Shown piece after piece: positions 1 to 38,922 of a stretch of DNA of 38,922 nucleotides. How positions within the stretch are numbered: position 1 is the stretch's first letter; the number at the start of each line of letters is the position of its first letter. Source of the stretch: a virus; the IMG/VR virus record IMGVR_UViG_3300030055_000017, positions 1 to 38,922 of that record; one strand, written 5' to 3'. Both the position numbers and the translations under genes were made by a program. The notes under the pieces are model-generated. The model was given only the letters and a program-made list of their open reading frames with translations, was not told where the DNA came from and ran no database searches.

Positions 1-452
1 CGTTCAACTTCAGGAGCGAATTGCTTGATTAAAGCTGTTCTACCCTTTACCATATTATCCGGTAACTTAGCAATTTGTGAATCTATTTCAGATTTTCTTG
101 ATTGTAATCTCACTTGTTCATCTGCCATAGATTTAATCATGACGGCCGATGTATTGGTATCTGATATCGATTGTTGGAATTCCTTACTCAAGAATCCAAA
201 TGCTCCAACAGAAGTAATAAGCATAAGAACTAATGTGGCCGAAGTCATGTAACTCTTCATGAGAAGATTAATTGATTTCCAATATTTGTACAAGAAACTC
301 ACAGCAACAAGTTTAGCAAAATCCAAACAGATAGCTAAAACAATAACAACAGGACTTCCAGAAAAAATGGAACTGAGCCCTATAACAGAGACCCATGTTC
401 CGATTACTTCTAGAAATAATGCCGATAAGAAAACAAGAAAATTAAAAAACAT
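1..452 (-). CDS. Membrane protein with coiled-coil tail, 3' end cut by window edge
   Basis: An open minus-strand frame starts at the ATG at 452 and runs off the left edge without a stop (150 codons visible). Three hydrophobic segments are visible at about residues 2-24, 31-53 and 72-93. A charged, probably helical stretch (MADEQVRLQSRKSEIDSQIA) follows. The start lies 2 bases after the TAA of the GroES-like gene with no strong Shine-Dalgarno, so translation is probably coupled. It looks like a phage inner-membrane or virion-associated coiled-coil protein; no function is recognised. Confidence 0.75.
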   Translation of the reverse strand, partial: MFFNFLVFLSALFLEVIGTWVSVIGLSSIFSGSPVVIVLAICLDFAKLVAVSFLYKYWKSINLLMKSYMTSATLVLMLITSVGAFGFLSKEFQQSISDTNTSAVMIKSMADEQVRLQSRKSEIDSQIAKLPDNMVKGRTALIKQFAPEVE

Positions 453-454
453 TT

Positions 455-772
455 TTAGTATGCGTAAGTTACACTTTCATCTTCACCAATTGCTATAACT
501 TTGTCTTCATCAGAACGCCAATACTTTTCACCTTCGAATTTAGTTTCGGTTGTCCATTGAAGAGCTTCGATAAGCACGAATTCACCAACGTTAAACATTT
601 CAACCCTATCACCAATGGCAACTACTTGTCCCCATCGAGCAGACTTTCCCTGTTGATCGAGGTCTTGATTTGTCAAAACAATCAACCCACTATTTTTCTC
701 AACAAATTTTCCTCCATATGTGTCAGAACAAAACTTGAACAGAAAAGATTTTCCTAGAGGACGTAGAGTCAT
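455..772 (-). CDS. GroES-like co-chaperonin (T4 gp31-type)
   Basis: 105 residues, close to T4 gp31 (111) and GroES (97). The GroES fold signature can be followed along the chain: an N-terminal RPLGKSFLFKF strand (GroES RPLHDRVIVK), then SGLIVLT (GroES AGGIVLT, the mobile-loop flank), GQVVAIG (GEVLAVG), VGEFVLI (VGDIVIF) and a final KVIAIGEDE strand. In T4, gp31 replaces GroES so that host GroEL can fold the major capsid protein gp23, and this is the likely role here. It sits one base from the preceding 94-residue gene and just upstream of the membrane protein gene, in one operon. Assignment to the GroES family is firm; the capsid-folding role is inferred from T4. Confidence 0.8.
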   Translation of the reverse strand: MTLRPLGKSFLFKFCSDTYGGKFVEKNSGLIVLTNQDLDQQGKSARWGQVVAIGDRVEMFNVGEFVLIEALQWTTETKFEGEKYWRSDEDKVIAIGEDESVTYAY

Positions 773-773
773 T

Positions 774-1058
774 TTATTTATTCCTTATGTTTTTTGATTG
801 TTTAGCTTTTACGGCTGGAGTATCAAATGTCTCTGCTTCCGCGGATTCATTAACTGCCGCAACTGCCATTGCTAAAGCGGATGCCATTTTTACTTCTTTA
901 GGTATTTCGGTTTTAACACGAATACCATCCTTTTCATCAACAAATTTTCTTCGTTGATCTACTCCCACTGCAGTAGGGGTCATAGCTAACTGTTGTTTGA
1001 TTGATAGAAGATCGAAATCAACCATATCACCACGAGCACTGCGTGCAAATTTACCCAT
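774..1058 (-). CDS. Small conserved phage protein upstream of the co-chaperonin
   Basis: 94 residues beginning MGKFARSARGDMVDFDLLSI. The first 50 residues are polar with no membrane segment. The middle is alanine-rich (ASALAMAVAAVNESAEAE) and the tail is basic (VKAKQSKNIRNK). The start has a good Shine-Dalgarno (GGAG, 8 bases upstream) and a late-type octamer lies 34-41 bases upstream, so it is probably expressed late with the co-chaperonin. The N-terminal pattern looks like small conserved proteins of T4-like phages, but I cannot assign a function. Confidence 0.75.
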   Translation of the reverse strand: MGKFARSARGDMVDFDLLSIKQQLAMTPTAVGVDQRRKFVDEKDGIRVKTEIPKEVKMASALAMAVAAVNESAEAETFDTPAVKAKQSKNIRNK

Positions 1059-1091
1059 AATTTTTCTCCAAATGATATTTGATATAAATAT

Positions 1092-1099
1092 TATTTATT
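1092..1099 (-). promoter_or_regulatory. Late-type promoter octamer (AATAAATA)
   Basis: Minus-strand AATAAATA about 34 bases before the 94-residue gene that leads the co-chaperonin operon. It differs from the T4 late consensus TATAAATA at the first base only. Confidence 0.5.
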
Positions 1100-1116
1100 C
1101 GTTGCCCGGCCAGTAA

Positions 1117-1626
1117 TCAATCGTGGAAAAACTCATGCATAGGGATTTTATATTTCACTGGATCAATAAGATGTACACCCATCAAGAATAGAATTAGACA
1201 TGCACATGATGATCCACGACCAACACCCCAAACAACATTCTCTTCTTTGAATTTATCAATCACATAAATGAGTGTTTGGAATAGTGGTTCTAATTTTCTT
1301 TTTCTAATCTCAACCATTTCATCAGATGCCCTGATGAAATATTCTTCCGATCTATCCTTTACAGAATCGATGAGATAAAAATTCAAATCAATTTTCTTAT
1401 ACTTTTCAGGAATATTCCATTCAAGATCGAATGGTTCATTCTCAGCTTTGCCAGCCTTGATACTTATTTCTTCTAAAAGATTGAAGAGCTTAATGTCTTC
1501 ATTATCGTTGTTGACAGCAATCTTATCGATTGGAACACCTGATAATAGAAGTGATGGAACATCCTCAGGATTGACCTGATTGGTACCATCAAACCAGAGA
1601 ATTCTGTTATTAAGTTCAGTTTTCAT
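1117..1626 (-). CDS. PolIII-alpha (DnaE/PolC)-like fragment protein
   Basis: 169 residues from the ATG at 1626; a longer frame opens at 1722 but overlaps the upstream gene. The C-terminus carries VVWGVGRGSSCACLILFLMG followed by a DPVKY motif. This matches the bacterial replicative polymerase alpha-subunit signature GPGRGSAAGSLVAY...DPL-Y at the start of the palm. The protein ends before the region that would hold the DIDF catalytic aspartates, so it cannot be a complete polymerase. It may be a nucleotide- or DNA-binding derivative; similar stand-alone pieces seem to exist in other phages. The start follows the preceding stop by 7 bases. Confidence 0.75.
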   Translation of the reverse strand: MKTELNNRILWFDGTNQVNPEDVPSLLLSGVPIDKIAVNNDNEDIKLFNLLEEISIKAGKAENEPFDLEWNIPEKYKKIDLNFYLIDSVKDRSEEYFIRASDEMVEIRKRKLEPLFQTLIYVIDKFKEENVVWGVGRGSSCACLILFLMGVHLIDPVKYKIPMHEFFHD

Positions 1627-1633
1627 TAAGCTT

Positions 1634-1861
1634 TTATTTTGATACTGCGAAGCTTGACATTTTTCGAAGTACAGTTTCTGGCACCGAAACATAAGGAGCC
1701 TCAGGATAAAACTGAATTTCACCCCAGTTTCCAGTATTCAGAAAATTCTTCAATGATGCACGGTGCACTCGTGATTTTGGGTTGAACTGTTCACGTCTAA
1801 CTTTTGCCCGATCCAAGATTAGACTATTTGCCAAAACATCAGTATTAACTTCTTTCATCAT
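1634..1861 (-). CDS. Small conserved phage protein, unknown function
   Basis: 75 residues with a basic middle (RAKVRREQFNPKSRVHRASL) and the motif TGNWGEIQFYPEAPYV. No membrane segment or known catalytic motif is visible. It is encoded just upstream of the PolIII-alpha-like fragment and 8 bases after the preceding stop, in the same operon. The ATG at 1861 is the first of two adjacent Met codons and has an AAAGAAA element in front. The role is unknown. Confidence 0.75.
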   Translation of the reverse strand: MMKEVNTDVLANSLILDRAKVRREQFNPKSRVHRASLKNFLNTGNWGEIQFYPEAPYVSVPETVLRKMSSFAVSK

Positions 1862-1869
1862 TTTCTTTC

Positions 1870-2160
1870 TTAGTAAGAGCTCAAATCTTTATGTGTGGTA
1901 GAAAGATCAACACTTCCATCCATGGCAATTGGATGGCTCGTGTATTCTTTAAAGCCTAAAGTTTCTGGGCTGTGATCCAGAAGTGCATGTCCATTACGCT
2001 CATATAGATATGCATCTTCATCATTGATCGTGACACAGAGATCACAATGCAGAATTGAATAATCAGTAAAGGTTCCATCTTTGTCTGTAACACGAAACCA
2101 ATAATTACCCATCGTGTGGATAATCATTCCTGTCAACCCATTTGCACTTGTTATCTTCAT
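1870..2160 (-). CDS. Hypothetical protein
   Basis: 96 residues from the ATG at 2160, preceded by GGAG with 8 bases spacing; the frame opens 6 bases earlier at a TTG that has no better site. It is beta-rich and acidic (GNYWFRVTDKDGTFTDY, INDEDAYLYERNGHALLDHS). It has no recognised domain. It lies between the helicase gene and the conserved 75-residue gene; an extended -10 sequence is found upstream at about 2185-2192. Confidence 0.7.
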   Translation of the reverse strand: MKITSANGLTGMIIHTMGNYWFRVTDKDGTFTDYSILHCDLCVTINDEDAYLYERNGHALLDHSPETLGFKEYTSHPIAMDGSVDLSTTHKDLSSY

Positions 2161-2184
2161 CTTCAATACTCCATCTAAAAGTTA

Positions 2185-2192
2185 ATTATACA
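2185..2192 (-). promoter_or_regulatory. Extended -10 element TGTATAAT
   Basis: Minus-strand TGTATAAT in the 65-base gap between the helicase stop and the 96-residue gene. No clear -35 hexamer is present. Confidence 0.35.
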
Positions 2193-2225
2193 TTGATGGC
2201 AATTCAAATAAAACTGTTGTCAGAA

Positions 2226-3773
2226 TTACTCTGTCACAACGTCGATCAATTCAGACATTGCACGGGTGATCATCACGTATTCCAGATTTGCTTCTTGGTT
2301 TTGTTGCCATTCTTTCTTTGCATATGGAGACGGTTGATATTTTGCACGATCCAAAAGGTAAACACGAGTCCATTCACGTCCTTTGCTCTTATGACCAGTG
2401 CTCAATGTCAATACCTTTGGAGCCTCGTTATCCTTAGTGGTACCAAACAGAGAATTGATTTCATCAACAAGTGCTTCGATTGTTTTCTTACCTGTAATCA
2501 AGCAACGATCAATCACAACCCGCAAGCAATCAATTTGATCCACAAGACCTTCAACACGATCTTCTTGACCCTTAGACATAAACTTTGCAGTTTGGCGAAC
2601 TTGATAATCTTCAAGCTTGTTCAATAGTTGATCGAGGGTTTTGATTTTCCAGCGGCTAGCAAGTTTAATCAATCCAGTACCGATTTCACGACCTTCAACT
2701 CGGCAAGCAATTCCCTTTGAGATAAGAGAGTATGCAGTCTGAATAAGTGGAGCAGTGTTTCGGCAAAGAATTGCATCGGTCTTACCAAGCTTTTCACCAG
2801 CAAGATCAATGTACTTAATAGAACGAACAACACCTTCAGGAGCATCTTCGTGTGCAGTAAAATCTGGAACCAAACGTTGTGCTTCCCGTACCACCGCTTT
2901 AGGGCATCGACGAGTCATGTTGAGTGGAAGCGTTTTTGCATTAGTAGCAATTTTCATTTGATTCATGGAATCGGCATCAGCACCGGTAAACCCGTAAATT
3001 GCTTGCCGATTATCACCAACAGAAACCAAACGACCAGTACGAGGTTTCAACATTGCCAATGCCAAAGCTCGGCGAGCAGGATTGGTGTCTTGCGATTCAT
3101 CAACTGCTACCCAATCCTTAGGCCAGAAACGAGCTTTGTAATACAGAGGGGCAAGAATCATGTCATCAAAATCAATCACTTCGCGACATTGTTTGAGAGA
3201 GATTCGATATGCACGTTGAGCTGCTGAAATAACATCAGAAACATCAATGTCTTCTGTGATATCGTTTTCCAAACCGAAATGATCAAACATATCATTCCAA
3301 ACACTCACATCATCAATTGAACAAAGATGACCGACTGCACGTTGTTTGGCATATCCACAGAGCTTAACAATTGCTTCAGAAGCAAAGATGAAGATATCCC
3401 CACCTTTATCAAATCCACATTCGTTAACGATGTTGTACATTTTCTTGTTTTCTATTTGAACGTTTGGAGCAATCTTTCTCCAAGCTCCATATCCAAATGA
3501 GTGAACTGTTCCGGCTTGAGCTGTACGCCAATCGTATCCGGTTTTTTCAAGTTTGAGTTTCAGTTCATCGGCGATTGCTTTGTTATATGCCATGATGGCA
3601 ATATCACCGAGTTTGAATTTGACAATTGCATCTACAATTTTCATGATGGTGTACGTTTTACCGCAACCAGCACGGGCCATCAATTCGAGAGAACCGGTAT
3701 CTTCTAGGACCCAGTAGATAACCGACTGTTGTTGAGCAGAAAGTTCTTTCCAGTCAGTAGCATTGAATTTCAT
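2226..3773 (-). CDS. UvrD/Rep-type superfamily 1 DNA helicase
   Basis: 515 residues. The ATG at 3773 has GGAG 5 bases upstream; the frame opens at a GTG at 3779 that overlaps this site. Motif I (Walker A) is RAGCGKTYT near residues 34-42. Motif Ia includes AYNKAIADELKLKL, motif II is VAVDESQDTNP near 223-232, and motif III is VSVGDNRQAIYGFTGAD. The C-terminal half has LTLSTGHKSKGREW (motif V) and YVMITRAMSEL (motif VI). It is thus an ATP-driven 3'-5' type helicase of the UvrD/PcrA class rather than a T4 Dda orthologue, likely acting at forks or in recombination. The promoter at 3801-3821 lies directly upstream. Confidence 0.92.
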   Translation of the reverse strand: MKFNATDWKELSAQQQSVIYWVLEDTGSLELMARAGCGKTYTIMKIVDAIVKFKLGDIAIMAYNKAIADELKLKLEKTGYDWRTAQAGTVHSFGYGAWRKIAPNVQIENKKMYNIVNECGFDKGGDIFIFASEAIVKLCGYAKQRAVGHLCSIDDVSVWNDMFDHFGLENDITEDIDVSDVISAAQRAYRISLKQCREVIDFDDMILAPLYYKARFWPKDWVAVDESQDTNPARRALALAMLKPRTGRLVSVGDNRQAIYGFTGADADSMNQMKIATNAKTLPLNMTRRCPKAVVREAQRLVPDFTAHEDAPEGVVRSIKYIDLAGEKLGKTDAILCRNTAPLIQTAYSLISKGIACRVEGREIGTGLIKLASRWKIKTLDQLLNKLEDYQVRQTAKFMSKGQEDRVEGLVDQIDCLRVVIDRCLITGKKTIEALVDEINSLFGTTKDNEAPKVLTLSTGHKSKGREWTRVYLLDRAKYQPSPYAKKEWQQNQEANLEYVMITRAMSELIDVVTE

Positions 3774-3800
3774 CATCACTCCAAGTTAATTTGGTATGAT

Positions 3801-3821
3801 GTTATTATAACACTAACCTGA
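3801..3821 (-). promoter_or_regulatory. Early-type promoter with TCAGGTTA box
   Basis: On the minus strand TCAGGTTA is followed by GTGTTATAATAAC, i.e. a perfect TATAAT -10. The same box occurs at 4821-4850 and 26341-26370 with one base more spacing. It serves the UvrD-like helicase. Confidence 0.55.
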
Positions 3822-3858
3822 GCATTTTCACATAGTTTTGAAAATTAATTGTGTTCCA

Positions 3859-4005
3859 CTAAAACACAACTAGATTGACAGGTGAACAGATAATTGGACA
3901 CTGAACATTGTCATCAGCATTTTTAGATGGTTTATGCTGTTCAGTTTGACCGGCTTCACAGTCCATCAACATCAGCGTAATAAGTATCAAGCAACACTTC
4001 TTCAT
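3859..4005 (-). CDS. Small exported protein or lipoprotein candidate
   Basis: 48 residues from the ATG at 4005, chosen because AAAAAGGT lies just upstream; the frame opens at 4068 without a ribosome site. The N-terminus MKKCCLILITLMLMDC is a short signal-peptide-like segment ending in a cysteine. The -1 residue is Asp, so it is not a standard lipobox. The rest is polar with two further cysteines. Its size and arrangement after a one-helix protein recall spanin pairs, but this is only a suggestion. Confidence 0.55.
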   Translation of the reverse strand: MKKCCLILITLMLMDCEAGQTEQHKPSKNADDNVQCPIICSPVNLVVF

Positions 4006-4016
4006 GTTGGACCTTT

Positions 4017-4127
4017 TTAACTTGAGCACGTTACCAGAATAAGCAAAGAAATAATGCAAATTATCCAAAAGAGATAACCATCCCTCTTGTGTTTTGCATT
4101 GTGCTTTTTGATTTCTTCTTCAGTCAT
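4017..4127 (-). CDS. Tiny single-helix membrane protein
   Basis: 36 residues: a charged start (MTEEEIKKHNAKHKRDG), then one hydrophobic helix (YLFWIICIISLLILVTC) to the end. The ATG overlaps the stop of the preceding 48-residue gene (the two genes share 8 bases), and the stop lies 11 bases before the next start. This tight coupling supports it as a real gene despite its size. Type II single-span topology is likely (positively charged N-terminus in the cytosol). Function is unknown. Confidence 0.6.
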   Translation of the reverse strand: MTEEEIKKHNAKHKRDGYLFWIICIISLLILVTCSS

Positions 4128-4266
4128 AGCGAGCACGTTTGTCTACCCGGCGCTGGGTCTTCTTGAACTTTGAAAACTTTGCATCTTCTCGTTTCATCTT
4201 CTTGGGGTTTTTTGAATTCTTTGCATCGTCAAATTTGACATCATCAAAACCGAAAGAGCGTTCCAT
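4120..4266 (-). CDS. Tiny basic protein
   Basis: 48 residues from the ATG at 4266, which has an ideal GGAG site 6 bases upstream. Composition is strongly basic and repetitive: FDDVKFDDAKN, then KNPKKMKREDAKFSKFKKTQRR. It could bind nucleic acid or ribosomes, as many small early phage proteins do. It is the first of three coupled mini-genes (48, 36 and 48 residues) between the 85-residue gene and the helicase promoter. Confidence 0.6.
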   Translation of the reverse strand: MERSFGFDDVKFDDAKNSKNPKKMKREDAKFSKFKKTQRRVDKRARYD

Positions 4267-4284
4267 TTTGTTCTCCATTTGAAA

Positions 4285-4542
4285 TTACACCTTACTAATC
4301 ATTCGTTCAAGTTTGCGGCGACTGATGCATTCTACATCACCACATCGACCAGGTTTACGGTAAAGATACCCAGCTTTCACTTCCAAAATGTCACCGTGAT
4401 CTTTGAAAGAGATTTTGGCATATTTGTCGCCATCATAACTGATGACATTGACTCGACGAATTGGAGCAGGTTTGAATGGGACATCGCCCAGTTCAGTGAA
4501 TGGATAATCAGTCCATCCGGTGATATTTGTGCAGCGTTTCAT
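4285..4542 (-). CDS. Hypothetical protein
   Basis: 85 residues, basic, with two Cys in the pattern GRCGDVEC near residues 65-70 plus C4. Predicted strands (RVNVISYDGDKYAKISF, DILEVKAGYLY) suggest a small beta-barrel. It starts 2 bases after the stop of the upstream 83-residue gene, so the two are co-translated from the 4821-4850 promoter. No function is recognised. Confidence 0.75.
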   Translation of the reverse strand: MKRCTNITGWTDYPFTELGDVPFKPAPIRRVNVISYDGDKYAKISFKDHGDILEVKAGYLYRKPGRCGDVECISRRKLERMISKV

Positions 4543-4544
4543 AA

Positions 4545-4796
4545 TTAGGAAAGCAGATCAACGAATTCACTTGCGTAGCTAAACACTTCGCTGTAACCTG
4601 AAGAGTGACCATGAGCCCATGCAAGACTGAAAAGTTTGTCTGCTTTAGGATGTCCTGTCACACCAAGTTCTTCAAGAAGATCTTTTTTGAAGTCTTCACC
4701 GGCTTTACGTTCACCTTCTTGATAGCGCGCATAACCATCAGCATCATCTTTACGATTGACATAAGGAACTTTGTTTACGTATTTTTCGAAATTCAT
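4545..4796 (-). CDS. Hypothetical small acidic protein
   Basis: 83 residues, largely helical, with the pattern YARYQEGERKAGEDFKKDLL in the first half and KLFSLAWAHGHSSGYSEVF in the second. It is the first gene behind the promoter at 4821-4850, whose leader is nearly duplicated in front of the gene at 26016-26315. Its position suggests an early gene of host take-over type; no domain is recognised. Confidence 0.78.
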   Translation of the reverse strand: MNFEKYVNKVPYVNRKDDADGYARYQEGERKAGEDFKKDLLEELGVTGHPKADKLFSLAWAHGHSSGYSEVFSYASEFVDLLS

Positions 4797-4820
4797 TTTG
4801 AACTTTCTGAATAATTTGAA

Positions 4821-4850
4821 GATGAGTTATTATAACCTATAACCTGATAA
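4821..4850 (-). promoter_or_regulatory. Early-type promoter, copy 1 of a 30-bp identical pair
   Basis: The minus strand has TCAGGTTATAGG then TTATAATAAC with a perfect TATAAT. The 30 bases are identical to 26341-26370. The gene behind it starts with a similar leader (GAAAGTT then AAAATGAA) in both places. Confidence 0.6.
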
Positions 4851-4852
4851 AA

Positions 4853-5362
4853 TTACACAATTAAATGAGGTCTTGCTTTAGAAATGGTAATTGTTTTTCC
4901 GATGATAACATCTGGGTGTTGAGTTAGATCAAGATATCCCAAATAATCACAAGACATAGATTCATACCCTAATTGGATTGAGAGCACCAACAAATAACAC
5001 AGTTCTTTTTCCTTACAGAAATTGAATATTTTTAATTCTTCATTTGAAAGTTGCACTTCTGTTTTATTAAATTTTTCACCATGAGTTATTAACTTGTGTT
5101 CAATTGGGCCAATAAACTCTCCTGACACCGGATCAAAACCGAGACCATCATGTTTACATTTTTGCCCTAATACAGATATAAAATGTTCCGGTAACCATTG
5201 TGAGTTGAATTTTTTAACAGCGACTCCAGTCAAATCGCTGAAAATTTTAAGTGCTGGTTTTTCAGCAGCACGACCAAATGCGGCAGCAACTTTATCAGTC
5301 GTTGTCGTGTAAGAACTTAAAATGTTTAATTCTACTTCCGCTTTATCACATTCAAATTTCAT
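4853..5362 (-). CDS. Possible PD-(D/E)XK-type nuclease
   Basis: 169 residues from the ATG at 5362 (the frame opens earlier at a GTG inside the upstream gene). An N-terminal helix AAAFGRAAEKPALKIFSD resembles the helix of restriction-like nucleases. It is followed by HDGLGFDPVSGEF and then GPIEHKLI, a D...E-x-K spacing compatible with the PD-(D/E)XK active site. It begins 2 bases after the stop of the GIY-YIG protein, so the two may work together. The fold call is tentative; the reading frame itself is secure. Confidence 0.6.
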   Translation of the reverse strand: MKFECDKAEVELNILSSYTTTTDKVAAAFGRAAEKPALKIFSDLTGVAVKKFNSQWLPEHFISVLGQKCKHDGLGFDPVSGEFIGPIEHKLITHGEKFNKTEVQLSNEELKIFNFCKEKELCYLLVLSIQLGYESMSCDYLGYLDLTQHPDVIIGKTITISKARPHLIV

Positions 5363-5363
5363 A

Positions 5364-6185
5364 TTATTCTTTGGTCCAATACTTATCGCCACCGCGAAGT
5401 CCTGTTCCAGATGAAAACGGTCTAGGATTTTCTATTAGAGTTTTCTTCCCACCTTTCGCAAGTGAAGTATTCACGGCATCAAAAATATCATCATGTTTAG
5501 CTGTCCACCACACACCATCAAAATAAGAACGTAGTATTTTACCAGTACCATAATTATTAGGGTGTACAGCCCACCCGCCCTTACCTTCGCCTTGTAGTGC
5601 CTTTACCTTCTCAATCTTGGGAACAATTTCTTTAGGAGTTTTAACCTTAGAGGCCTTCTCAGTTTTATCTTTATTGACTAAAGGATATCCCAATTTACGA
5701 CATTCAGAAATATGAAATTGTTCAAGCTCCAAGACATTTTTTGGGGTTTTATCACCACGTTTAAATCCTTCAGGGGCTGATATCTCTTCAAGGATGACGA
5801 CTTCTATTTCAACATCACCATCTTTTAAAATATTCTTAATATATTCTTGTGTGCCTACTGCTGAGGGTCTTTGTAATTTTGTCTTTTTAGCATCATAACT
5901 GTGTGAATAAACCCGTTCTTTGACGTCAACTGAATATCCAACGTAAAAAATTTCACCTCTGTATATAAGACAATAGATATAGAAAAATTTTGGATTTTCG
6001 CCTTTTTCTAAACATTTAGCAACGCTATCAGCAAATTTATAAATTACTCTATGCATTGGTGCTTGTTCACTAATGAGTTGTGTCTGAGTGCCTAACATTT
6101 TTTCGGGTTCTGCAATATGTGGGATTGCGGCTTGATGAACGTATGATTTGGAATCAACAGTCCTAACTAGAAGTTTGAATGTCAT
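5364..6185 (-). CDS. GIY-YIG domain nuclease-like protein
   Basis: 273 residues. The GIY-YIG core is near residues 68-95: FFYIYCLIYRGEIFYVGYS with YIY and YVG in place of the two signature triplets, then KERVYSH with the conserved arginine. A later LELEQFHISE supplies the conserved glutamate and GYPLVN the closing asparagine. The C-terminal 100 residues (WAVHPNNYGTGKILRSYFDG) form an extra domain without NUMOD repeats. It is not an obvious homing enzyme, because it is on the operon strand and coupled both to the gene before it (4-base overlap) and to the possible nuclease after it. It may be a host-DNA degradation or defence enzyme. Confidence 0.75.
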   Translation of the reverse strand: MTFKLLVRTVDSKSYVHQAAIPHIAEPEKMLGTQTQLISEQAPMHRVIYKFADSVAKCLEKGENPKFFYIYCLIYRGEIFYVGYSVDVKERVYSHSYDAKKTKLQRPSAVGTQEYIKNILKDGDVEIEVVILEEISAPEGFKRGDKTPKNVLELEQFHISECRKLGYPLVNKDKTEKASKVKTPKEIVPKIEKVKALQGEGKGGWAVHPNNYGTGKILRSYFDGVWWTAKHDDIFDAVNTSLAKGGKKTLIENPRPFSSGTGLRGGDKYWTKE

Positions 6186-6406
6186 AATGTCCCCTCACCT
6201 TTTTTAACTTGCAACAACATTTCACGCACCATCTTCAATTCTTTGATATTAATTTCAAGAAGCTTCTGAGCGGCGGTGAAGTCAATGTTGTCTCGATTTG
6301 CAATAGCAACAGATGGGACATTAAATACTTTTTCCATCATCTGTTCTTTCTTGTTAATCCAATCATCCAAGTTTGCGAGGATGCTAAATACAGTTGGTGT
6401 TTCCAT
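6182..6406 (-). CDS. Hypothetical helical protein
   Basis: 74 residues, mostly helical (LLEINIKELKMVREMLLQVK near the C-terminus), no membrane segment. It overlaps the GIY-YIG gene by 4 bases at its end and the preceding stop at its start (TAATG). Its AGGTGAGGGG tail sequence provides the ribosome site of the nuclease gene, so expression of the two is linked. No function is recognised. Confidence 0.72.
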   Translation of the reverse strand: METPTVFSILANLDDWINKKEQMMEKVFNVPSVAIANRDNIDFTAAQKLLEINIKELKMVREMLLQVKKGEGTL

Positions 6407-6615
6407 TATGCGAAATCCTTTGAGTCTTTTTCAAACCGTTCTGCTACCCATTCATAGGGATCACCATCTCGTGCTTTAGCAACACCATAAGGCATTTCAC
6501 CGCTCATTGAATAGTGGTCATACAGTGCATCAAAGAGTTCATCACTCAAGATGTCTTCGTTGACAAATTTGTTAACATCATCTTTGAACTTCAGTTCAAT
6601 TTCATCAAGGGTCAT
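6406..6615 (-). CDS. Hypothetical small acidic protein
   Basis: 69 residues, acidic, all-helical, ending with the pattern GEMPYGVAKARDGDPYEWVA that looks like a conserved phage motif. The start has GGAGAAATCG directly upstream and overlaps the stop of the 161-residue gene by 4 bases. Function is unknown. Confidence 0.72.
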   Translation of the reverse strand: MTLDEIELKFKDDVNKFVNEDILSDELFDALYDHYSMSGEMPYGVAKARDGDPYEWVAERFEKDSKDFA

Positions 6616-7097
6616 TCGATTTCTCCATTAATTACGACAGGAATTTCTTGAATATCAAAAGTGGTACTGTAGCTTGCCCACTCATAATCCACCGGTGGAT
6701 TAATTTTAACCTTAAAAGCGTCAAGAGCTAACTTTTTAGCTTCATGAAATTCGACAAGTGGTTGTTGTGCTTTTTGAATCTTTGCAAGATTTCCTTTCTT
6801 AACCTCTTTCAATTGTTCAGCATTATATGACAGATTCAACTTCATGTTCTCTGGAGCATAAATGTTCACGAGGTTGATTGCACTGTAGTCAATGACTGGA
6901 CTTGTATGTTGTGCTTCCCATTCCGCGCAGAAATCACCAACAAGCTTCTGTGCTTCTAAACTCTTAACAAGTTCTTGTTCCTTCAAAACTTTGAATTCTT
7001 CAGCTTCTTCACGAGTGTAAGCTACTGCAATAACTTCTGTTGTATTGTCATATTCATCACCGACAAATTTTATAATGCCAAACATCGTCTTCGTCAT
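6612..7097 (-). CDS. Hypothetical protein
   Basis: 161 residues. The first 30 residues form a strand-helix unit (MFGIIKFVGDEYDNTTEVIA, then a TREEAEEF helix), and the middle has long charged helices (EQLKEVKKGNLAKIQKAQQP). The N-terminus resembles small regulatory or structural proteins of phages but no domain is recognised. It begins 2 bases after the upstream stop. Confidence 0.75.
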   Translation of the reverse strand: MTKTMFGIIKFVGDEYDNTTEVIAVAYTREEAEEFKVLKEQELVKSLEAQKLVGDFCAEWEAQHTSPVIDYSAINLVNIYAPENMKLNLSYNAEQLKEVKKGNLAKIQKAQQPLVEFHEAKKLALDAFKVKINPPVDYEWASYSTTFDIQEIPVVINGEIE

Positions 7098-7099
7098 AA

Positions 7100-7375
7100 T
7101 TAAATCTCGATAATTTTGTAGTGTTTGAAAAATTCATCATTTGGAATGTCTCGTGTATCAACAGTATTATTCCATTTGAAACGCACACGCATAGTTCCTT
7201 TATTGAAATGAACTGTTAATACTTCTGCTTCTACATCAGCAGAAGTATAATAGTCATCCATGTTGGAAACATTACTGGGATGATTGTTACCAAAAGAATC
7301 TTTTACCCAGGAAGGTTTCCAATCTGGGTTTTGAAGATTCTTAATATGAATTTTGATTTTGGGTAAATCAGTCAT
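7100..7375 (-). CDS. Hypothetical protein
   Basis: 91 residues from the ATG at 7375, which has GGAG 7 bases upstream and overlaps the stop of the previous gene (ATGACTGA). The frame opens 30 bases earlier but without a site. The sequence is beta-rich with an even spacing of aromatic residues (VEAEVLTVHFNKGTMRVRFKW) and no cysteines. Function is unknown. Confidence 0.75.
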   Translation of the reverse strand: MTDLPKIKIHIKNLQNPDWKPSWVKDSFGNNHPSNVSNMDDYYTSADVEAEVLTVHFNKGTMRVRFKWNNTVDTRDIPNDEFFKHYKIIEI

Positions 7376-7706
7376 TGTTTGACTCCGTTGTGACAACATC
7401 ACCATTCACTTTTACTGTGCAGGTTGTGGATGAAAAAGCAACAAAAACGAATAGTGCTAGGATGAATATCCATTTGGTACGTTTGTTGGTCAATTTCTTT
7501 TCTTCAACGATTTGACCAAGAGGACGTTCTTTGAGGGCCAATTGACGCAAATCATAATGTGTGAATTGCAATTTGTTAATTGAATATGTTGCACGAGTAT
7601 TCAAATATGTTCCATCTGGGTGTTTATTGAAACGTACAACTCGATCTGCTTCCAAATCAAACCCATACCCATTGAGTTCTGTAGTTGTGAATTTAATTGA
7701 CGTCAT
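7368..7706 (-). CDS. Membrane protein with one C-terminal helix
   Basis: 112 residues. The N-terminal 75 residues are soluble (FTTTELNGYGFDLEADRVVR). A basic stretch KKLTNKRTK precedes one membrane helix (WIFILALFVFVAFSSTTC) at about 78-96, leaving a short tail outside. The positive-inside rule puts the large N-terminal domain in the cytosol. It overlaps the 43-residue gene by one base (TAATG). Function is unknown. Confidence 0.75.
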   Translation of the reverse strand: MTSIKFTTTELNGYGFDLEADRVVRFNKHPDGTYLNTRATYSINKLQFTHYDLRQLALKERPLGQIVEEKKLTNKRTKWIFILALFVFVAFSSTTCTVKVNGDVVTTESNND

Positions 7707-7837
7707 TATTGACTTCCATCAGTGTAGCCCATATCAAAGGCATATTTTATAGCATCACGGATCATTTGCTCGGTGACTACCATTCCAGGTTTAAAACCTA
7801 TCCATTTAAGAATTGATTGCACATCATGTTCACGCAT
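7706..7837 (-). CDS. Tiny protein filling the gap between two overlapping genes
   Basis: 43 residues: MREHDVQSILKWIGFKPGMV and a second helix ending FDMGYTDGSQ. The ATG is one base after the TAA of the upstream gene, and the TAA overlaps the ATG of the downstream gene. Without it the operon would have its only unexplained gap here, which supports it as real. The size and the helix-turn-helix-like shape would fit a small binding protein; no family is recognised. Confidence 0.65.
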   Translation of the reverse strand: MREHDVQSILKWIGFKPGMVVTEQMIRDAIKYAFDMGYTDGSQ

Positions 7838-7838
7838 A

Positions 7839-8063
7839 TTAAAGCTCAAACTTTCTGATTATTTTTTCGGTGACTGCCAGAGCACCTTGTGCTTTATTCA
7901 GTTCATCATTATCGACAGCTTCACTCACTACATCCAATCCAATCAACGTGCAATGTCTGATAGTTGTTAGAATGAGCCAATGATTTTCGGTGAGTCCTTC
8001 TGGACGTTTGTCTCTAGTCGCCCATGCATCAAGATCAATAGCCCTAATCAGATCATTGTTCAT
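7839..8063 (-). CDS. Hypothetical helical protein
   Basis: 74 residues from the ATG at 8063 (GGGAG 5 bases upstream, overlapping the upstream TGA). Two to three helices are visible: LTENHWLILTTIRHCTLIGL and NDELNKAQGALAVTEKIIRK. No cysteine cluster or membrane span is present. Function is unknown. Confidence 0.72.
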   Translation of the reverse strand: MNNDLIRAIDLDAWATRDKRPEGLTENHWLILTTIRHCTLIGLDVVSEAVDNDELNKAQGALAVTEKIIRKFEL

Positions 8064-8380
8064 TTCAACTCCCAAACTTCACATGCCAATCTTTTTGCAG
8101 TTGCCCGACGTGAACGCTTTACTCGAAGCTTATATCGAAAATCTTCGTCACCTCGAGGAGAGGTGGTAGATTTACTAGCATTAGCAAGTGCAATGCGATT
8201 CTCTTTCACTGCACGAATTTGTTCTTCAGTCATTCCAGACTTCTGCATCATCTGGGTTAACAGAACTCGTTCAGCCTTGTTTGGGTAGTGAGGAGCATTA
8301 GGGCCAAGTGGTTTACCGACCTTACGATCGGATACATACTCTTGACGTTCTTCATGCCAATGTTCTTCATAAATGCTCAT
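8060..8380 (-). CDS. Hypothetical basic protein
   Basis: 106 residues with a histidine- and tyrosine-rich N-terminus (MSIYEEHWHEERQEYVSDRK) and a strongly basic C-terminal part (YKLRVKRSRRATAKRL). It is the first gene of the operon behind the -10 element at 8411-8421, with an AAGGA ribosome site. The charge suggests nucleic-acid contact, but no fold is recognised. Confidence 0.72.
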   Translation of the reverse strand: MSIYEEHWHEERQEYVSDRKVGKPLGPNAPHYPNKAERVLLTQMMQKSGMTEEQIRAVKENRIALANASKSTTSPRGDEDFRYKLRVKRSRRATAKRLACEVWELK

Positions 8381-8410
8381 CAGAAATCCTTCATCATTTT
8401 AGATAAATTA

Positions 8411-8421
8411 ATTATATCACA
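8411..8421 (-). promoter_or_regulatory. -10 box TGTGATATAAT, site 1
   Basis: Minus-strand TGTGATATAAT in the gap before the 106-residue gene that leads the operon 8380-4853. The same 11 bases recur at 21954 and 26889. Confidence 0.5.
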
Positions 8422-8432
8422 CAATTAATCAG

Positions 8433-9200
8433 TTATGAAAATAAATGCATCTCTTTTGAGATATAACCATAATCCACAGTTTCAACAACTGAACGTTCGA
8501 CTGGTCCAGTCGGTCTAAATTTTTCTGGAATCTTCAATGCTTGTTCCATTGTAAGATCAACCATTTTTGTAGATCGCTTAAGAAATGTTCCGTGTCTAAA
8601 AAATCCTGGTTGCAATTCCCATGGATTTCCGGCTTCTCTAAGCATTTTCTTTTTAGCTTCAGAACCAACACCTTGAAGTGCTGTGTGAGAAAAATGTGCT
8701 TGAGCTGCCATCGAGATACTATTTTTTATGGCATCGCCTTGCCTCCATAGAAAATTGGCATGTACATCTTGGATAGTATCAACATTCCAAACTCGACAAT
8801 CAAATACTGCAATTTCATTTGCTTTTTCTTCAATATATGATGCGAGATACTTTGAGAAAAATGCTGAAGCCAATCCGCTTAATACTGAACACAACTTTTG
8901 ATACTTACCATCAAACATGTAAGTTGAGTCAATGTTTTCTGGGGTATTGTTCCAATACAGAGAAATTTCATCTGACTGAGTATACCCAAGTTTCGCATGA
9001 GTTTGTTCTATCAAAAATTTAGTAGTGTCAAACATGAGTTGACTCATTCTGATATCGTAAGGACGAGCAAGTCCACGTGTAAATGTGTGGAAGCTTCTGC
9101 CATCCAAACGAGCCATTAATGGTTTAAATGGATCAGCCTTCCGCCCAGCTTCAAGCTGCTCAACTGCTTTTAATGTATCGCCAATGCTATCTTTGTTCAT
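8433..9200 (-). CDS. Thg1-like 3'-5' nucleotidyltransferase (tRNA-His guanylyltransferase family)
   Basis: 255 residues from the ATG at 9200 (GGGAG upstream, ATGA overlap with the previous stop). The family signature is clear: PLMARLDGRSFHTFTRG near 27-43 with the metal-binding Asp33-Gly34, and YTQSDEISLYW near 73-83 with Asp77-Glu78 as further metal ligands. FDCRVWNVDTIQDVHANFLW and the helical C-terminus also match the Thg1 core. Thg1 proteins add G to the 5' end of tRNA-His; Thg1-like proteins of bacteria and phages usually repair 5'-truncated tRNAs by templated 3'-5' addition. It is translationally coupled to Acb1. tRNA repair against host tRNA-cutting defences is a reasonable inference, not shown by the sequence. 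Confidence 0.9.
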   Translation of the reverse strand: MNKDSIGDTLKAVEQLEAGRKADPFKPLMARLDGRSFHTFTRGLARPYDIRMSQLMFDTTKFLIEQTHAKLGYTQSDEISLYWNNTPENIDSTYMFDGKYQKLCSVLSGLASAFFSKYLASYIEEKANEIAVFDCRVWNVDTIQDVHANFLWRQGDAIKNSISMAAQAHFSHTALQGVGSEAKKKMLREAGNPWELQPGFFRHGTFLKRSTKMVDLTMEQALKIPEKFRPTGPVERSVVETVDYGYISKEMHLFS

Positions 9201-9652
9201 TCTTGCTCCCAATCAAGTTTAATTTCTTCAACATATTCTTTACCGAGGAAAATCGTAAAATCGATTGGTGGTAAAGAAGCAATATCGCCTTCAAAGTTAT
9301 ACGAAAGAGTGATATGTGGGTTGTAAACCGGATAGTCGTATGTTGCTGGGTGTTCAGCCATCAAAGTGTTGTGACGCTTGACAACATCAGGAGCATTTAG
9401 TAGAGCAACCAATACGGTATCTCCATGATCACCTGAGAACAATTCATACCCTTTAAATTCGCAACGGTAAATAATACCAGGATATGCAAACAGTTTTGGA
9501 CAATGAACTCGACTATAAATCAGCGTGGTGTGTAGACGCTGTTCAAACATTTGCTTTTTGACAGGGATGTTATTATCAATGCAGTGTTGATAAATATTAT
9601 CAGTAGAATCACCCAAAACCCGAAGACCAACGTATGTACCTTTTTTCATCAT
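9197..9652 (-). CDS. acb1: Anti-CBASS 2H phosphodiesterase Acb1 (T4 57B-like)
   Basis: 151 residues with two H-x-T motifs, HTTLIYS (His41) and HITLSY (His113). These define the 2H phosphoesterase fold. Length and spacing closely match T4 gp57B/Acb1 (about 152 residues, catalytic His44 and His113). The N-terminal MMKKGTYVGLRVL strand and the motif KLFAYPGIIYRC also fit. Acb1 degrades the cyclic di- and trinucleotide signals of CBASS defence, so infected cells do not trigger abortive effectors. The ribosome site is AAAGAGAT; the gene stop overlaps the Thg1-like start by 4 bases. Another 2H substrate (2',3'-cyclic RNA ends) cannot be ruled out by sequence. Confidence 0.82.
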   Translation of the reverse strand: MMKKGTYVGLRVLGDSTDNIYQHCIDNNIPVKKQMFEQRLHTTLIYSRVHCPKLFAYPGIIYRCEFKGYELFSGDHGDTVLVALLNAPDVVKRHNTLMAEHPATYDYPVYNPHITLSYNFEGDIASLPPIDFTIFLGKEYVEEIKLDWEQE

Positions 9653-9704
9653 ATCTCTTTCTTTAAAGATATAATTTTAACTTAAAAAGGTATTTTATAA
9701 AACT

Positions 9705-10076
9705 TTATTTGTCTTCTGCTTTCTTGAATGGAACAGCTGAATCATCTGAACCTGATGCACCATATTTTGCCATTATGAACTTTGAATATCCATCAATTGA
9801 TGCTACGTAGGTCAAGTAGATGGCAAAGATTTCAGTTGATAATTCTTTTGTGAGTGTAAGTTTGATAATAACCCAGGTACCAACAACACCACCAAGTAAT
9901 TGAAGAAGTTTAGTAGTTGAAACTTTTGTACCATCTCTCGTGATCATGTCTGACCACTGTAACGTGTTATTCTTCTGTCCCCTAAAAATGGCAATGACCA
10001 GCGCACCAATAAAAATTAGAATTGATACTGCATATGCATTAATTTGGTAACCGAAAATTTCAATCATGCTGTTCAT
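9705..10076 (-). CDS. Small membrane protein, holin candidate
   Basis: 123 residues with hydrophobic segments at about 13-31 (AVSILIFIGALVIAIF) and 60-75 (LLGGVVGTWVIIKL), then a weaker amphipathic one (EIFAIYLTYVASIDGYSKF) and a charged tail. Two starts three codons apart (M-N-S-M) recall the dual starts of some holins. A consensus late octamer lies 78-85 bases upstream, so expression should be late. The lysis role is inferred from size, topology, late control and the nearby endolysin; no specific holin family is recognised. Confidence 0.72.
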   Translation of the reverse strand: MNSMIEIFGYQINAYAVSILIFIGALVIAIFRGQKNNTLQWSDMITRDGTKVSTTKLLQLLGGVVGTWVIIKLTLTKELSTEIFAIYLTYVASIDGYSKFIMAKYGASGSDDSAVPFKKAEDK

Positions 10077-10153
10077 AAACTGCTGCCCACTGTAATTACT
10101 CTACTGACTTTTAATGGGAGAAGTCATTTGCCCTCTTAGTTATTTTATGAATT

Positions 10154-10161
10154 TATTTATA
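10154..10161 (-). promoter_or_regulatory. Late promoter octamer (TATAAATA)
   Basis: A perfect T4 late consensus on the minus strand in the 142-base gap, between the hairpin terminator and the 123-residue holin candidate. It should give that gene its own late transcript. Confidence 0.75.
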
Positions 10162-10170
10162 GCAGAAACA

Positions 10171-10201
10171 ATTTCGGGTACTAAAAATTAGTACCCGAAA
10201 T
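10171..10201 (-). terminator. Hairpin terminator after holin candidate
   Basis: A perfect inverted repeat with 14-bp arms (TTTCGGGTACTAA core) and a 3-base loop starts 17 bases after the stop of the 69-residue gene. Flanking A and T runs are short, so termination may need help or act in both directions. Confidence 0.6.
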
Positions 10202-10218
10202 ATTAGAACGACATTTGA

Positions 10219-10428
10219 TTACCAGACTATTTCTTCTTTTGATATTTTTCTTAATACTGCATTTACTGCAGATAAGATAATCAATTGAAATTCAGCAGGT
10301 ATAAAGAAACCAAATTTGAGTTGGATTCCTACTGCTGCAGTAGCTAATATATTTGCCCAAATAGTCTTAGACAGATACCACTTTTTACCAGATAATTCAG
10401 CGGTTACGATTTCAGTTGTAATAGACAT
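10219..10428 (-). CDS. Small two-helix membrane protein, holin candidate
   Basis: 69 residues. A polar start ends in GKKWYLSKTIWAN, then two hydrophobic segments (ILATAAVGIQLKFGFFI and EFQLIILSAVNAVL) and a short basic tail (RKISKEEIVW). The SKTIWANILA pattern with NAVLR near the end is typical of many small phage membrane proteins annotated as holins. The start codon lies in a 13-bp hairpin whose 5' arm contains a late-type promoter (10460-10467), and a strong hairpin terminator follows the gene. It sits between nrdJ and the other membrane protein. Confidence 0.75.
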   Translation of the reverse strand: MSITTEIVTAELSGKKWYLSKTIWANILATAAVGIQLKFGFFIPAEFQLIILSAVNAVLRKISKEEIVW

Positions 10429-10463
10429 ACCATTTTCCTTTGTAAAGTTTTGGTATGTCTATT
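10420..10463 (-). promoter_or_regulatory. Start-codon-sequestering hairpin before holin candidate
   Basis: In the mRNA sense AATAGACATACCA pairs perfectly with TGGTATGTCTATT (13 bp, 18-base loop). The AAAGGA site is in the loop and the ATG (10428-10426) is in the 3' arm. The octamer CATAAATA lies at the start of the 5' arm, so late starts would not contain the full arm. Confidence 0.65.
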
Positions 10464-10467
10464 TATG
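10460..10467 (-). promoter_or_regulatory. Late-type promoter octamer (CATAAATA) inside hairpin arm
   Basis: Minus-strand CATAAATA overlapping the end of nrdJ region and the 5' arm of the hairpin before the 69-residue holin candidate. Transcripts started about 6 bases downstream would lack most of that arm. Confidence 0.6.
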
Positions 10468-10470
10468 TGA

Positions 10471-12693
10471 TTAGAACACTAATTCACAAACTCCACCTGC
10501 ACAACCGGCTGCTGCCATTGTATCTACATCAACGTATTGTTGAGCTTGAAGTTCAGTTGAAAAGTCAATTGGCTTCATGGTGCGTTTGATGTTTGCCCAT
10601 TTGTGGAGATTGTAACAGTCCTTTACACAAGCTGTCATCTTATCATGATCACCACCAAAGAAGTTCTTTGTGAATTTCGTTGCTCTACGGATCCAATCTC
10701 GCTTCAACAAGTCTTCTGATTCTTCGCTTAATTTCAAACCTGTACCATTGAGTGTGTCACATGCCAACCAGAGGTTTTCATTGAATGCACGTAATGCTTC
10801 AACAATAAGACCAGAAGCAAACAATGAACCTTCACCATGTTTTTCAACAATTTCTTCATAGGTTAATACTTCGGTAAATGGTGCTTGAGCATAAGCTTTA
10901 TCACCGGAGAATGGCATCAAGGAAACACCTGCGAAGAATTTACGATTGTCAAATAGGTACTGTTCAACTTCATCCCAATCATCAACGGTGATTGTGTTAC
11001 TTACGTTGTGACGAAGTCTCTTATCTACGCAAAGATCAACATCAGTGCCGTATTCAATCCAGTATTGTTGAGCAAGTTTAACAAATTCTAACTGTTTAAC
11101 ACCCAACAAATCCTTACCATAAATTGAACCAGGGATAGTTTCAATAGGGAATGCTACTAAAACGTCTGTACCATTTGAACTCCATACAGATTTTTCAACC
11201 ATTTTAGGATTGATTCTCATAAAGTGTTGAGCAACTTCATCATTAATGTTCATCGTCACGTGGCGAACATAACGCTTAGCATGTTGACCGTGAATACCAG
11301 AAGCAGTTTCTAACAAAGTAGAAGCATTACCAGAAGGTTTAACAACTGTTGTTCTAGCAGCAGGGTTGATACCGATCAATGCAGCAATTTCTCTATTGAC
11401 TTGTTTGATAAGTGTAGCACCATCAATCATATTCTGTTTATTGAATAGAACGTCTGGGTTATTCATCCAACCAGTAATAGAACATCCAATCAAAGATTCA
11501 CGTTCAGTAATTTTCTTGGTTGCTGGTGTAAGGTATTTGAAGTTTGTGTAACCAGCTTGGATTGTTCCCAAGATAGCTGAAGCTCGGCAAGCTCTCAAAA
11601 AGATTTCGCGAGTTGAACATTTACCACCATTTGTTTCTGTCAAGTTACAAAATTGGAATCCAGATTCACCATCTTCTGTCTTAGGCAACATTCCAACTTC
11701 AACACATGGATTAAACATGAACTCATCTGAGTCAGAGAAGATAAATCCTGGCTCGCCAGAATCCTTAACCGTCTTCATGATTGCAGCCCATTCTTCACGT
11801 GTGATGTCATCACGGATAATAAGTGCAGAGTTATTTGAACGACCACGTTGAGGCTGAGTCACTCTCCAATTTCCAGTTTTAGCATTGAGCATGTCTTTGT
11901 CATCTTTGTCAAAGATACAAATTGTTGCTGAACGTCTAACACCACCAGATAGAACTGCATCACTCATGTGCATTACGAAGTCGTATGCTGTGATTGAGTT
12001 AATCTTCATGATTGGGGCATCATCAAGAAGCGTTTCCAACAAATCTTCACATTTGACTAATGCTTTACGGAGACCATCTGGACCAGGTGCTTTAAATCCA
12101 CCAGAAATCTTTGATCCTTCTGGACGAATTTTAGTGAAGTCAAATCGTATTTGTGCACCACGATATTCTGGATGAGTAGCACCTTCAGTGAAATATGAAC
12201 TCAACAATACGGCAAATGCATCTGACCAACCTTCAATTGAATCTGGAATTTGGAACACTTTTGCTTTCTTTTGAGAACGTCTAGCAATGGTTGGCAACTT
12301 GGTAATGTACTTCTTACCAACAGAAAAACCAACTCCAACTCCTGACAACATCAAATACATACATTCATTAAAGAATGCTGGACGATCTGCATAAGAAACG
12401 GAACAGTTATACATTCTACTTTCATGCTTGAAAATCTGTTCACCACCGAATTGAAGAGCACGTTGTGCACCCAAAACCAATTTTTCCTTATATGCTTCTT
12501 CAGCAAACAACATTGCTTCATCAAGTGCAGGACTCATAACTGCAGCATATTTCTGTCTGTGCATCGCCATAACACGGGAAACCGCTTCTTCCCAAGTTTC
12601 ATAACCACCTTTTACTTCATCCCATCGGGAATATCCCATATAGAACTTTGATTCTGCCATCATTGAACTACCATTTATTATTTTCTCTGTCAT
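10471..12693 (-). CDS. nrdJ: Class II (adenosylcobalamin-dependent) ribonucleotide reductase
   Basis: 740 residues, the size of the monomeric Lactobacillus leichmannii RTPR (739). Active-site signatures are NPCVE (Cys330 thiyl radical site, Glu332), FCNLTETNG with Cys349, and RMYNCSVS with Cys97 as the reducing pair. SGVGVGFSVG, SGGVRRSATI and NVSNTI also match. The C-terminal CAGGVC places the redox cysteines at 731 and 736, the same numbers as in RTPR. It reduces ribonucleotides to deoxyribonucleotides for phage DNA synthesis, needs host B12 and works with or without oxygen. No nrdA/nrdB pair or thioredoxin gene is in this window. The ribosome site is AGAGG. Confidence 0.95.
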   Translation of the reverse strand: MTEKIINGSSMMAESKFYMGYSRWDEVKGGYETWEEAVSRVMAMHRQKYAAVMSPALDEAMLFAEEAYKEKLVLGAQRALQFGGEQIFKHESRMYNCSVSYADRPAFFNECMYLMLSGVGVGFSVGKKYITKLPTIARRSQKKAKVFQIPDSIEGWSDAFAVLLSSYFTEGATHPEYRGAQIRFDFTKIRPEGSKISGGFKAPGPDGLRKALVKCEDLLETLLDDAPIMKINSITAYDFVMHMSDAVLSGGVRRSATICIFDKDDKDMLNAKTGNWRVTQPQRGRSNNSALIIRDDITREEWAAIMKTVKDSGEPGFIFSDSDEFMFNPCVEVGMLPKTEDGESGFQFCNLTETNGGKCSTREIFLRACRASAILGTIQAGYTNFKYLTPATKKITERESLIGCSITGWMNNPDVLFNKQNMIDGATLIKQVNREIAALIGINPAARTTVVKPSGNASTLLETASGIHGQHAKRYVRHVTMNINDEVAQHFMRINPKMVEKSVWSSNGTDVLVAFPIETIPGSIYGKDLLGVKQLEFVKLAQQYWIEYGTDVDLCVDKRLRHNVSNTITVDDWDEVEQYLFDNRKFFAGVSLMPFSGDKAYAQAPFTEVLTYEEIVEKHGEGSLFASGLIVEALRAFNENLWLACDTLNGTGLKLSEESEDLLKRDWIRRATKFTKNFFGGDHDKMTACVKDCYNLHKWANIKRTMKPIDFSTELQAQQYVDVDTMAAAGCAGGVCELVF

Positions 12694-12783
12694 AATTACC
12701 TCTGTTATAGTTTGTCAATTTCCAGAGTATAGAAAACCCGCATCGTTAACACGATTTTAAGAGTACTCTATTTTCTAGAAGGT

Positions 12784-13365
12784 TTAAATTTTAGATAACG
12801 CGTAGGATGTAATGTTGTTAATCCTATTTGTCCATCCTTTCAAAAACACTTTTTGGGATGGTTTATTTGCAACAATATCATTGTAGAATTTTAATCTCAA
12901 TGCTGATATTGCTTCAACTATCTCTTTCTGATTTTTTATAGATATAGTATTTAATGTTACTGGTCCGATACTTCCATCAGCGGTTACACCAACTGATGTT
13001 TGAAGAAACTTGTTAGCTCTTCCAACACCGTGGTTAACACAACCATCAAAATGAATTGCCGAAACAGCAGCACTTAATTTATCACACTTACCAGGAATCC
13101 AATATCTGTCAAAGTAAACCTGCATGGCCTGTTCCATTGTCAGATTGGTTATATCCAAATCAGGATTAGCATTTTTTGCTACACCGAATTTAGTCTCACC
13201 ACCAGTATCTTGCTTTATATTTACATACCCCACCTTCTTCTTTTGTTCAGGGGTTGTAATTGAACCTGCGATAACATCTGGATCTTTAGGATTCCATAAT
13301 GGACCCACTTCATCTAGCATTAAGTGGTTGAATGCGTCTGTATATTCTTTACTAAAATCAGTCAT
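12784..13365 (-). CDS. Endolysin, GH108 N-acetylmuramidase family
   Basis: 193 residues. The N-terminal lysozyme domain has LMLDEVG with the candidate catalytic Glu19, then GGETKFGVAK near 55-64 and LDITNLTMEQAMQVYFDRYW near 70-89. This is the GH108 pattern. The C-terminal part (CVNHGVGRANKFLQTSVGV, then DGSIGPVTLNTI) fits the peptidoglycan-binding domain commonly fused to GH108. It cuts the cell-wall glycan at lysis. No signal peptide is seen, so it needs a holin. Its ribosome site is held in a hairpin that overlaps a late promoter octamer. Confidence 0.9.
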   Translation of the reverse strand: MTDFSKEYTDAFNHLMLDEVGPLWNPKDPDVIAGSITTPEQKKKVGYVNIKQDTGGETKFGVAKNANPDLDITNLTMEQAMQVYFDRYWIPGKCDKLSAAVSAIHFDGCVNHGVGRANKFLQTSVGVTADGSIGPVTLNTISIKNQKEIVEAISALRLKFYNDIVANKPSQKVFLKGWTNRINNITSYALSKI

Positions 13366-13394
13366 AATAATCTACCTCGTTAAGATAGATTATT
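13366..13394 (-). promoter_or_regulatory. Ribosome-site-sequestering hairpin before endolysin
   Basis: In the mRNA sense AATAATCTATC pairs with GGTAGATTATT (11 bp with one U-G pair, 7-base loop). The 3' arm holds the GG of the GAGG ribosome site and ends next to the ATG. The 5' arm overlaps the octamer AATAAATA. Confidence 0.65.
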
Positions 13395-13398
13395 TATT
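13391..13398 (-). promoter_or_regulatory. Late-type promoter octamer (AATAAATA) before endolysin
   Basis: Minus-strand AATAAATA 26-33 bases before the endolysin ATG. It overlaps the 5' arm of the endolysin leader hairpin by 4 bases, so late transcripts should start inside the arm. Confidence 0.6.
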
Positions 13399-13428
13399 CC
13401 CTAACCGGTTATTACACAGAAACCAGGT

Positions 13429-13947
13429 TTACCAAGAGAAGATGTCTCCGATAACTTTTCCATTCAGATGTTTATGCAGATCATGTGGCCCTATAACTAC
13501 TGAAAGCAGGTTAGGAGTTGTCATTGATACGATAGGAGCAGGACCAACAGGATGAACCAAAGCTGTTCCTTTATTGATCATTGGATGTACAAGTGACATC
13601 TTTTCAACATAATCAATTACCATAATGTCAAGAGTTCTAAGCTTCATTTCACTAGGTGAAAAGCTAAAAGCTAGATGTTGAGTGGTTGCACAGGATTGAA
13701 TTGGTACTGTATCAATCTGATACGTTTCACGTTCAGTTACTAGAATGCTCCATGTTGAAGGAATCCAAAATTCATAGTTGTTGATGCGAACTTTTAATGC
13801 TGCACCAGTAGTTTCTTCAAGATATTGAATAGGTTGAAGTGTAAAGTCTGTCATGGGTGCATCAAACATCCAATTATGTTTTACAACGATTGGTGATGTG
13901 AGAGAACTTATTATGTAAGTCCGGCCATAGTCTGGAAGTATATCCAT
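13429..13947 (-). CDS. Conserved protein of unknown function next to the endolysin
   Basis: 172 residues, mostly beta, with no membrane span or cysteine cluster. Recognisable stretches are LEETTGAALKVRINNYEFWI, SPSEMKLRTLDIMVIDYVE and IGPHDLHKHLNGKVIGDIFS. It starts with a GGAGAT ribosome site directly across from the divergent homing endonuclease gene. The even, gap-free sequence suggests a well-folded conserved phage protein; no family or function is recognised. Confidence 0.75.
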   Translation of the reverse strand: MDILPDYGRTYIISSLTSPIVVKHNWMFDAPMTDFTLQPIQYLEETTGAALKVRINNYEFWIPSTWSILVTERETYQIDTVPIQSCATTQHLAFSFSPSEMKLRTLDIMVIDYVEKMSLVHPMINKGTALVHPVGPAPIVSMTTPNLLSVVIGPHDLHKHLNGKVIGDIFSW

Positions 13948-13961
13948 TTTTAAAAAATCTC

Positions 13962-13969
13962 CATAAATA
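13962..13969 (+). promoter_or_regulatory. Late-type promoter octamer (CATAAATA) of HNH gene
   Basis: Plus-strand CATAAATA 30 bases before the HNH endonuclease ATG. It also lies within the leader of the divergent 172-residue gene. Confidence 0.6.
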
Positions 13970-13998
13970 AGATAAGGTTGATTGTAAAGGAAATAAAA

Positions 13999-14709
13999 AT
14001 GTTTAATGAATCAAAATACACAAAATATTATTTTAATATAATTGAGCGAGCAAAAATTAGAAATAAACCTTGCTTAGCTGAAAAACATCACATAATACCC
14101 AAAAGCATGGGTGGTACTGAAACTGTCTATTTAACAATGAGAGAACATTTTATTTGTCATTTGCTTTTGGTAAGAATGTTAGTGGGTGATAATCAGAGGA
14201 AAATGTTGTGGGCATTACATAGAATGCTATTCAGTAAAAATGATAAACAGCAGAGATATATTCCATCATCGAGGACATATGAAACATTTAGAACACGTTT
14301 CGTAAAGATGCTATCGGTACCCAAATCTGAATTACATAGACAAAAACTTGCAGACCACTTAACAATGATGAACAAAGATCCATCGATGAAAGCTAGACGT
14401 CTTCAAACAAAGATTGATAATAATACCCTAATGCATTCAGAAGAGACAAAATCAAAAATATCTTCAACTGTCAAAGCATCAATGTCAGCACCGGAAATAA
14501 TCGAAAAAATGAAAATATCAAGTGCTAAGAGATGGGCAAATAATAACGAAAGACAGAAAATAGCTGATAAAAATTCAAAAACCTTTACGTTAACACACAG
14601 ACTAACAGGAGAATCAACTACTGTAACAAATCTTGCTAAATATTGTAGGGATAACAGTGTCAGTTATGGGAAAGTACAAGTAGATTTTATTGTAACCCGA
14701 CTAAATTAA
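13999..14709 (+). CDS. HNH homing endonuclease
   Basis: 236 residues from the ATG at 13999, chosen for its AAGG site and because the frame opening at 13978 is a TTG inside the leader. The HNH motif is EKHHIIPKSMGGT near residues 27-39, followed by YLTMREHFICHLLLVRM, the usual phage HNH nuclease pattern. The C-terminal half has the NUMOD3-like HSEETKSKISST and a NUMOD1/helix-turn-helix-like end (VTNLAKYCRDNSVSYGKVQV) for DNA binding. It is a free-standing mobile gene on the strand opposite to the operon, inserted between two genes, with its own late-type promoter (13962-13969). Confidence 0.9.
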   Translation: MFNESKYTKYYFNIIERAKIRNKPCLAEKHHIIPKSMGGTETVYLTMREHFICHLLLVRMLVGDNQRKMLWALHRMLFSKNDKQQRYIPSSRTYETFRTRFVKMLSVPKSELHRQKLADHLTMMNKDPSMKARRLQTKIDNNTLMHSEETKSKISSTVKASMSAPEIIEKMKISSAKRWANNNERQKIADKNSKTFTLTHRLTGESTTVTNLAKYCRDNSVSYGKVQVDFIVTRLN

Positions 14710-14734
14710 TTCATAATCTAACTTTCTAATGTAG

Positions 14735-15124
14735 TTATATGTCTAAATGATATCCTGTGCACAAAAATGATCTTAAGTTTCTCAATTCACACCATCTATA
14801 AAAACCTAACACAAATTCATACATTTCACGTTCATCATTTTTATCAAGGTTAAAATCTATTGCTACATCTAAACTCACCAACTCATTTATATCAATTGAA
14901 AATTCTCTGTTTATGTTTTGAGACACAATCAAAAACTTTTCACTCATATCCTTGAAAAAAGCATCCACTTGTTCTTTGATACTTTTTGGGTCTTCTCCAG
15001 GGGTCAATTCAGATGACGTTGGACACATCTGTAACTCCTGTGCGGGACCTATAATCTTTATCATACGGGTCTTTGATTCTGAGTCTAAAAATCCAATCAT
15101 GTTAAATATTTCTAGTTTAGTCAT
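14735..15124 (-). CDS. Hypothetical protein downstream of the GatB/YqeY-like gene
   Basis: 129 residues, acidic (for example FNLDKNDEREMYEFVLGFYR), starting with a GGAGAAT ribosome site one base after the stop of the 153-residue gene. Its co-translation with that gene and uvsW suggests a role in DNA metabolism, but no domain is recognised. The downstream side faces the end of the HNH gene tail to tail. Confidence 0.72.
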   Translation of the reverse strand: MTKLEIFNMIGFLDSESKTRMIKIIGPAQELQMCPTSSELTPGEDPKSIKEQVDAFFKDMSEKFLIVSQNINREFSIDINELVSLDVAIDFNLDKNDEREMYEFVLGFYRWCELRNLRSFLCTGYHLDI

Positions 15125-15125
15125 T

Positions 15126-15587
15126 TTATTCTCCTATGCTTTTCTTAAGTGCAACATTGACAACAAATGCATCAATATCAAAATTCATCTTTTTTGCTCT
15201 GGATAATACCATGCCAACTAATGAATTTAATACTTTATCATTTCCATTTTTGTATTGTTCTATAATTTTTGTTGAAGAGTTAAGAACATCTCTGATAATT
15301 TCACCAAGTTCATTTGGAACTTTTACACTATCTGCACGTTTAGATAATGTTTCCTTCTTATCTTTTTCTAGCTTTTCATTTATCTCTTTTTGTTTTTCGT
15401 TCAAAAGTTTGACAAATGGATTTAAAATTTCAGCTTTGTTAAAAGTTCCATCAAGTAAATCTTTCAAGAAATATTCATACCTCTTGACTTCACCGTCTAC
15501 TTTTATCTCCATCCAAAATTTAGTGCCTCTACCTGATTCACCTTTTGGATCATTGTCTAGTGTTCCTGAAGTTATATCAATCATCAT
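15126..15587 (-). CDS. Protein with GatB/YqeY-like C-terminal helical domain
   Basis: 153 residues. The C-terminal region from about residue 95 (ILNSSTKIIEQYKNGNDKVL, then SLVGMVLSRA and AFVVNVALKKSI) follows the GatB/YqeY helical domain pattern (V-x3-YKxGKxK...LVGQVMK...L). That domain binds tRNA in amidotransferases. The N-terminal half is beta followed by a long coiled-coil-like stretch (LLNEKQKEINEKLEKDKKE). It overlaps the uvsW stop by 4 bases. The domain match is by eye and the role here is unknown; it could bind structured nucleic acid at recombination intermediates. Confidence 0.72.
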   Translation of the reverse strand: MMIDITSGTLDNDPKGESGRGTKFWMEIKVDGEVKRYEYFLKDLLDGTFNKAEILNPFVKLLNEKQKEINEKLEKDKKETLSKRADSVKVPNELGEIIRDVLNSSTKIIEQYKNGNDKVLNSLVGMVLSRAKKMNFDIDAFVVNVALKKSIGE

Positions 15588-17047
15588 TTCCCCTTAATCT
15601 TCAGTTTAATCGTTTTCAGAATTGGATACTTTGCTTCTTTATACCACTTGCATCTGTCTTTGAAATGTTTCACTGCCCATTTCAATTTTGAATAGACATC
15701 AATAACAATAACTTCTGTCTTATCATGTCCCAATCTAAGTGAACGACCAACAGATTGAATTGCTTTAATGAAGCTCTTACCTGGATCAATAAGCATCAAA
15801 CAGAAAATTCTATCAATTGAAATACCAGTAGAAGCGATACCAACAGAAGCAATAACAATCAAATCATTGTTATCTTCGAACATTTGGTAATGTTCTTTTC
15901 TCAAATCTTTTGCTGAATTACCATATAAGAACACTGCACCCTTGATAAGTGATGCCAGTTTTTGACCGAAAGGAATGGAATTCACTAGAACGAGTGTGTT
16001 TCCTTTCTCTGCGCACTTGGAAATGATCAAATCTGCAATCATTTCCATTCTAGGTAAACTTTTCGACAAAAACGCTTTTTCTGCAGAATAATCTACGAAT
16101 TCTTCTTCGATATTTTGTTCTATCAATTCAACAGGTTGAATTTCTACTCTAGCAAGATAACCATTTTCAATTAACCATGCTGCAGTAATCTCTCTAAGAA
16201 CTGAACCAACTGAAACATGAAGAGACATTTTTTCTACTTCAGGTTTAGGGTACGTTCCTGTTACACCGAACCTAAACGCAATATGTTTACCATCTTCATT
16301 TAGAAGTTTCTTGGCTACAGTTGATTTGGCTCCATGAAATTCATCCCAAATAACAACTTGAAAATCTTTTAAGATTCCAGGATTATATTGGATAGCTTGC
16401 CATGTAGCAACGATGTTTCCATGATCTAAATCTTTATCGGATCCAGAATATAAACCAACATCCATTCCAAGCATCTCATACCATTCAGCTGTTTGATCAA
16501 CTAAATCAGAAGAAGGAACGATCGTGATAACCTTGTAACCAATTTGAGAATAAAGATGTGATAGAGTTGCAGTGACTGATGTTTTACCCATACCAGTACC
16601 ACCAATGATGGTACCAGAACCGGCTTCAATAGCATCTTGAACACATTGGAGTTGGTATGGTCGAAGTTTGAATTGCTTGTTACCAAGCATGACATCTCCG
16701 AAAACATCTAGACCTTCTGCCTCAGTGGCGATACCATCTTTGTCAACCTTTGTTATCTTTCCTGGAATTTTGGGAGATTTGAACTGTTGTCGATTGTCAA
16801 CCAACTCAATATCATATCCCCATTCTTCCAGCATTGGTAGAATTTCATCAAGTAAACGAGTTGATGTTTTACCAGTCTTTTCAAAGAATCGAATAAATCC
16901 GTCCCACCTCCCAAGCTTATAGTGTGGCATGAAAAAATAACCTTCTGGATGTATTGCAAATTTCTTATAAAGAATTTCAATATGATTTGGTGTGAGTCCG
17001 TTAGTTTGGCACCAAACTTCATCGAGTATTATTAAAGTACATTTCAT
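15584..17047 (-). CDS. uvsW: UvsW-type superfamily 2 helicase
   Basis: 487 residues, close to T4 UvsW (503). The N-terminal domain (HYKLGRWDGFIRFF) is the T4 UvsW-type DNA-binding part. Walker A IIGGTGMGKTS is at 147-157, motif II WDEFHGAKS near 234-242, motif III GVTGTYPKP, and motifs V/VI ASVGIASTGI and QSVGRSLRLG. UvsW unwinds R-loops and D-loops and drives branch migration, switching T4 from origin to recombination-dependent replication. Here it precedes the GatB-like gene and follows uvsY/uvsX in the same strand direction, with a GIY-YIG homing gene inserted between. Confidence 0.95.
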   Translation of the reverse strand: MKCTLIILDEVWCQTNGLTPNHIEILYKKFAIHPEGYFFMPHYKLGRWDGFIRFFEKTGKTSTRLLDEILPMLEEWGYDIELVDNRQQFKSPKIPGKITKVDKDGIATEAEGLDVFGDVMLGNKQFKLRPYQLQCVQDAIEAGSGTIIGGTGMGKTSVTATLSHLYSQIGYKVITIVPSSDLVDQTAEWYEMLGMDVGLYSGSDKDLDHGNIVATWQAIQYNPGILKDFQVVIWDEFHGAKSTVAKKLLNEDGKHIAFRFGVTGTYPKPEVEKMSLHVSVGSVLREITAAWLIENGYLARVEIQPVELIEQNIEEEFVDYSAEKAFLSKSLPRMEMIADLIISKCAEKGNTLVLVNSIPFGQKLASLIKGAVFLYGNSAKDLRKEHYQMFEDNNDLIVIASVGIASTGISIDRIFCLMLIDPGKSFIKAIQSVGRSLRLGHDKTEVIVIDVYSKLKWAVKHFKDRCKWYKEAKYPILKTIKLKIKGK

Positions 17048-17072
17048 TTTTGTTAATTAATTGAGCCGTGTT

Positions 17073-17080
17073 ATAAATAA
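17073..17080 (+). promoter_or_regulatory. Late promoter octamer (TATAAATA) of GIY-YIG gene
   Basis: Perfect plus-strand consensus 23 bases before the GIY-YIG endonuclease ATG and just 26 bases from the divergent uvsW start. Confidence 0.75.
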
Positions 17081-17102
17081 GATAGATTAATAGGAGAATA
17101 AT

Positions 17103-17867
17103 ATGTATTATGTTTATGGGTATTTCAATCCACTTAAAATATCATTGCTTTCAGATATAGGGTTTGAACCCTTTTATATTGGTAAAGGAAAAAATAATAG
17201 AGCTATATTTCACATGTTTGAATCACATTTAATTAAAGATACTAATAAACATAAAGTAAACATCATAAGAAAAATAAAATCAGCTAACCTTGAACCCATA
17301 ATTAAAATATTGTCTACATTTGAGAATGAAGATCAAGCCTTCACAGAAGAAAAAAGACTAATAGCCGTTTATGGTAGAAGTGATTTAGGATTGGGACCAT
17401 TATCAAATTTAACAGATGGTGGAGAAGGTTCTTCTAATAAAATATTTTCAAATGAATATCGTAAAAAATTAAGTGAAGGAACGAAGCGTGCAATAAAAGA
17501 AGGTAAATTAAATTCCAACTTAGAAGCATTTAAAAATTCAGCAAAGGGTAAAAAACAATCAGCCGAACATATAACTAATAGAAATGAATCAAGAAAAGGT
17601 TTTTTATATTCCAAAGAATCAAAAGCTAAGATGTCTGTTTCTCAACAATTAATACGTCAAACACCCGAATGGAAAGAAAAAGCATCTAATGCACAAAAAG
17701 GAAAAATTCATAGTTTAGAGCATATTGAAAAATCTATCATTAATAATCCTAGAGTACATCCTATTGAATATTTAGGAATAAAATATAGAAGTTTAAATTA
17801 TGCAGTAACAATTACAAAAACAAACATTCACAAAATTAAAAAAGATCCTTCTTTTAAAATGTTGTAA
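17103..17867 (+). CDS. GIY-YIG homing endonuclease (Seg-like)
   Basis: 254 residues. The N-terminal catalytic domain has YYVYGYFNP for GIY and FYIGKGKNNRAIFH for YIG with Arg and His following. FTEEKRLIAVYG carries the conserved glutamate, and LSNLTDGGEGS closes the domain. NUMOD3-like repeats follow (NEYRKKLSEGTKRA, SKESKAKMSVSQQL), then a DNA-binding C-terminus. The composition is AT-richer than the neighbours. It is inserted between uvsY-side genes and uvsW on the opposite strand, with a perfect late octamer at 17073-17080 and an AGGAG site. Confidence 0.93.
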   Translation: MYYVYGYFNPLKISLLSDIGFEPFYIGKGKNNRAIFHMFESHLIKDTNKHKVNIIRKIKSANLEPIIKILSTFENEDQAFTEEKRLIAVYGRSDLGLGPLSNLTDGGEGSSNKIFSNEYRKKLSEGTKRAIKEGKLNSNLEAFKNSAKGKKQSAEHITNRNESRKGFLYSKESKAKMSVSQQLIRQTPEWKEKASNAQKGKIHSLEHIEKSIINNPRVHPIEYLGIKYRSLNYAVTITKTNIHKIKKDPSFKML

Positions 17868-17907
17868 TAACAATTATAGACTTATTTTTATACGGTGAAA
17901 TCTGGAT

Positions 17908-18156
17908 TCAGACTACAGTAAAATGTCTCATTAGGTTGTTCTCTAAAAGGTATTTAGTCACATTGATCATCCAAGAAGTACTATTACCAACTGTAATAAA
18001 TAAAATTGTAAGTTTAGATAGTTCGAAAGGTGTTATATCTTCTAGTGGAGTAAATTTATAATTATTTTTGGAATTACCACATTGCAAAGTGATGACTGGG
18101 GTAAAAAATTGTGGAGCAATAATAAAAGTTTCTGTTGGACTAAATTTATCATTCAT
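17908..18156 (-). CDS. Hypothetical protein coupled to uvsY-like gene
   Basis: 82 residues, beta-rich at first (ETFIIAPQFFTPVITLQCG) and helical at the end (SWMINVTKYLLENNLM). The start has GGAGACAATACT in front and overlaps the uvsY-like stop by 4 bases. No domain is recognised; it is the last operon gene before the inserted GIY-YIG gene. Confidence 0.7.
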   Translation of the reverse strand: MNDKFSPTETFIIAPQFFTPVITLQCGNSKNNYKFTPLEDITPFELSKLTILFITVGNSTSWMINVTKYLLENNLMRHFTVV

Positions 18157-18614
18157 AGTATTGTCTCCTGTAATTCAGCAATTCTAATTTTAGTAATATG
18201 ACCGACCATCCAGCCTAGATTTTTGATCGCTTCAACGATTGCCAAAGTGTTATTTTTTAGGAGTGTTACCTCAATAATAATTTGATTCAAATCAACAATT
18301 TCTTTTTCACTATTAATGTATGCTTGAATATCTCGTGTTGATAATGTACGCTGATATCCTTCTAAATACTTTTTCCAAAGTTTACCGATTCGTTTTTCTT
18401 TGATGTTGTTGATCCATTCTTCTAATGCTTTCAGTTCTTGATAAGACTGATCATAAGAAGCTTGGTGGGCAGGGAGAGTGCGAGCAACTTCTTCAAGGCG
18501 TCTTCCATCCAACTTAAAGATTTGCTCTGATGCAGCAATCTTCTTTTCATATCTTGGAAGTAGAGGAATAATTTCCTCTAACTTATCTTCATCTAGTGTA
18601 AGTATAAAGCTCAT
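18153..18614 (-). CDS. uvsY: UvsY-like recombination mediator
   Basis: 153 residues (T4 UvsY has 137), entirely helical and charged. The pattern of a first helix with FKLDGRRLEEVARTLPAHQA, a YQELKALEEWINNIKEKRI coiled coil, a YLEGYQRTLSTRDIQAYIN linker and a final GWMVGHITKIRIAELQE helix resembles the UvsY family plan. UvsY loads UvsX on gp32-covered single strands. Position next to uvsX and uvsW supports the call strongly, because sequence similarity alone is modest by eye. Confidence 0.65.
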   Translation of the reverse strand: MSFILTLDEDKLEEIIPLLPRYEKKIAASEQIFKLDGRRLEEVARTLPAHQASYDQSYQELKALEEWINNIKEKRIGKLWKKYLEGYQRTLSTRDIQAYINSEKEIVDLNQIIIEVTLLKNNTLAIVEAIKNLGWMVGHITKIRIAELQETIL

Positions 18615-18868
18615 TTTGTGATTTCAAAATTGTCAGTTTCGTAGTTAAAATTTATCGACTTTTCCTTCAATCCAGTGAAGGTTTGCATGTCAGTTGAAAC
18701 GTAAGGGTTGTTACAAATAATAACACTATCGTCTGAATCTGAAGCATAGAGAAAACGAAACTCCAAACTACCAACACTATCAAATATTATTTTGATACAG
18801 ATGCATTGGTGTTTGGAAATTAGTTTTTTGATTTTTGCTCTAGCAGTAAATGTTAGAAAATCACTCAT
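18611..18868 (-). CDS. Possible IscA/HesB-fold protein without metal ligands
   Basis: 85 residues. MSDFLTFTARAKIKKLISKH resembles the first helix of IscA/HesB proteins. The end VSTDMQTFTGLKEKSINFNY, then DNFEI, matches the family's D-x-S-x3-L-x-G-x2-IDF strand pattern. The usual C-terminal C-x-C is absent; cysteines occur at 23, 25 and 52 only. If the fold is right it is a degenerate or repurposed member. IscA-like genes are known in T4-like cyanophages. It overlaps the uvsY-like start by 4 bases. Confidence 0.6.
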   Translation of the reverse strand: MSDFLTFTARAKIKKLISKHQCICIKIIFDSVGSLEFRFLYASDSDDSVIICNNPYVSTDMQTFTGLKEKSINFNYETDNFEITK

Positions 18869-18876
18869 TGAAGATT

Positions 18877-19083
18877 TTAATCTTCTACTGCGACTGGTTC
18901 AGGAGTCGTGCTCAACTGTTCAATAACTTCCTTCACTTTATTTTGAAGTTTGCGTGTTGAGCTAAAAACTTCTCTGTACGTGGTTTCAAGACCATCACCA
19001 GTCAACACTGGGTATGTCAAAATAAATCCACCTGTTACGACTTCAATACTCAAGCTATGCCCGTAATTATTTTCTGTATTCAT
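18877..19083 (-). CDS. Small protein coupled to uvsX
   Basis: 68 residues: a beta part (LSIEVVTGGFILTYPVLTG), then a helix (SSTRKLQNKVKEVIEQL) and an acidic tail. The ATG overlaps the uvsX stop by 4 bases, and GGAGAAACAGT within the uvsX end is its ribosome site, so it is co-translated with the recombinase. The sequence looks like a conserved T4-like companion protein; its function is unknown. Confidence 0.75.
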   Translation of the reverse strand: MNTENNYGHSLSIEVVTGGFILTYPVLTGDGLETTYREVFSSTRKLQNKVKEVIEQLSTTPEPVAVED

Positions 19084-20135
19084 ACTGTTTCTCCTAGTTC
19101 AAGTTCATCTTCGACAACTTCAGCAGACATTTCTACTGGGTTGCACTTTGGGTGTTCAAATAATCTTTCACAGATCGTTTCATTGATTTCCTTAGGCTTG
19201 AATTTCAAGCTCGTACCATCTGGAAAATCACAACGTACTGAGTGACCATCTTTCACTAACACTTGCATATCCATAAGCATATCAACAAGACCACTGAATG
19301 GGCTCATTCCTGAACTATATGGAACTTCAAGTTCGATTTTGGTACCGAGTTTAGCAAATCTAGACTTGTAGGTTTCGAATCGCATTCTGACACCAATAAC
19401 TTCAGATTCATCTTTCAATTTCAATTTGGTGATTAGACCGATAATTGAACAAGAGAACTTGGTGCTGTTTGTAATAGCCCAGGCTCCATCACCTAACATG
19501 ATGTCTTGTGGATAAACGTGATCTGTACAGATACCTGCTACTGGCAATCTAGCAATTTGTCCAACCAACATACGTAACATACTCTTATTACGTTTTGCTC
19601 TAATACCTTGGTCAGACTTGATAGTTCCGTCCTTAGCATAGTTATCAAATTCTGTTGTTGTGCTCAACATAGCCAATGAATCTATGACCAACAAAACAGG
19701 TGGAGAATCTGGATTATTCTTACCATAAGTTTTGATGTAGTTGCTGAAGAAGTCTGAACAGATTCTGTTAACGTCTTCAATTGTAGTGACTTGGAAATAA
19801 GTCAACTTTTCTTCACTTGTATCAATACCGATTTTGGTCAAATATTCAGTGTCGATAGCATTTTCAGAATCGAGAACCAACAAATGAAAACCTAAATCTT
19901 GTGCACTCTTCATACAATTAGAAGAGATGAAACTCTTACCACTGCCAGATGGGCCAGCGAATAGAGTTAATCGACCAAGAGGAATTCCCTTTTTAAAACT
20001 ACCACTCAATGCTCGATTAAGTGCAAAGTTTCCTGTAGAAATCCAACTTGATGGACCGCCTAACCCACTATTAATAGTGTCTACTTTGGCTATGCTTTTC
20101 TTAAAATCTTTTAGAAAAGATAATGATGCTGCCAT
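19080..20135 (-). CDS. uvsX: UvsX RecA-like recombinase
   Basis: 351 residues. Walker A GPSGSGKS is at 61-68, the LDSENAID segment near 88-95 and Walker B VLLVIDSLAML near 147-157. SDQGIRAKRNKSMLRMLVGQ covers the L1 region, and TDHVYPQDIM with GDGAWAITNSTKF covers L2. It forms filaments on single-stranded DNA and performs strand exchange for recombination-dependent replication and repair. It acts with the gp32 and UvsY homologues next to it. The ribosome site is AGGAG, and a long hairpin lies in its 5' leader. Confidence 0.97.
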   Translation of the reverse strand: MAASLSFLKDFKKSIAKVDTINSGLGGPSSWISTGNFALNRALSGSFKKGIPLGRLTLFAGPSGSGKSFISSNCMKSAQDLGFHLLVLDSENAIDTEYLTKIGIDTSEEKLTYFQVTTIEDVNRICSDFFSNYIKTYGKNNPDSPPVLLVIDSLAMLSTTTEFDNYAKDGTIKSDQGIRAKRNKSMLRMLVGQIARLPVAGICTDHVYPQDIMLGDGAWAITNSTKFSCSIIGLITKLKLKDESEVIGVRMRFETYKSRFAKLGTKIELEVPYSSGMSPFSGLVDMLMDMQVLVKDGHSVRCDFPDGTSLKFKPKEINETICERLFEHPKCNPVEMSAEVVEDELELGETV

Positions 20136-20158
20136 ATTGTTCTCCTAGAGATGTGAAT

Positions 20159-20200
20159 GGGAAATGTAGAATATACTATTTCAATATCCTAACATTTCCC
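20159..20200 (-). terminator. Long hairpin between gene 32 and uvsX
   Basis: Nine perfect pairs (GGGAAATGT with ACATTTCCC) continue, after one bulged base, into seven more (AGGATAT with ATATTCT, one G-U). The loop has 9 bases. It lies in the uvsX leader; there is no U run, so it may be a processing or attenuation site rather than a terminator. Confidence 0.5.
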
Positions 20201-20210
20201 TTATCGATGC

Positions 20211-21110
20211 TTACTCGGTTGCTTTAGCTTTTGCTCTTGCGCGGAGTTGTTCTAGAACAGACATTGATTTTGTTGCTGTTGAACTAGATTCTTGTGCTGC
20301 TGGTTCCTTTTCAGCTTCAGCGACTGGTTCCTTTGCGGCCTCAGGCTTTTTAGTAGCTGTTGGGGTAGGAGCAGGAGTGTCATCATCATGGTCATCAGGA
20401 GCTGCATCATTGAATGCTTTTCCTGTTTGATCAGCAACCAACATTGCTTCAACTGTTGCATAATCAAGTTTGGTACCACGGTAATCTGCAAGGTTGAACA
20501 AGTTCAACTGAGAGATAATGTCGTCTTCAAGATCAGACATCTTTGGTGCAAAGCTTGAGGTTGTGTACGAAGCGTACTCACCATTCTTTGTCTTCTTGAT
20601 ACGGAAGTTGTATCCACCCATCAATTCATATGGAGGATTTTCAAGGTCACCAGATTGGAATGCTGCTTGGATTTGCTTGAACAATGCTGGACCGAATTCA
20701 ATCAACTTGACAAGCTGAGCTTGATCGTGTTCAATTGGTGATTCGATAACAATGACTTGACCAATATATGATTTCTTGCGGTAGTATTTCTTACCCATGA
20801 GATCATTCTTTTCATCGTAGTACTTACGAGAAAGAGCGCAAATAGGGCAATCTTCACCATGCATTGAAAGGCAAGGAACGACTTTCTTTTGTCCATTGAT
20901 GTGTAGTTCGTGTTGTAGGCTTTCAACTAAGAAGCCCAAACTGTTTTCTTCATCCAAGTCTGGAAGGAAACGTACAATTGCTGTAGCTCCATCAGCCATT
21001 TTCCAGAAAGGATATTTAAGTTTCCAAGATTGGTCACCGCCACCATTTGAAGTGGTCTTTTTATCGAAAGCTGCCTTAAGGGCGTCGAGTTTGGATTTTG
21101 TATCGCTCAT
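20211..21110 (-). CDS. 32: Single-stranded DNA-binding protein, gp32 type
   Basis: 299 residues (T4 gp32 has 301). The core holds a zinc site His67-x12-Cys80-x7-Cys88-x2-Cys91, the gp32 arrangement (T4 His64, Cys77, Cys87, Cys90). Aromatic and basic DNA-binding residues follow (KKYYRKKSYIGQVIVI). From about residue 233 the chain is a flexible acidic linker (DAAPDDHDDDTPAP, alternating A/E/P/K), then a basic final helix (SVLEQLRARAKAK), unlike the acidic tip of T4. It coats single strands and organises the replication and recombination proteins. The leader upstream is long, U-rich and structured. Confidence 0.95.
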   Translation of the reverse strand: MSDTKSKLDALKAAFDKKTTSNGGGDQSWKLKYPFWKMADGATAIVRFLPDLDEENSLGFLVESLQHELHINGQKKVVPCLSMHGEDCPICALSRKYYDEKNDLMGKKYYRKKSYIGQVIVIESPIEHDQAQLVKLIEFGPALFKQIQAAFQSGDLENPPYELMGGYNFRIKKTKNGEYASYTTSSFAPKMSDLEDDIISQLNLFNLADYRGTKLDYATVEAMLVADQTGKAFNDAAPDDHDDDTPAPTPTATKKPEAAKEPVAEAEKEPAAQESSSTATKSMSVLEQLRARAKAKATE

Positions 21111-21180
21111 AAAATTCTCCTAAAATTAAAATAACAAAGATAATAAAAAGTAACAAAATTAAAAGTTACAAGTTACATTT

Positions 21181-21188
21181 TATTTATA
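21181..21188 (-). promoter_or_regulatory. Late promoter octamer (TATAAATA) of gene 32
   Basis: Perfect minus-strand consensus 71 bases before the gp32 ATG, directly downstream of an 11-bp tandem repeat. T4 gene 32 likewise has a late promoter in addition to earlier ones. Confidence 0.7.
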
Positions 21189-21195
21189 GTTTCCC

Positions 21196-21217
21196 AACCA
21201 GTTTTTAACCAGTTTTT
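21196..21217 (-). repeat. Tandem 11-bp repeat upstream of gene 32 late promoter
   Basis: AAAAACTGGTT occurs twice head to tail on the minus strand, with a third degenerate unit upstream (GGTTG). The repeats begin 8 bases before the octamer TATAAATA. The 11-base period is one helical turn, as expected of a protein-binding array. Confidence 0.6.
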
Positions 21218-21370
21218 CAACCAATTCGGAACAGCATCAACCCACGTTAAAATACAACGTAGTAGCAATCATCTTTGCTTAATTACATCTTGGGAGAAAG
21301 TCTTAAGAATTAAAGACTTCCGAAAATCATCATAACCACGATAGCATTGCACTATCGTTTAAAGTAGAAC

Positions 21371-21398
21371 TATTATACCCCATAAGAGGGGTATAATA
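21371..21398 (-). terminator. Hairpin after polynucleotide kinase gene
   Basis: A perfect 11-bp inverted repeat (ATTATACCCC core) with a 6-base loop sits 12 bases after the kinase stop. The tail AGTTCTACTTT is only weakly U-rich. Confidence 0.5.
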
Positions 21399-21410
21399 AA
21401 CTGGGAACTG

Positions 21411-21929
21411 TTAATTCCCTTTAACGTTGATCAATTCATCAACCTCTGTGCCAACAAAGAATTCCTGTTGACGCATGTACATCTCACGAACGATACCTGC
21501 TGGAACACATTTATCACCACGAGTCTTCTGACGATCAATAGCAACTTGAAGTGGGACATTAACCTGAACACCGATCACTTTAAAGTTTTTCGATTTCAAA
21601 TCTTGTACCCAACGAGCACGAGACTTAACAGTCAGATTAGTGTTATCAACAACCACAACATCAGCCTTAAGAGCAGTTGCCCAATGTTCATTCACCCATG
21701 AATCAAACTGTTTGGGGTTGTTGTTAGCATACTCAAAAGCTTTCGCATATGTCATTTCTTCATCTGACAGATCCAAACATTTAGTCACCGATTTAAACAG
21801 GCTAATTCGGCAATCATCCAGAGAAAAAACCTTGACAGTTTTACCAGGATATTCTTCAAGAAGAGGCTTGATAAAAGTAGATTTACCAGCACCAGAAACA
21901 CCCGCAACAATATAACCAATCTTGCTCAT
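21411..21929 (-). CDS. 5'-polynucleotide kinase, kinase domain only (PseT-like)
   Basis: 172 residues from the ATG at 21929 (GAGGA upstream). The P-loop is AGVSGAGKSTF (9-19), the substrate Asp-Arg is SLDDCR (37-41), then VVDNTNLTVKSRARWV (94-108). The lid is DRQKTRGDKCVP with KIVREMY-type spacing behind it. This is the order in the kinase domain of T4 Pnkp, but the C-terminal 3'-phosphatase domain of T4 Pnkp is absent. It phosphorylates 5'-OH ends of RNA or DNA. The HD protein two genes upstream may supply the missing 3'-end healing. Confidence 0.85.
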   Translation of the reverse strand: MSKIGYIVAGVSGAGKSTFIKPLLEEYPGKTVKVFSLDDCRISLFKSVTKCLDLSDEEMTYAKAFEYANNNPKQFDSWVNEHWATALKADVVVVDNTNLTVKSRARWVQDLKSKNFKVIGVQVNVPLQVAIDRQKTRGDKCVPAGIVREMYMRQQEFFVGTEVDELINVKGN

Positions 21930-21953
21930 CTTCAATCCTCAATTTAAAAGAAT

Positions 21954-21964
21954 ATTATATCACA
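21954..21964 (-). promoter_or_regulatory. -10 box TGTGATATAAT, site 2
   Basis: Minus-strand TGTGATATAAT between the coiled-coil gene and the polynucleotide kinase gene, 25 bases before the kinase ATG; it could drive the kinase separately from the HD gene. Confidence 0.5.
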
Positions 21965-21970
21965 TTCCCA

Positions 21971-22183
21971 TTAAGGGTGTTTAACAATTTTGCCTTCAAC
22001 GAAACGGAATCCCAAAGAATCCAATTGACGCATAATTTCTGCTCGCTCATGTGTTAAAGTAATAATCATACGATTAGCATTGTCAAGTCGACTTTCAAAA
22101 GCTTCAGCCTTCAATGTTTGATCTGCTAATTGACGATGAAAATATGATTCAATCTCTTTCTCACGGGCAGTAATAAGAATCAT
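21971..22183 (-). CDS. Small coiled-coil protein between HD and kinase genes
   Basis: 70 residues from the ATG at 22183 (GGAG 6 bases upstream, ATGA overlap with the HD gene stop); the frame opens four codons earlier. It is a single long helix region (AREKEIESYFHRQLADQTLK and RMIITLTHERAEIMRQLDSL) with a short tail. It is between the two RNA-end-healing genes, so it may join them physically, but this is speculation. Confidence 0.7.
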   Translation of the reverse strand: MILITAREKEIESYFHRQLADQTLKAEAFESRLDNANRMIITLTHERAEIMRQLDSLGFRFVEGKIVKHP

Positions 22184-22767
22184 ACCTTGCTCCATTCTTC
22201 AATCCATGTGTCAACTTCCTTTTCATTGTCAGCCTGAGTATCACCACATCGACCATGTTGATCACTCAACAGTAAATCGAGGAATATTCTGTTACCCATC
22301 TCACCCTTACGAGAGATCAATCCATCCTTAAGACGTTTACGCTTCATAGCATTCTTCATATCAAAGGGCAAGTGATGCTCGATGATGTAAGCAACAAAAT
22401 GGACATCATTAACAGACATCCTCAATGCTTCAATAACATCAGGATAGGTATAAGCAAAGTCAATCCAAAGACGGGCTGACAAACCTTCATGACCAGCATA
22501 TGAACGATATTCACCACGTTCTTCAGAAGTCTTTACGACTTGAGCTGGAGGCTTCCCTGTATCATGAAATCCTATTGCTATTTTCGTAATCAAATTTTGG
22601 TGTTCTGTTCTACTATTCAATAGATTAGATTTATACCAATCAAGTGCCATCTCAGTATGAACCCATGTGTTCTGCTCTCTGTGCCACTTACTATTCTCAT
22701 GTGTATTTTTCATATCTAATGCTAATTGATTAGATGCAAAATTTTTCCAAAATAAATCAAAATTCAT
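22180..22767 (-). CDS. HD-domain phosphohydrolase
   Basis: 195 residues with a full HD metal set: His37 (WVHTEMAL), His68-Asp69 (GFHDTGKP), His93 (AGHEGLSARL), His131-His132 (IIEHHLPFD) and Asp169 (LLLSDQHGR). In bacterial HD-Pnk enzymes an HD domain removes 2',3'-cyclic or 3'-phosphates while the fused kinase heals the 5' end. Here the two activities would be on separate neighbouring genes. A role as a nucleotidase is the alternative. The start codon overlaps the plus-strand late octamer of the homing gene, which probably broke the original upstream operon. Confidence 0.85.
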   Translation of the reverse strand: MNFDLFWKNFASNQLALDMKNTHENSKWHREQNTWVHTEMALDWYKSNLLNSRTEHQNLITKIAIGFHDTGKPPAQVVKTSEERGEYRSYAGHEGLSARLWIDFAYTYPDVIEALRMSVNDVHFVAYIIEHHLPFDMKNAMKRKRLKDGLISRKGEMGNRIFLDLLLSDQHGRCGDTQADNEKEVDTWIEEWSKV

Positions 22768-22774
22768 ATAAATA
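22767..22774 (+). promoter_or_regulatory. Late promoter octamer (TATAAATA) of PD-(D/E)XK homing gene
   Basis: Perfect plus-strand consensus 27 bases before the endonuclease ATG. Its first base is the first base of the start codon of the divergent HD gene. Confidence 0.72.
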
Positions 22775-22800
22775 TATCCTATATCAAGGAGAGTGCAAAA

Positions 22801-23466
22801 ATGTTAAATCGTCAATGTCCTAATTGTAGTAATATTATATCATATAAAAATAAACGATGTTTTAATGATGCTACAAAATTAAACAATGTGTGTAAATCTT
22901 GTTCAACTAAAAAGATGCATTCAGAAAATCCATCAAAAATGAGTGGTAAAAATAATCCAATGTTTGGTACTAGTTGGAAAGAAGTATGGAAAACAACAAT
23001 GTCAAAAGAAGAATTTGATTTTAAAATTGAAAAATTAAAATCACAAAAGTCAATTCAGAATAGTGGAATAAACAATCCAATGTTTGGAAAACCATCACCT
23101 AATGGTAGTGGACGAGGTAGGGGTGGCATTTGGAAAGGAACACATTTTAGAAGTTTATTAGAATTAGCTTTTCTTGAAAAATATTTTAAAGAACACAATC
23201 AACTTCCACTAAGTGCCGAGAGAAAAGAAAAATCTATTAAATTAAAATCTGGAAAAACATATTTTCCAGATTTTGAAGGTCATAATGAAATAATCTATGA
23301 AATAAAACCCTCAAGAATGATTCCATTAAATATTGAGAAAATAGAAGCAGGATTAAACCATTATGGAAAAAAATTTAAAATTGTGACAGAAAAAGAACTA
23401 CCAAATTATAACAATATACATTTGAGATTAAATGAATTCATAGATTTGAAGATGCATAAAGAATAA
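22801..23466 (+). CDS. Homing endonuclease with zinc ribbon, NUMOD3 and PD-(D/E)XK domain
   Basis: 221 residues. The N-terminus has a CPNC...CKSC zinc-ribbon pattern (residues 6-9 and 31-34). Two NUMOD3-like repeats follow (SGKNNPMFGTSW and SGINNPMFGKPSPNGSG). The C-terminal domain has FRSLLELAFLEKYF, then YFPDFEG and IIYEIKPSRM, i.e. the E...PD...E-x-K active-site order of PD-(D/E)XK nucleases. It is a free-standing mobile gene opposite to the operon, with a perfect late octamer at 22767-22774 and an AAGGAGAG site. The specific homing family is not identified. Confidence 0.82.
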   Translation: MLNRQCPNCSNIISYKNKRCFNDATKLNNVCKSCSTKKMHSENPSKMSGKNNPMFGTSWKEVWKTTMSKEEFDFKIEKLKSQKSIQNSGINNPMFGKPSPNGSGRGRGGIWKGTHFRSLLELAFLEKYFKEHNQLPLSAERKEKSIKLKSGKTYFPDFEGHNEIIYEIKPSRMIPLNIEKIEAGLNHYGKKFKIVTEKELPNYNNIHLRLNEFIDLKMHKE

Positions 23467-23467
23467 A

Positions 23468-23665
23468 TCAAATTTGTTTTTCATTTTGGTACTGTTCTAT
23501 TACTTCAGGTAAATATTTTCGCCATTCTCGAAGATCATTTTTAGTCTTCATTCGGCAGATATGTCTATTATAACCTAAATTCTGTACTGCGTAAATATTT
23601 AATAAGAGTTCATTGATCAAAATTGTATAAAATCTTGAACTCTCTTTTGACATGTGCTTGAACAT
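23468..23665 (-). CDS. Hypothetical protein
   Basis: 65 residues, basic, with a basic pattern GYNRHICRMKTKNDLREWRK. The stop is 1 base from the end of the convergent homing endonuclease gene, and the start follows the stop of the upstream gene directly (TAAATG). No domain is recognised. The second Met (residue 5) is an alternative start. Confidence 0.62.
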   Translation of the reverse strand: MFKHMSKESSRFYTILINELLLNIYAVQNLGYNRHICRMKTKNDLREWRKYLPEVIEQYQNEKQI

Positions 23666-24043
23666 TTACATGTGGATTGTATCACCAATCAATCTATTCA
23701 AGGTTTTGAAATCGAGAAGAATCAACTCTGTTGGAAATTTAGCAATTCCATAATCAGCAATTTCTTCTAGTGGAGCCATCCAGTATTCTTGGATTTTGAG
23801 TTTTTTGCCCTTGTACCAAGCAGCATAATTCCAATCATCCCATGACAGTTTGAAAATTTCTTCATCAGTTAGTGGAATTTGTTTCCACTGTTTCCAAGAC
23901 CAACGTGTTTTAGTTCGACATTCTGCCCAAACTTCTTCAGTCTCTTTATCAAAGAATTCTGTTAACTTTTTACGCTTGTCAACAATCAAAGACTTCAACG
24001 TAATTGCTGGGATTTTGATATACCCATTTAGATTATCATTCAT
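23666..24043 (-). CDS. Hypothetical tryptophan-rich protein
   Basis: 125 residues with clustered tryptophans (TRWSWKQWKQIPLTDEEIFK, WDDWNYAAWYKGKK). A GAAGG ribosome site precedes the ATG, which overlaps the stop of the 93-residue gene. It has no membrane span. Tryptophan-rich small phage proteins of this kind are often host-interaction factors, but nothing specific is recognised. Confidence 0.72.
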   Translation of the reverse strand: MNDNLNGYIKIPAITLKSLIVDKRKKLTEFFDKETEEVWAECRTKTRWSWKQWKQIPLTDEEIFKLSWDDWNYAAWYKGKKLKIQEYWMAPLEEIADYGIAKFPTELILLDFKTLNRLIGDTIHM

Positions 24044-24046
24044 TTT

Positions 24047-24328
24047 TTAACCTTCATTTTTGTGAATATTGACAAATTCAATTAGACTATCGATACCTAA
24101 TGCTGTCCACTTATGTCCTCGTACAATCCATTTACCCGTACCAGGCCAAAAATCTATAAGTGGATAATCATCATTGATAGTGACTATCAAATGTGCACCG
24201 AAATTTTTTTCTTCAAAAGAAATATTTGCTAAACAAAGTTCAAGAGCTCCGTTATCTCTACGGATTCTACCTTCAGTTGGCTCAAGCATCTTCATACCGG
24301 CACAGAGTCGATTTAAATTTTTACTCAT
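24047..24328 (-). CDS. Small conserved phage protein with WPGTGKW motif
   Basis: 93 residues. The motif LIDFWPGTGKWIVRGHKWTA with a following GIDSLIEFV helix is a pattern I recognise from small phage proteins of unknown role (W-P-x-T-G-K-W...G-hydrophobic). It is the first gene behind a -10-like element (24348-24357). It has three cysteines but no cluster. Function is unknown. Confidence 0.72.
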   Translation of the reverse strand: MSKNLNRLCAGMKMLEPTEGRIRRDNGALELCLANISFEEKNFGAHLIVTINDDYPLIDFWPGTGKWIVRGHKWTALGIDSLIEFVNIHKNEG

Positions 24329-24347
24329 AGTGTTTTTCTGTTAATTC

Positions 24348-24357
24348 ATTATATACC
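24348..24357 (-). promoter_or_regulatory. -10-like element GGTATATAAT
   Basis: Minus-strand GGTATATAAT about 20 bases before the 93-residue gene and in the gap after the 110-residue gene. Weak evidence from sequence alone. Confidence 0.35.
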
Positions 24358-24392
24358 ACTTCAAACTGTGGACCAAACAGCGAAGAAGATAT

Positions 24393-24725
24393 TTAGTCCA
24401 TCCGTGCTTGGGCGTAACATTTTACCCCAGCAGATTTCAACACATCAGCAAATGCACATGCACCAGCAAATTTTGCATCCATCCACTGGGTATGGTTGCC
24501 ACTTGGGTTGTAAACAACGAATCCGCCCTCATATTCGTCGGTGTGCCCTCGCTTCATTTCCTTCAAAGCTTTCACAAATGTTCCACGTGCTGGTTTAATC
24601 CTCACCCAGGCGAATCCACAAGGGTACCATGTTTCAGGATTTTCAGTGATCATTTTTTCAGTTGCGTCTTTAGCAGCTTGAAATGCCTGTTCAATTGTAT
24701 CCTTGATATACTTAATATCTGTCAT
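24393..24725 (-). CDS. Conserved hypothetical protein
   Basis: 110 residues. The order WYPCGFAWVRIKPARGTFV, then FVVYNPSGNHTQWMDAKFAG, AFADVLKSAGV and RMD at the end looks like a conserved phage/bacterial small protein family of unknown function. The start has an AAGGA site 6 bases upstream and overlaps the preceding gene by 14 bases. Confidence 0.8.
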   Translation of the reverse strand: MTDIKYIKDTIEQAFQAAKDATEKMITENPETWYPCGFAWVRIKPARGTFVKALKEMKRGHTDEYEGGFVVYNPSGNHTQWMDAKFAGACAFADVLKSAGVKCYAQARMD

Positions 24726-24921
24726 ATCGATTCCTTATTGGTTTGTAGTTTGTGTTAAGTTCTGTTTCACCGGCTTTAAGAGCTTTTTCAGCAGTGTCAA
24801 ATGACGGAGGAGAGTTAGTAACACCAACTACACGCTCATATCGTGGTTCACCATCATAGGTAGTTAGCTCGTAGTACCACATTTTACCATGTGGAACAAT
24901 ACGCGAAACAACTGTTCTCAT
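24712..24921 (-). CDS. Hypothetical protein
   Basis: 69 residues from the ATG at 24921, where AAAGGATTTCAGA gives the ribosome site and the ATG overlaps the upstream stop (ATGA). It is beta-rich (VVSRIVPHGKMWYYELTTYD) with a helical centre (DTAEKALKAGETELN). Function is unknown. Confidence 0.7.
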   Translation of the reverse strand: MRTVVSRIVPHGKMWYYELTTYDGEPRYERVVGVTNSPPSFDTAEKALKAGETELNTNYKPIRNRYDRY

Positions 24922-25274
24922 TCTGAAATCCTTTCTGGACACATTGCATAAGCTTCCACAAAAATATCACCAACTTGATTCTTACCAACAACTGCAGCTT
25001 TTCGTTCACATGCATATTTTGACTTTGAACCACATTCAGATTTATAAACGGGACATCCTTTATTAGTCCAACTTATCACTTCTGCTTCTTCTTGTTTTAT
25101 ACGTTCATCAGCACCTAATCTTAGATAGTAGAAAACAATCGAAAACACTACCGCACATACACCCAAACCAATGTATCCCCATTTTTCAGTTGGGTCAATA
25201 GAGATAGAAATAACAAACCACACAGCACCAATAACACTAAACATAAACAACAGAAACATAAAAAAGTCAAACAT
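24918..25274 (-). CDS. Membrane protein with cytosolic or periplasmic cysteine domain
   Basis: 118 residues from the ATG at 25274, whose AAAGGATTTCAA site is the same as that of the next gene. Two membrane helices are seen at about 3-23 (FFMFLLFMFSVIGAVWFVIS) and 33-50 (YIGLGVCAVVFSIVFYYL). The soluble C-terminus has cysteines in CPVYKSECG, YACER and AMCPE, which could form disulfides in the periplasm. Function is unknown. Confidence 0.72.
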   Translation of the reverse strand: MFDFFMFLLFMFSVIGAVWFVISISIDPTEKWGYIGLGVCAVVFSIVFYYLRLGADERIKQEEAEVISWTNKGCPVYKSECGSKSKYACERKAAVVGKNQVGDIFVEAYAMCPERISE

Positions 25275-25605
25275 TTGAAATCCTTTCAGAATGAAAACCA
25301 GCAAGATAACCATATAGAAATGCAATCACCACTGTTGCAGAATTCACCAAATTAAGTGATTCACCGCCTTCACAATAAAAGTTGATCATTTGCCATGGTC
25401 CACATCCACCAACATACTTGTAAAGTTCATACGAATAACGAACATCTGATTTGAAACCAAAAGCACGTTTGGTGGTATGTTGACGTTCAATAACCTGCCA
25501 ATTTTCTGTTGTGAGTTTCCTAATATCATCAAGAACTGAATTCAATTCTTTGTTTGAGGTTGGGATATTCAATTCATTAACACTAAGAAATGTTGTTACG
25601 CACAT
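25267..25605 (-). CDS. Hypothetical protein with hydrophobic C-terminal segment
   Basis: 112 residues. The first 80 are soluble (NWQVIERQHTTKRAFGFKSD, then a YVGGCGPWQM motif). The last segment (SATVVIAFLYGYLAGF) could cross the membrane. AGAGGAAC is the ribosome site. It overlaps the metalloprotease-like gene by 10 bases and the next gene by 8. Function is unknown. Confidence 0.7.
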   Translation of the reverse strand: MCVTTFLSVNELNIPTSNKELNSVLDDIRKLTTENWQVIERQHTTKRAFGFKSDVRYSYELYKYVGGCGPWQMINFYCEGGESLNLVNSATVVIAFLYGYLAGFHSERISNV

Positions 25606-26006
25606 GTATTATGTTCCTCTAAAGCTCTACGAAAAATTAACTCTTGTTTTGAAAAAGCTTGAATTTCCCAAGGAAGATCCAAGTAAGGCATGTCTTTTGA
25701 ATAATGTTTTCCAGACCAATATCTTTCACCATTGAAGGTACGAAGTTTACCTGATGACATTTGTTTGAAATGGATCATCTCATGTGCTAATGAGAGACCA
25801 ATATCCAAAACGGGTGCTGTTGATTTGATAACAATCATGACACCGAAAACAAGATCAACACTAATAGCACTTTCTGGACAATCTTTTTCAAGTGAAATCA
25901 CCAATGGAGTCTTGCAACGTTCAAGTCTTAATTGACGAATGATTGAAGGCATAATAGCCCTCAAAAATTTATAGCGTAACCCCCGTCCGATGATTTCGTA
26001 TTCCAC
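25596..26006 (-). CDS. SprT-like or M-type zinc metallopeptidase domain protein
   Basis: 136 residues from a GTG at 26006; an ATG at 25952 with an excellent GAGG site gives 118 residues and may be the true start. The zinc motif is LAHEMIHFKQ (H-E-x2-H), followed by a YLDLPWEIQAFSKQELIF segment with a possible third ligand Glu. This layout is found in small phage proteins of SprT-like type. Whether it cuts a protein substrate is unknown. Confidence 0.75.
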   Translation of the reverse strand: MEYEIIGRGLRYKFLRAIMPSIIRQLRLERCKTPLVISLEKDCPESAISVDLVFGVMIVIKSTAPVLDIGLSLAHEMIHFKQMSSGKLRTFNGERYWSGKHYSKDMPYLDLPWEIQAFSKQELIFRRALEEHNTCA

Positions 26007-26015
26007 GATAATCTT

Positions 26016-26315
26016 TCAGTCGTTGAAAATAACAACGGTGAGACCGATGAGACCGGGATTTTTACTAACCAACAGTGGACTAGGAACAAACGTCCAAGTC
26101 AAAATGTCACCATCAAACTTCTGAACGGATTCCAGAATAAAATAAACAGTTCGATTGGTTTTTGCAGAGGTTAAACCAAAACCTAAGTCCATTGAATCAT
26201 TCCACAATTGACGGAGAACTTGTGGAACATCAGTGATGTCAGCATAGAAAGTCTTAGTGTCTCTGTTCCACGAAAACTGTCTAGAAGAATAAATTGTTCC
26301 GATAACATTGTTCAT
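26016..26315 (-). CDS. Hypothetical protein behind a duplicated promoter
   Basis: 99 residues from the ATG at 26315; the frame opens at a TTG at 26321. It is beta-rich (GTIYSSRQFSWNRDTKTFYA, VYFILESVQKFDGDILTWTF). It is the first gene behind the promoter at 26341-26370, whose leader is a near copy of the one at 4821-4850. Early expression is likely. Function is unknown. Confidence 0.72.
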   Translation of the reverse strand: MNNVIGTIYSSRQFSWNRDTKTFYADITDVPQVLRQLWNDSMDLGFGLTSAKTNRTVYFILESVQKFDGDILTWTFVPSPLLVSKNPGLIGLTVVIFND

Positions 26316-26340
26316 TTTCAACTTTCACCAATATTTTAAA

Positions 26341-26370
26341 GATGAGTTATTATAACCTATAACCTGATAA
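26341..26370 (-). promoter_or_regulatory. Early-type promoter, copy 2 of a 30-bp identical pair
   Basis: Identical over 30 bases to 4821-4850, with the similarity continuing imperfectly through the leader to the start codon at 26315. The genes behind the two copies are unrelated. Confidence 0.6.
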
Positions 26371-26373
26371 ATA

Positions 26374-26670
26374 TCAATCCCGTTTTGGAAATATTTTTAG
26401 GACATCTTGTTTTCGCATCTTGCCAGCGCGGCCAGCTTTTGACCAATCATATTCCTCACCAGAGGGAAGTTTACCATCTTCAACAGATGACACGCCCGTC
26501 TTCCCGATGCTAGAACTATTTTGACTTGCCATCGACACGTAACTGTTTTCGCTATTCTTTCGCAACTCGTCCATCAGCTTAAGAGCTAACGTCATGTTTT
26601 CAGAATAAAAATGTCGTGATCGAGTTACACAATCACCGTCAATCCAAAACACCATAAATCCATCATTCAT
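26374..26670 (-). CDS. Small conserved phage protein
   Basis: 98 residues from the ATG at 26670 (AAAGGTGA site; the GTG at 26679 is upstream of it). It has a strand-helix start (GFMVFWIDGDCVTRSRHFYS) and a conserved-looking tail, LPSGEEYDWSKAGRAGKMRK. It overlaps the next gene upstream by 8 bases. Function is unknown. Confidence 0.72.
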   Translation of the reverse strand: MNDGFMVFWIDGDCVTRSRHFYSENMTLALKLMDELRKNSENSYVSMASQNSSSIGKTGVSSVEDGKLPSGEEYDWSKAGRAGKMRKQDVLKIFPKRD

Positions 26671-26863
26671 CAACTTCACCTTTTACTTCATCCACTGCAA
26701 CTTCATTGACTGGCTGTTTTTCAAAATTGAAAATTTGCACAATCTGATCTTCAGATAATCCGTTACTAGAACAGACCCTCTTTGCTTTTTCCTTGTTCAT
26801 AAAGAATTCAGCAAAGAACTCATCGGGGTTTTTACGAATTAGATATCCTACAAATTTGAACAT
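26663..26863 (-). CDS. Hypothetical small acidic protein
   Basis: 66 residues: MFKFVGYLIRKNPDEFFAEF, then a helix (KEKAKRVCSSNGLSEDQIVQ) and an acidic tail. The ribosome site is GAGGATAAAA. It is the first gene of a short operon behind the -10 element at 26889-26899, directly downstream of terminase. Function is unknown. Confidence 0.72.
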   Translation of the reverse strand: MFKFVGYLIRKNPDEFFAEFFMNKEKAKRVCSSNGLSEDQIVQIFNFEKQPVNEVAVDEVKGEVDE

Positions 26864-26888
26864 TTTTATCCTCTCATTAAGAGAATAT

Positions 26889-26899
26889 ATTATATCACA
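26889..26899 (-). promoter_or_regulatory. -10 box TGTGATATAAT, site 3
   Basis: Minus-strand TGTGATATAAT in the short gap between terminase and the small operon 26863-26374. It separates early-type genes from the late terminase gene. Confidence 0.5.
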
Positions 26900-26910
26900 G
26901 TTTTGTGAAT

Positions 26911-28482
26911 TTAAACAATCATGAATGGCATTGGTTCACCATCAAATTGATCAGCATTTTCTTCTGGTAAAATATCAGAATCTGGATCAACTGATTCATA
27001 AACTAATTTTCTTGCAGCATCATCATATGAAGCTACTCGTGCTAACACTTTCATAACAACTGCCATTGCCATGATCGCATCATCTGTACAACCAGCTTTA
27101 GCTTGGTAGGTATTATTAGTTGCAACGAAGTTCTGTAATTCAAATAGTAATGCAGCAGAATTAATTTTGATACCGCCACTTCCTCTTTCTAATAAATTCT
27201 TAAGTTGCATACATGCTAGAAGTTTAGATTTTCCAGTTGTATAACAGCCAAGTCTATCATTTGAACGGCTTTCATTGAACAATTCTACACCATCAAGGTA
27301 AATACCACCGTCAGCTGAATCATCATTCTGAATCATCGCAACCAATGCTTCACCGATACCATTACGTTCAAATGACCAAATGATTTCAGCTTTACCCCTA
27401 TTAGCATCGGGTTGACGCAACAGTTTAAACAACCATTTTAATTTCGCATAAATTAATGGTATGTGAACCGTGTTGCTTCTAAATTCTGCTACTTGTTCCA
27501 TCGATGGATATTCGATAACTTGGATAACTGTAAAGTCCTTACCATTACCAGTAGCAGGGTCAACACCGATCAAGTATGATTTTCCTCTACCACCAAGATT
27601 TTCTTTCCAGAAACTGAACCCCATGTTCTGTGTAATAGGAGGAGTAGATTTAATATACGAAAGTTTCAATGAATCCATCAACAATGCATCTGATGAAATG
27701 AACTCACATAAAACTTCTTGTCGTAAACCGATTTCACCCAATTCACCACGCATCTGTTTGATGTAATCTTCTTTTCTATCTGGATGTAAATGCCAAGGGA
27801 AGAATACTGGTTTGAAATTATTCTCACCAGAATTTGCGCCTCTCCAAAGAGTAGAATATAAATCCGTATCACCATTAGGTGTTGAAGAAATAATAGCAGA
27901 TCCACCAGTAGAAAGAGTTGGAGACAATGATCTCCACATTTCAGTCTGAATACGAGGTGAAATAAAAGCTAATTCGTCAAGATACAACTTTGATATTGAG
28001 AGACCACGACCGGTTTTTTCTGTTGTTGCTTCAGATTTTATTCTTGAACCATTATCAAATTCAATATTGTGCTTGTTGTAGTATTTGCACCCTGCTTTCA
28101 GCCAATGTGGTAATTCTTCATATGCAAATCGTATACGATCCATAATTTCCATAGCATGGCTGTTATTTTTAGAAGCAATAATGTCTGTTTGATCTCTATG
28201 AAACATTGCATGCCATAACAAAAACATGGAAATAGTTTGCGTCTTTCCCATCTGACGGGAAATAAGTGCAATAACTCTAGTATTTTCCTGACAACTTCTT
28301 ATGAGTTCTTCTTGGAATGGATAAAGATCAAATAAGATTTTACCGCGTGTTGGATGTTGAAGCCAGACATAATTTCTAATGAAATATACTGGATCATTTT
28401 GACATTTAATTAATTCTTGAATAAGCTCTGGAGTATATTCAGATTCAGTAAATGCGCGTTTAATTAGTTCATTGCCTGCCAT
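26911..28482 (-). CDS. 17: Terminase large subunit (gp17 type)
   Basis: 523 residues. ATPase motifs: Walker A SRQMGKT (75-81), Walker B LYLDELAF with Asp169-Glu170, and coupling motif SSTPNG (200-205). The RNase-H-fold nuclease has Asp309 (GVDPATGNGKD), Glu373 (SFERNG) and Asp468-Asp469 (GCTDDAIMA). It cuts concatemeric DNA and pumps it into the prohead. The protein is complete. A perfect late octamer and a structured leader precede it. No gp16-like small subunit is recognised next to it. Confidence 0.96.
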   Translation of the reverse strand: MAGNELIKRAFTESEYTPELIQELIKCQNDPVYFIRNYVWLQHPTRGKILFDLYPFQEELIRSCQENTRVIALISRQMGKTQTISMFLLWHAMFHRDQTDIIASKNNSHAMEIMDRIRFAYEELPHWLKAGCKYYNKHNIEFDNGSRIKSEATTEKTGRGLSISKLYLDELAFISPRIQTEMWRSLSPTLSTGGSAIISSTPNGDTDLYSTLWRGANSGENNFKPVFFPWHLHPDRKEDYIKQMRGELGEIGLRQEVLCEFISSDALLMDSLKLSYIKSTPPITQNMGFSFWKENLGGRGKSYLIGVDPATGNGKDFTVIQVIEYPSMEQVAEFRSNTVHIPLIYAKLKWLFKLLRQPDANRGKAEIIWSFERNGIGEALVAMIQNDDSADGGIYLDGVELFNESRSNDRLGCYTTGKSKLLACMQLKNLLERGSGGIKINSAALLFELQNFVATNNTYQAKAGCTDDAIMAMAVVMKVLARVASYDDAARKLVYESVDPDSDILPEENADQFDGEPMPFMIV

Positions 28483-28500
28483 TTTTATCCTTTCGTATTA

Positions 28501-28530
28501 CAGGATAACGTACGTACGTTTTAATAACCT
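28501..28530 (-). repeat. Palindromic leader element before terminase
   Basis: AACGTACGTACGTT is a perfect palindrome of 14 bases (28507-28520) within a larger imperfect stem closed by CAGG/CCTG. It is in the transcribed leader between the late octamer and the terminase ATG. Confidence 0.5.
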
Positions 28531-28537
28531 GATAAAA

Positions 28538-28545
28538 TATTTATA
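28538..28545 (-). promoter_or_regulatory. Late promoter octamer (TATAAATA) of terminase
   Basis: Perfect minus-strand consensus 56 bases before the terminase ATG, in the gap after the 84-residue gene. It fits late expression of the packaging motor. Confidence 0.75.
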
Positions 28546-28569
28546 GGTTACTAGCAGGACAAAAACAGG

Positions 28570-28824
28570 TTACAGAACCCTAGATTTTGGAATTTTAATT
28601 TTCTGTGCGAACTCAATGTTGCGTCTTATAGTGACATGACGTAAAAGTTCTTTTCTTAGAAATTGAATTTGTGATTGAGTTGGTTCAAATTTATCTTCAG
28701 TCCTACATCTACTAACTTCAGTCTGAACCATAAATTCGATTACGTCATTATAATGGTTGACCCGCTCTGATGTTAGATTAACAAACATCCTAACAGGTTT
28801 ATTTTCATCATTGTGATAATTCAT
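28570..28824 (-). CDS. Hypothetical helical protein upstream of terminase
   Basis: 84 residues, highly charged and helical (TEDKFEPTQSQIQFLRKELL, RHVTIRRNIEFAQKIKIPK). It overlaps the ART-like gene at 28808 by 17 bases and is the last gene of the array before terminase. Position would suit a small terminase subunit, but it is far shorter than gp16 and shows no similarity I can see. Function is unknown. Confidence 0.68.
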   Translation of the reverse strand: MNYHNDENKPVRMFVNLTSERVNHYNDVIEFMVQTEVSRCRTEDKFEPTQSQIQFLRKELLRHVTIRRNIEFAQKIKIPKSRVL

Positions 28825-29617
28825 GATAAGCTGCTCTAATTTGTTTCCACAAACTCTCTGTCATAATGATACAGTCGCCTTCAACCCATACTTCTGAACT
28901 TGAGTGGTGCGGCATTGTTGATGCAGTAACCCATGTGTGTCCGGTTTCATCTGGGCTATAAGCTTTATCAATACTTTCAAGAAAATTATTATGTGGGTAT
29001 TTATCTGTTCCTTCTTCCCCATAATTCCAGATTTTATTGAATTTTCTACTTAAAGACGGTATTGTATCAACATCTTTATCAAATTTAATAAATGACTCCC
29101 ATGTATGATCAATCATATTTTCATCAACCATTTCTTCAAAAAATTTATTGATAGTATTTATCTGTCTTCTAACGCCAAAAATATCTATACGAGTATCCCA
29201 CATATCATCAAGATTAACAAAACCTATTTTAGTATCATCGTATGGAATAATCGCATGTACAATTTCATCACTAAAATCTTCTGCTCTACTTCTTCTAGTA
29301 GAAGCAATTAATGATTTGCTTCGTTTTGGGAAATCTTTTCTACTGGGTGTATTGTCTAATATCAATGTATAGAAATTACTAGTGTTCTGACTCTTTCGTG
29401 TTGACAGTCTCGTGTCTAAAGAAACAACTCCAGTGTCAGATAATACTTGAGTTAATTTTCTATCACTTCTGTAAATTGGTCTGTTCTCATGAAGCATCCA
29501 TAGAGCATTTTTGCAATGTGCATTGAGTAATCTTATAGCCTTATCAACAACAATAGTTTGATATTTTGGTTCTGAATCAACGGGCCTTTCTTGTAGGAAC
29601 TGTTTAAAATTAAGCAT
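28808..29617 (-). CDS. Putative packaged ADP-ribosyltransferase-like protein, copy 1
   Basis: 269 residues. The leader MLNFKQFLQE ends in L-x-E, a likely prohead-protease cut after residue 10. The body has WMLHENRPIYRSD (Arg50), TRKSQNTSNFYTL, PKRSKSLIAST and IIPYDDTKIGFVNLDDMWDT. The end is SEVWVEG (Glu242) and SLWKQIR. R...S-T...E order is that of R-S-E type ADP-ribosyltransferases, and T4 Alt is a packaged ADP-ribosyltransferase. Here Gly after Arg is replaced by Ser. Family membership with the next two genes is certain by eye; enzymatic function is inferred. Confidence 0.8.
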   Translation of the reverse strand: MLNFKQFLQERPVDSEPKYQTIVVDKAIRLLNAHCKNALWMLHENRPIYRSDRKLTQVLSDTGVVSLDTRLSTRKSQNTSNFYTLILDNTPSRKDFPKRSKSLIASTRRSRAEDFSDEIVHAIIPYDDTKIGFVNLDDMWDTRIDIFGVRRQINTINKFFEEMVDENMIDHTWESFIKFDKDVDTIPSLSRKFNKIWNYGEEGTDKYPHNNFLESIDKAYSPDETGHTWVTASTMPHHSSSEVWVEGDCIIMTESLWKQIRAAYHELSQ

Positions 29618-30398
29618 TTAAATCCTCACGCATTTGGTTCCATACGGATGGCGCAATCATTAATATTTTTCCACCTATCCACACCTCACTAGGTGTGCCA
29701 TCATATTCATAGTTTGCTGGGGTGAAATGTTCTGGTCCAATTTTTCTATAATCATATGCACGTTTTATTTCTTCTAAAAATGAATATCTATATGATTCTG
29801 CATCATAAATTTTCAATTCTTTAAGGAAAAAAGAAAAATTCTCAAAAGCTTCTTCATCATCATTTTTCAATTTTTTATCAAATTCAACAAATGAATCCCA
29901 TGAAACATCAGACAATTTTAATTCCCTAAAATATCCATTTATGGAAGATATTCTACGAGACTTTCCAAAAAAATCTATTGATAAATCCCAAAAATCCTCT
30001 CTTCCCACGTAACCTATTTTAGCATCATTAAACGGAACAACAACAAAATAATTATAGTCATCAAAATAACCTGCTGTGACTGCGCTAGTTGAACAAATGA
30101 ATGAACGTGATCTTTTAGGATAGTCTTTATTAACCGGATTATTATCTAATAGTACGGTGTAATAATTAGAAGTGTTTTGACTTTTTCTTAATGTTGCAGA
30201 AGTATCAACGGTGAAAGCATCAGCATTTTTAAAGCGCACGCCTTTATCTCCTCTATAAAAAGGAGTATTATTTTTAAGCATCCACATTGATTCACTACAG
30301 TGAGTTTTCATGATAGTAAGAATGTCATCCTCAACTTCACTATAATTTGGTTCTGAATCTATTGCGCGTTCATGGAGGAACTGTTTAAAATTAAGCAT
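29610..30398 (-). CDS. Putative packaged ADP-ribosyltransferase-like protein, copy 2
   Basis: 262 residues with the leader MLNFKQFLHE, differing by one residue from copy 1. The catalytic pattern is complete: TPFYRGD (Arg49), LRKSQNTSNYYTV, PKRSRSFICSTS, VVPFNDAKIGYVG, and SEVWIGG (Glu238). The middle region (residues about 150-220) has diverged from copy 1. It overlaps copy 1 by 8 bases. It reads as one of five tandem or near-tandem duplicates, with leader and active-site segments conserved and the rest free to vary. Confidence 0.8.
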   Translation of the reverse strand: MLNFKQFLHERAIDSEPNYSEVEDDILTIMKTHCSESMWMLKNNTPFYRGDKGVRFKNADAFTVDTSATLRKSQNTSNYYTVLLDNNPVNKDYPKRSRSFICSTSAVTAGYFDDYNYFVVVPFNDAKIGYVGREDFWDLSIDFFGKSRRISSINGYFRELKLSDVSWDSFVEFDKKLKNDDEEAFENFSFFLKELKIYDAESYRYSFLEEIKRAYDYRKIGPEHFTPANYEYDGTPSEVWIGGKILMIAPSVWNQMREDLNA

Positions 30399-31374
30399 TA
30401 AATTTTTCTCTTATTTTATTCCACATATCTACTGTCATTAATAGAACTCTACCTCCAACCCAAACTTCAGAGTTTTTAGAGTAACTTTTTATAGATGAAG
30501 TGTTTCCTTTTATGAATCCTGTTGAGCTTGGTGCATATCCTTTATTTATTTCTTCAATGAAAGAACGTTTGAATTGTTGTGCTTTAATTTCACCAAATGC
30601 ATTTTTAAAATCTTCAAATGCCGCTGATTCATCATTTTTTAATGCCTTATCAAAATTAATGAAAGATTCCCAATTCGTGTCAGATAATCCAATATCTTCA
30701 TAAGAATCATTTACATCAGCTACATCTCTCAATGATCCAAATACTCTTATATTTATGTCCCACATATCTTCACTACCAACAATACCTATTTTCGCATCAT
30801 CAAATGGGATACACACCATTAATTTTTCATCATTTCCACTAACAAACTTTCTAGCATATCTAAGGTCATTAGACATTATAAATGAACGTGAACGTTTAGG
30901 GAATCCATTCATACTTGGAATATTATCAAAAATTAGAGTATAGTAATTAGATGTATTTTGACTGACTCTTTCTGTCTTAGAAGAATCCATTATTCCAAAA
31001 CCACTATGAATACTTAAATCATGTGCATAACCACCTTTATCACCTCTATAAAAAGGTCTATCCTGTTCTAACATCCAAATAGCATTTTTACAATGTGTGT
31101 TTAACGTTTCGACTGCGGCTTCAACATCTAAATGTGTTAACGTTGGGAATTTATCTACAGGTTTTTCATATAAGAAATCCTTAAAAGATAAGCTCTCTTT
31201 TAAACCCATCATTTTCTTTGCGATGCCCATTGTCAATGCCCAATATTTAGCATCATTTTCATCCACGTCATATTCTTTTTTGACAATATTACTAGCAACA
31301 TGCCAGTAATGTTCTGCTTGTCCGAATGAAATTTTTGCTTTCTTCGAAAGATGTTTAAGGGCGGTATCTGGCAT
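30391..31374 (-). CDS. Putative packaged ADP-ribosyltransferase-like protein with extra N-terminal domain, copy 3
   Basis: 327 residues. It starts with a helical module of about 55 residues (LKHLSKKAKISFGQAEHYWH and DAKYWALTMGIAKKMMG) that other copies lack. Then comes ESLSFKDFLYE, the shared leader in internal position. The body has RPFYRGDKGG (Arg110), RVSQNTSNYYTL, PKRSRSFIMSN, IPFDDAKIGIVGSEDMWD and SEVWVGG (Glu303). An alternative start at Met55 or Met56 (31212/31209) would place the leader near the N-terminus as in its relatives. The extra module is a pattern seen in phage structural proteins. Confidence 0.78.
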   Translation of the reverse strand: MPDTALKHLSKKAKISFGQAEHYWHVASNIVKKEYDVDENDAKYWALTMGIAKKMMGLKESLSFKDFLYEKPVDKFPTLTHLDVEAAVETLNTHCKNAIWMLEQDRPFYRGDKGGYAHDLSIHSGFGIMDSSKTERVSQNTSNYYTLIFDNIPSMNGFPKRSRSFIMSNDLRYARKFVSGNDEKLMVCIPFDDAKIGIVGSEDMWDINIRVFGSLRDVADVNDSYEDIGLSDTNWESFINFDKALKNDESAAFEDFKNAFGEIKAQQFKRSFIEEINKGYAPSSTGFIKGNTSSIKSYSKNSEVWVGGRVLLMTVDMWNKIREKFNA

Positions 31375-31375
31375 A

Positions 31376-31594
31376 TTAACTTCTCTTTAGTTGTTTCCAG
31401 ATTTCATTTGGCATAGTTAATAGAACTTTTCCAGAAGTATTTTTAATCGCTATCTGTTCATTCTCGTTTAACTCGATTATGAAATCTCCAGCTTTTCCAA
31501 CTACTTTAGGGAAATCGCTATCTGATGGTCTATCAGATAGCTGCCCGTCATCTTCCTTAAGAGCATTAAGATTTGTTAGTTCACGCAGTAGCAT
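31376..31594 (-). CDS. Mini-protein resembling the tail of the ART-like family
   Basis: 72 residues. The end (GKVLLTMPNEIWKQLKRS) parallels the C-terminal strand and helix of the ART-like copies (GGRVLLMTVDMWNKIR, CIIMTESLWKQIR). The start is MLLRELTNLNALKED, possibly a variant leader with L-K-E. It may be a remnant of a former copy or a separate short packaged protein. AAGGAAG is its ribosome site, and it overlaps the upstream gene by 14 bases. Confidence 0.68.
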   Translation of the reverse strand: MLLRELTNLNALKEDDGQLSDRPSDSDFPKVVGKAGDFIIELNENEQIAIKNTSGKVLLTMPNEIWKQLKRS

Positions 31595-32714
31595 TTTTCT
31601 TCCTTATGTAAAATTCATTTCCGCCATGATTTGGAGATTCCACTCTAGCAAATCTACTATTACCATTTGCAAAAATACTAATCAACCATTTACCAGCAGC
31701 ACTATTGATAAACTTTCGTTGTTCTTCTCTTGCACGATCAAGAGTTGCATCACTTACGGCTGGAATCTTTTCAATGTCGCCACCAAGCAAAGCATGAACA
31801 TGTGTTTCAACTTCTTGTTTAATTGACATTTCAGATATTACCATTTCGAAACTTAAAGACTTATGTTCTTCCATAAATTTTGAACAAGCTTCTTTGGTAC
31901 CAGTGTAGAAAACTTTTCTATCATCTTTTCCTGCTAAAACAACTTCCATTATCGCTGGTAATTCTTCTTCAGTGATAGTCACATTTTCTTTAATCAACTT
32001 AATATTTTTTGCCTTGACTTGAATAGATTTAGCACCAAAATTTGGTTTGTCAGATTTTTCATCAAAGTCGTAATCAACAGTAAATGTCTTATCATTCTTT
32101 GATTCACCGTTTCTTATTTCAGCGATAACACCTTCTTTACCTATTACATGCTTTTCACCAGAAACAATCTTCACCTTTGCCCCAATTTTATAAGGTGAGA
32201 AACCTTCTTCAACATTTAAAAGACCTTTTTTCTTTAGGTCTTTAATACGTTGTTGCTGTTGAGGCATTGACATATTAGTTTTGTGGAAGTCACCATTACG
32301 TTTGAAGGTTTCAGCATCAGCTTTATCGCCGTGCTCTCTAGACTTATTTAGTTCTTTTTCTTCTGTTTCATCATCATTGTTTTTCTGAGCATCTAGAGCT
32401 TTATTAAGATGTCTAGTTGCTTGGAAACCATTGTATGATCCTTTTACTTTGCTAGTAAAATCACCAAAGAAACCTTCAAATATTTCTCCACCATTGCGAT
32501 CAGTAAACTTTCCTACTTGTTTACGACCGTTGTATGCTTCCCATTGCTTAGAACTAATCTGTTCTACTTCCATATCTGGATACTTTTCTATAAGTTCTTT
32601 GAACCATCGATTAAATACATTTTTATAATTTGCAGCATTCCACTCTCCAGCATAATTTACTTCTTCGCTAAGAATTTGGGCTTCAATAAATTTAATTGCC
32701 TCTTTATAATTCAT
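31581..32714 (-). CDS. Putative virion-associated protein with KOW-like segment
   Basis: 377 residues. The start MNYKEAIKFIEAQILSE holds an L-x-E cut-like site. A polar linker rich in Asn, Asp and Lys follows (residues 100-140). A beta segment KIGAKVKIVSGEKHVIGKEG resembles a KOW/SH3-like fold, and the rest alternates charged helices and strands. GGAGAATAG is the ribosome site. It is next to the inserted homing endonuclease and shares style with the 465-residue gene. The virion role is inferred from context and composition. Confidence 0.72.
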   Translation of the reverse strand: MNYKEAIKFIEAQILSEEVNYAGEWNAANYKNVFNRWFKELIEKYPDMEVEQISSKQWEAYNGRKQVGKFTDRNGGEIFEGFFGDFTSKVKGSYNGFQATRHLNKALDAQKNNDDETEEKELNKSREHGDKADAETFKRNGDFHKTNMSMPQQQQRIKDLKKKGLLNVEEGFSPYKIGAKVKIVSGEKHVIGKEGVIAEIRNGESKNDKTFTVDYDFDEKSDKPNFGAKSIQVKAKNIKLIKENVTITEEELPAIMEVVLAGKDDRKVFYTGTKEACSKFMEEHKSLSFEMVISEMSIKQEVETHVHALLGGDIEKIPAVSDATLDRAREEQRKFINSAAGKWLISIFANGNSRFARVESPNHGGNEFYIRKKNATA

Positions 32715-33363
32715 GTCTATTCTCCAAATTGTTTTTTCTTAATCTCATCGTATTACTAATTTTTAAACGTGTCTCTTCGGACATAGTTCTACCTTTTCCA
32801 GATAAACCAATTTTTAAACGTGTCTCTTCACTTCTAATTTTCCCTCTATTTGATTCTCCGCGCTTTTTATTTGTTTCTTCAGAATATTTTCTTCCTTTTT
32901 GTGAAGCACTTTGTTTTATTTTTTCTTCTATTGGTTGAATTCTTCCTATATTTTTCAAAGAAATTTTTAATGCCCTTGCACGTTTTTCTTCTGTTGTTTG
33001 ATTTTTATATGCTACACTCATATTCTTCCGGGCTTGTTCAGTATGAACTCTCCCCTTATTAAGTGAGGGGGCAAATCCTCCATCTAATCCGTTTTCATCT
33101 TTGTGATTTGCCCAATCTGCAGATTCAACAATATTTGCTTCTTTAGAAAAGAATGTTGCAAAATCAACTAATGTTTCTTTATCATAAAATTTTTCTGTCC
33201 AAATTGTAGAAAAATTACGGCCATGTAATTTTAAATGATTTTTCCAATGTAAACCTGAACCTAAATATTTATGCGGATCCTTTTGAACAGTTTTTCCGAA
33301 ATATTTAAGCCCCGTCACATTATGACGTTTAATATAAAGCCAAGTTGGTTTAAAATCAATCAT
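32704..33363 (-). CDS. GIY-YIG homing endonuclease in the operon direction
   Basis: 219 residues. The catalytic domain has WLYIKRHNVTGLKYFGKTVQ (GIY-like LYI and YIG-like YFG) and the DPHKYLGSGLHWKNHL segment typical of phage GIY-YIG homing enzymes. ESADWANHKDENGLDGG closes it. The second half is a row of NUMOD3-like repeats (EEKIKQSASQKGRKYSEETN, EETRLKIGLSGKGRTMSEET). Unlike the three plus-strand homing genes it lies in the operon and overlaps both neighbours (11 and 8 bases), so it uses their transcription. Confidence 0.9.
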   Translation of the reverse strand: MIDFKPTWLYIKRHNVTGLKYFGKTVQKDPHKYLGSGLHWKNHLKLHGRNFSTIWTEKFYDKETLVDFATFFSKEANIVESADWANHKDENGLDGGFAPSLNKGRVHTEQARKNMSVAYKNQTTEEKRARALKISLKNIGRIQPIEEKIKQSASQKGRKYSEETNKKRGESNRGKIRSEETRLKIGLSGKGRTMSEETRLKISNTMRLRKNNLENRHEL

Positions 33364-34753
33364 TTAATACATATCCTTTATCAGCGTTTTGTATCCAAAC
33401 TCCATATGAACGATCTTCACCTGGAACTTCTGCAGAGATAGTATCCTTATCACCTTCCATACGACCTTTGAATCTCATCTTTTTAGCTTGAGCTGGATAT
33501 GAATTCAAGACCGCTTGTTTCCAATCATCAAAATCTGTAAAGCCTTTTGCTTCTTTAATCTGCTTCTTAACGGTGACAGTAAATTCGGTGTCATTGTGAC
33601 GCTTAACTGAAAAACCAGCAGCTCTAAGAAGTTTCATTAAATCTGTACCCGCTCCTTGATCCACAGCAGTGAAATCAATTTCGTCTTCGGTACTGTCTTC
33701 ATCAAAATCGACTGGATAACCACAGATAACGTTTCTTTTACTAGCACTAAAGTGTTTACCACCATTAAATGCTTCTAGATTGTCAAGTGCTGATAAAGAA
33801 GTTTTTACCTTGAAGTCTGCTTCATTTACAATTTTTACATGCTCGATATCATCAGGATAAACCAACACTTCTCTAGTAGAATCATCCAATTTCACAACTA
33901 GTGCTTTTCCCTCTCTACCTATAACTGATCCTAGCCCTTTACTTTTTTGTTCAGAACTGTTCCAATGTTTCACATCCAATTTAACACGATCACCTTTTTT
34001 CAAAGTAGAAGCACTTTCAGTCAATGAAACACCGTGATCTGATAAATGTTCTTCAGCTTCTTCAGCTGTGTCAAATGGTCCTTCAACTTCAAAGTAACTG
34101 TAATCTTTTGATATCCATGACATAACGTCATGTGGTGTCAAATAACTCATATATGAACCACCTGGCCAACGATAATCTGGTTCACCCTTAACAGTGGATT
34201 CTTGCCATTTTCCATTATCACTCTTTGAGACCATACCGATCCATCCGGTATTTTTACGTTCATCATAAATTGCTACATAAAATTCTTCATCTTCTTTGTC
34301 TTCATTACCATCTTCATCTCCTTCTAAAGTAACATCAGAAGAATGGAAGGAATGTGTTCCTTTATTTCCAAACAATTTAACAACTACGAACTTCTTATCC
34401 ACACCAAAATCTGTAATTTCACCAACCGAACCTTCAAATTCAATATTTCCACCAGACACAACAACTGTATCACCAACATCCAATTGGTCTGCAGTAATGC
34501 CATCACCTTCATGACTTTCTTTCAATTTACCTTTGTTGTATGAAGCGACTGTTTCATCATCGTCATACCAATCGGAAACATAAATCTTACCATCACGCTT
34601 GTCTTTGTTGATGTGCTTTAAAGAACATTCTTTTGCACTTAAGGTACGAGCAGAAGTATGCGCTTTCAACAGATCGGCATTCTGTTGATTTGAATCAGAT
34701 AATTTTGATTCTTCGATATTTGATACTTGAAGCAATGATTGTAGTAATTTCAT
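33356..34753 (-). CDS. Acidic putative virion protein with two KOW-like segments
   Basis: 465 residues, very acidic. The start MKLLQSLLQVSNIEESKL looks like a head-protein leader. Two beta segments, VGDTVVVSGGNIEFEGSVGE plus FHSSDV (about 92-140) and KKGDRVKLDVKHWNSSEQKS (from about 250), are KOW-like. The VVVKLFGNKGTHSFHSSDV phrase is one I associate with virion proteins of T4-like marine phages. A late-type octamer (34784-34791) lies 31 bases upstream. Function is structural or internal, by inference. Confidence 0.75.
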   Translation of the reverse strand: MKLLQSLLQVSNIEESKLSDSNQQNADLLKAHTSARTLSAKECSLKHINKDKRDGKIYVSDWYDDDETVASYNKGKLKESHEGDGITADQLDVGDTVVVSGGNIEFEGSVGEITDFGVDKKFVVVKLFGNKGTHSFHSSDVTLEGDEDGNEDKEDEEFYVAIYDERKNTGWIGMVSKSDNGKWQESTVKGEPDYRWPGGSYMSYLTPHDVMSWISKDYSYFEVEGPFDTAEEAEEHLSDHGVSLTESASTLKKGDRVKLDVKHWNSSEQKSKGLGSVIGREGKALVVKLDDSTREVLVYPDDIEHVKIVNEADFKVKTSLSALDNLEAFNGGKHFSASKRNVICGYPVDFDEDSTEDEIDFTAVDQGAGTDLMKLLRAAGFSVKRHNDTEFTVTVKKQIKEAKGFTDFDDWKQAVLNSYPAQAKKMRFKGRMEGDKDTISAEVPGEDRSYGVWIQNADKGYVLND

Positions 34754-34783
34754 ATTATTTTAGCTCGATTAAGTTAGATAGAT

Positions 34784-34791
34784 TATTTATT
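34784..34791 (-). promoter_or_regulatory. Late-type promoter octamer (AATAAATA)
   Basis: Minus-strand AATAAATA 31 bases before the 465-residue acidic virion-like gene; the bases that follow (ATCTATCT) are the same as behind the endolysin octamer. Confidence 0.5.
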
Positions 34792-34804
34792 GAAAATAGT
34801 AGAA

Positions 34805-35110
34805 TCAGCGTGGATCTACATTTAAATGATAAACTTTTGCAACGATTTTTCCTAATCCTGCTATTTTATGAAGAGTTAATCGCTTAGTTACTTTATCTGA
34901 AAGATCTTTCTGGAGTCCTTTAGGGCGTTTGTTGTCATTACAATCAGCAACAATTTTAACAGTTGATACTCCATCAGTATTTGATTCAACGTTGACACTC
35001 ATAACTTTACATGAAATAAGTTCTTCTTCAGCTATATGATGAATGAAATCCATGGCCTGTTCATCAGTAACACATTGCTTGCTCATAAATTGTTTAAAGG
35101 TTGTTTTCAT
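34805..35110 (-). CDS. Small protein with variant capsid-targeting leader
   Basis: 101 residues. The leader MKTTFKQFMSK matches the array motif except that the expected cut-site Glu is Lys. The body has a strand (VNVESNTDGVSTVKIVADC) and a basic C-terminal half (LQKDLSDKVTKRLTLHKIAG). It overlaps the next gene by one base. No fold is recognised. If the leader functions it would not be cut at the usual position. Confidence 0.72.
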   Translation of the reverse strand: MKTTFKQFMSKQCVTDEQAMDFIHHIAEEELISCKVMSVNVESNTDGVSTVKIVADCNDNKRPKGLQKDLSDKVTKRLTLHKIAGLGKIVAKVYHLNVDPR

Positions 35111-35730
35111 TATAAGGTTCTCATTTTTTCTCTGATCGCGTTTAATATCTTACCATCTGATATCAGATAATAGTATTCACATTTGAACATAACCTCACAG
35201 TCTATTTTGTTTATTAAAGGCTGTGTAATATCCTGGGTGAAAACATAACCATACTCGTTAACGAAATTTTTCTTAATGTTGTTTGAAAGTTCTAATTTTT
35301 TTTCAGAATTTTTAATATCATCGAAATCGTAAACGCCAGATGTCAATTGTTCAATAAGCTCGGTTGCATCATGTACTTTAGGTGAATAGACAAAATCGAA
35401 ATCATTATCAATCGGGAATAATGCTCCAACATTTCCATACATACTAGCTTGTCCCGGCTGAAAACAACCAAATTGCCAATTTCTAGGATTGATACCATAT
35501 ACTTTGTCAAAATTAAAATTCATAGCATTATGAAATTGCAAAGGTGTATCTCTTGGTTTTGAACGTTGACTGAATTCTATTTTAGCCCATTTCCATAATG
35601 AAGGATGCCCCTTATACAAAAATGCTCCAGCTCTTTTGTATTGTTTGAGAATGGGGTAACATTCATCTAAGAATTTTTCTAAATCAAATTCATCTAGATC
35701 TTGTTCTGATATAAACTGTTTAAATCTCAT
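35110..35730 (-). CDS. Putative packaged protein, paired family copy A
   Basis: 206 residues with leader MRFKQFISE. The body shares with copy B: DLEKFLDECYPILKQ, RDTPLQFHNAMNFNFDKVYG, NPRNWQFG, ALFPIDNDFDFVYSPKVHDA and CEVMFKCEYYYL. The DTP-x4-H-x-A-x-N-x2-FDK and GxxRxW patterns are the family core. GGAG is the ribosome site. I recognise the pattern as recurrent in T4-like marine phages but know no function. A site equivalent to the Leu-Arg-Gly of copy B is LYKGHP here. Confidence 0.75.
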   Translation of the reverse strand: MRFKQFISEQDLDEFDLEKFLDECYPILKQYKRAGAFLYKGHPSLWKWAKIEFSQRSKPRDTPLQFHNAMNFNFDKVYGINPRNWQFGCFQPGQASMYGNVGALFPIDNDFDFVYSPKVHDATELIEQLTSGVYDFDDIKNSEKKLELSNNIKKNFVNEYGYVFTQDITQPLINKIDCEVMFKCEYYYLISDGKILNAIREKMRTL

Positions 35731-36377
35731 AATGACTCCATAAGCTGTCGCATTTCTTCACTATTCCATACATCACCAGATTGGTTGAATGCATAATATC
35801 GTTCACATTTAAACATGATTTCAGCACCATAGTTAATACACTTTACTAAATCAGTATTAAATGTCCAAGAAACTTCATCTAATTGCTTAACCAGATATTT
35901 TGTTGCAAGTTCAATAATTTCATCATAGCTAAATGAACGTGATACATCTCTGTTTTTTATATATTCACGCTCTTTACTGAGAGCTACTGTCAGATCATAA
36001 AAACGATCATTGATGTCCGTGCAGCTCAACCACTCAAACTTTCCAATCGGGAAAATAATATTTGGGCCTGTCAAGCCTGAATAAATTTCAGCAGAATCAT
36101 GTCTTCCAGTAGCAAACATCCAATCTCTAGCTTTAACTCCAAATTTCTTATCAAACAGTTCGTTGAATGCACGGTGTGCAGCTATTGGAGTATTTCTGGG
36201 TCCATCTCTTGGGACCCATTTTGCAATTTCGAAATCTGGGTTTTTATCCTTTGAACCCCTAAGCATCAATGCACTACCACCAGTTCCCTTTAGCTCACCT
36301 AAAATAAAAGAACAATCCTTTTTGAATTTTTCTAAATCGAATTTTGATTCTTCTTGAAGGTACTGTTTGAATCTCAT
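35727..36377 (-). CDS. Putative packaged protein, paired family copy B
   Basis: 216 residues from the ATG at 36377 (overlapping the upstream TGA; the frame opens at a GTG at 36389). The leader is MRFKQYLQE with an L-x-E site. It has LMLRGSKDKNPDF, RNTPIAAHRAFNELFDKKFG, KARDWMFATG, IIFPIGKFEWLSC and AEIMFKCERYYAF. These align with copy A along the whole length, showing a tandem duplication. Function is unknown. Confidence 0.76.
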   Translation of the reverse strand: MRFKQYLQEESKFDLEKFKKDCSFILGELKGTGGSALMLRGSKDKNPDFEIAKWVPRDGPRNTPIAAHRAFNELFDKKFGVKARDWMFATGRHDSAEIYSGLTGPNIIFPIGKFEWLSCTDINDRFYDLTVALSKEREYIKNRDVSRSFSYDEIIELATKYLVKQLDEVSWTFNTDLVKCINYGAEIMFKCERYYAFNQSGDVWNSEEMRQLMESL

Positions 36378-37108
36378 TGTTTGTACCACCCTGCAATTTT
36401 ATTTTCTAAGGTTTCCATTGTCACTATACCAGGAGATAGATATTTTAATTTCTCTTCCTTCATTTTTTCGAGATTTCTTTTGCCAACAATATTTTGAACA
36501 GGCTCATTGAAGAATGATTGTGCTGATTTGAAAGCTTTTAGCATTTCTACATTTGATAAATCATCATTGTCATTGTTGATAACCTTATAGAAGTTAACTT
36601 CCGATTGTAGGTACTTAGCATTTTCTTCACTTAGCTTAAATACTGCTTCAATAAAATGTTCATCTACTTCTCTACCAATTTTTGAAGCTCGTTCTATTGC
36701 ACGTGCTTTAGCAGTTTCTAAACTGGTACGTACGTAAACAACACCAACATCATACCCCAATGATTTCAAAATACCCATTCTATGTTGAATGTTTGAAATA
36801 TCATTAGATGTTCCATCAACGAATAATGGCAACATACTGTTGATATAATTTTGAAGAGATGTTTTTGTAATATTGTGAGCAGAATCTTGAAATATTTCAA
36901 CCCAGTTTTTTGAGTTAACCATTAATCCGATTTTTTTACTTAAAAATTCAGATGCTCTATCAGTGTTGATAACCTTTGGCGATATTGATCCTACCATCTG
37001 TTTAACGGTATAAGATTTTCCGGCACCAGGTATACCAACAACAAAAAGGGCTTTTAAAATGCCCTTGTCCTGAATACTTTCTTCGATAAATTGTTTAAAT
37101 GTTTTCAT
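36374..37108 (-). CDS. Putative packaged zeta-toxin/PNK-like P-loop kinase
   Basis: 244 residues. The leader is MKTFKQFIEE, nearly the T4 internal-protein peptide. The kinase domain has VVGIPGAGKSYTVKQM (P-loop 25-32), INTDRASEF (substrate Asp-Arg), LFVDGTSNDISNIQHRMGIL (Walker B region) and VYVRTSLETAKARAIERASK with GREVD as lid. This plan is that of zeta-toxin and polynucleotide-kinase-like enzymes. The substrate is unknown; zeta toxins phosphorylate UDP-activated sugars, PNKs act on 5'-OH ends. Delivery with the phage DNA is inferred from the leader. Confidence 0.8.
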   Translation of the reverse strand: MKTFKQFIEESIQDKGILKALFVVGIPGAGKSYTVKQMVGSISPKVINTDRASEFLSKKIGLMVNSKNWVEIFQDSAHNITKTSLQNYINSMLPLFVDGTSNDISNIQHRMGILKSLGYDVGVVYVRTSLETAKARAIERASKIGREVDEHFIEAVFKLSEENAKYLQSEVNFYKVINNDNDDLSNVEMLKAFKSAQSFFNEPVQNIVGKRNLEKMKEEKLKYLSPGIVTMETLENKIAGWYKQ

Positions 37109-37992
37109 AATCTCATACCATTAAATAAAATTTGTATATTGTGAGAGATATTTACACCAGAATATTCGATATCTGGTAATAATTCTTTCATAGCAGCTAA
37201 ACTGATAACTAATGCGCGACCGGAAAACCAAAGTTCACGCTCTGAATAAGAAGATATGCTATCAACATTGTATTTATAAGTCTCAAGACCTAATGATTCT
37301 GGAGACATGAAAAAGCTGCATATCGCATCAAATCTACTCATACCAACACTTATGTATTTTTCAATTTGTTTTATTCCTGCTTCAATATCGTGTACGAGTA
37401 ATGCTTGTAGAAAATTATCAAAACCGTTTGGTGACATTTCTGACATAGCATGATTCAGCGATGCTGATGTCATATCTTCAATACCCAAACTTAAATACTG
37501 TGAAAAAAGTATTCCTATCTTATGTGAAAAATCTTTAACTGTTCGTGATCCAAATGAAGTTTTAGCATTCCCTTCAACACGTTTAAACAACAAATCACTT
37601 TTATCTGCTACAGCAATAATCTGTTGTCTTCTTGGAAAGATAACATATCTAGTACCAAATTCATCAGCTGTATCAAAATCATTTGTACAGATCAATGATT
37701 TGCTTCTTGATGGATAGTCTTTCATAAACATTGAATTATCCATCATTATCTGATACACGTTATTTGTGTCTTTTGATTTTCTTTCACCCTGTGAAGCATC
37801 AATAAAGGAAATGTCTTGAGATGGTGGAGTACTAAATCCTCTAAAGATTAAATTATTATGTTCTAAAGCATATTTGGCATTTAATAATATCCATTCAAGT
37901 GCATGTTTTCTTGAGGCATCATTATCTACAGCCCAACCTTTTTTAACATGAGGTGGTAAATCATCTTCATACAGAAATTGTTTGAAGTTCAT
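37105..37992 (-). CDS. Putative packaged ADP-ribosyltransferase-like protein, copy 4 (divergent)
   Basis: 295 residues from the ATG at 37992 (the TTG at 38013 opens the frame). The leader is MNFKQFLYE. The family signature persists: NNLIFRGFS (Arg51), ERKSKDTNNVYQIMMDNSMF, YPSRSKSLICTND and ELWFSGRAL (Glu253). The middle has diverged greatly from copies 1-3 and gained a helical insert (about 150-230). It overlaps the GNAT gene by 4 bases. Gly after the Arg is kept, as in copies 2 and 3. Confidence 0.76.
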   Translation of the reverse strand: MNFKQFLYEDDLPPHVKKGWAVDNDASRKHALEWILLNAKYALEHNNLIFRGFSTPPSQDISFIDASQGERKSKDTNNVYQIMMDNSMFMKDYPSRSKSLICTNDFDTADEFGTRYVIFPRRQQIIAVADKSDLLFKRVEGNAKTSFGSRTVKDFSHKIGILFSQYLSLGIEDMTSASLNHAMSEMSPNGFDNFLQALLVHDIEAGIKQIEKYISVGMSRFDAICSFFMSPESLGLETYKYNVDSISSYSERELWFSGRALVISLAAMKELLPDIEYSGVNISHNIQILFNGMRL

Positions 37993-38378
37993 TTTGAATG
38001 ATCCTTGTTCCAAAACAATTTACCCATACCTGTTTGAAGTTTTGATGGTGCTATATCATTGCCTAACTCTCTAGCAAATTTATACATTTCTGTTGCTATT
38101 CCTTTTCTACGATATGCAGGTTGAATTGATAAATCAAGTGCTTCTAGATTACCATCTTTATTTTCAAAGTTGACCCAACCAATTTCAGTAGTTCCTTTTT
38201 TAGCAACTATTCTAAACTGTTCACTTTTGAATCCTGGCTTTGCGCCATACCCTACCCACCCACAAGTAGCTACTAGGGTAAATTGATCGTCTAATATTTT
38301 CTTCTCTTCACGAAAATCTGTAAAGAAAATTTTACTATTGACTTTTTCTCGTAAGAAGTCTTTAAAGGTTTTGTGCAT
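37989..38378 (-). CDS. Putative packaged GNAT acetyltransferase
   Basis: 129 residues. The leader is MHKTFKDFLRE with an L-x-E site. The remainder is a small GNAT fold: TTEIGWVNFENKDGNLEALD (beta strands), LSIQPAYRRKGIATEMYKFA (motif A, RRKGIA acetyl-CoA loop at 90-95), and a final FWNKD. The substrate is unknown; delivery in the head would make it an immediate host-modifying enzyme. A late-type octamer (38403-38410) lies upstream. Confidence 0.8.
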   Translation of the reverse strand: MHKTFKDFLREKVNSKIFFTDFREEKKILDDQFTLVATCGWVGYGAKPGFKSEQFRIVAKKGTTEIGWVNFENKDGNLEALDLSIQPAYRRKGIATEMYKFARELGNDIAPSKLQTGMGKLFWNKDHSK

Positions 38379-38401
38379 TTGTTATCATTCTAATCAAAAG
38401 A

Positions 38402-38922
38402 TTATTTATCTGTTTTTTCACTTTCATCATCTTTATCCATCATTTGAAACATCGCATCAAACATAGTGAGGTTAACCAAGTATGATTTACCAGATAACCA
38501 ATATTCTGTTCCATTAACAAGTTCATATCCTGCTGTTTGAATTTTAATAGGCAAAGAATCAGGAGTCATTATTAAATTTGATAACTCTGTAAATCTTGTG
38601 TTAGGTTTAAAACCACGAATGGCTTTCAAAGCTGAATCATTCGTAAGATGTAATTCTTCAGTAAGATGTTTTTCAAACTGATAAGATGTAAGTTGAGACA
38701 ACAATTCATCACAAACACTTGCATCAGTAAATTTTGGAATACGTTCATGCTCAACATATTGAATCACTGATCCTATTCCTATTCCTAAATCTTCCAAATC
38801 TAAAGTATGAGTATTAAATCTGGATCTAACTGCATATCTCAAAATGTCTTTGACACCAGGAACACATGCAATTTTAACACCGTTAAATGGCATTACAACA
38901 AACAGATCTTCTTGTGAACTAG
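38402..38922 (-). CDS. Putative packaged ADP-ribosyltransferase-like protein, copy 5, 5' end cut by window edge
   Basis: The frame is open to the window edge through the codons before the Met at 38893. LFVVMPFNGVKIACV matches the VVPFNDAKIGYV strand of copy 2, so that Met is internal. The C-terminus has TEYWLSGKSYLVNLTMFDAM, the counterpart of SEVWVGG and the following strand and helix, keeping the conserved Glu. The leader and the Arg and Ser motifs lie outside the window. It ends with an acidic tail (DKDDESEKTDK). Confidence 0.75.
   Translation of the reverse strand, partial: SSQEDLFVVMPFNGVKIACVPGVKDILRYAVRSRFNTHTLDLEDLGIGIGSVIQYVEHERIPKFTDASVCDELLSQLTSYQFEKHLTEELHLTNDSALKAIRGFKPNTRFTELSNLIMTPDSLPIKIQTAGYELVNGTEYWLSGKSYLVNLTMFDAMFQMMDKDDESEKTDK
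38403..38410 (-). promoter_or_regulatory. Late-type promoter octamer (GATAAATA)
   Basis: Minus-strand GATAAATA 25 bases before the GNAT gene, followed by ATCTT. Its position at one of the few gaps in the array suggests an internal late start. Confidence 0.45.

Follow-up and report, generated by a model that had tools for sequence, protein, structure and literature searches.

The endolysin gene of this uncultured virus very probably lies behind a timing switch of the kind known from T4 gene e, built here on a non-homologous endolysin. In the 38,922-nucleotide stretch of DNA that we analyzed (the window), the minus-strand leader of the gene is AATAAATAATCTATCTTAACGAGGTAGATTATTATG and was folded as the 41-nt strand GGAATAAATAATCTATCTTAACGAGGTAGATTATTATG. 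It forms a hairpin of 13 pairs, two of them G-U, closed by the loop AAC. The Shine-Dalgarno GAGG lies entirely within the 3' arm, the ATG follows immediately after that arm, and the first four bases of the 5' arm are the last four of a late-promoter-like octamer, AATAAATA (T4 consensus, TATAAATA). The preliminary description of this DNA had proposed an 11-bp stem with the arms AATAATCTATC/GGTAGATTATT, masking GAGG and overlapped by the octamer at the start of its 5' arm; the arms are present and can be extended to 13 pairs, and the masking and the overlap (four shared bases) are as it described them. The predicted fold has an energy of -12.2 kcal/mol, compared with -3.2 +/- 1.8 in dinucleotide shuffles (z -5.0; 0/200 as low), and in the long RNA the Shine-Dalgarno has an unpaired probability of 0.05. 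The plus strand of the same region folds no better than its own shuffles (z -0.5), and a search of positions 9500-14500 found no Rfam family up to E = 1. The coordinates of the features are collected in Table 1.

Table 1. Features of the switch-bearing region and of a repeated gene family in the window
Feature	Position	Strand	Basis or remark
Late-promoter/hairpin switch preceding endolysin	13366..13398	-	Fold and sequence inspection
Late-promoter-like octamer	13391..13398	-	T4 consensus; positional enrichment of TAAATA in relatives
5' arm, endolysin hairpin	13382..13394	-	Shares last four octamer bases
3' arm, endolysin hairpin	13366..13378	-	Contains Shine-Dalgarno GAGG (13378-13375)
Predicted late transcription start	13385	-	From T4 spacing, octamer at -13 to -6
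Endolysin, GH108 + PG_binding_3, 193 aa	12784..13365	-	Pfam PF05838 and PF09374 above cut-off; phrog_315 endolysin
Gene X, 172 aa, upstream of endolysin	13429..13947	-	Co-directional; conserved neighbour in hairpin-bearing relatives
Ribonucleotide reductase, flanked by endolysin and holin candidate	10471..12693	-	phrog_367; same co-directional run
Holin candidate, 69 aa	10219..10428	-	Small membrane-type by eye; no family match
Second switch	10420..10467	-	CATAAATA at 10467-10460; 13-bp stem 10463-10451 / 10432-10420, pairing AUG
phrog_12810 ORFs	28808-29617, 29610-30398, 30391-31374, 36374-37108, 37105-38013	-	phrog_12810 match

The octamer owes its significance to position and not to frequency. 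It occurs in the AT-rich window at chance level (6 found, 5.0 expected). In the relatives, the TAAATA core stands 23-34 nt before 69 of 1086 ORF starts, a position at which most hexamers of the same letters are found 3-12 times and the overlapping ATAAAT 32 times. The leader of another window ORF (34753-33356) begins with AATAAATAATCTATCT (34776-34791, minus strand), the same as the start of the endolysin leader; a matching 3' arm is absent there.

The preliminary description had placed the endolysin in family GH108, which the Glyco_hydro_108 match bears out (61.5 bits, curated cut-off 21.2), and Glu19 is invariant in 34 aligned sequences. A nucleotide search against named phages gave no match, and the endolysins of named phages are below 40% identity among the matches listed. 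The gene belongs to a minus-strand run that comprises a single-strand binding protein, UvsX (at ~21 kb), UvsW, gene X, the endolysin, a ribonucleotide reductase and the holin candidate. A terminator scan of the minus strand from 21370 to 10201 found no strong terminator-like site, the first of the run being at 10201-10171. Gene X has homologues in three named phages; in XacN1 and RAS14 the homologue stands in a RecA-like/helicase/X/clamp-loader run with no endolysin after it. Since gene X there stands between a helicase and genes other than an endolysin, the endolysin here appears to be embedded in a replication-type operon, and early transcripts would be expected to cross it.

Several other genes of the window deserve mention. 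Just upstream of gene X, on the opposite strand, an ORF with a EKHHIIPKSMGGT motif (13978-14709, plus strand; HNH homing-endonuclease-like by eye) has CATAAATA ahead of it at 13962-13969, and it might affect read-through. The minus strand also codes for a match to Pfam Acb1, an anti-CBASS protein (9197-9652; 98 bits, cut-off 27), and a tRNA-His guanylyltransferase (8433-9212; Thg1, phrog_4717), and five ORFs between 28808 and 38013 match phrog_12810, an unknown family, forming a repeated gene family.

The mechanism that we propose has an early and a late phase. Early and middle transcripts reading through from upstream genes would carry the 5' arm, and this long RNA would fold into the hairpin; with GAGG hidden and AUG mostly hidden, little translation of such transcripts would be expected. 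In the late phase, RNA polymerase carrying a gp55-type sigma factor would initiate from the octamer within the 5' arm, and the resulting mRNA, without most of that arm, would stay open and be translated. T4 late promoters consist of a box of 8 bp lying roughly one turn of the helix ahead of the transcription start, with A rather than T at -13 at nine T4 sites (PMC2988020). If T4 spacing applies, RNA made from the predicted start would lack 9 of the 13 nucleotides in the 5' arm. Opening the ribosome site (-12 to +3) is computed to cost 12.6 kcal/mol in the long RNA and 1.1 in the truncated one; the same procedure gives 15.2 and 3.8 kcal/mol for T4 gene e. A scan for sigma-70-like promoters revealed no excess (61 found, 54.5 expected). 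The gp55 family (phrog_234) was found in all 11 re-searched contigs of at least 239 kb and, when the window and 25 relatives were searched, in 15 of these 26 records. It was not found in the 38.9-kb window, itself a fragment of a phage that presumably encodes it.

The T4 lysozyme gene e switch was described by McPheeters et al. in 1986 and is reviewed in PMC3014915: the structure forms in long early transcripts and not in late ones, and it lowers lysozyme synthesis about 100-fold compared with transcripts that lack it. T4 homing endonucleases follow the same early-fold/late-open mechanism (PMC2988022). The likeness to gene e drawn in the preliminary description stands, as both geometry and opening energetics match. 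Both leaders have the octamer in the 5' arm and the Shine-Dalgarno in the 3' arm, the TAAATA core is at -32 in T4 and at -31 here, opening costs are similar for long and truncated RNA, and in each case a lysis enzyme gene lies among genes of the same direction. Gene e differs in coding for an enzyme of the T4 lysozyme family instead of GH108, in having two octamers and in a leader without sequence homology to the present one, for which the switch is a computed one.

It is improbable that the hairpin acts in RNA stability or processing, or as a terminator, instead of blocking translation. Cleavage of read-through RNA by an RNase could occur at the endolysin leader as well, but the predicted late mRNA would be without the hairpin, and in most leaders the Shine-Dalgarno or the AUG falls within the 3' arm. 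As for termination, there is no T run after the hairpin, and the site was not listed in the terminator scan.

Returning to the proposed translational switch, we looked at its pairing in relatives of the endolysin, collected in two overlapping searches of viral contigs (50 and 80 loci). These are environmental contigs, in which start codons were placed with the help of alignment and the nearest ATG. Almost all octamer-bearing relatives have the octamer ~20-50 nt before the ATG, and their stems differ, as in L017 (AATAGCCTTC/GGAGGCTATT), L028 (ATAGACTTCTC/GAGGAGTCTAT) and L010 (AATATCCCCATAAT/ATTATGGGGATATT). The MAFFT alignment (A2) lost the register of the stem; therefore, covariation was judged from swapped arms and in a register counted from the octamer. 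The 5' arm pairs with its own 3' region at far lower energy than with the 3' regions of other relatives (z -10.6, 33 leaders). After removal of similar arms the value is z -9.7 for 25 co-directional leaders, with 0/50,000 permutations as low, and for 14 divergent leaders it is z +0.5. Past the octamer core, most stem positions are occupied by several kinds of standard pair, so pairing has been maintained despite a near-complete turnover of the stem sequence. The preliminary description had singled out conservation or covariation of the stem in relatives as the comparison on which its reading would depend; own arms beat swapped arms, and that reading is supported.

The same data make it quite unlikely that the repeat serves as a protein-binding palindrome in double-stranded DNA (an operator or promoter element) and that the RNA hairpin is incidental. 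The repeat does overlap the promoter, and in three relatives (L002, L120 and L125) it is replaced by an inverted repeat with the octamer at its centre, but a binding site would keep its sequence, whereas only TAAATA is kept and the arms change together. Moreover, the end of the 3' arm is near the start codon and not at a fixed distance from the promoter. The three belong to a set of six co-directional loci (with L004, L128 and L134) without a hairpin hiding the ribosome-binding site, in which another inverted repeat has the octamer in its loop (CACTTCCGTC-TATAAATAGAA-GACGGAAGTG in L125). In two other leaders, L108 and L135, the stem AATTTTTCTC/GAGAAAAATT precedes the ATG and the TAAATA core is absent; in L108 an HNH-type gene is co-directional and just upstream of the endolysin.

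The direction of the upstream gene provides a natural control for the RNA switch. Upstream neighbours of the endolysin were identified by homology, and a hairpin was called at an opening cost of at least 8 kcal/mol. In the co-directional class (38 leaders) the endolysin follows a gene X homologue, with an extra gene between them in a few. Hairpins were called in 29 of these 38 and in none of the 18 divergent leaders (Fisher 2e-8); the divergent ones usually have back-to-back octamers, and none reaches 8 kcal/mol. Nine co-directional leaders do not fit, their hairpin over the ribosome-binding site being weak or absent. Where an HNH-type gene has been inserted (L017, L018 and L114), the locus was classed by the older neighbour; in L114 and L017 the inserted gene is on the opposite strand and the hairpin is still kept. 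Seven loci with neither neighbour adjacent were excluded from the count (among them L043, L045, L080, L108, L116, L123 and L131). Composition does not account for the orientation effect: corrected by shuffling (z >= 2), the counts are 27/38 co-directional versus 0/18 divergent, and among contigs under 42% GC, at the same z, 9/10 versus 0/18. On the IQ-TREE phylogeny of the endolysin the divergent context takes six changes, at least three of them on well-supported branches, and the association is therefore not one event. That the switch follows the direction of the upstream gene is comparative evidence suggesting that its purpose is to block early read-through. A chance inverted repeat in an AT-rich leader is scarcely credible, for although the window has 35% GC, AATAAATA alone is at chance frequency and under a stricter opening-cost control the endolysin leader taken alone reaches no more than z 2.6, pairing is kept across relatives with changed sequence, own arms beat swapped ones, and the hairpin is wholly absent in divergent contexts of similar composition.

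A second instance of the same design had been proposed before the holin candidate. The octamer and a 13/13-bp stem, different in sequence from that of the endolysin leader, are real (fold z -5.1). This half of the proposal is the weaker one: the gene itself has no Pfam or PHROG match and no match in named phages, and most of its relatives are without the hairpin.

To see how widely the design extends over other genes, the opening difference was calibrated on T4 starts behind TAAATA. The highest values are those of I-TevI (14.9), e (12.7/11.5), 49 (10.4), I-TevII (10.1), segB (10.0) and soc (8.7), six genes at 8 or more, and no other such start is above 6.1. Hairpin regulation of each of the six is stated in PMC3014915 or PMC2988022. 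We then surveyed the 162 octamer-led ORFs of four relatives and the window, with a pass set at z <= -3 and a difference >= 6. Fourteen pass, among them all five endolysins, an enrichment that is biased since the four contigs were picked from hairpin-positive phages; a less biased figure comes from the fetched loci (14/34 endolysins versus 2/34 other octamer-led ORFs). The other passing ORFs of the survey are the window's holin candidate and its G016 homologue, a GIY-YIG gene, a resolvase-like gene (PDDEXK_15, phrog_244) and five without clear function.

The resolvase-like gene has octamer and hairpin, with differing stems, in three related phages (L239, L241 and L243); in L245 the hairpin is absent and the gene sits behind back-to-back octamers. 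It parallels the hairpin of T4 gene 49 (Holliday junction endonuclease VII), although the PDDEXK_15 nuclease is unrelated to endonuclease VII and its resolvase role is a family annotation. GIY-YIG genes of relatives (a 250-aa ORF in L009, and ORFs of 208 and 257 aa in G016) share the promoter-in-arm design with the hairpins of T4 I-TevI, I-TevII and segB and of Aeh1 mobE (PMC2988022), which are homing endonucleases, whereas the gene in the window is an endolysin. Hence, of the convergent timing of lysis genes suggested in the preliminary description, the endolysin switch is upheld, but the restriction to lysis genes is too tight: the switch is also present on resolvase-like and homing-endonuclease genes of related phages.

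The mechanism itself is known. Structures of the e type have been reported only in close T4 relatives, with none in several others that have gene e (PMC3014915). To this the comparison of these genomes adds a new gene family, shows the switch in many uncultured phages and ties its presence to the direction of the upstream gene. On balance, we favour the view that across a large set of gp55-encoding uncultured phages the switch has been repeatedly gained and lost, according to whether a harmful late gene follows co-directional, presumably early genes, and that it has been built on endolysins, resolvase-like nucleases and homing endonucleases. If so, this set would be a counterpart of T4 e, 49 and I-TevI/segB, made up largely of non-homologous enzymes. 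In the phages compared here, an endolysin family unrelated to that of T4 carries the design, with stems of many different sequences, and the T4-calibrated metric offers a simple means of picking out late genes of gp55 phages that are sensitive to timing. A promoter within a hairpin would then be a predictable, repeatedly evolved solution and not a peculiarity of T4.

Follow-up and report, generated by a model that had tools for sequence, protein, structure and literature searches.

Leader-bearing genes upstream of the terminase

The window, i.e., the whole 38,922-nt viral contig that was analysed, carries the gene of the terminase large subunit at 26911-28482, whose product shares about 40% identity with its counterparts in jumbo myoviruses (e.g., PA5oct, XacN1, and Atu_ph07). 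UvsX-like, gp32-like, and UvsW-like genes are also found on the window. A run of minus-strand ORFs lies upstream of the terminase gene, and the leader-bearing ORFs fall within 28808-38378 (Table 1, ORFs are named by their first coordinate).

Table 1. ORFs of the leader-bearing region and their assignments.
Positions	Strand	Content	Support
28808-29617	(-)	Leader MLNFKQFLQE + ART-like body, 269 aa	phrog_12810; AlphaFold; ART chains among top structural matches
29610-30398	(-)	Leader MLNFKQFLHE + ART-like body; close paralog of 28808	
30391-31374	(-)	327-aa ORF, ART-like body; SLSFKDFLYE behind conserved 55-aa N-terminal extension; internal ATG 31209	
31376		72 aa; canonical leader absent	
31581-32714	(-)	377 aa; back part of the gene whose front half is 33356; canonical leader absent	
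32704		Homing-endonuclease-like ORF; canonical leader absent	
33356-34753	(-)	465 aa; start MKLLQSLLQVSNIEE; front half of a gene of 1325 aa in L005; canonical leader absent	
34805-35110	(-)	101 aa; variant leader MKTTFKQFMSK, no E at cut position	
35110-35730	(-)	Leader MRFKQFISE + ART-like body, second subfamily; K replaces conserved R of "RG"	
35727-36389	(-)	Leader MRFKQYLQE (ATG 36377) + ART-like body, second subfamily	AlphaFold; structural match to Arr
36374-37108	(-)	Leader MKTFKQFIEE + zeta-toxin/PSTK-type P-loop kinase	PF06414
37105-38013	(-)	Leader MNFKQFLYE (ATG 37992) + ART-like body	
37989-38378	(-)	Leader MHKTFKDFLRE + GNAT acetyltransferase	PF00583
38402-38920	(-)	C-terminal part of another ART-like paralog, truncated by contig end; leader region off contig	

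All nine leader peptides quoted in the original prediction are present on the minus strand. The motif F-K-x-[FY]-[LI]-x-E is located at or near the start of eight ORFs, and the ninth ORF, 34805, contains FKQFMSK without the final glutamate. Two aromatic residues that are spaced three residues apart (F, then F/Y) are common to all nine leaders, and eight of them continue directly behind the second aromatic with [LI]-x-E, which is replaced by M-S-K in 34805. The glutamate is nearly invariant in the alignment of the ART-like proteins, in which the aromatic leader positions are conserved as well.

The leader is N-terminal, as had been proposed, in most of the ORFs; the exception is SLSFKDFLYE, which is found at about residue 62-71 of the longest version of ORF 30391. 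The extension ahead of it is conserved in the relatives L006, L007, and L011; alternatively, the protein starts at the internal ATG. The leaders of 35727 and 37105 begin at internal ATGs, the first start codon of both ORFs being GTG/TTG. The proposed series of consecutive genes with one leader is realised in the eight ORFs and is interrupted within the span by 31376, 31581, 32704, and 33356. The start of the 33356 protein is a possible second type of leader. The C-terminal domain of 31581 occurs in relatives as a stand-alone leader-bearing protein, and the internal SFEMVISE of 31581 sits at the junction.

Inside phage ORFs, a broader form of the motif occurs at a rate of 8.9e-5 per residue. 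For 12 genes and eight start offsets, this rate gives 0.0085 expected matches compared to the eight seen (P about 7e-22), with the motif being defined on these same genes. The stronger and independent test is therefore the N-terminal concentration in other genomes, where 18 N-terminal face 13 internal matches in the related contig G002 (221,137 residues) and 10 face two in G005.

Bodies behind the leader

The bodies were predicted to include enzyme-like domains, and a zeta-toxin-type kinase, a GNAT acetyltransferase, and the probable enzyme fold of the ART-like family agree with this. The kinase 36374 matches PF06414 with 55.8 bits (cut-off 22.3, E 5e-15) and harbors a Walker A motif (GIPGAGKS), and 37989 matches PF00583 with 24.9 bits (cut-off 20.7). 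A leaderless relative of the kinase is encoded in the same window (21411-21935); thus, the leader tells apart members of one family.

Iterated profile searches unite 28808, 29610, 30391, 37105, the 38402 fragment, 35110, and 35727 as one superfamily, which matches phrog_12810, 15932, and 11975 among the PHROGs. Sequence searches of this family against Pfam, PDB sequences, NCBIfam, and PADLOC gave nothing useful. AlphaFold models of 28808 and 35727 reach pLDDT values of 87.9 and 92.8, respectively. The leader is modelled at low confidence in both (residues 1-7 below 50 in 28808), as is expected of a loose end. Neither model gives a significant Foldseek match against the PDB. With a second-look aligner, the best match of 28808 is BC2332 (Z 6.6, 132 residues, 3.7 A), followed by further ART matches to tankyrase 2 (Z 4.4), CteC (2.9), TccC3 (2.7), and a guanine-specific ART (2.7). 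The best match of 35727 is the rifampin ADP-ribosyltransferase (ART) Arr (Z 6.1, 94 residues, 3.5 A), and the ART-superfamily protein KptA is matched with Z 3.8. All Z scores of both models stay below 7, within the range under 8 that is weak by itself, and the two models are not independent because homologous alignments are common to both.

An order resembling the R...S...E of ARTs is found in the family fam1, where [YF]RG is followed on strands by S-x-S/S-T and then by a glutamate that hardly varies (E242 in 28808). The conserved glutamate of 35727 is E186. The arginine of RG is missing in some relatives and in 35110, which may be inactive with the lysine in its place. Both models weakly point the same way, and together with this residue order, they make it likely that the superfamily is ART-like.

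Proposed targeting and cleavage, and late promoters

The T4 internal protein IPIII starts with the capsid targeting sequence (CTS) MKTYQEFIAE, in which mutations have mapped residues 4 and 7 as drivers of targeting and residues 8 and 10 as drivers of cutting; the protease gp21 cleaves after L/I-x-E, and a change of residue 10 can block cutting while targeting is still allowed (PMC9026906). The leader MKTFKQFIEE of the kinase contains F4, F7, I8, and E10, and the other leaders of the window keep the same spacing. The likeness to T4 internal proteins that was originally noticed thus covers all four experimentally mapped positions. By analogy with IPIII, the 34805 protein, which lacks the glutamate, may be targeted yet uncut.

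A gp21-type protease had been expected in the full genome. The 39-kb window holds none, and a PF03420 search of it gave no match because the window is a genome fragment; a Peptidase_S77 gene is found in five of six related contigs. These proteases have GELNHP and GVSSRG in common with T4 gp21 and carry L-I/Y-E close to their own start. The capsid gene also lies outside the fragment. The major capsid proteins of the related contigs place YLKE, HLQE, HLKE, or YLAE in the alignment column of the T4 gp23 site FLTE, and the capsid protein of Agrobacterium phage Atu_ph07 has PLME at the aligned site.

In Atu_ph07, a parallel array is formed by gp53-63, which belong to the same ART-like superfamily as the window proteins. 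Ten of them start with M[RK]W.[QD]L.E and gp63 with MRLFQLLE. The front of the leader differs, and L-x-E is kept, as is expected if the tail of the leader is the cut site. The array sits within CDS 31-76, a cluster for which, as a whole, mass spectrometry identified 29 virion proteins, of which only two had been predicted to be structural (PMC6102473).

A leader that is never trimmed, serving solely as a docking peptide to the scaffold or another structure, would account for 34805 and for the conserved aromatic positions, and the T4 mutants illustrate that targeting and cutting are separable (PMC9026906). The near invariance of the glutamate in the ART-like proteins and the retention of L-x-E in Atu_ph07 behind a different front half speak against it, making this an unlikely explanation compared to a leader that is cut.

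The strict form of the leader marks 18 genes in G002, nine each in G003 and G005, four in G006, and one each in G001, G004, and T4. In the 343-kb relative with 18 such genes, the bodies are several and unrelated. A looser rule applied to T4 in the same scan picks IPII and IPIII. The forecast of a set larger than that of T4 is supported by these counts. N-terminal matches to FKxFLxE are absent from RaK2 and HTVC008M and limited to a weak one in PA5oct; all three phages have the protease. As was to be expected if the leader stands next to non-homologous bodies in other genomes, about a dozen leader-bearing body clusters occur across related contigs (ART-like, kinase, GNAT, amidoligase-like (PF12224), and others, several without a family), with the clusters being cut by a sequence threshold that may split distant relatives among them.

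Two observations concern virion proteins of other phages. The PA5oct record flags proteins detected by mass spectrometry, and among the 21 flagged genes examined, the neighbours 0380 and 0381 as well as 0205 begin with peptides that end in L-x-E; since L-x-E is short, these are a hint only. A cyanophage protein of 106 aa (MKSFKQFISE) was considered as a "virion protein" of S-SCSM1 and rejected, as the label belongs to neighbouring proteins.

The bodies had been called unrelated. This applies to the kinase and the GNAT acetyltransferase, but six of the eight leader proteins, plus the truncated 38402 ORF, form one superfamily, and the leader on those bodies is thus partly a matter of shared ancestry. 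If it were an N-terminal helix that the ART-like family inherited from its ancestor and retained by descent, with no role in targeting, this predominance would follow directly. Among the six full-length ART-like proteins, however, four to six of the seven leader core residues are kept (57-86%), while the bodies fall to 10-13% identity. The leader is also present on unrelated bodies such as the kinase, the GNAT acetyltransferase, and the amidoligase, and it has low confidence in both models. Mere descent is therefore very improbable.

The codons of the leaders differ at synonymous sites, which indicates that the peptide is held by selection on the protein and not by recent copying. The suggested shuffling of new bodies behind one leader is accordingly not supported as a recent event in the window. 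Across phages, roughly a dozen unrelated bodies carry the leader, and a few orthologs have a different one. Orthologs of the GNAT protein and 34805 start with MKLSELLE or MKLSELFE in other phages (MKLSELFE or MRFKQFLE in homologs of 34805), which implies that leaders can be swapped or diverge.

T4-type late promoters (TATAAATA) are located 20-130 nt ahead of an ORF that is 100 aa or longer in five of seven cases in the window, nine of 10 in G005, and 13 of 24 in G003, compared to 17-35% for other A/T octamers in these three sequences. They precede the genes of the protease, gp32, and the terminase and the gene that immediately precedes the capsid gene, as well as the leader genes 39785 of G005 and 24583 and 168135 of G003. 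Some jumbo phages form compartments, and a leader that sends proteins to a replication compartment, the tail, or the membrane instead of the capsid interior is conceivable on that ground. Such a destination is just as improbable as mere descent, given that the leader matches the T4 CTS and the cut site of the capsid protein and that the leader genes adjoin the terminase gene and that late promoters precede some of them. A signal at the nucleic acid level, e.g., a translation enhancer at the gene start, would fit the position of the leader, which in most ORFs is right at the beginning. It is practically dismissed by the varying synonymous codons and by 30391 and its relatives, in which 60 residues of the ORF come before the leader.

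Proposed head cargo of jumbo phages

Packing into the head under a leader that is cut is thus the preferred reading. The locus probably represents an enlarged cargo system of the T4 CTS type, in which ART-like paralogs are dominant and the proteins would be loaded into the head, cut, and delivered into the cell. Its basis lies at the sequence level, in the leader, its spacing, and the body families, complemented in relatives by the protease, the capsid site, and the late promoters. The tagged proteins would be made together with the head genes and docked by their leader in the scaffold core of the prohead. Subsequently, a gp21-type protease of the phage would cleave [FY]-[LI]-x-E behind its glutamate. 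The trimmed bodies would remain beside the DNA and pass with it into the next host cell, where the cargo probably alters host or defence proteins early in infection, like T4 Alt and IPI-III. The composition of the cargo, mainly ART-like proteins alongside a kinase of the zeta-toxin type and a GNAT acetyltransferase, likewise suggests that it modifies such proteins.

The closest known counterparts are IPI, IPII, and IPIII of T4, which are alike in the leader of about 10 aa, the two targeting aromatics, [LI]-x-E, the unrelated bodies, and the gp21-type protease (found here in relatives). The differences are the number of strict leader genes, up to 18 per genome, the enzyme-like bodies, and the dominance of one paralogous family; no homology of the bodies to the T4 internal proteins was seen. 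T4 Alt, a head-packaged ADP-ribosyltransferase, resembles the ART-like proteins in a short N-terminal propeptide that ends in glutamate and in the probable ART fold, and by analogy, modification of host proteins at entry would be the role common to both. In contrast to Alt, which is one large protein, the proteins here are many small tandem paralogs, for which no similarity in sequence to known ART families was detected.

T-even internal proteins are known to have diverse bodies, with the CTS alone being conserved (Repoila 1994, cited in PMC3012670; PMC12373910); the present case differs in its jumbo phage hosts, its paralog arrays, and the other version of the leader in Atu_ph07. The N-terminal peptide of DarB suffices to send cargo into the head of phage P1 (PMC9024508). 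P1 stands outside this clade, and the likeness is that of an N-terminal packaging signal, with no likeness in sequence claimed. Packaging of ARTs in heads has been suggested widely (PMC9503650), and in a survey of such ARTs and of polyvalent proteins, Iyer and colleagues predicted ART, GNAT, and other domains to be packed in myovirus heads (PMC9503650, PMC7824862). In the accessible parts of that survey, cargo is recognised by head-protein fusion or context and no leader code is described, whereas here the leader would mark the cargo. The literature searched contained no account of leader arrays for jumbo phages. Judged against that literature, the principle of leader-tagged head cargo is already known, and the scale, the ART arrays, and the Atu_ph07 variant appear to be new.

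A wider proposal, which we hold at even chances, is that the phages of this clade use the head as a delivery vehicle and load it by means of a readable leader code ([FW]-x-x-[FYL]-[LI]-x-E or similar forms) that is tuned to the core and protease of each phage, so that every injected protein could be read off the genome. Arrays of ART-like effectors with different host or defence targets would then have arisen by tandem duplication behind the leader.

Most genes of jumbo phages have no known function, and the proteins that enter the cell with the DNA are usually unknown. If the leader marks cargo, the injected set of a jumbo phage would be obtained from a sequence search and one proteomics run, and protein delivery would gain additional tags for loading capsids. 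Should the ART-like family be active, the phages would inject a stock of protein-modifying enzymes much larger than that of T4, which would be a likely source of counter-defence proteins.

Leader variants in the window and in other phages

ORF 30391 carries an N-terminal extension, MPxTALKHLxKKA..., ahead of its leader, and this extension is kept in the phage sequences L006, L007 and L011. A possible second leader type (MKL.ELLE, MKLSELFE or MKLxQELLxxSE) is borne by related bodies; the start of T4 Alt, MELITELFDE, is similar to it.

The leader of the window genes also opens a 106-aa protein, MKSFKQFISESVNIAGDF..., that occurs in L048 and in 135 cyanophage records. In Synechococcus myoviruses, it lies close to the terminase and is annotated as hypothetical. 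The last gene of the tandem array in the Agrobacterium jumbo phage Atu_ph07, which encodes ADP-ribosyltransferase (ART)-like proteins, is fused to a zeta-toxin-type kinase. Two adjacent proteins of the jumbo phage PA5oct start with MRLNEINLIE and MKILEFNLTE, and both carry an ESI-MS/MS mark in the record. In T4, a capsid targeting sequence (CTS)-like peptide begins at an internal ATG that lies late in the reading frame of UvsW, close to its end.

Features of the window and of other phages
Feature	Source	Position	Strand	Remark
N-terminal extension	window	30391-31374	(-)	residues 1-55
Candidate second leader	L007	3930-4340
Candidate second leader	L006	4059-4361
Candidate second leader	L017	8071-9805
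Candidate second leader	window	33356
Homing-endonuclease-like ORF	window	32704-33363	(-)	between 33356-34753 and 31581-32714
Internal leader-like stretch	window	within 31581-32714	(-)	SFEMVISE, then MSIKQ
Late-promoter-like site TATAAATA	window	28545	(-)	63 nt before terminase
Late-promoter-like site TATAAATA	window	21188	(-)	78 nt before gp32-like gene
Homing-endonuclease-like ORFs	window	13978-14709, 17103-17867, 22801-23466	(+)	opposite strand
Tandem ART-like array	MF403008 (Atu_ph07)	39484-50592		leader M[RK]W.[QD]L.E
106-aa leader protein	L048	13772-14092
CTS-like peptide MLLEFKQFLYEASIDEF	T4	112677-114440	(+)	from internal ATG
Two adjacent proteins	MK797984 (PA5oct)	260677-262099

Late-promoter-like sites

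Besides preceding the terminase and gp32-like genes, TATAAATA stands 31-34 nt upstream of two of the three (+)-strand homing-endonuclease-like ORFs.

A split gene with an internal leader-like stretch

ORFs 33356 and 31581 correspond to one undivided 1325-aa gene in the phage sequence L005 (1462-5439), which is interrupted in the window by a homing-endonuclease-like ORF. The internal leader-like stretch of ORF 31581 lies where stand-alone homologs start (MKITFKEFLTE followed by MAIRQQ in the phage sequence G005, 52342). This position suggests a fusion, in which cleavage may still be possible.
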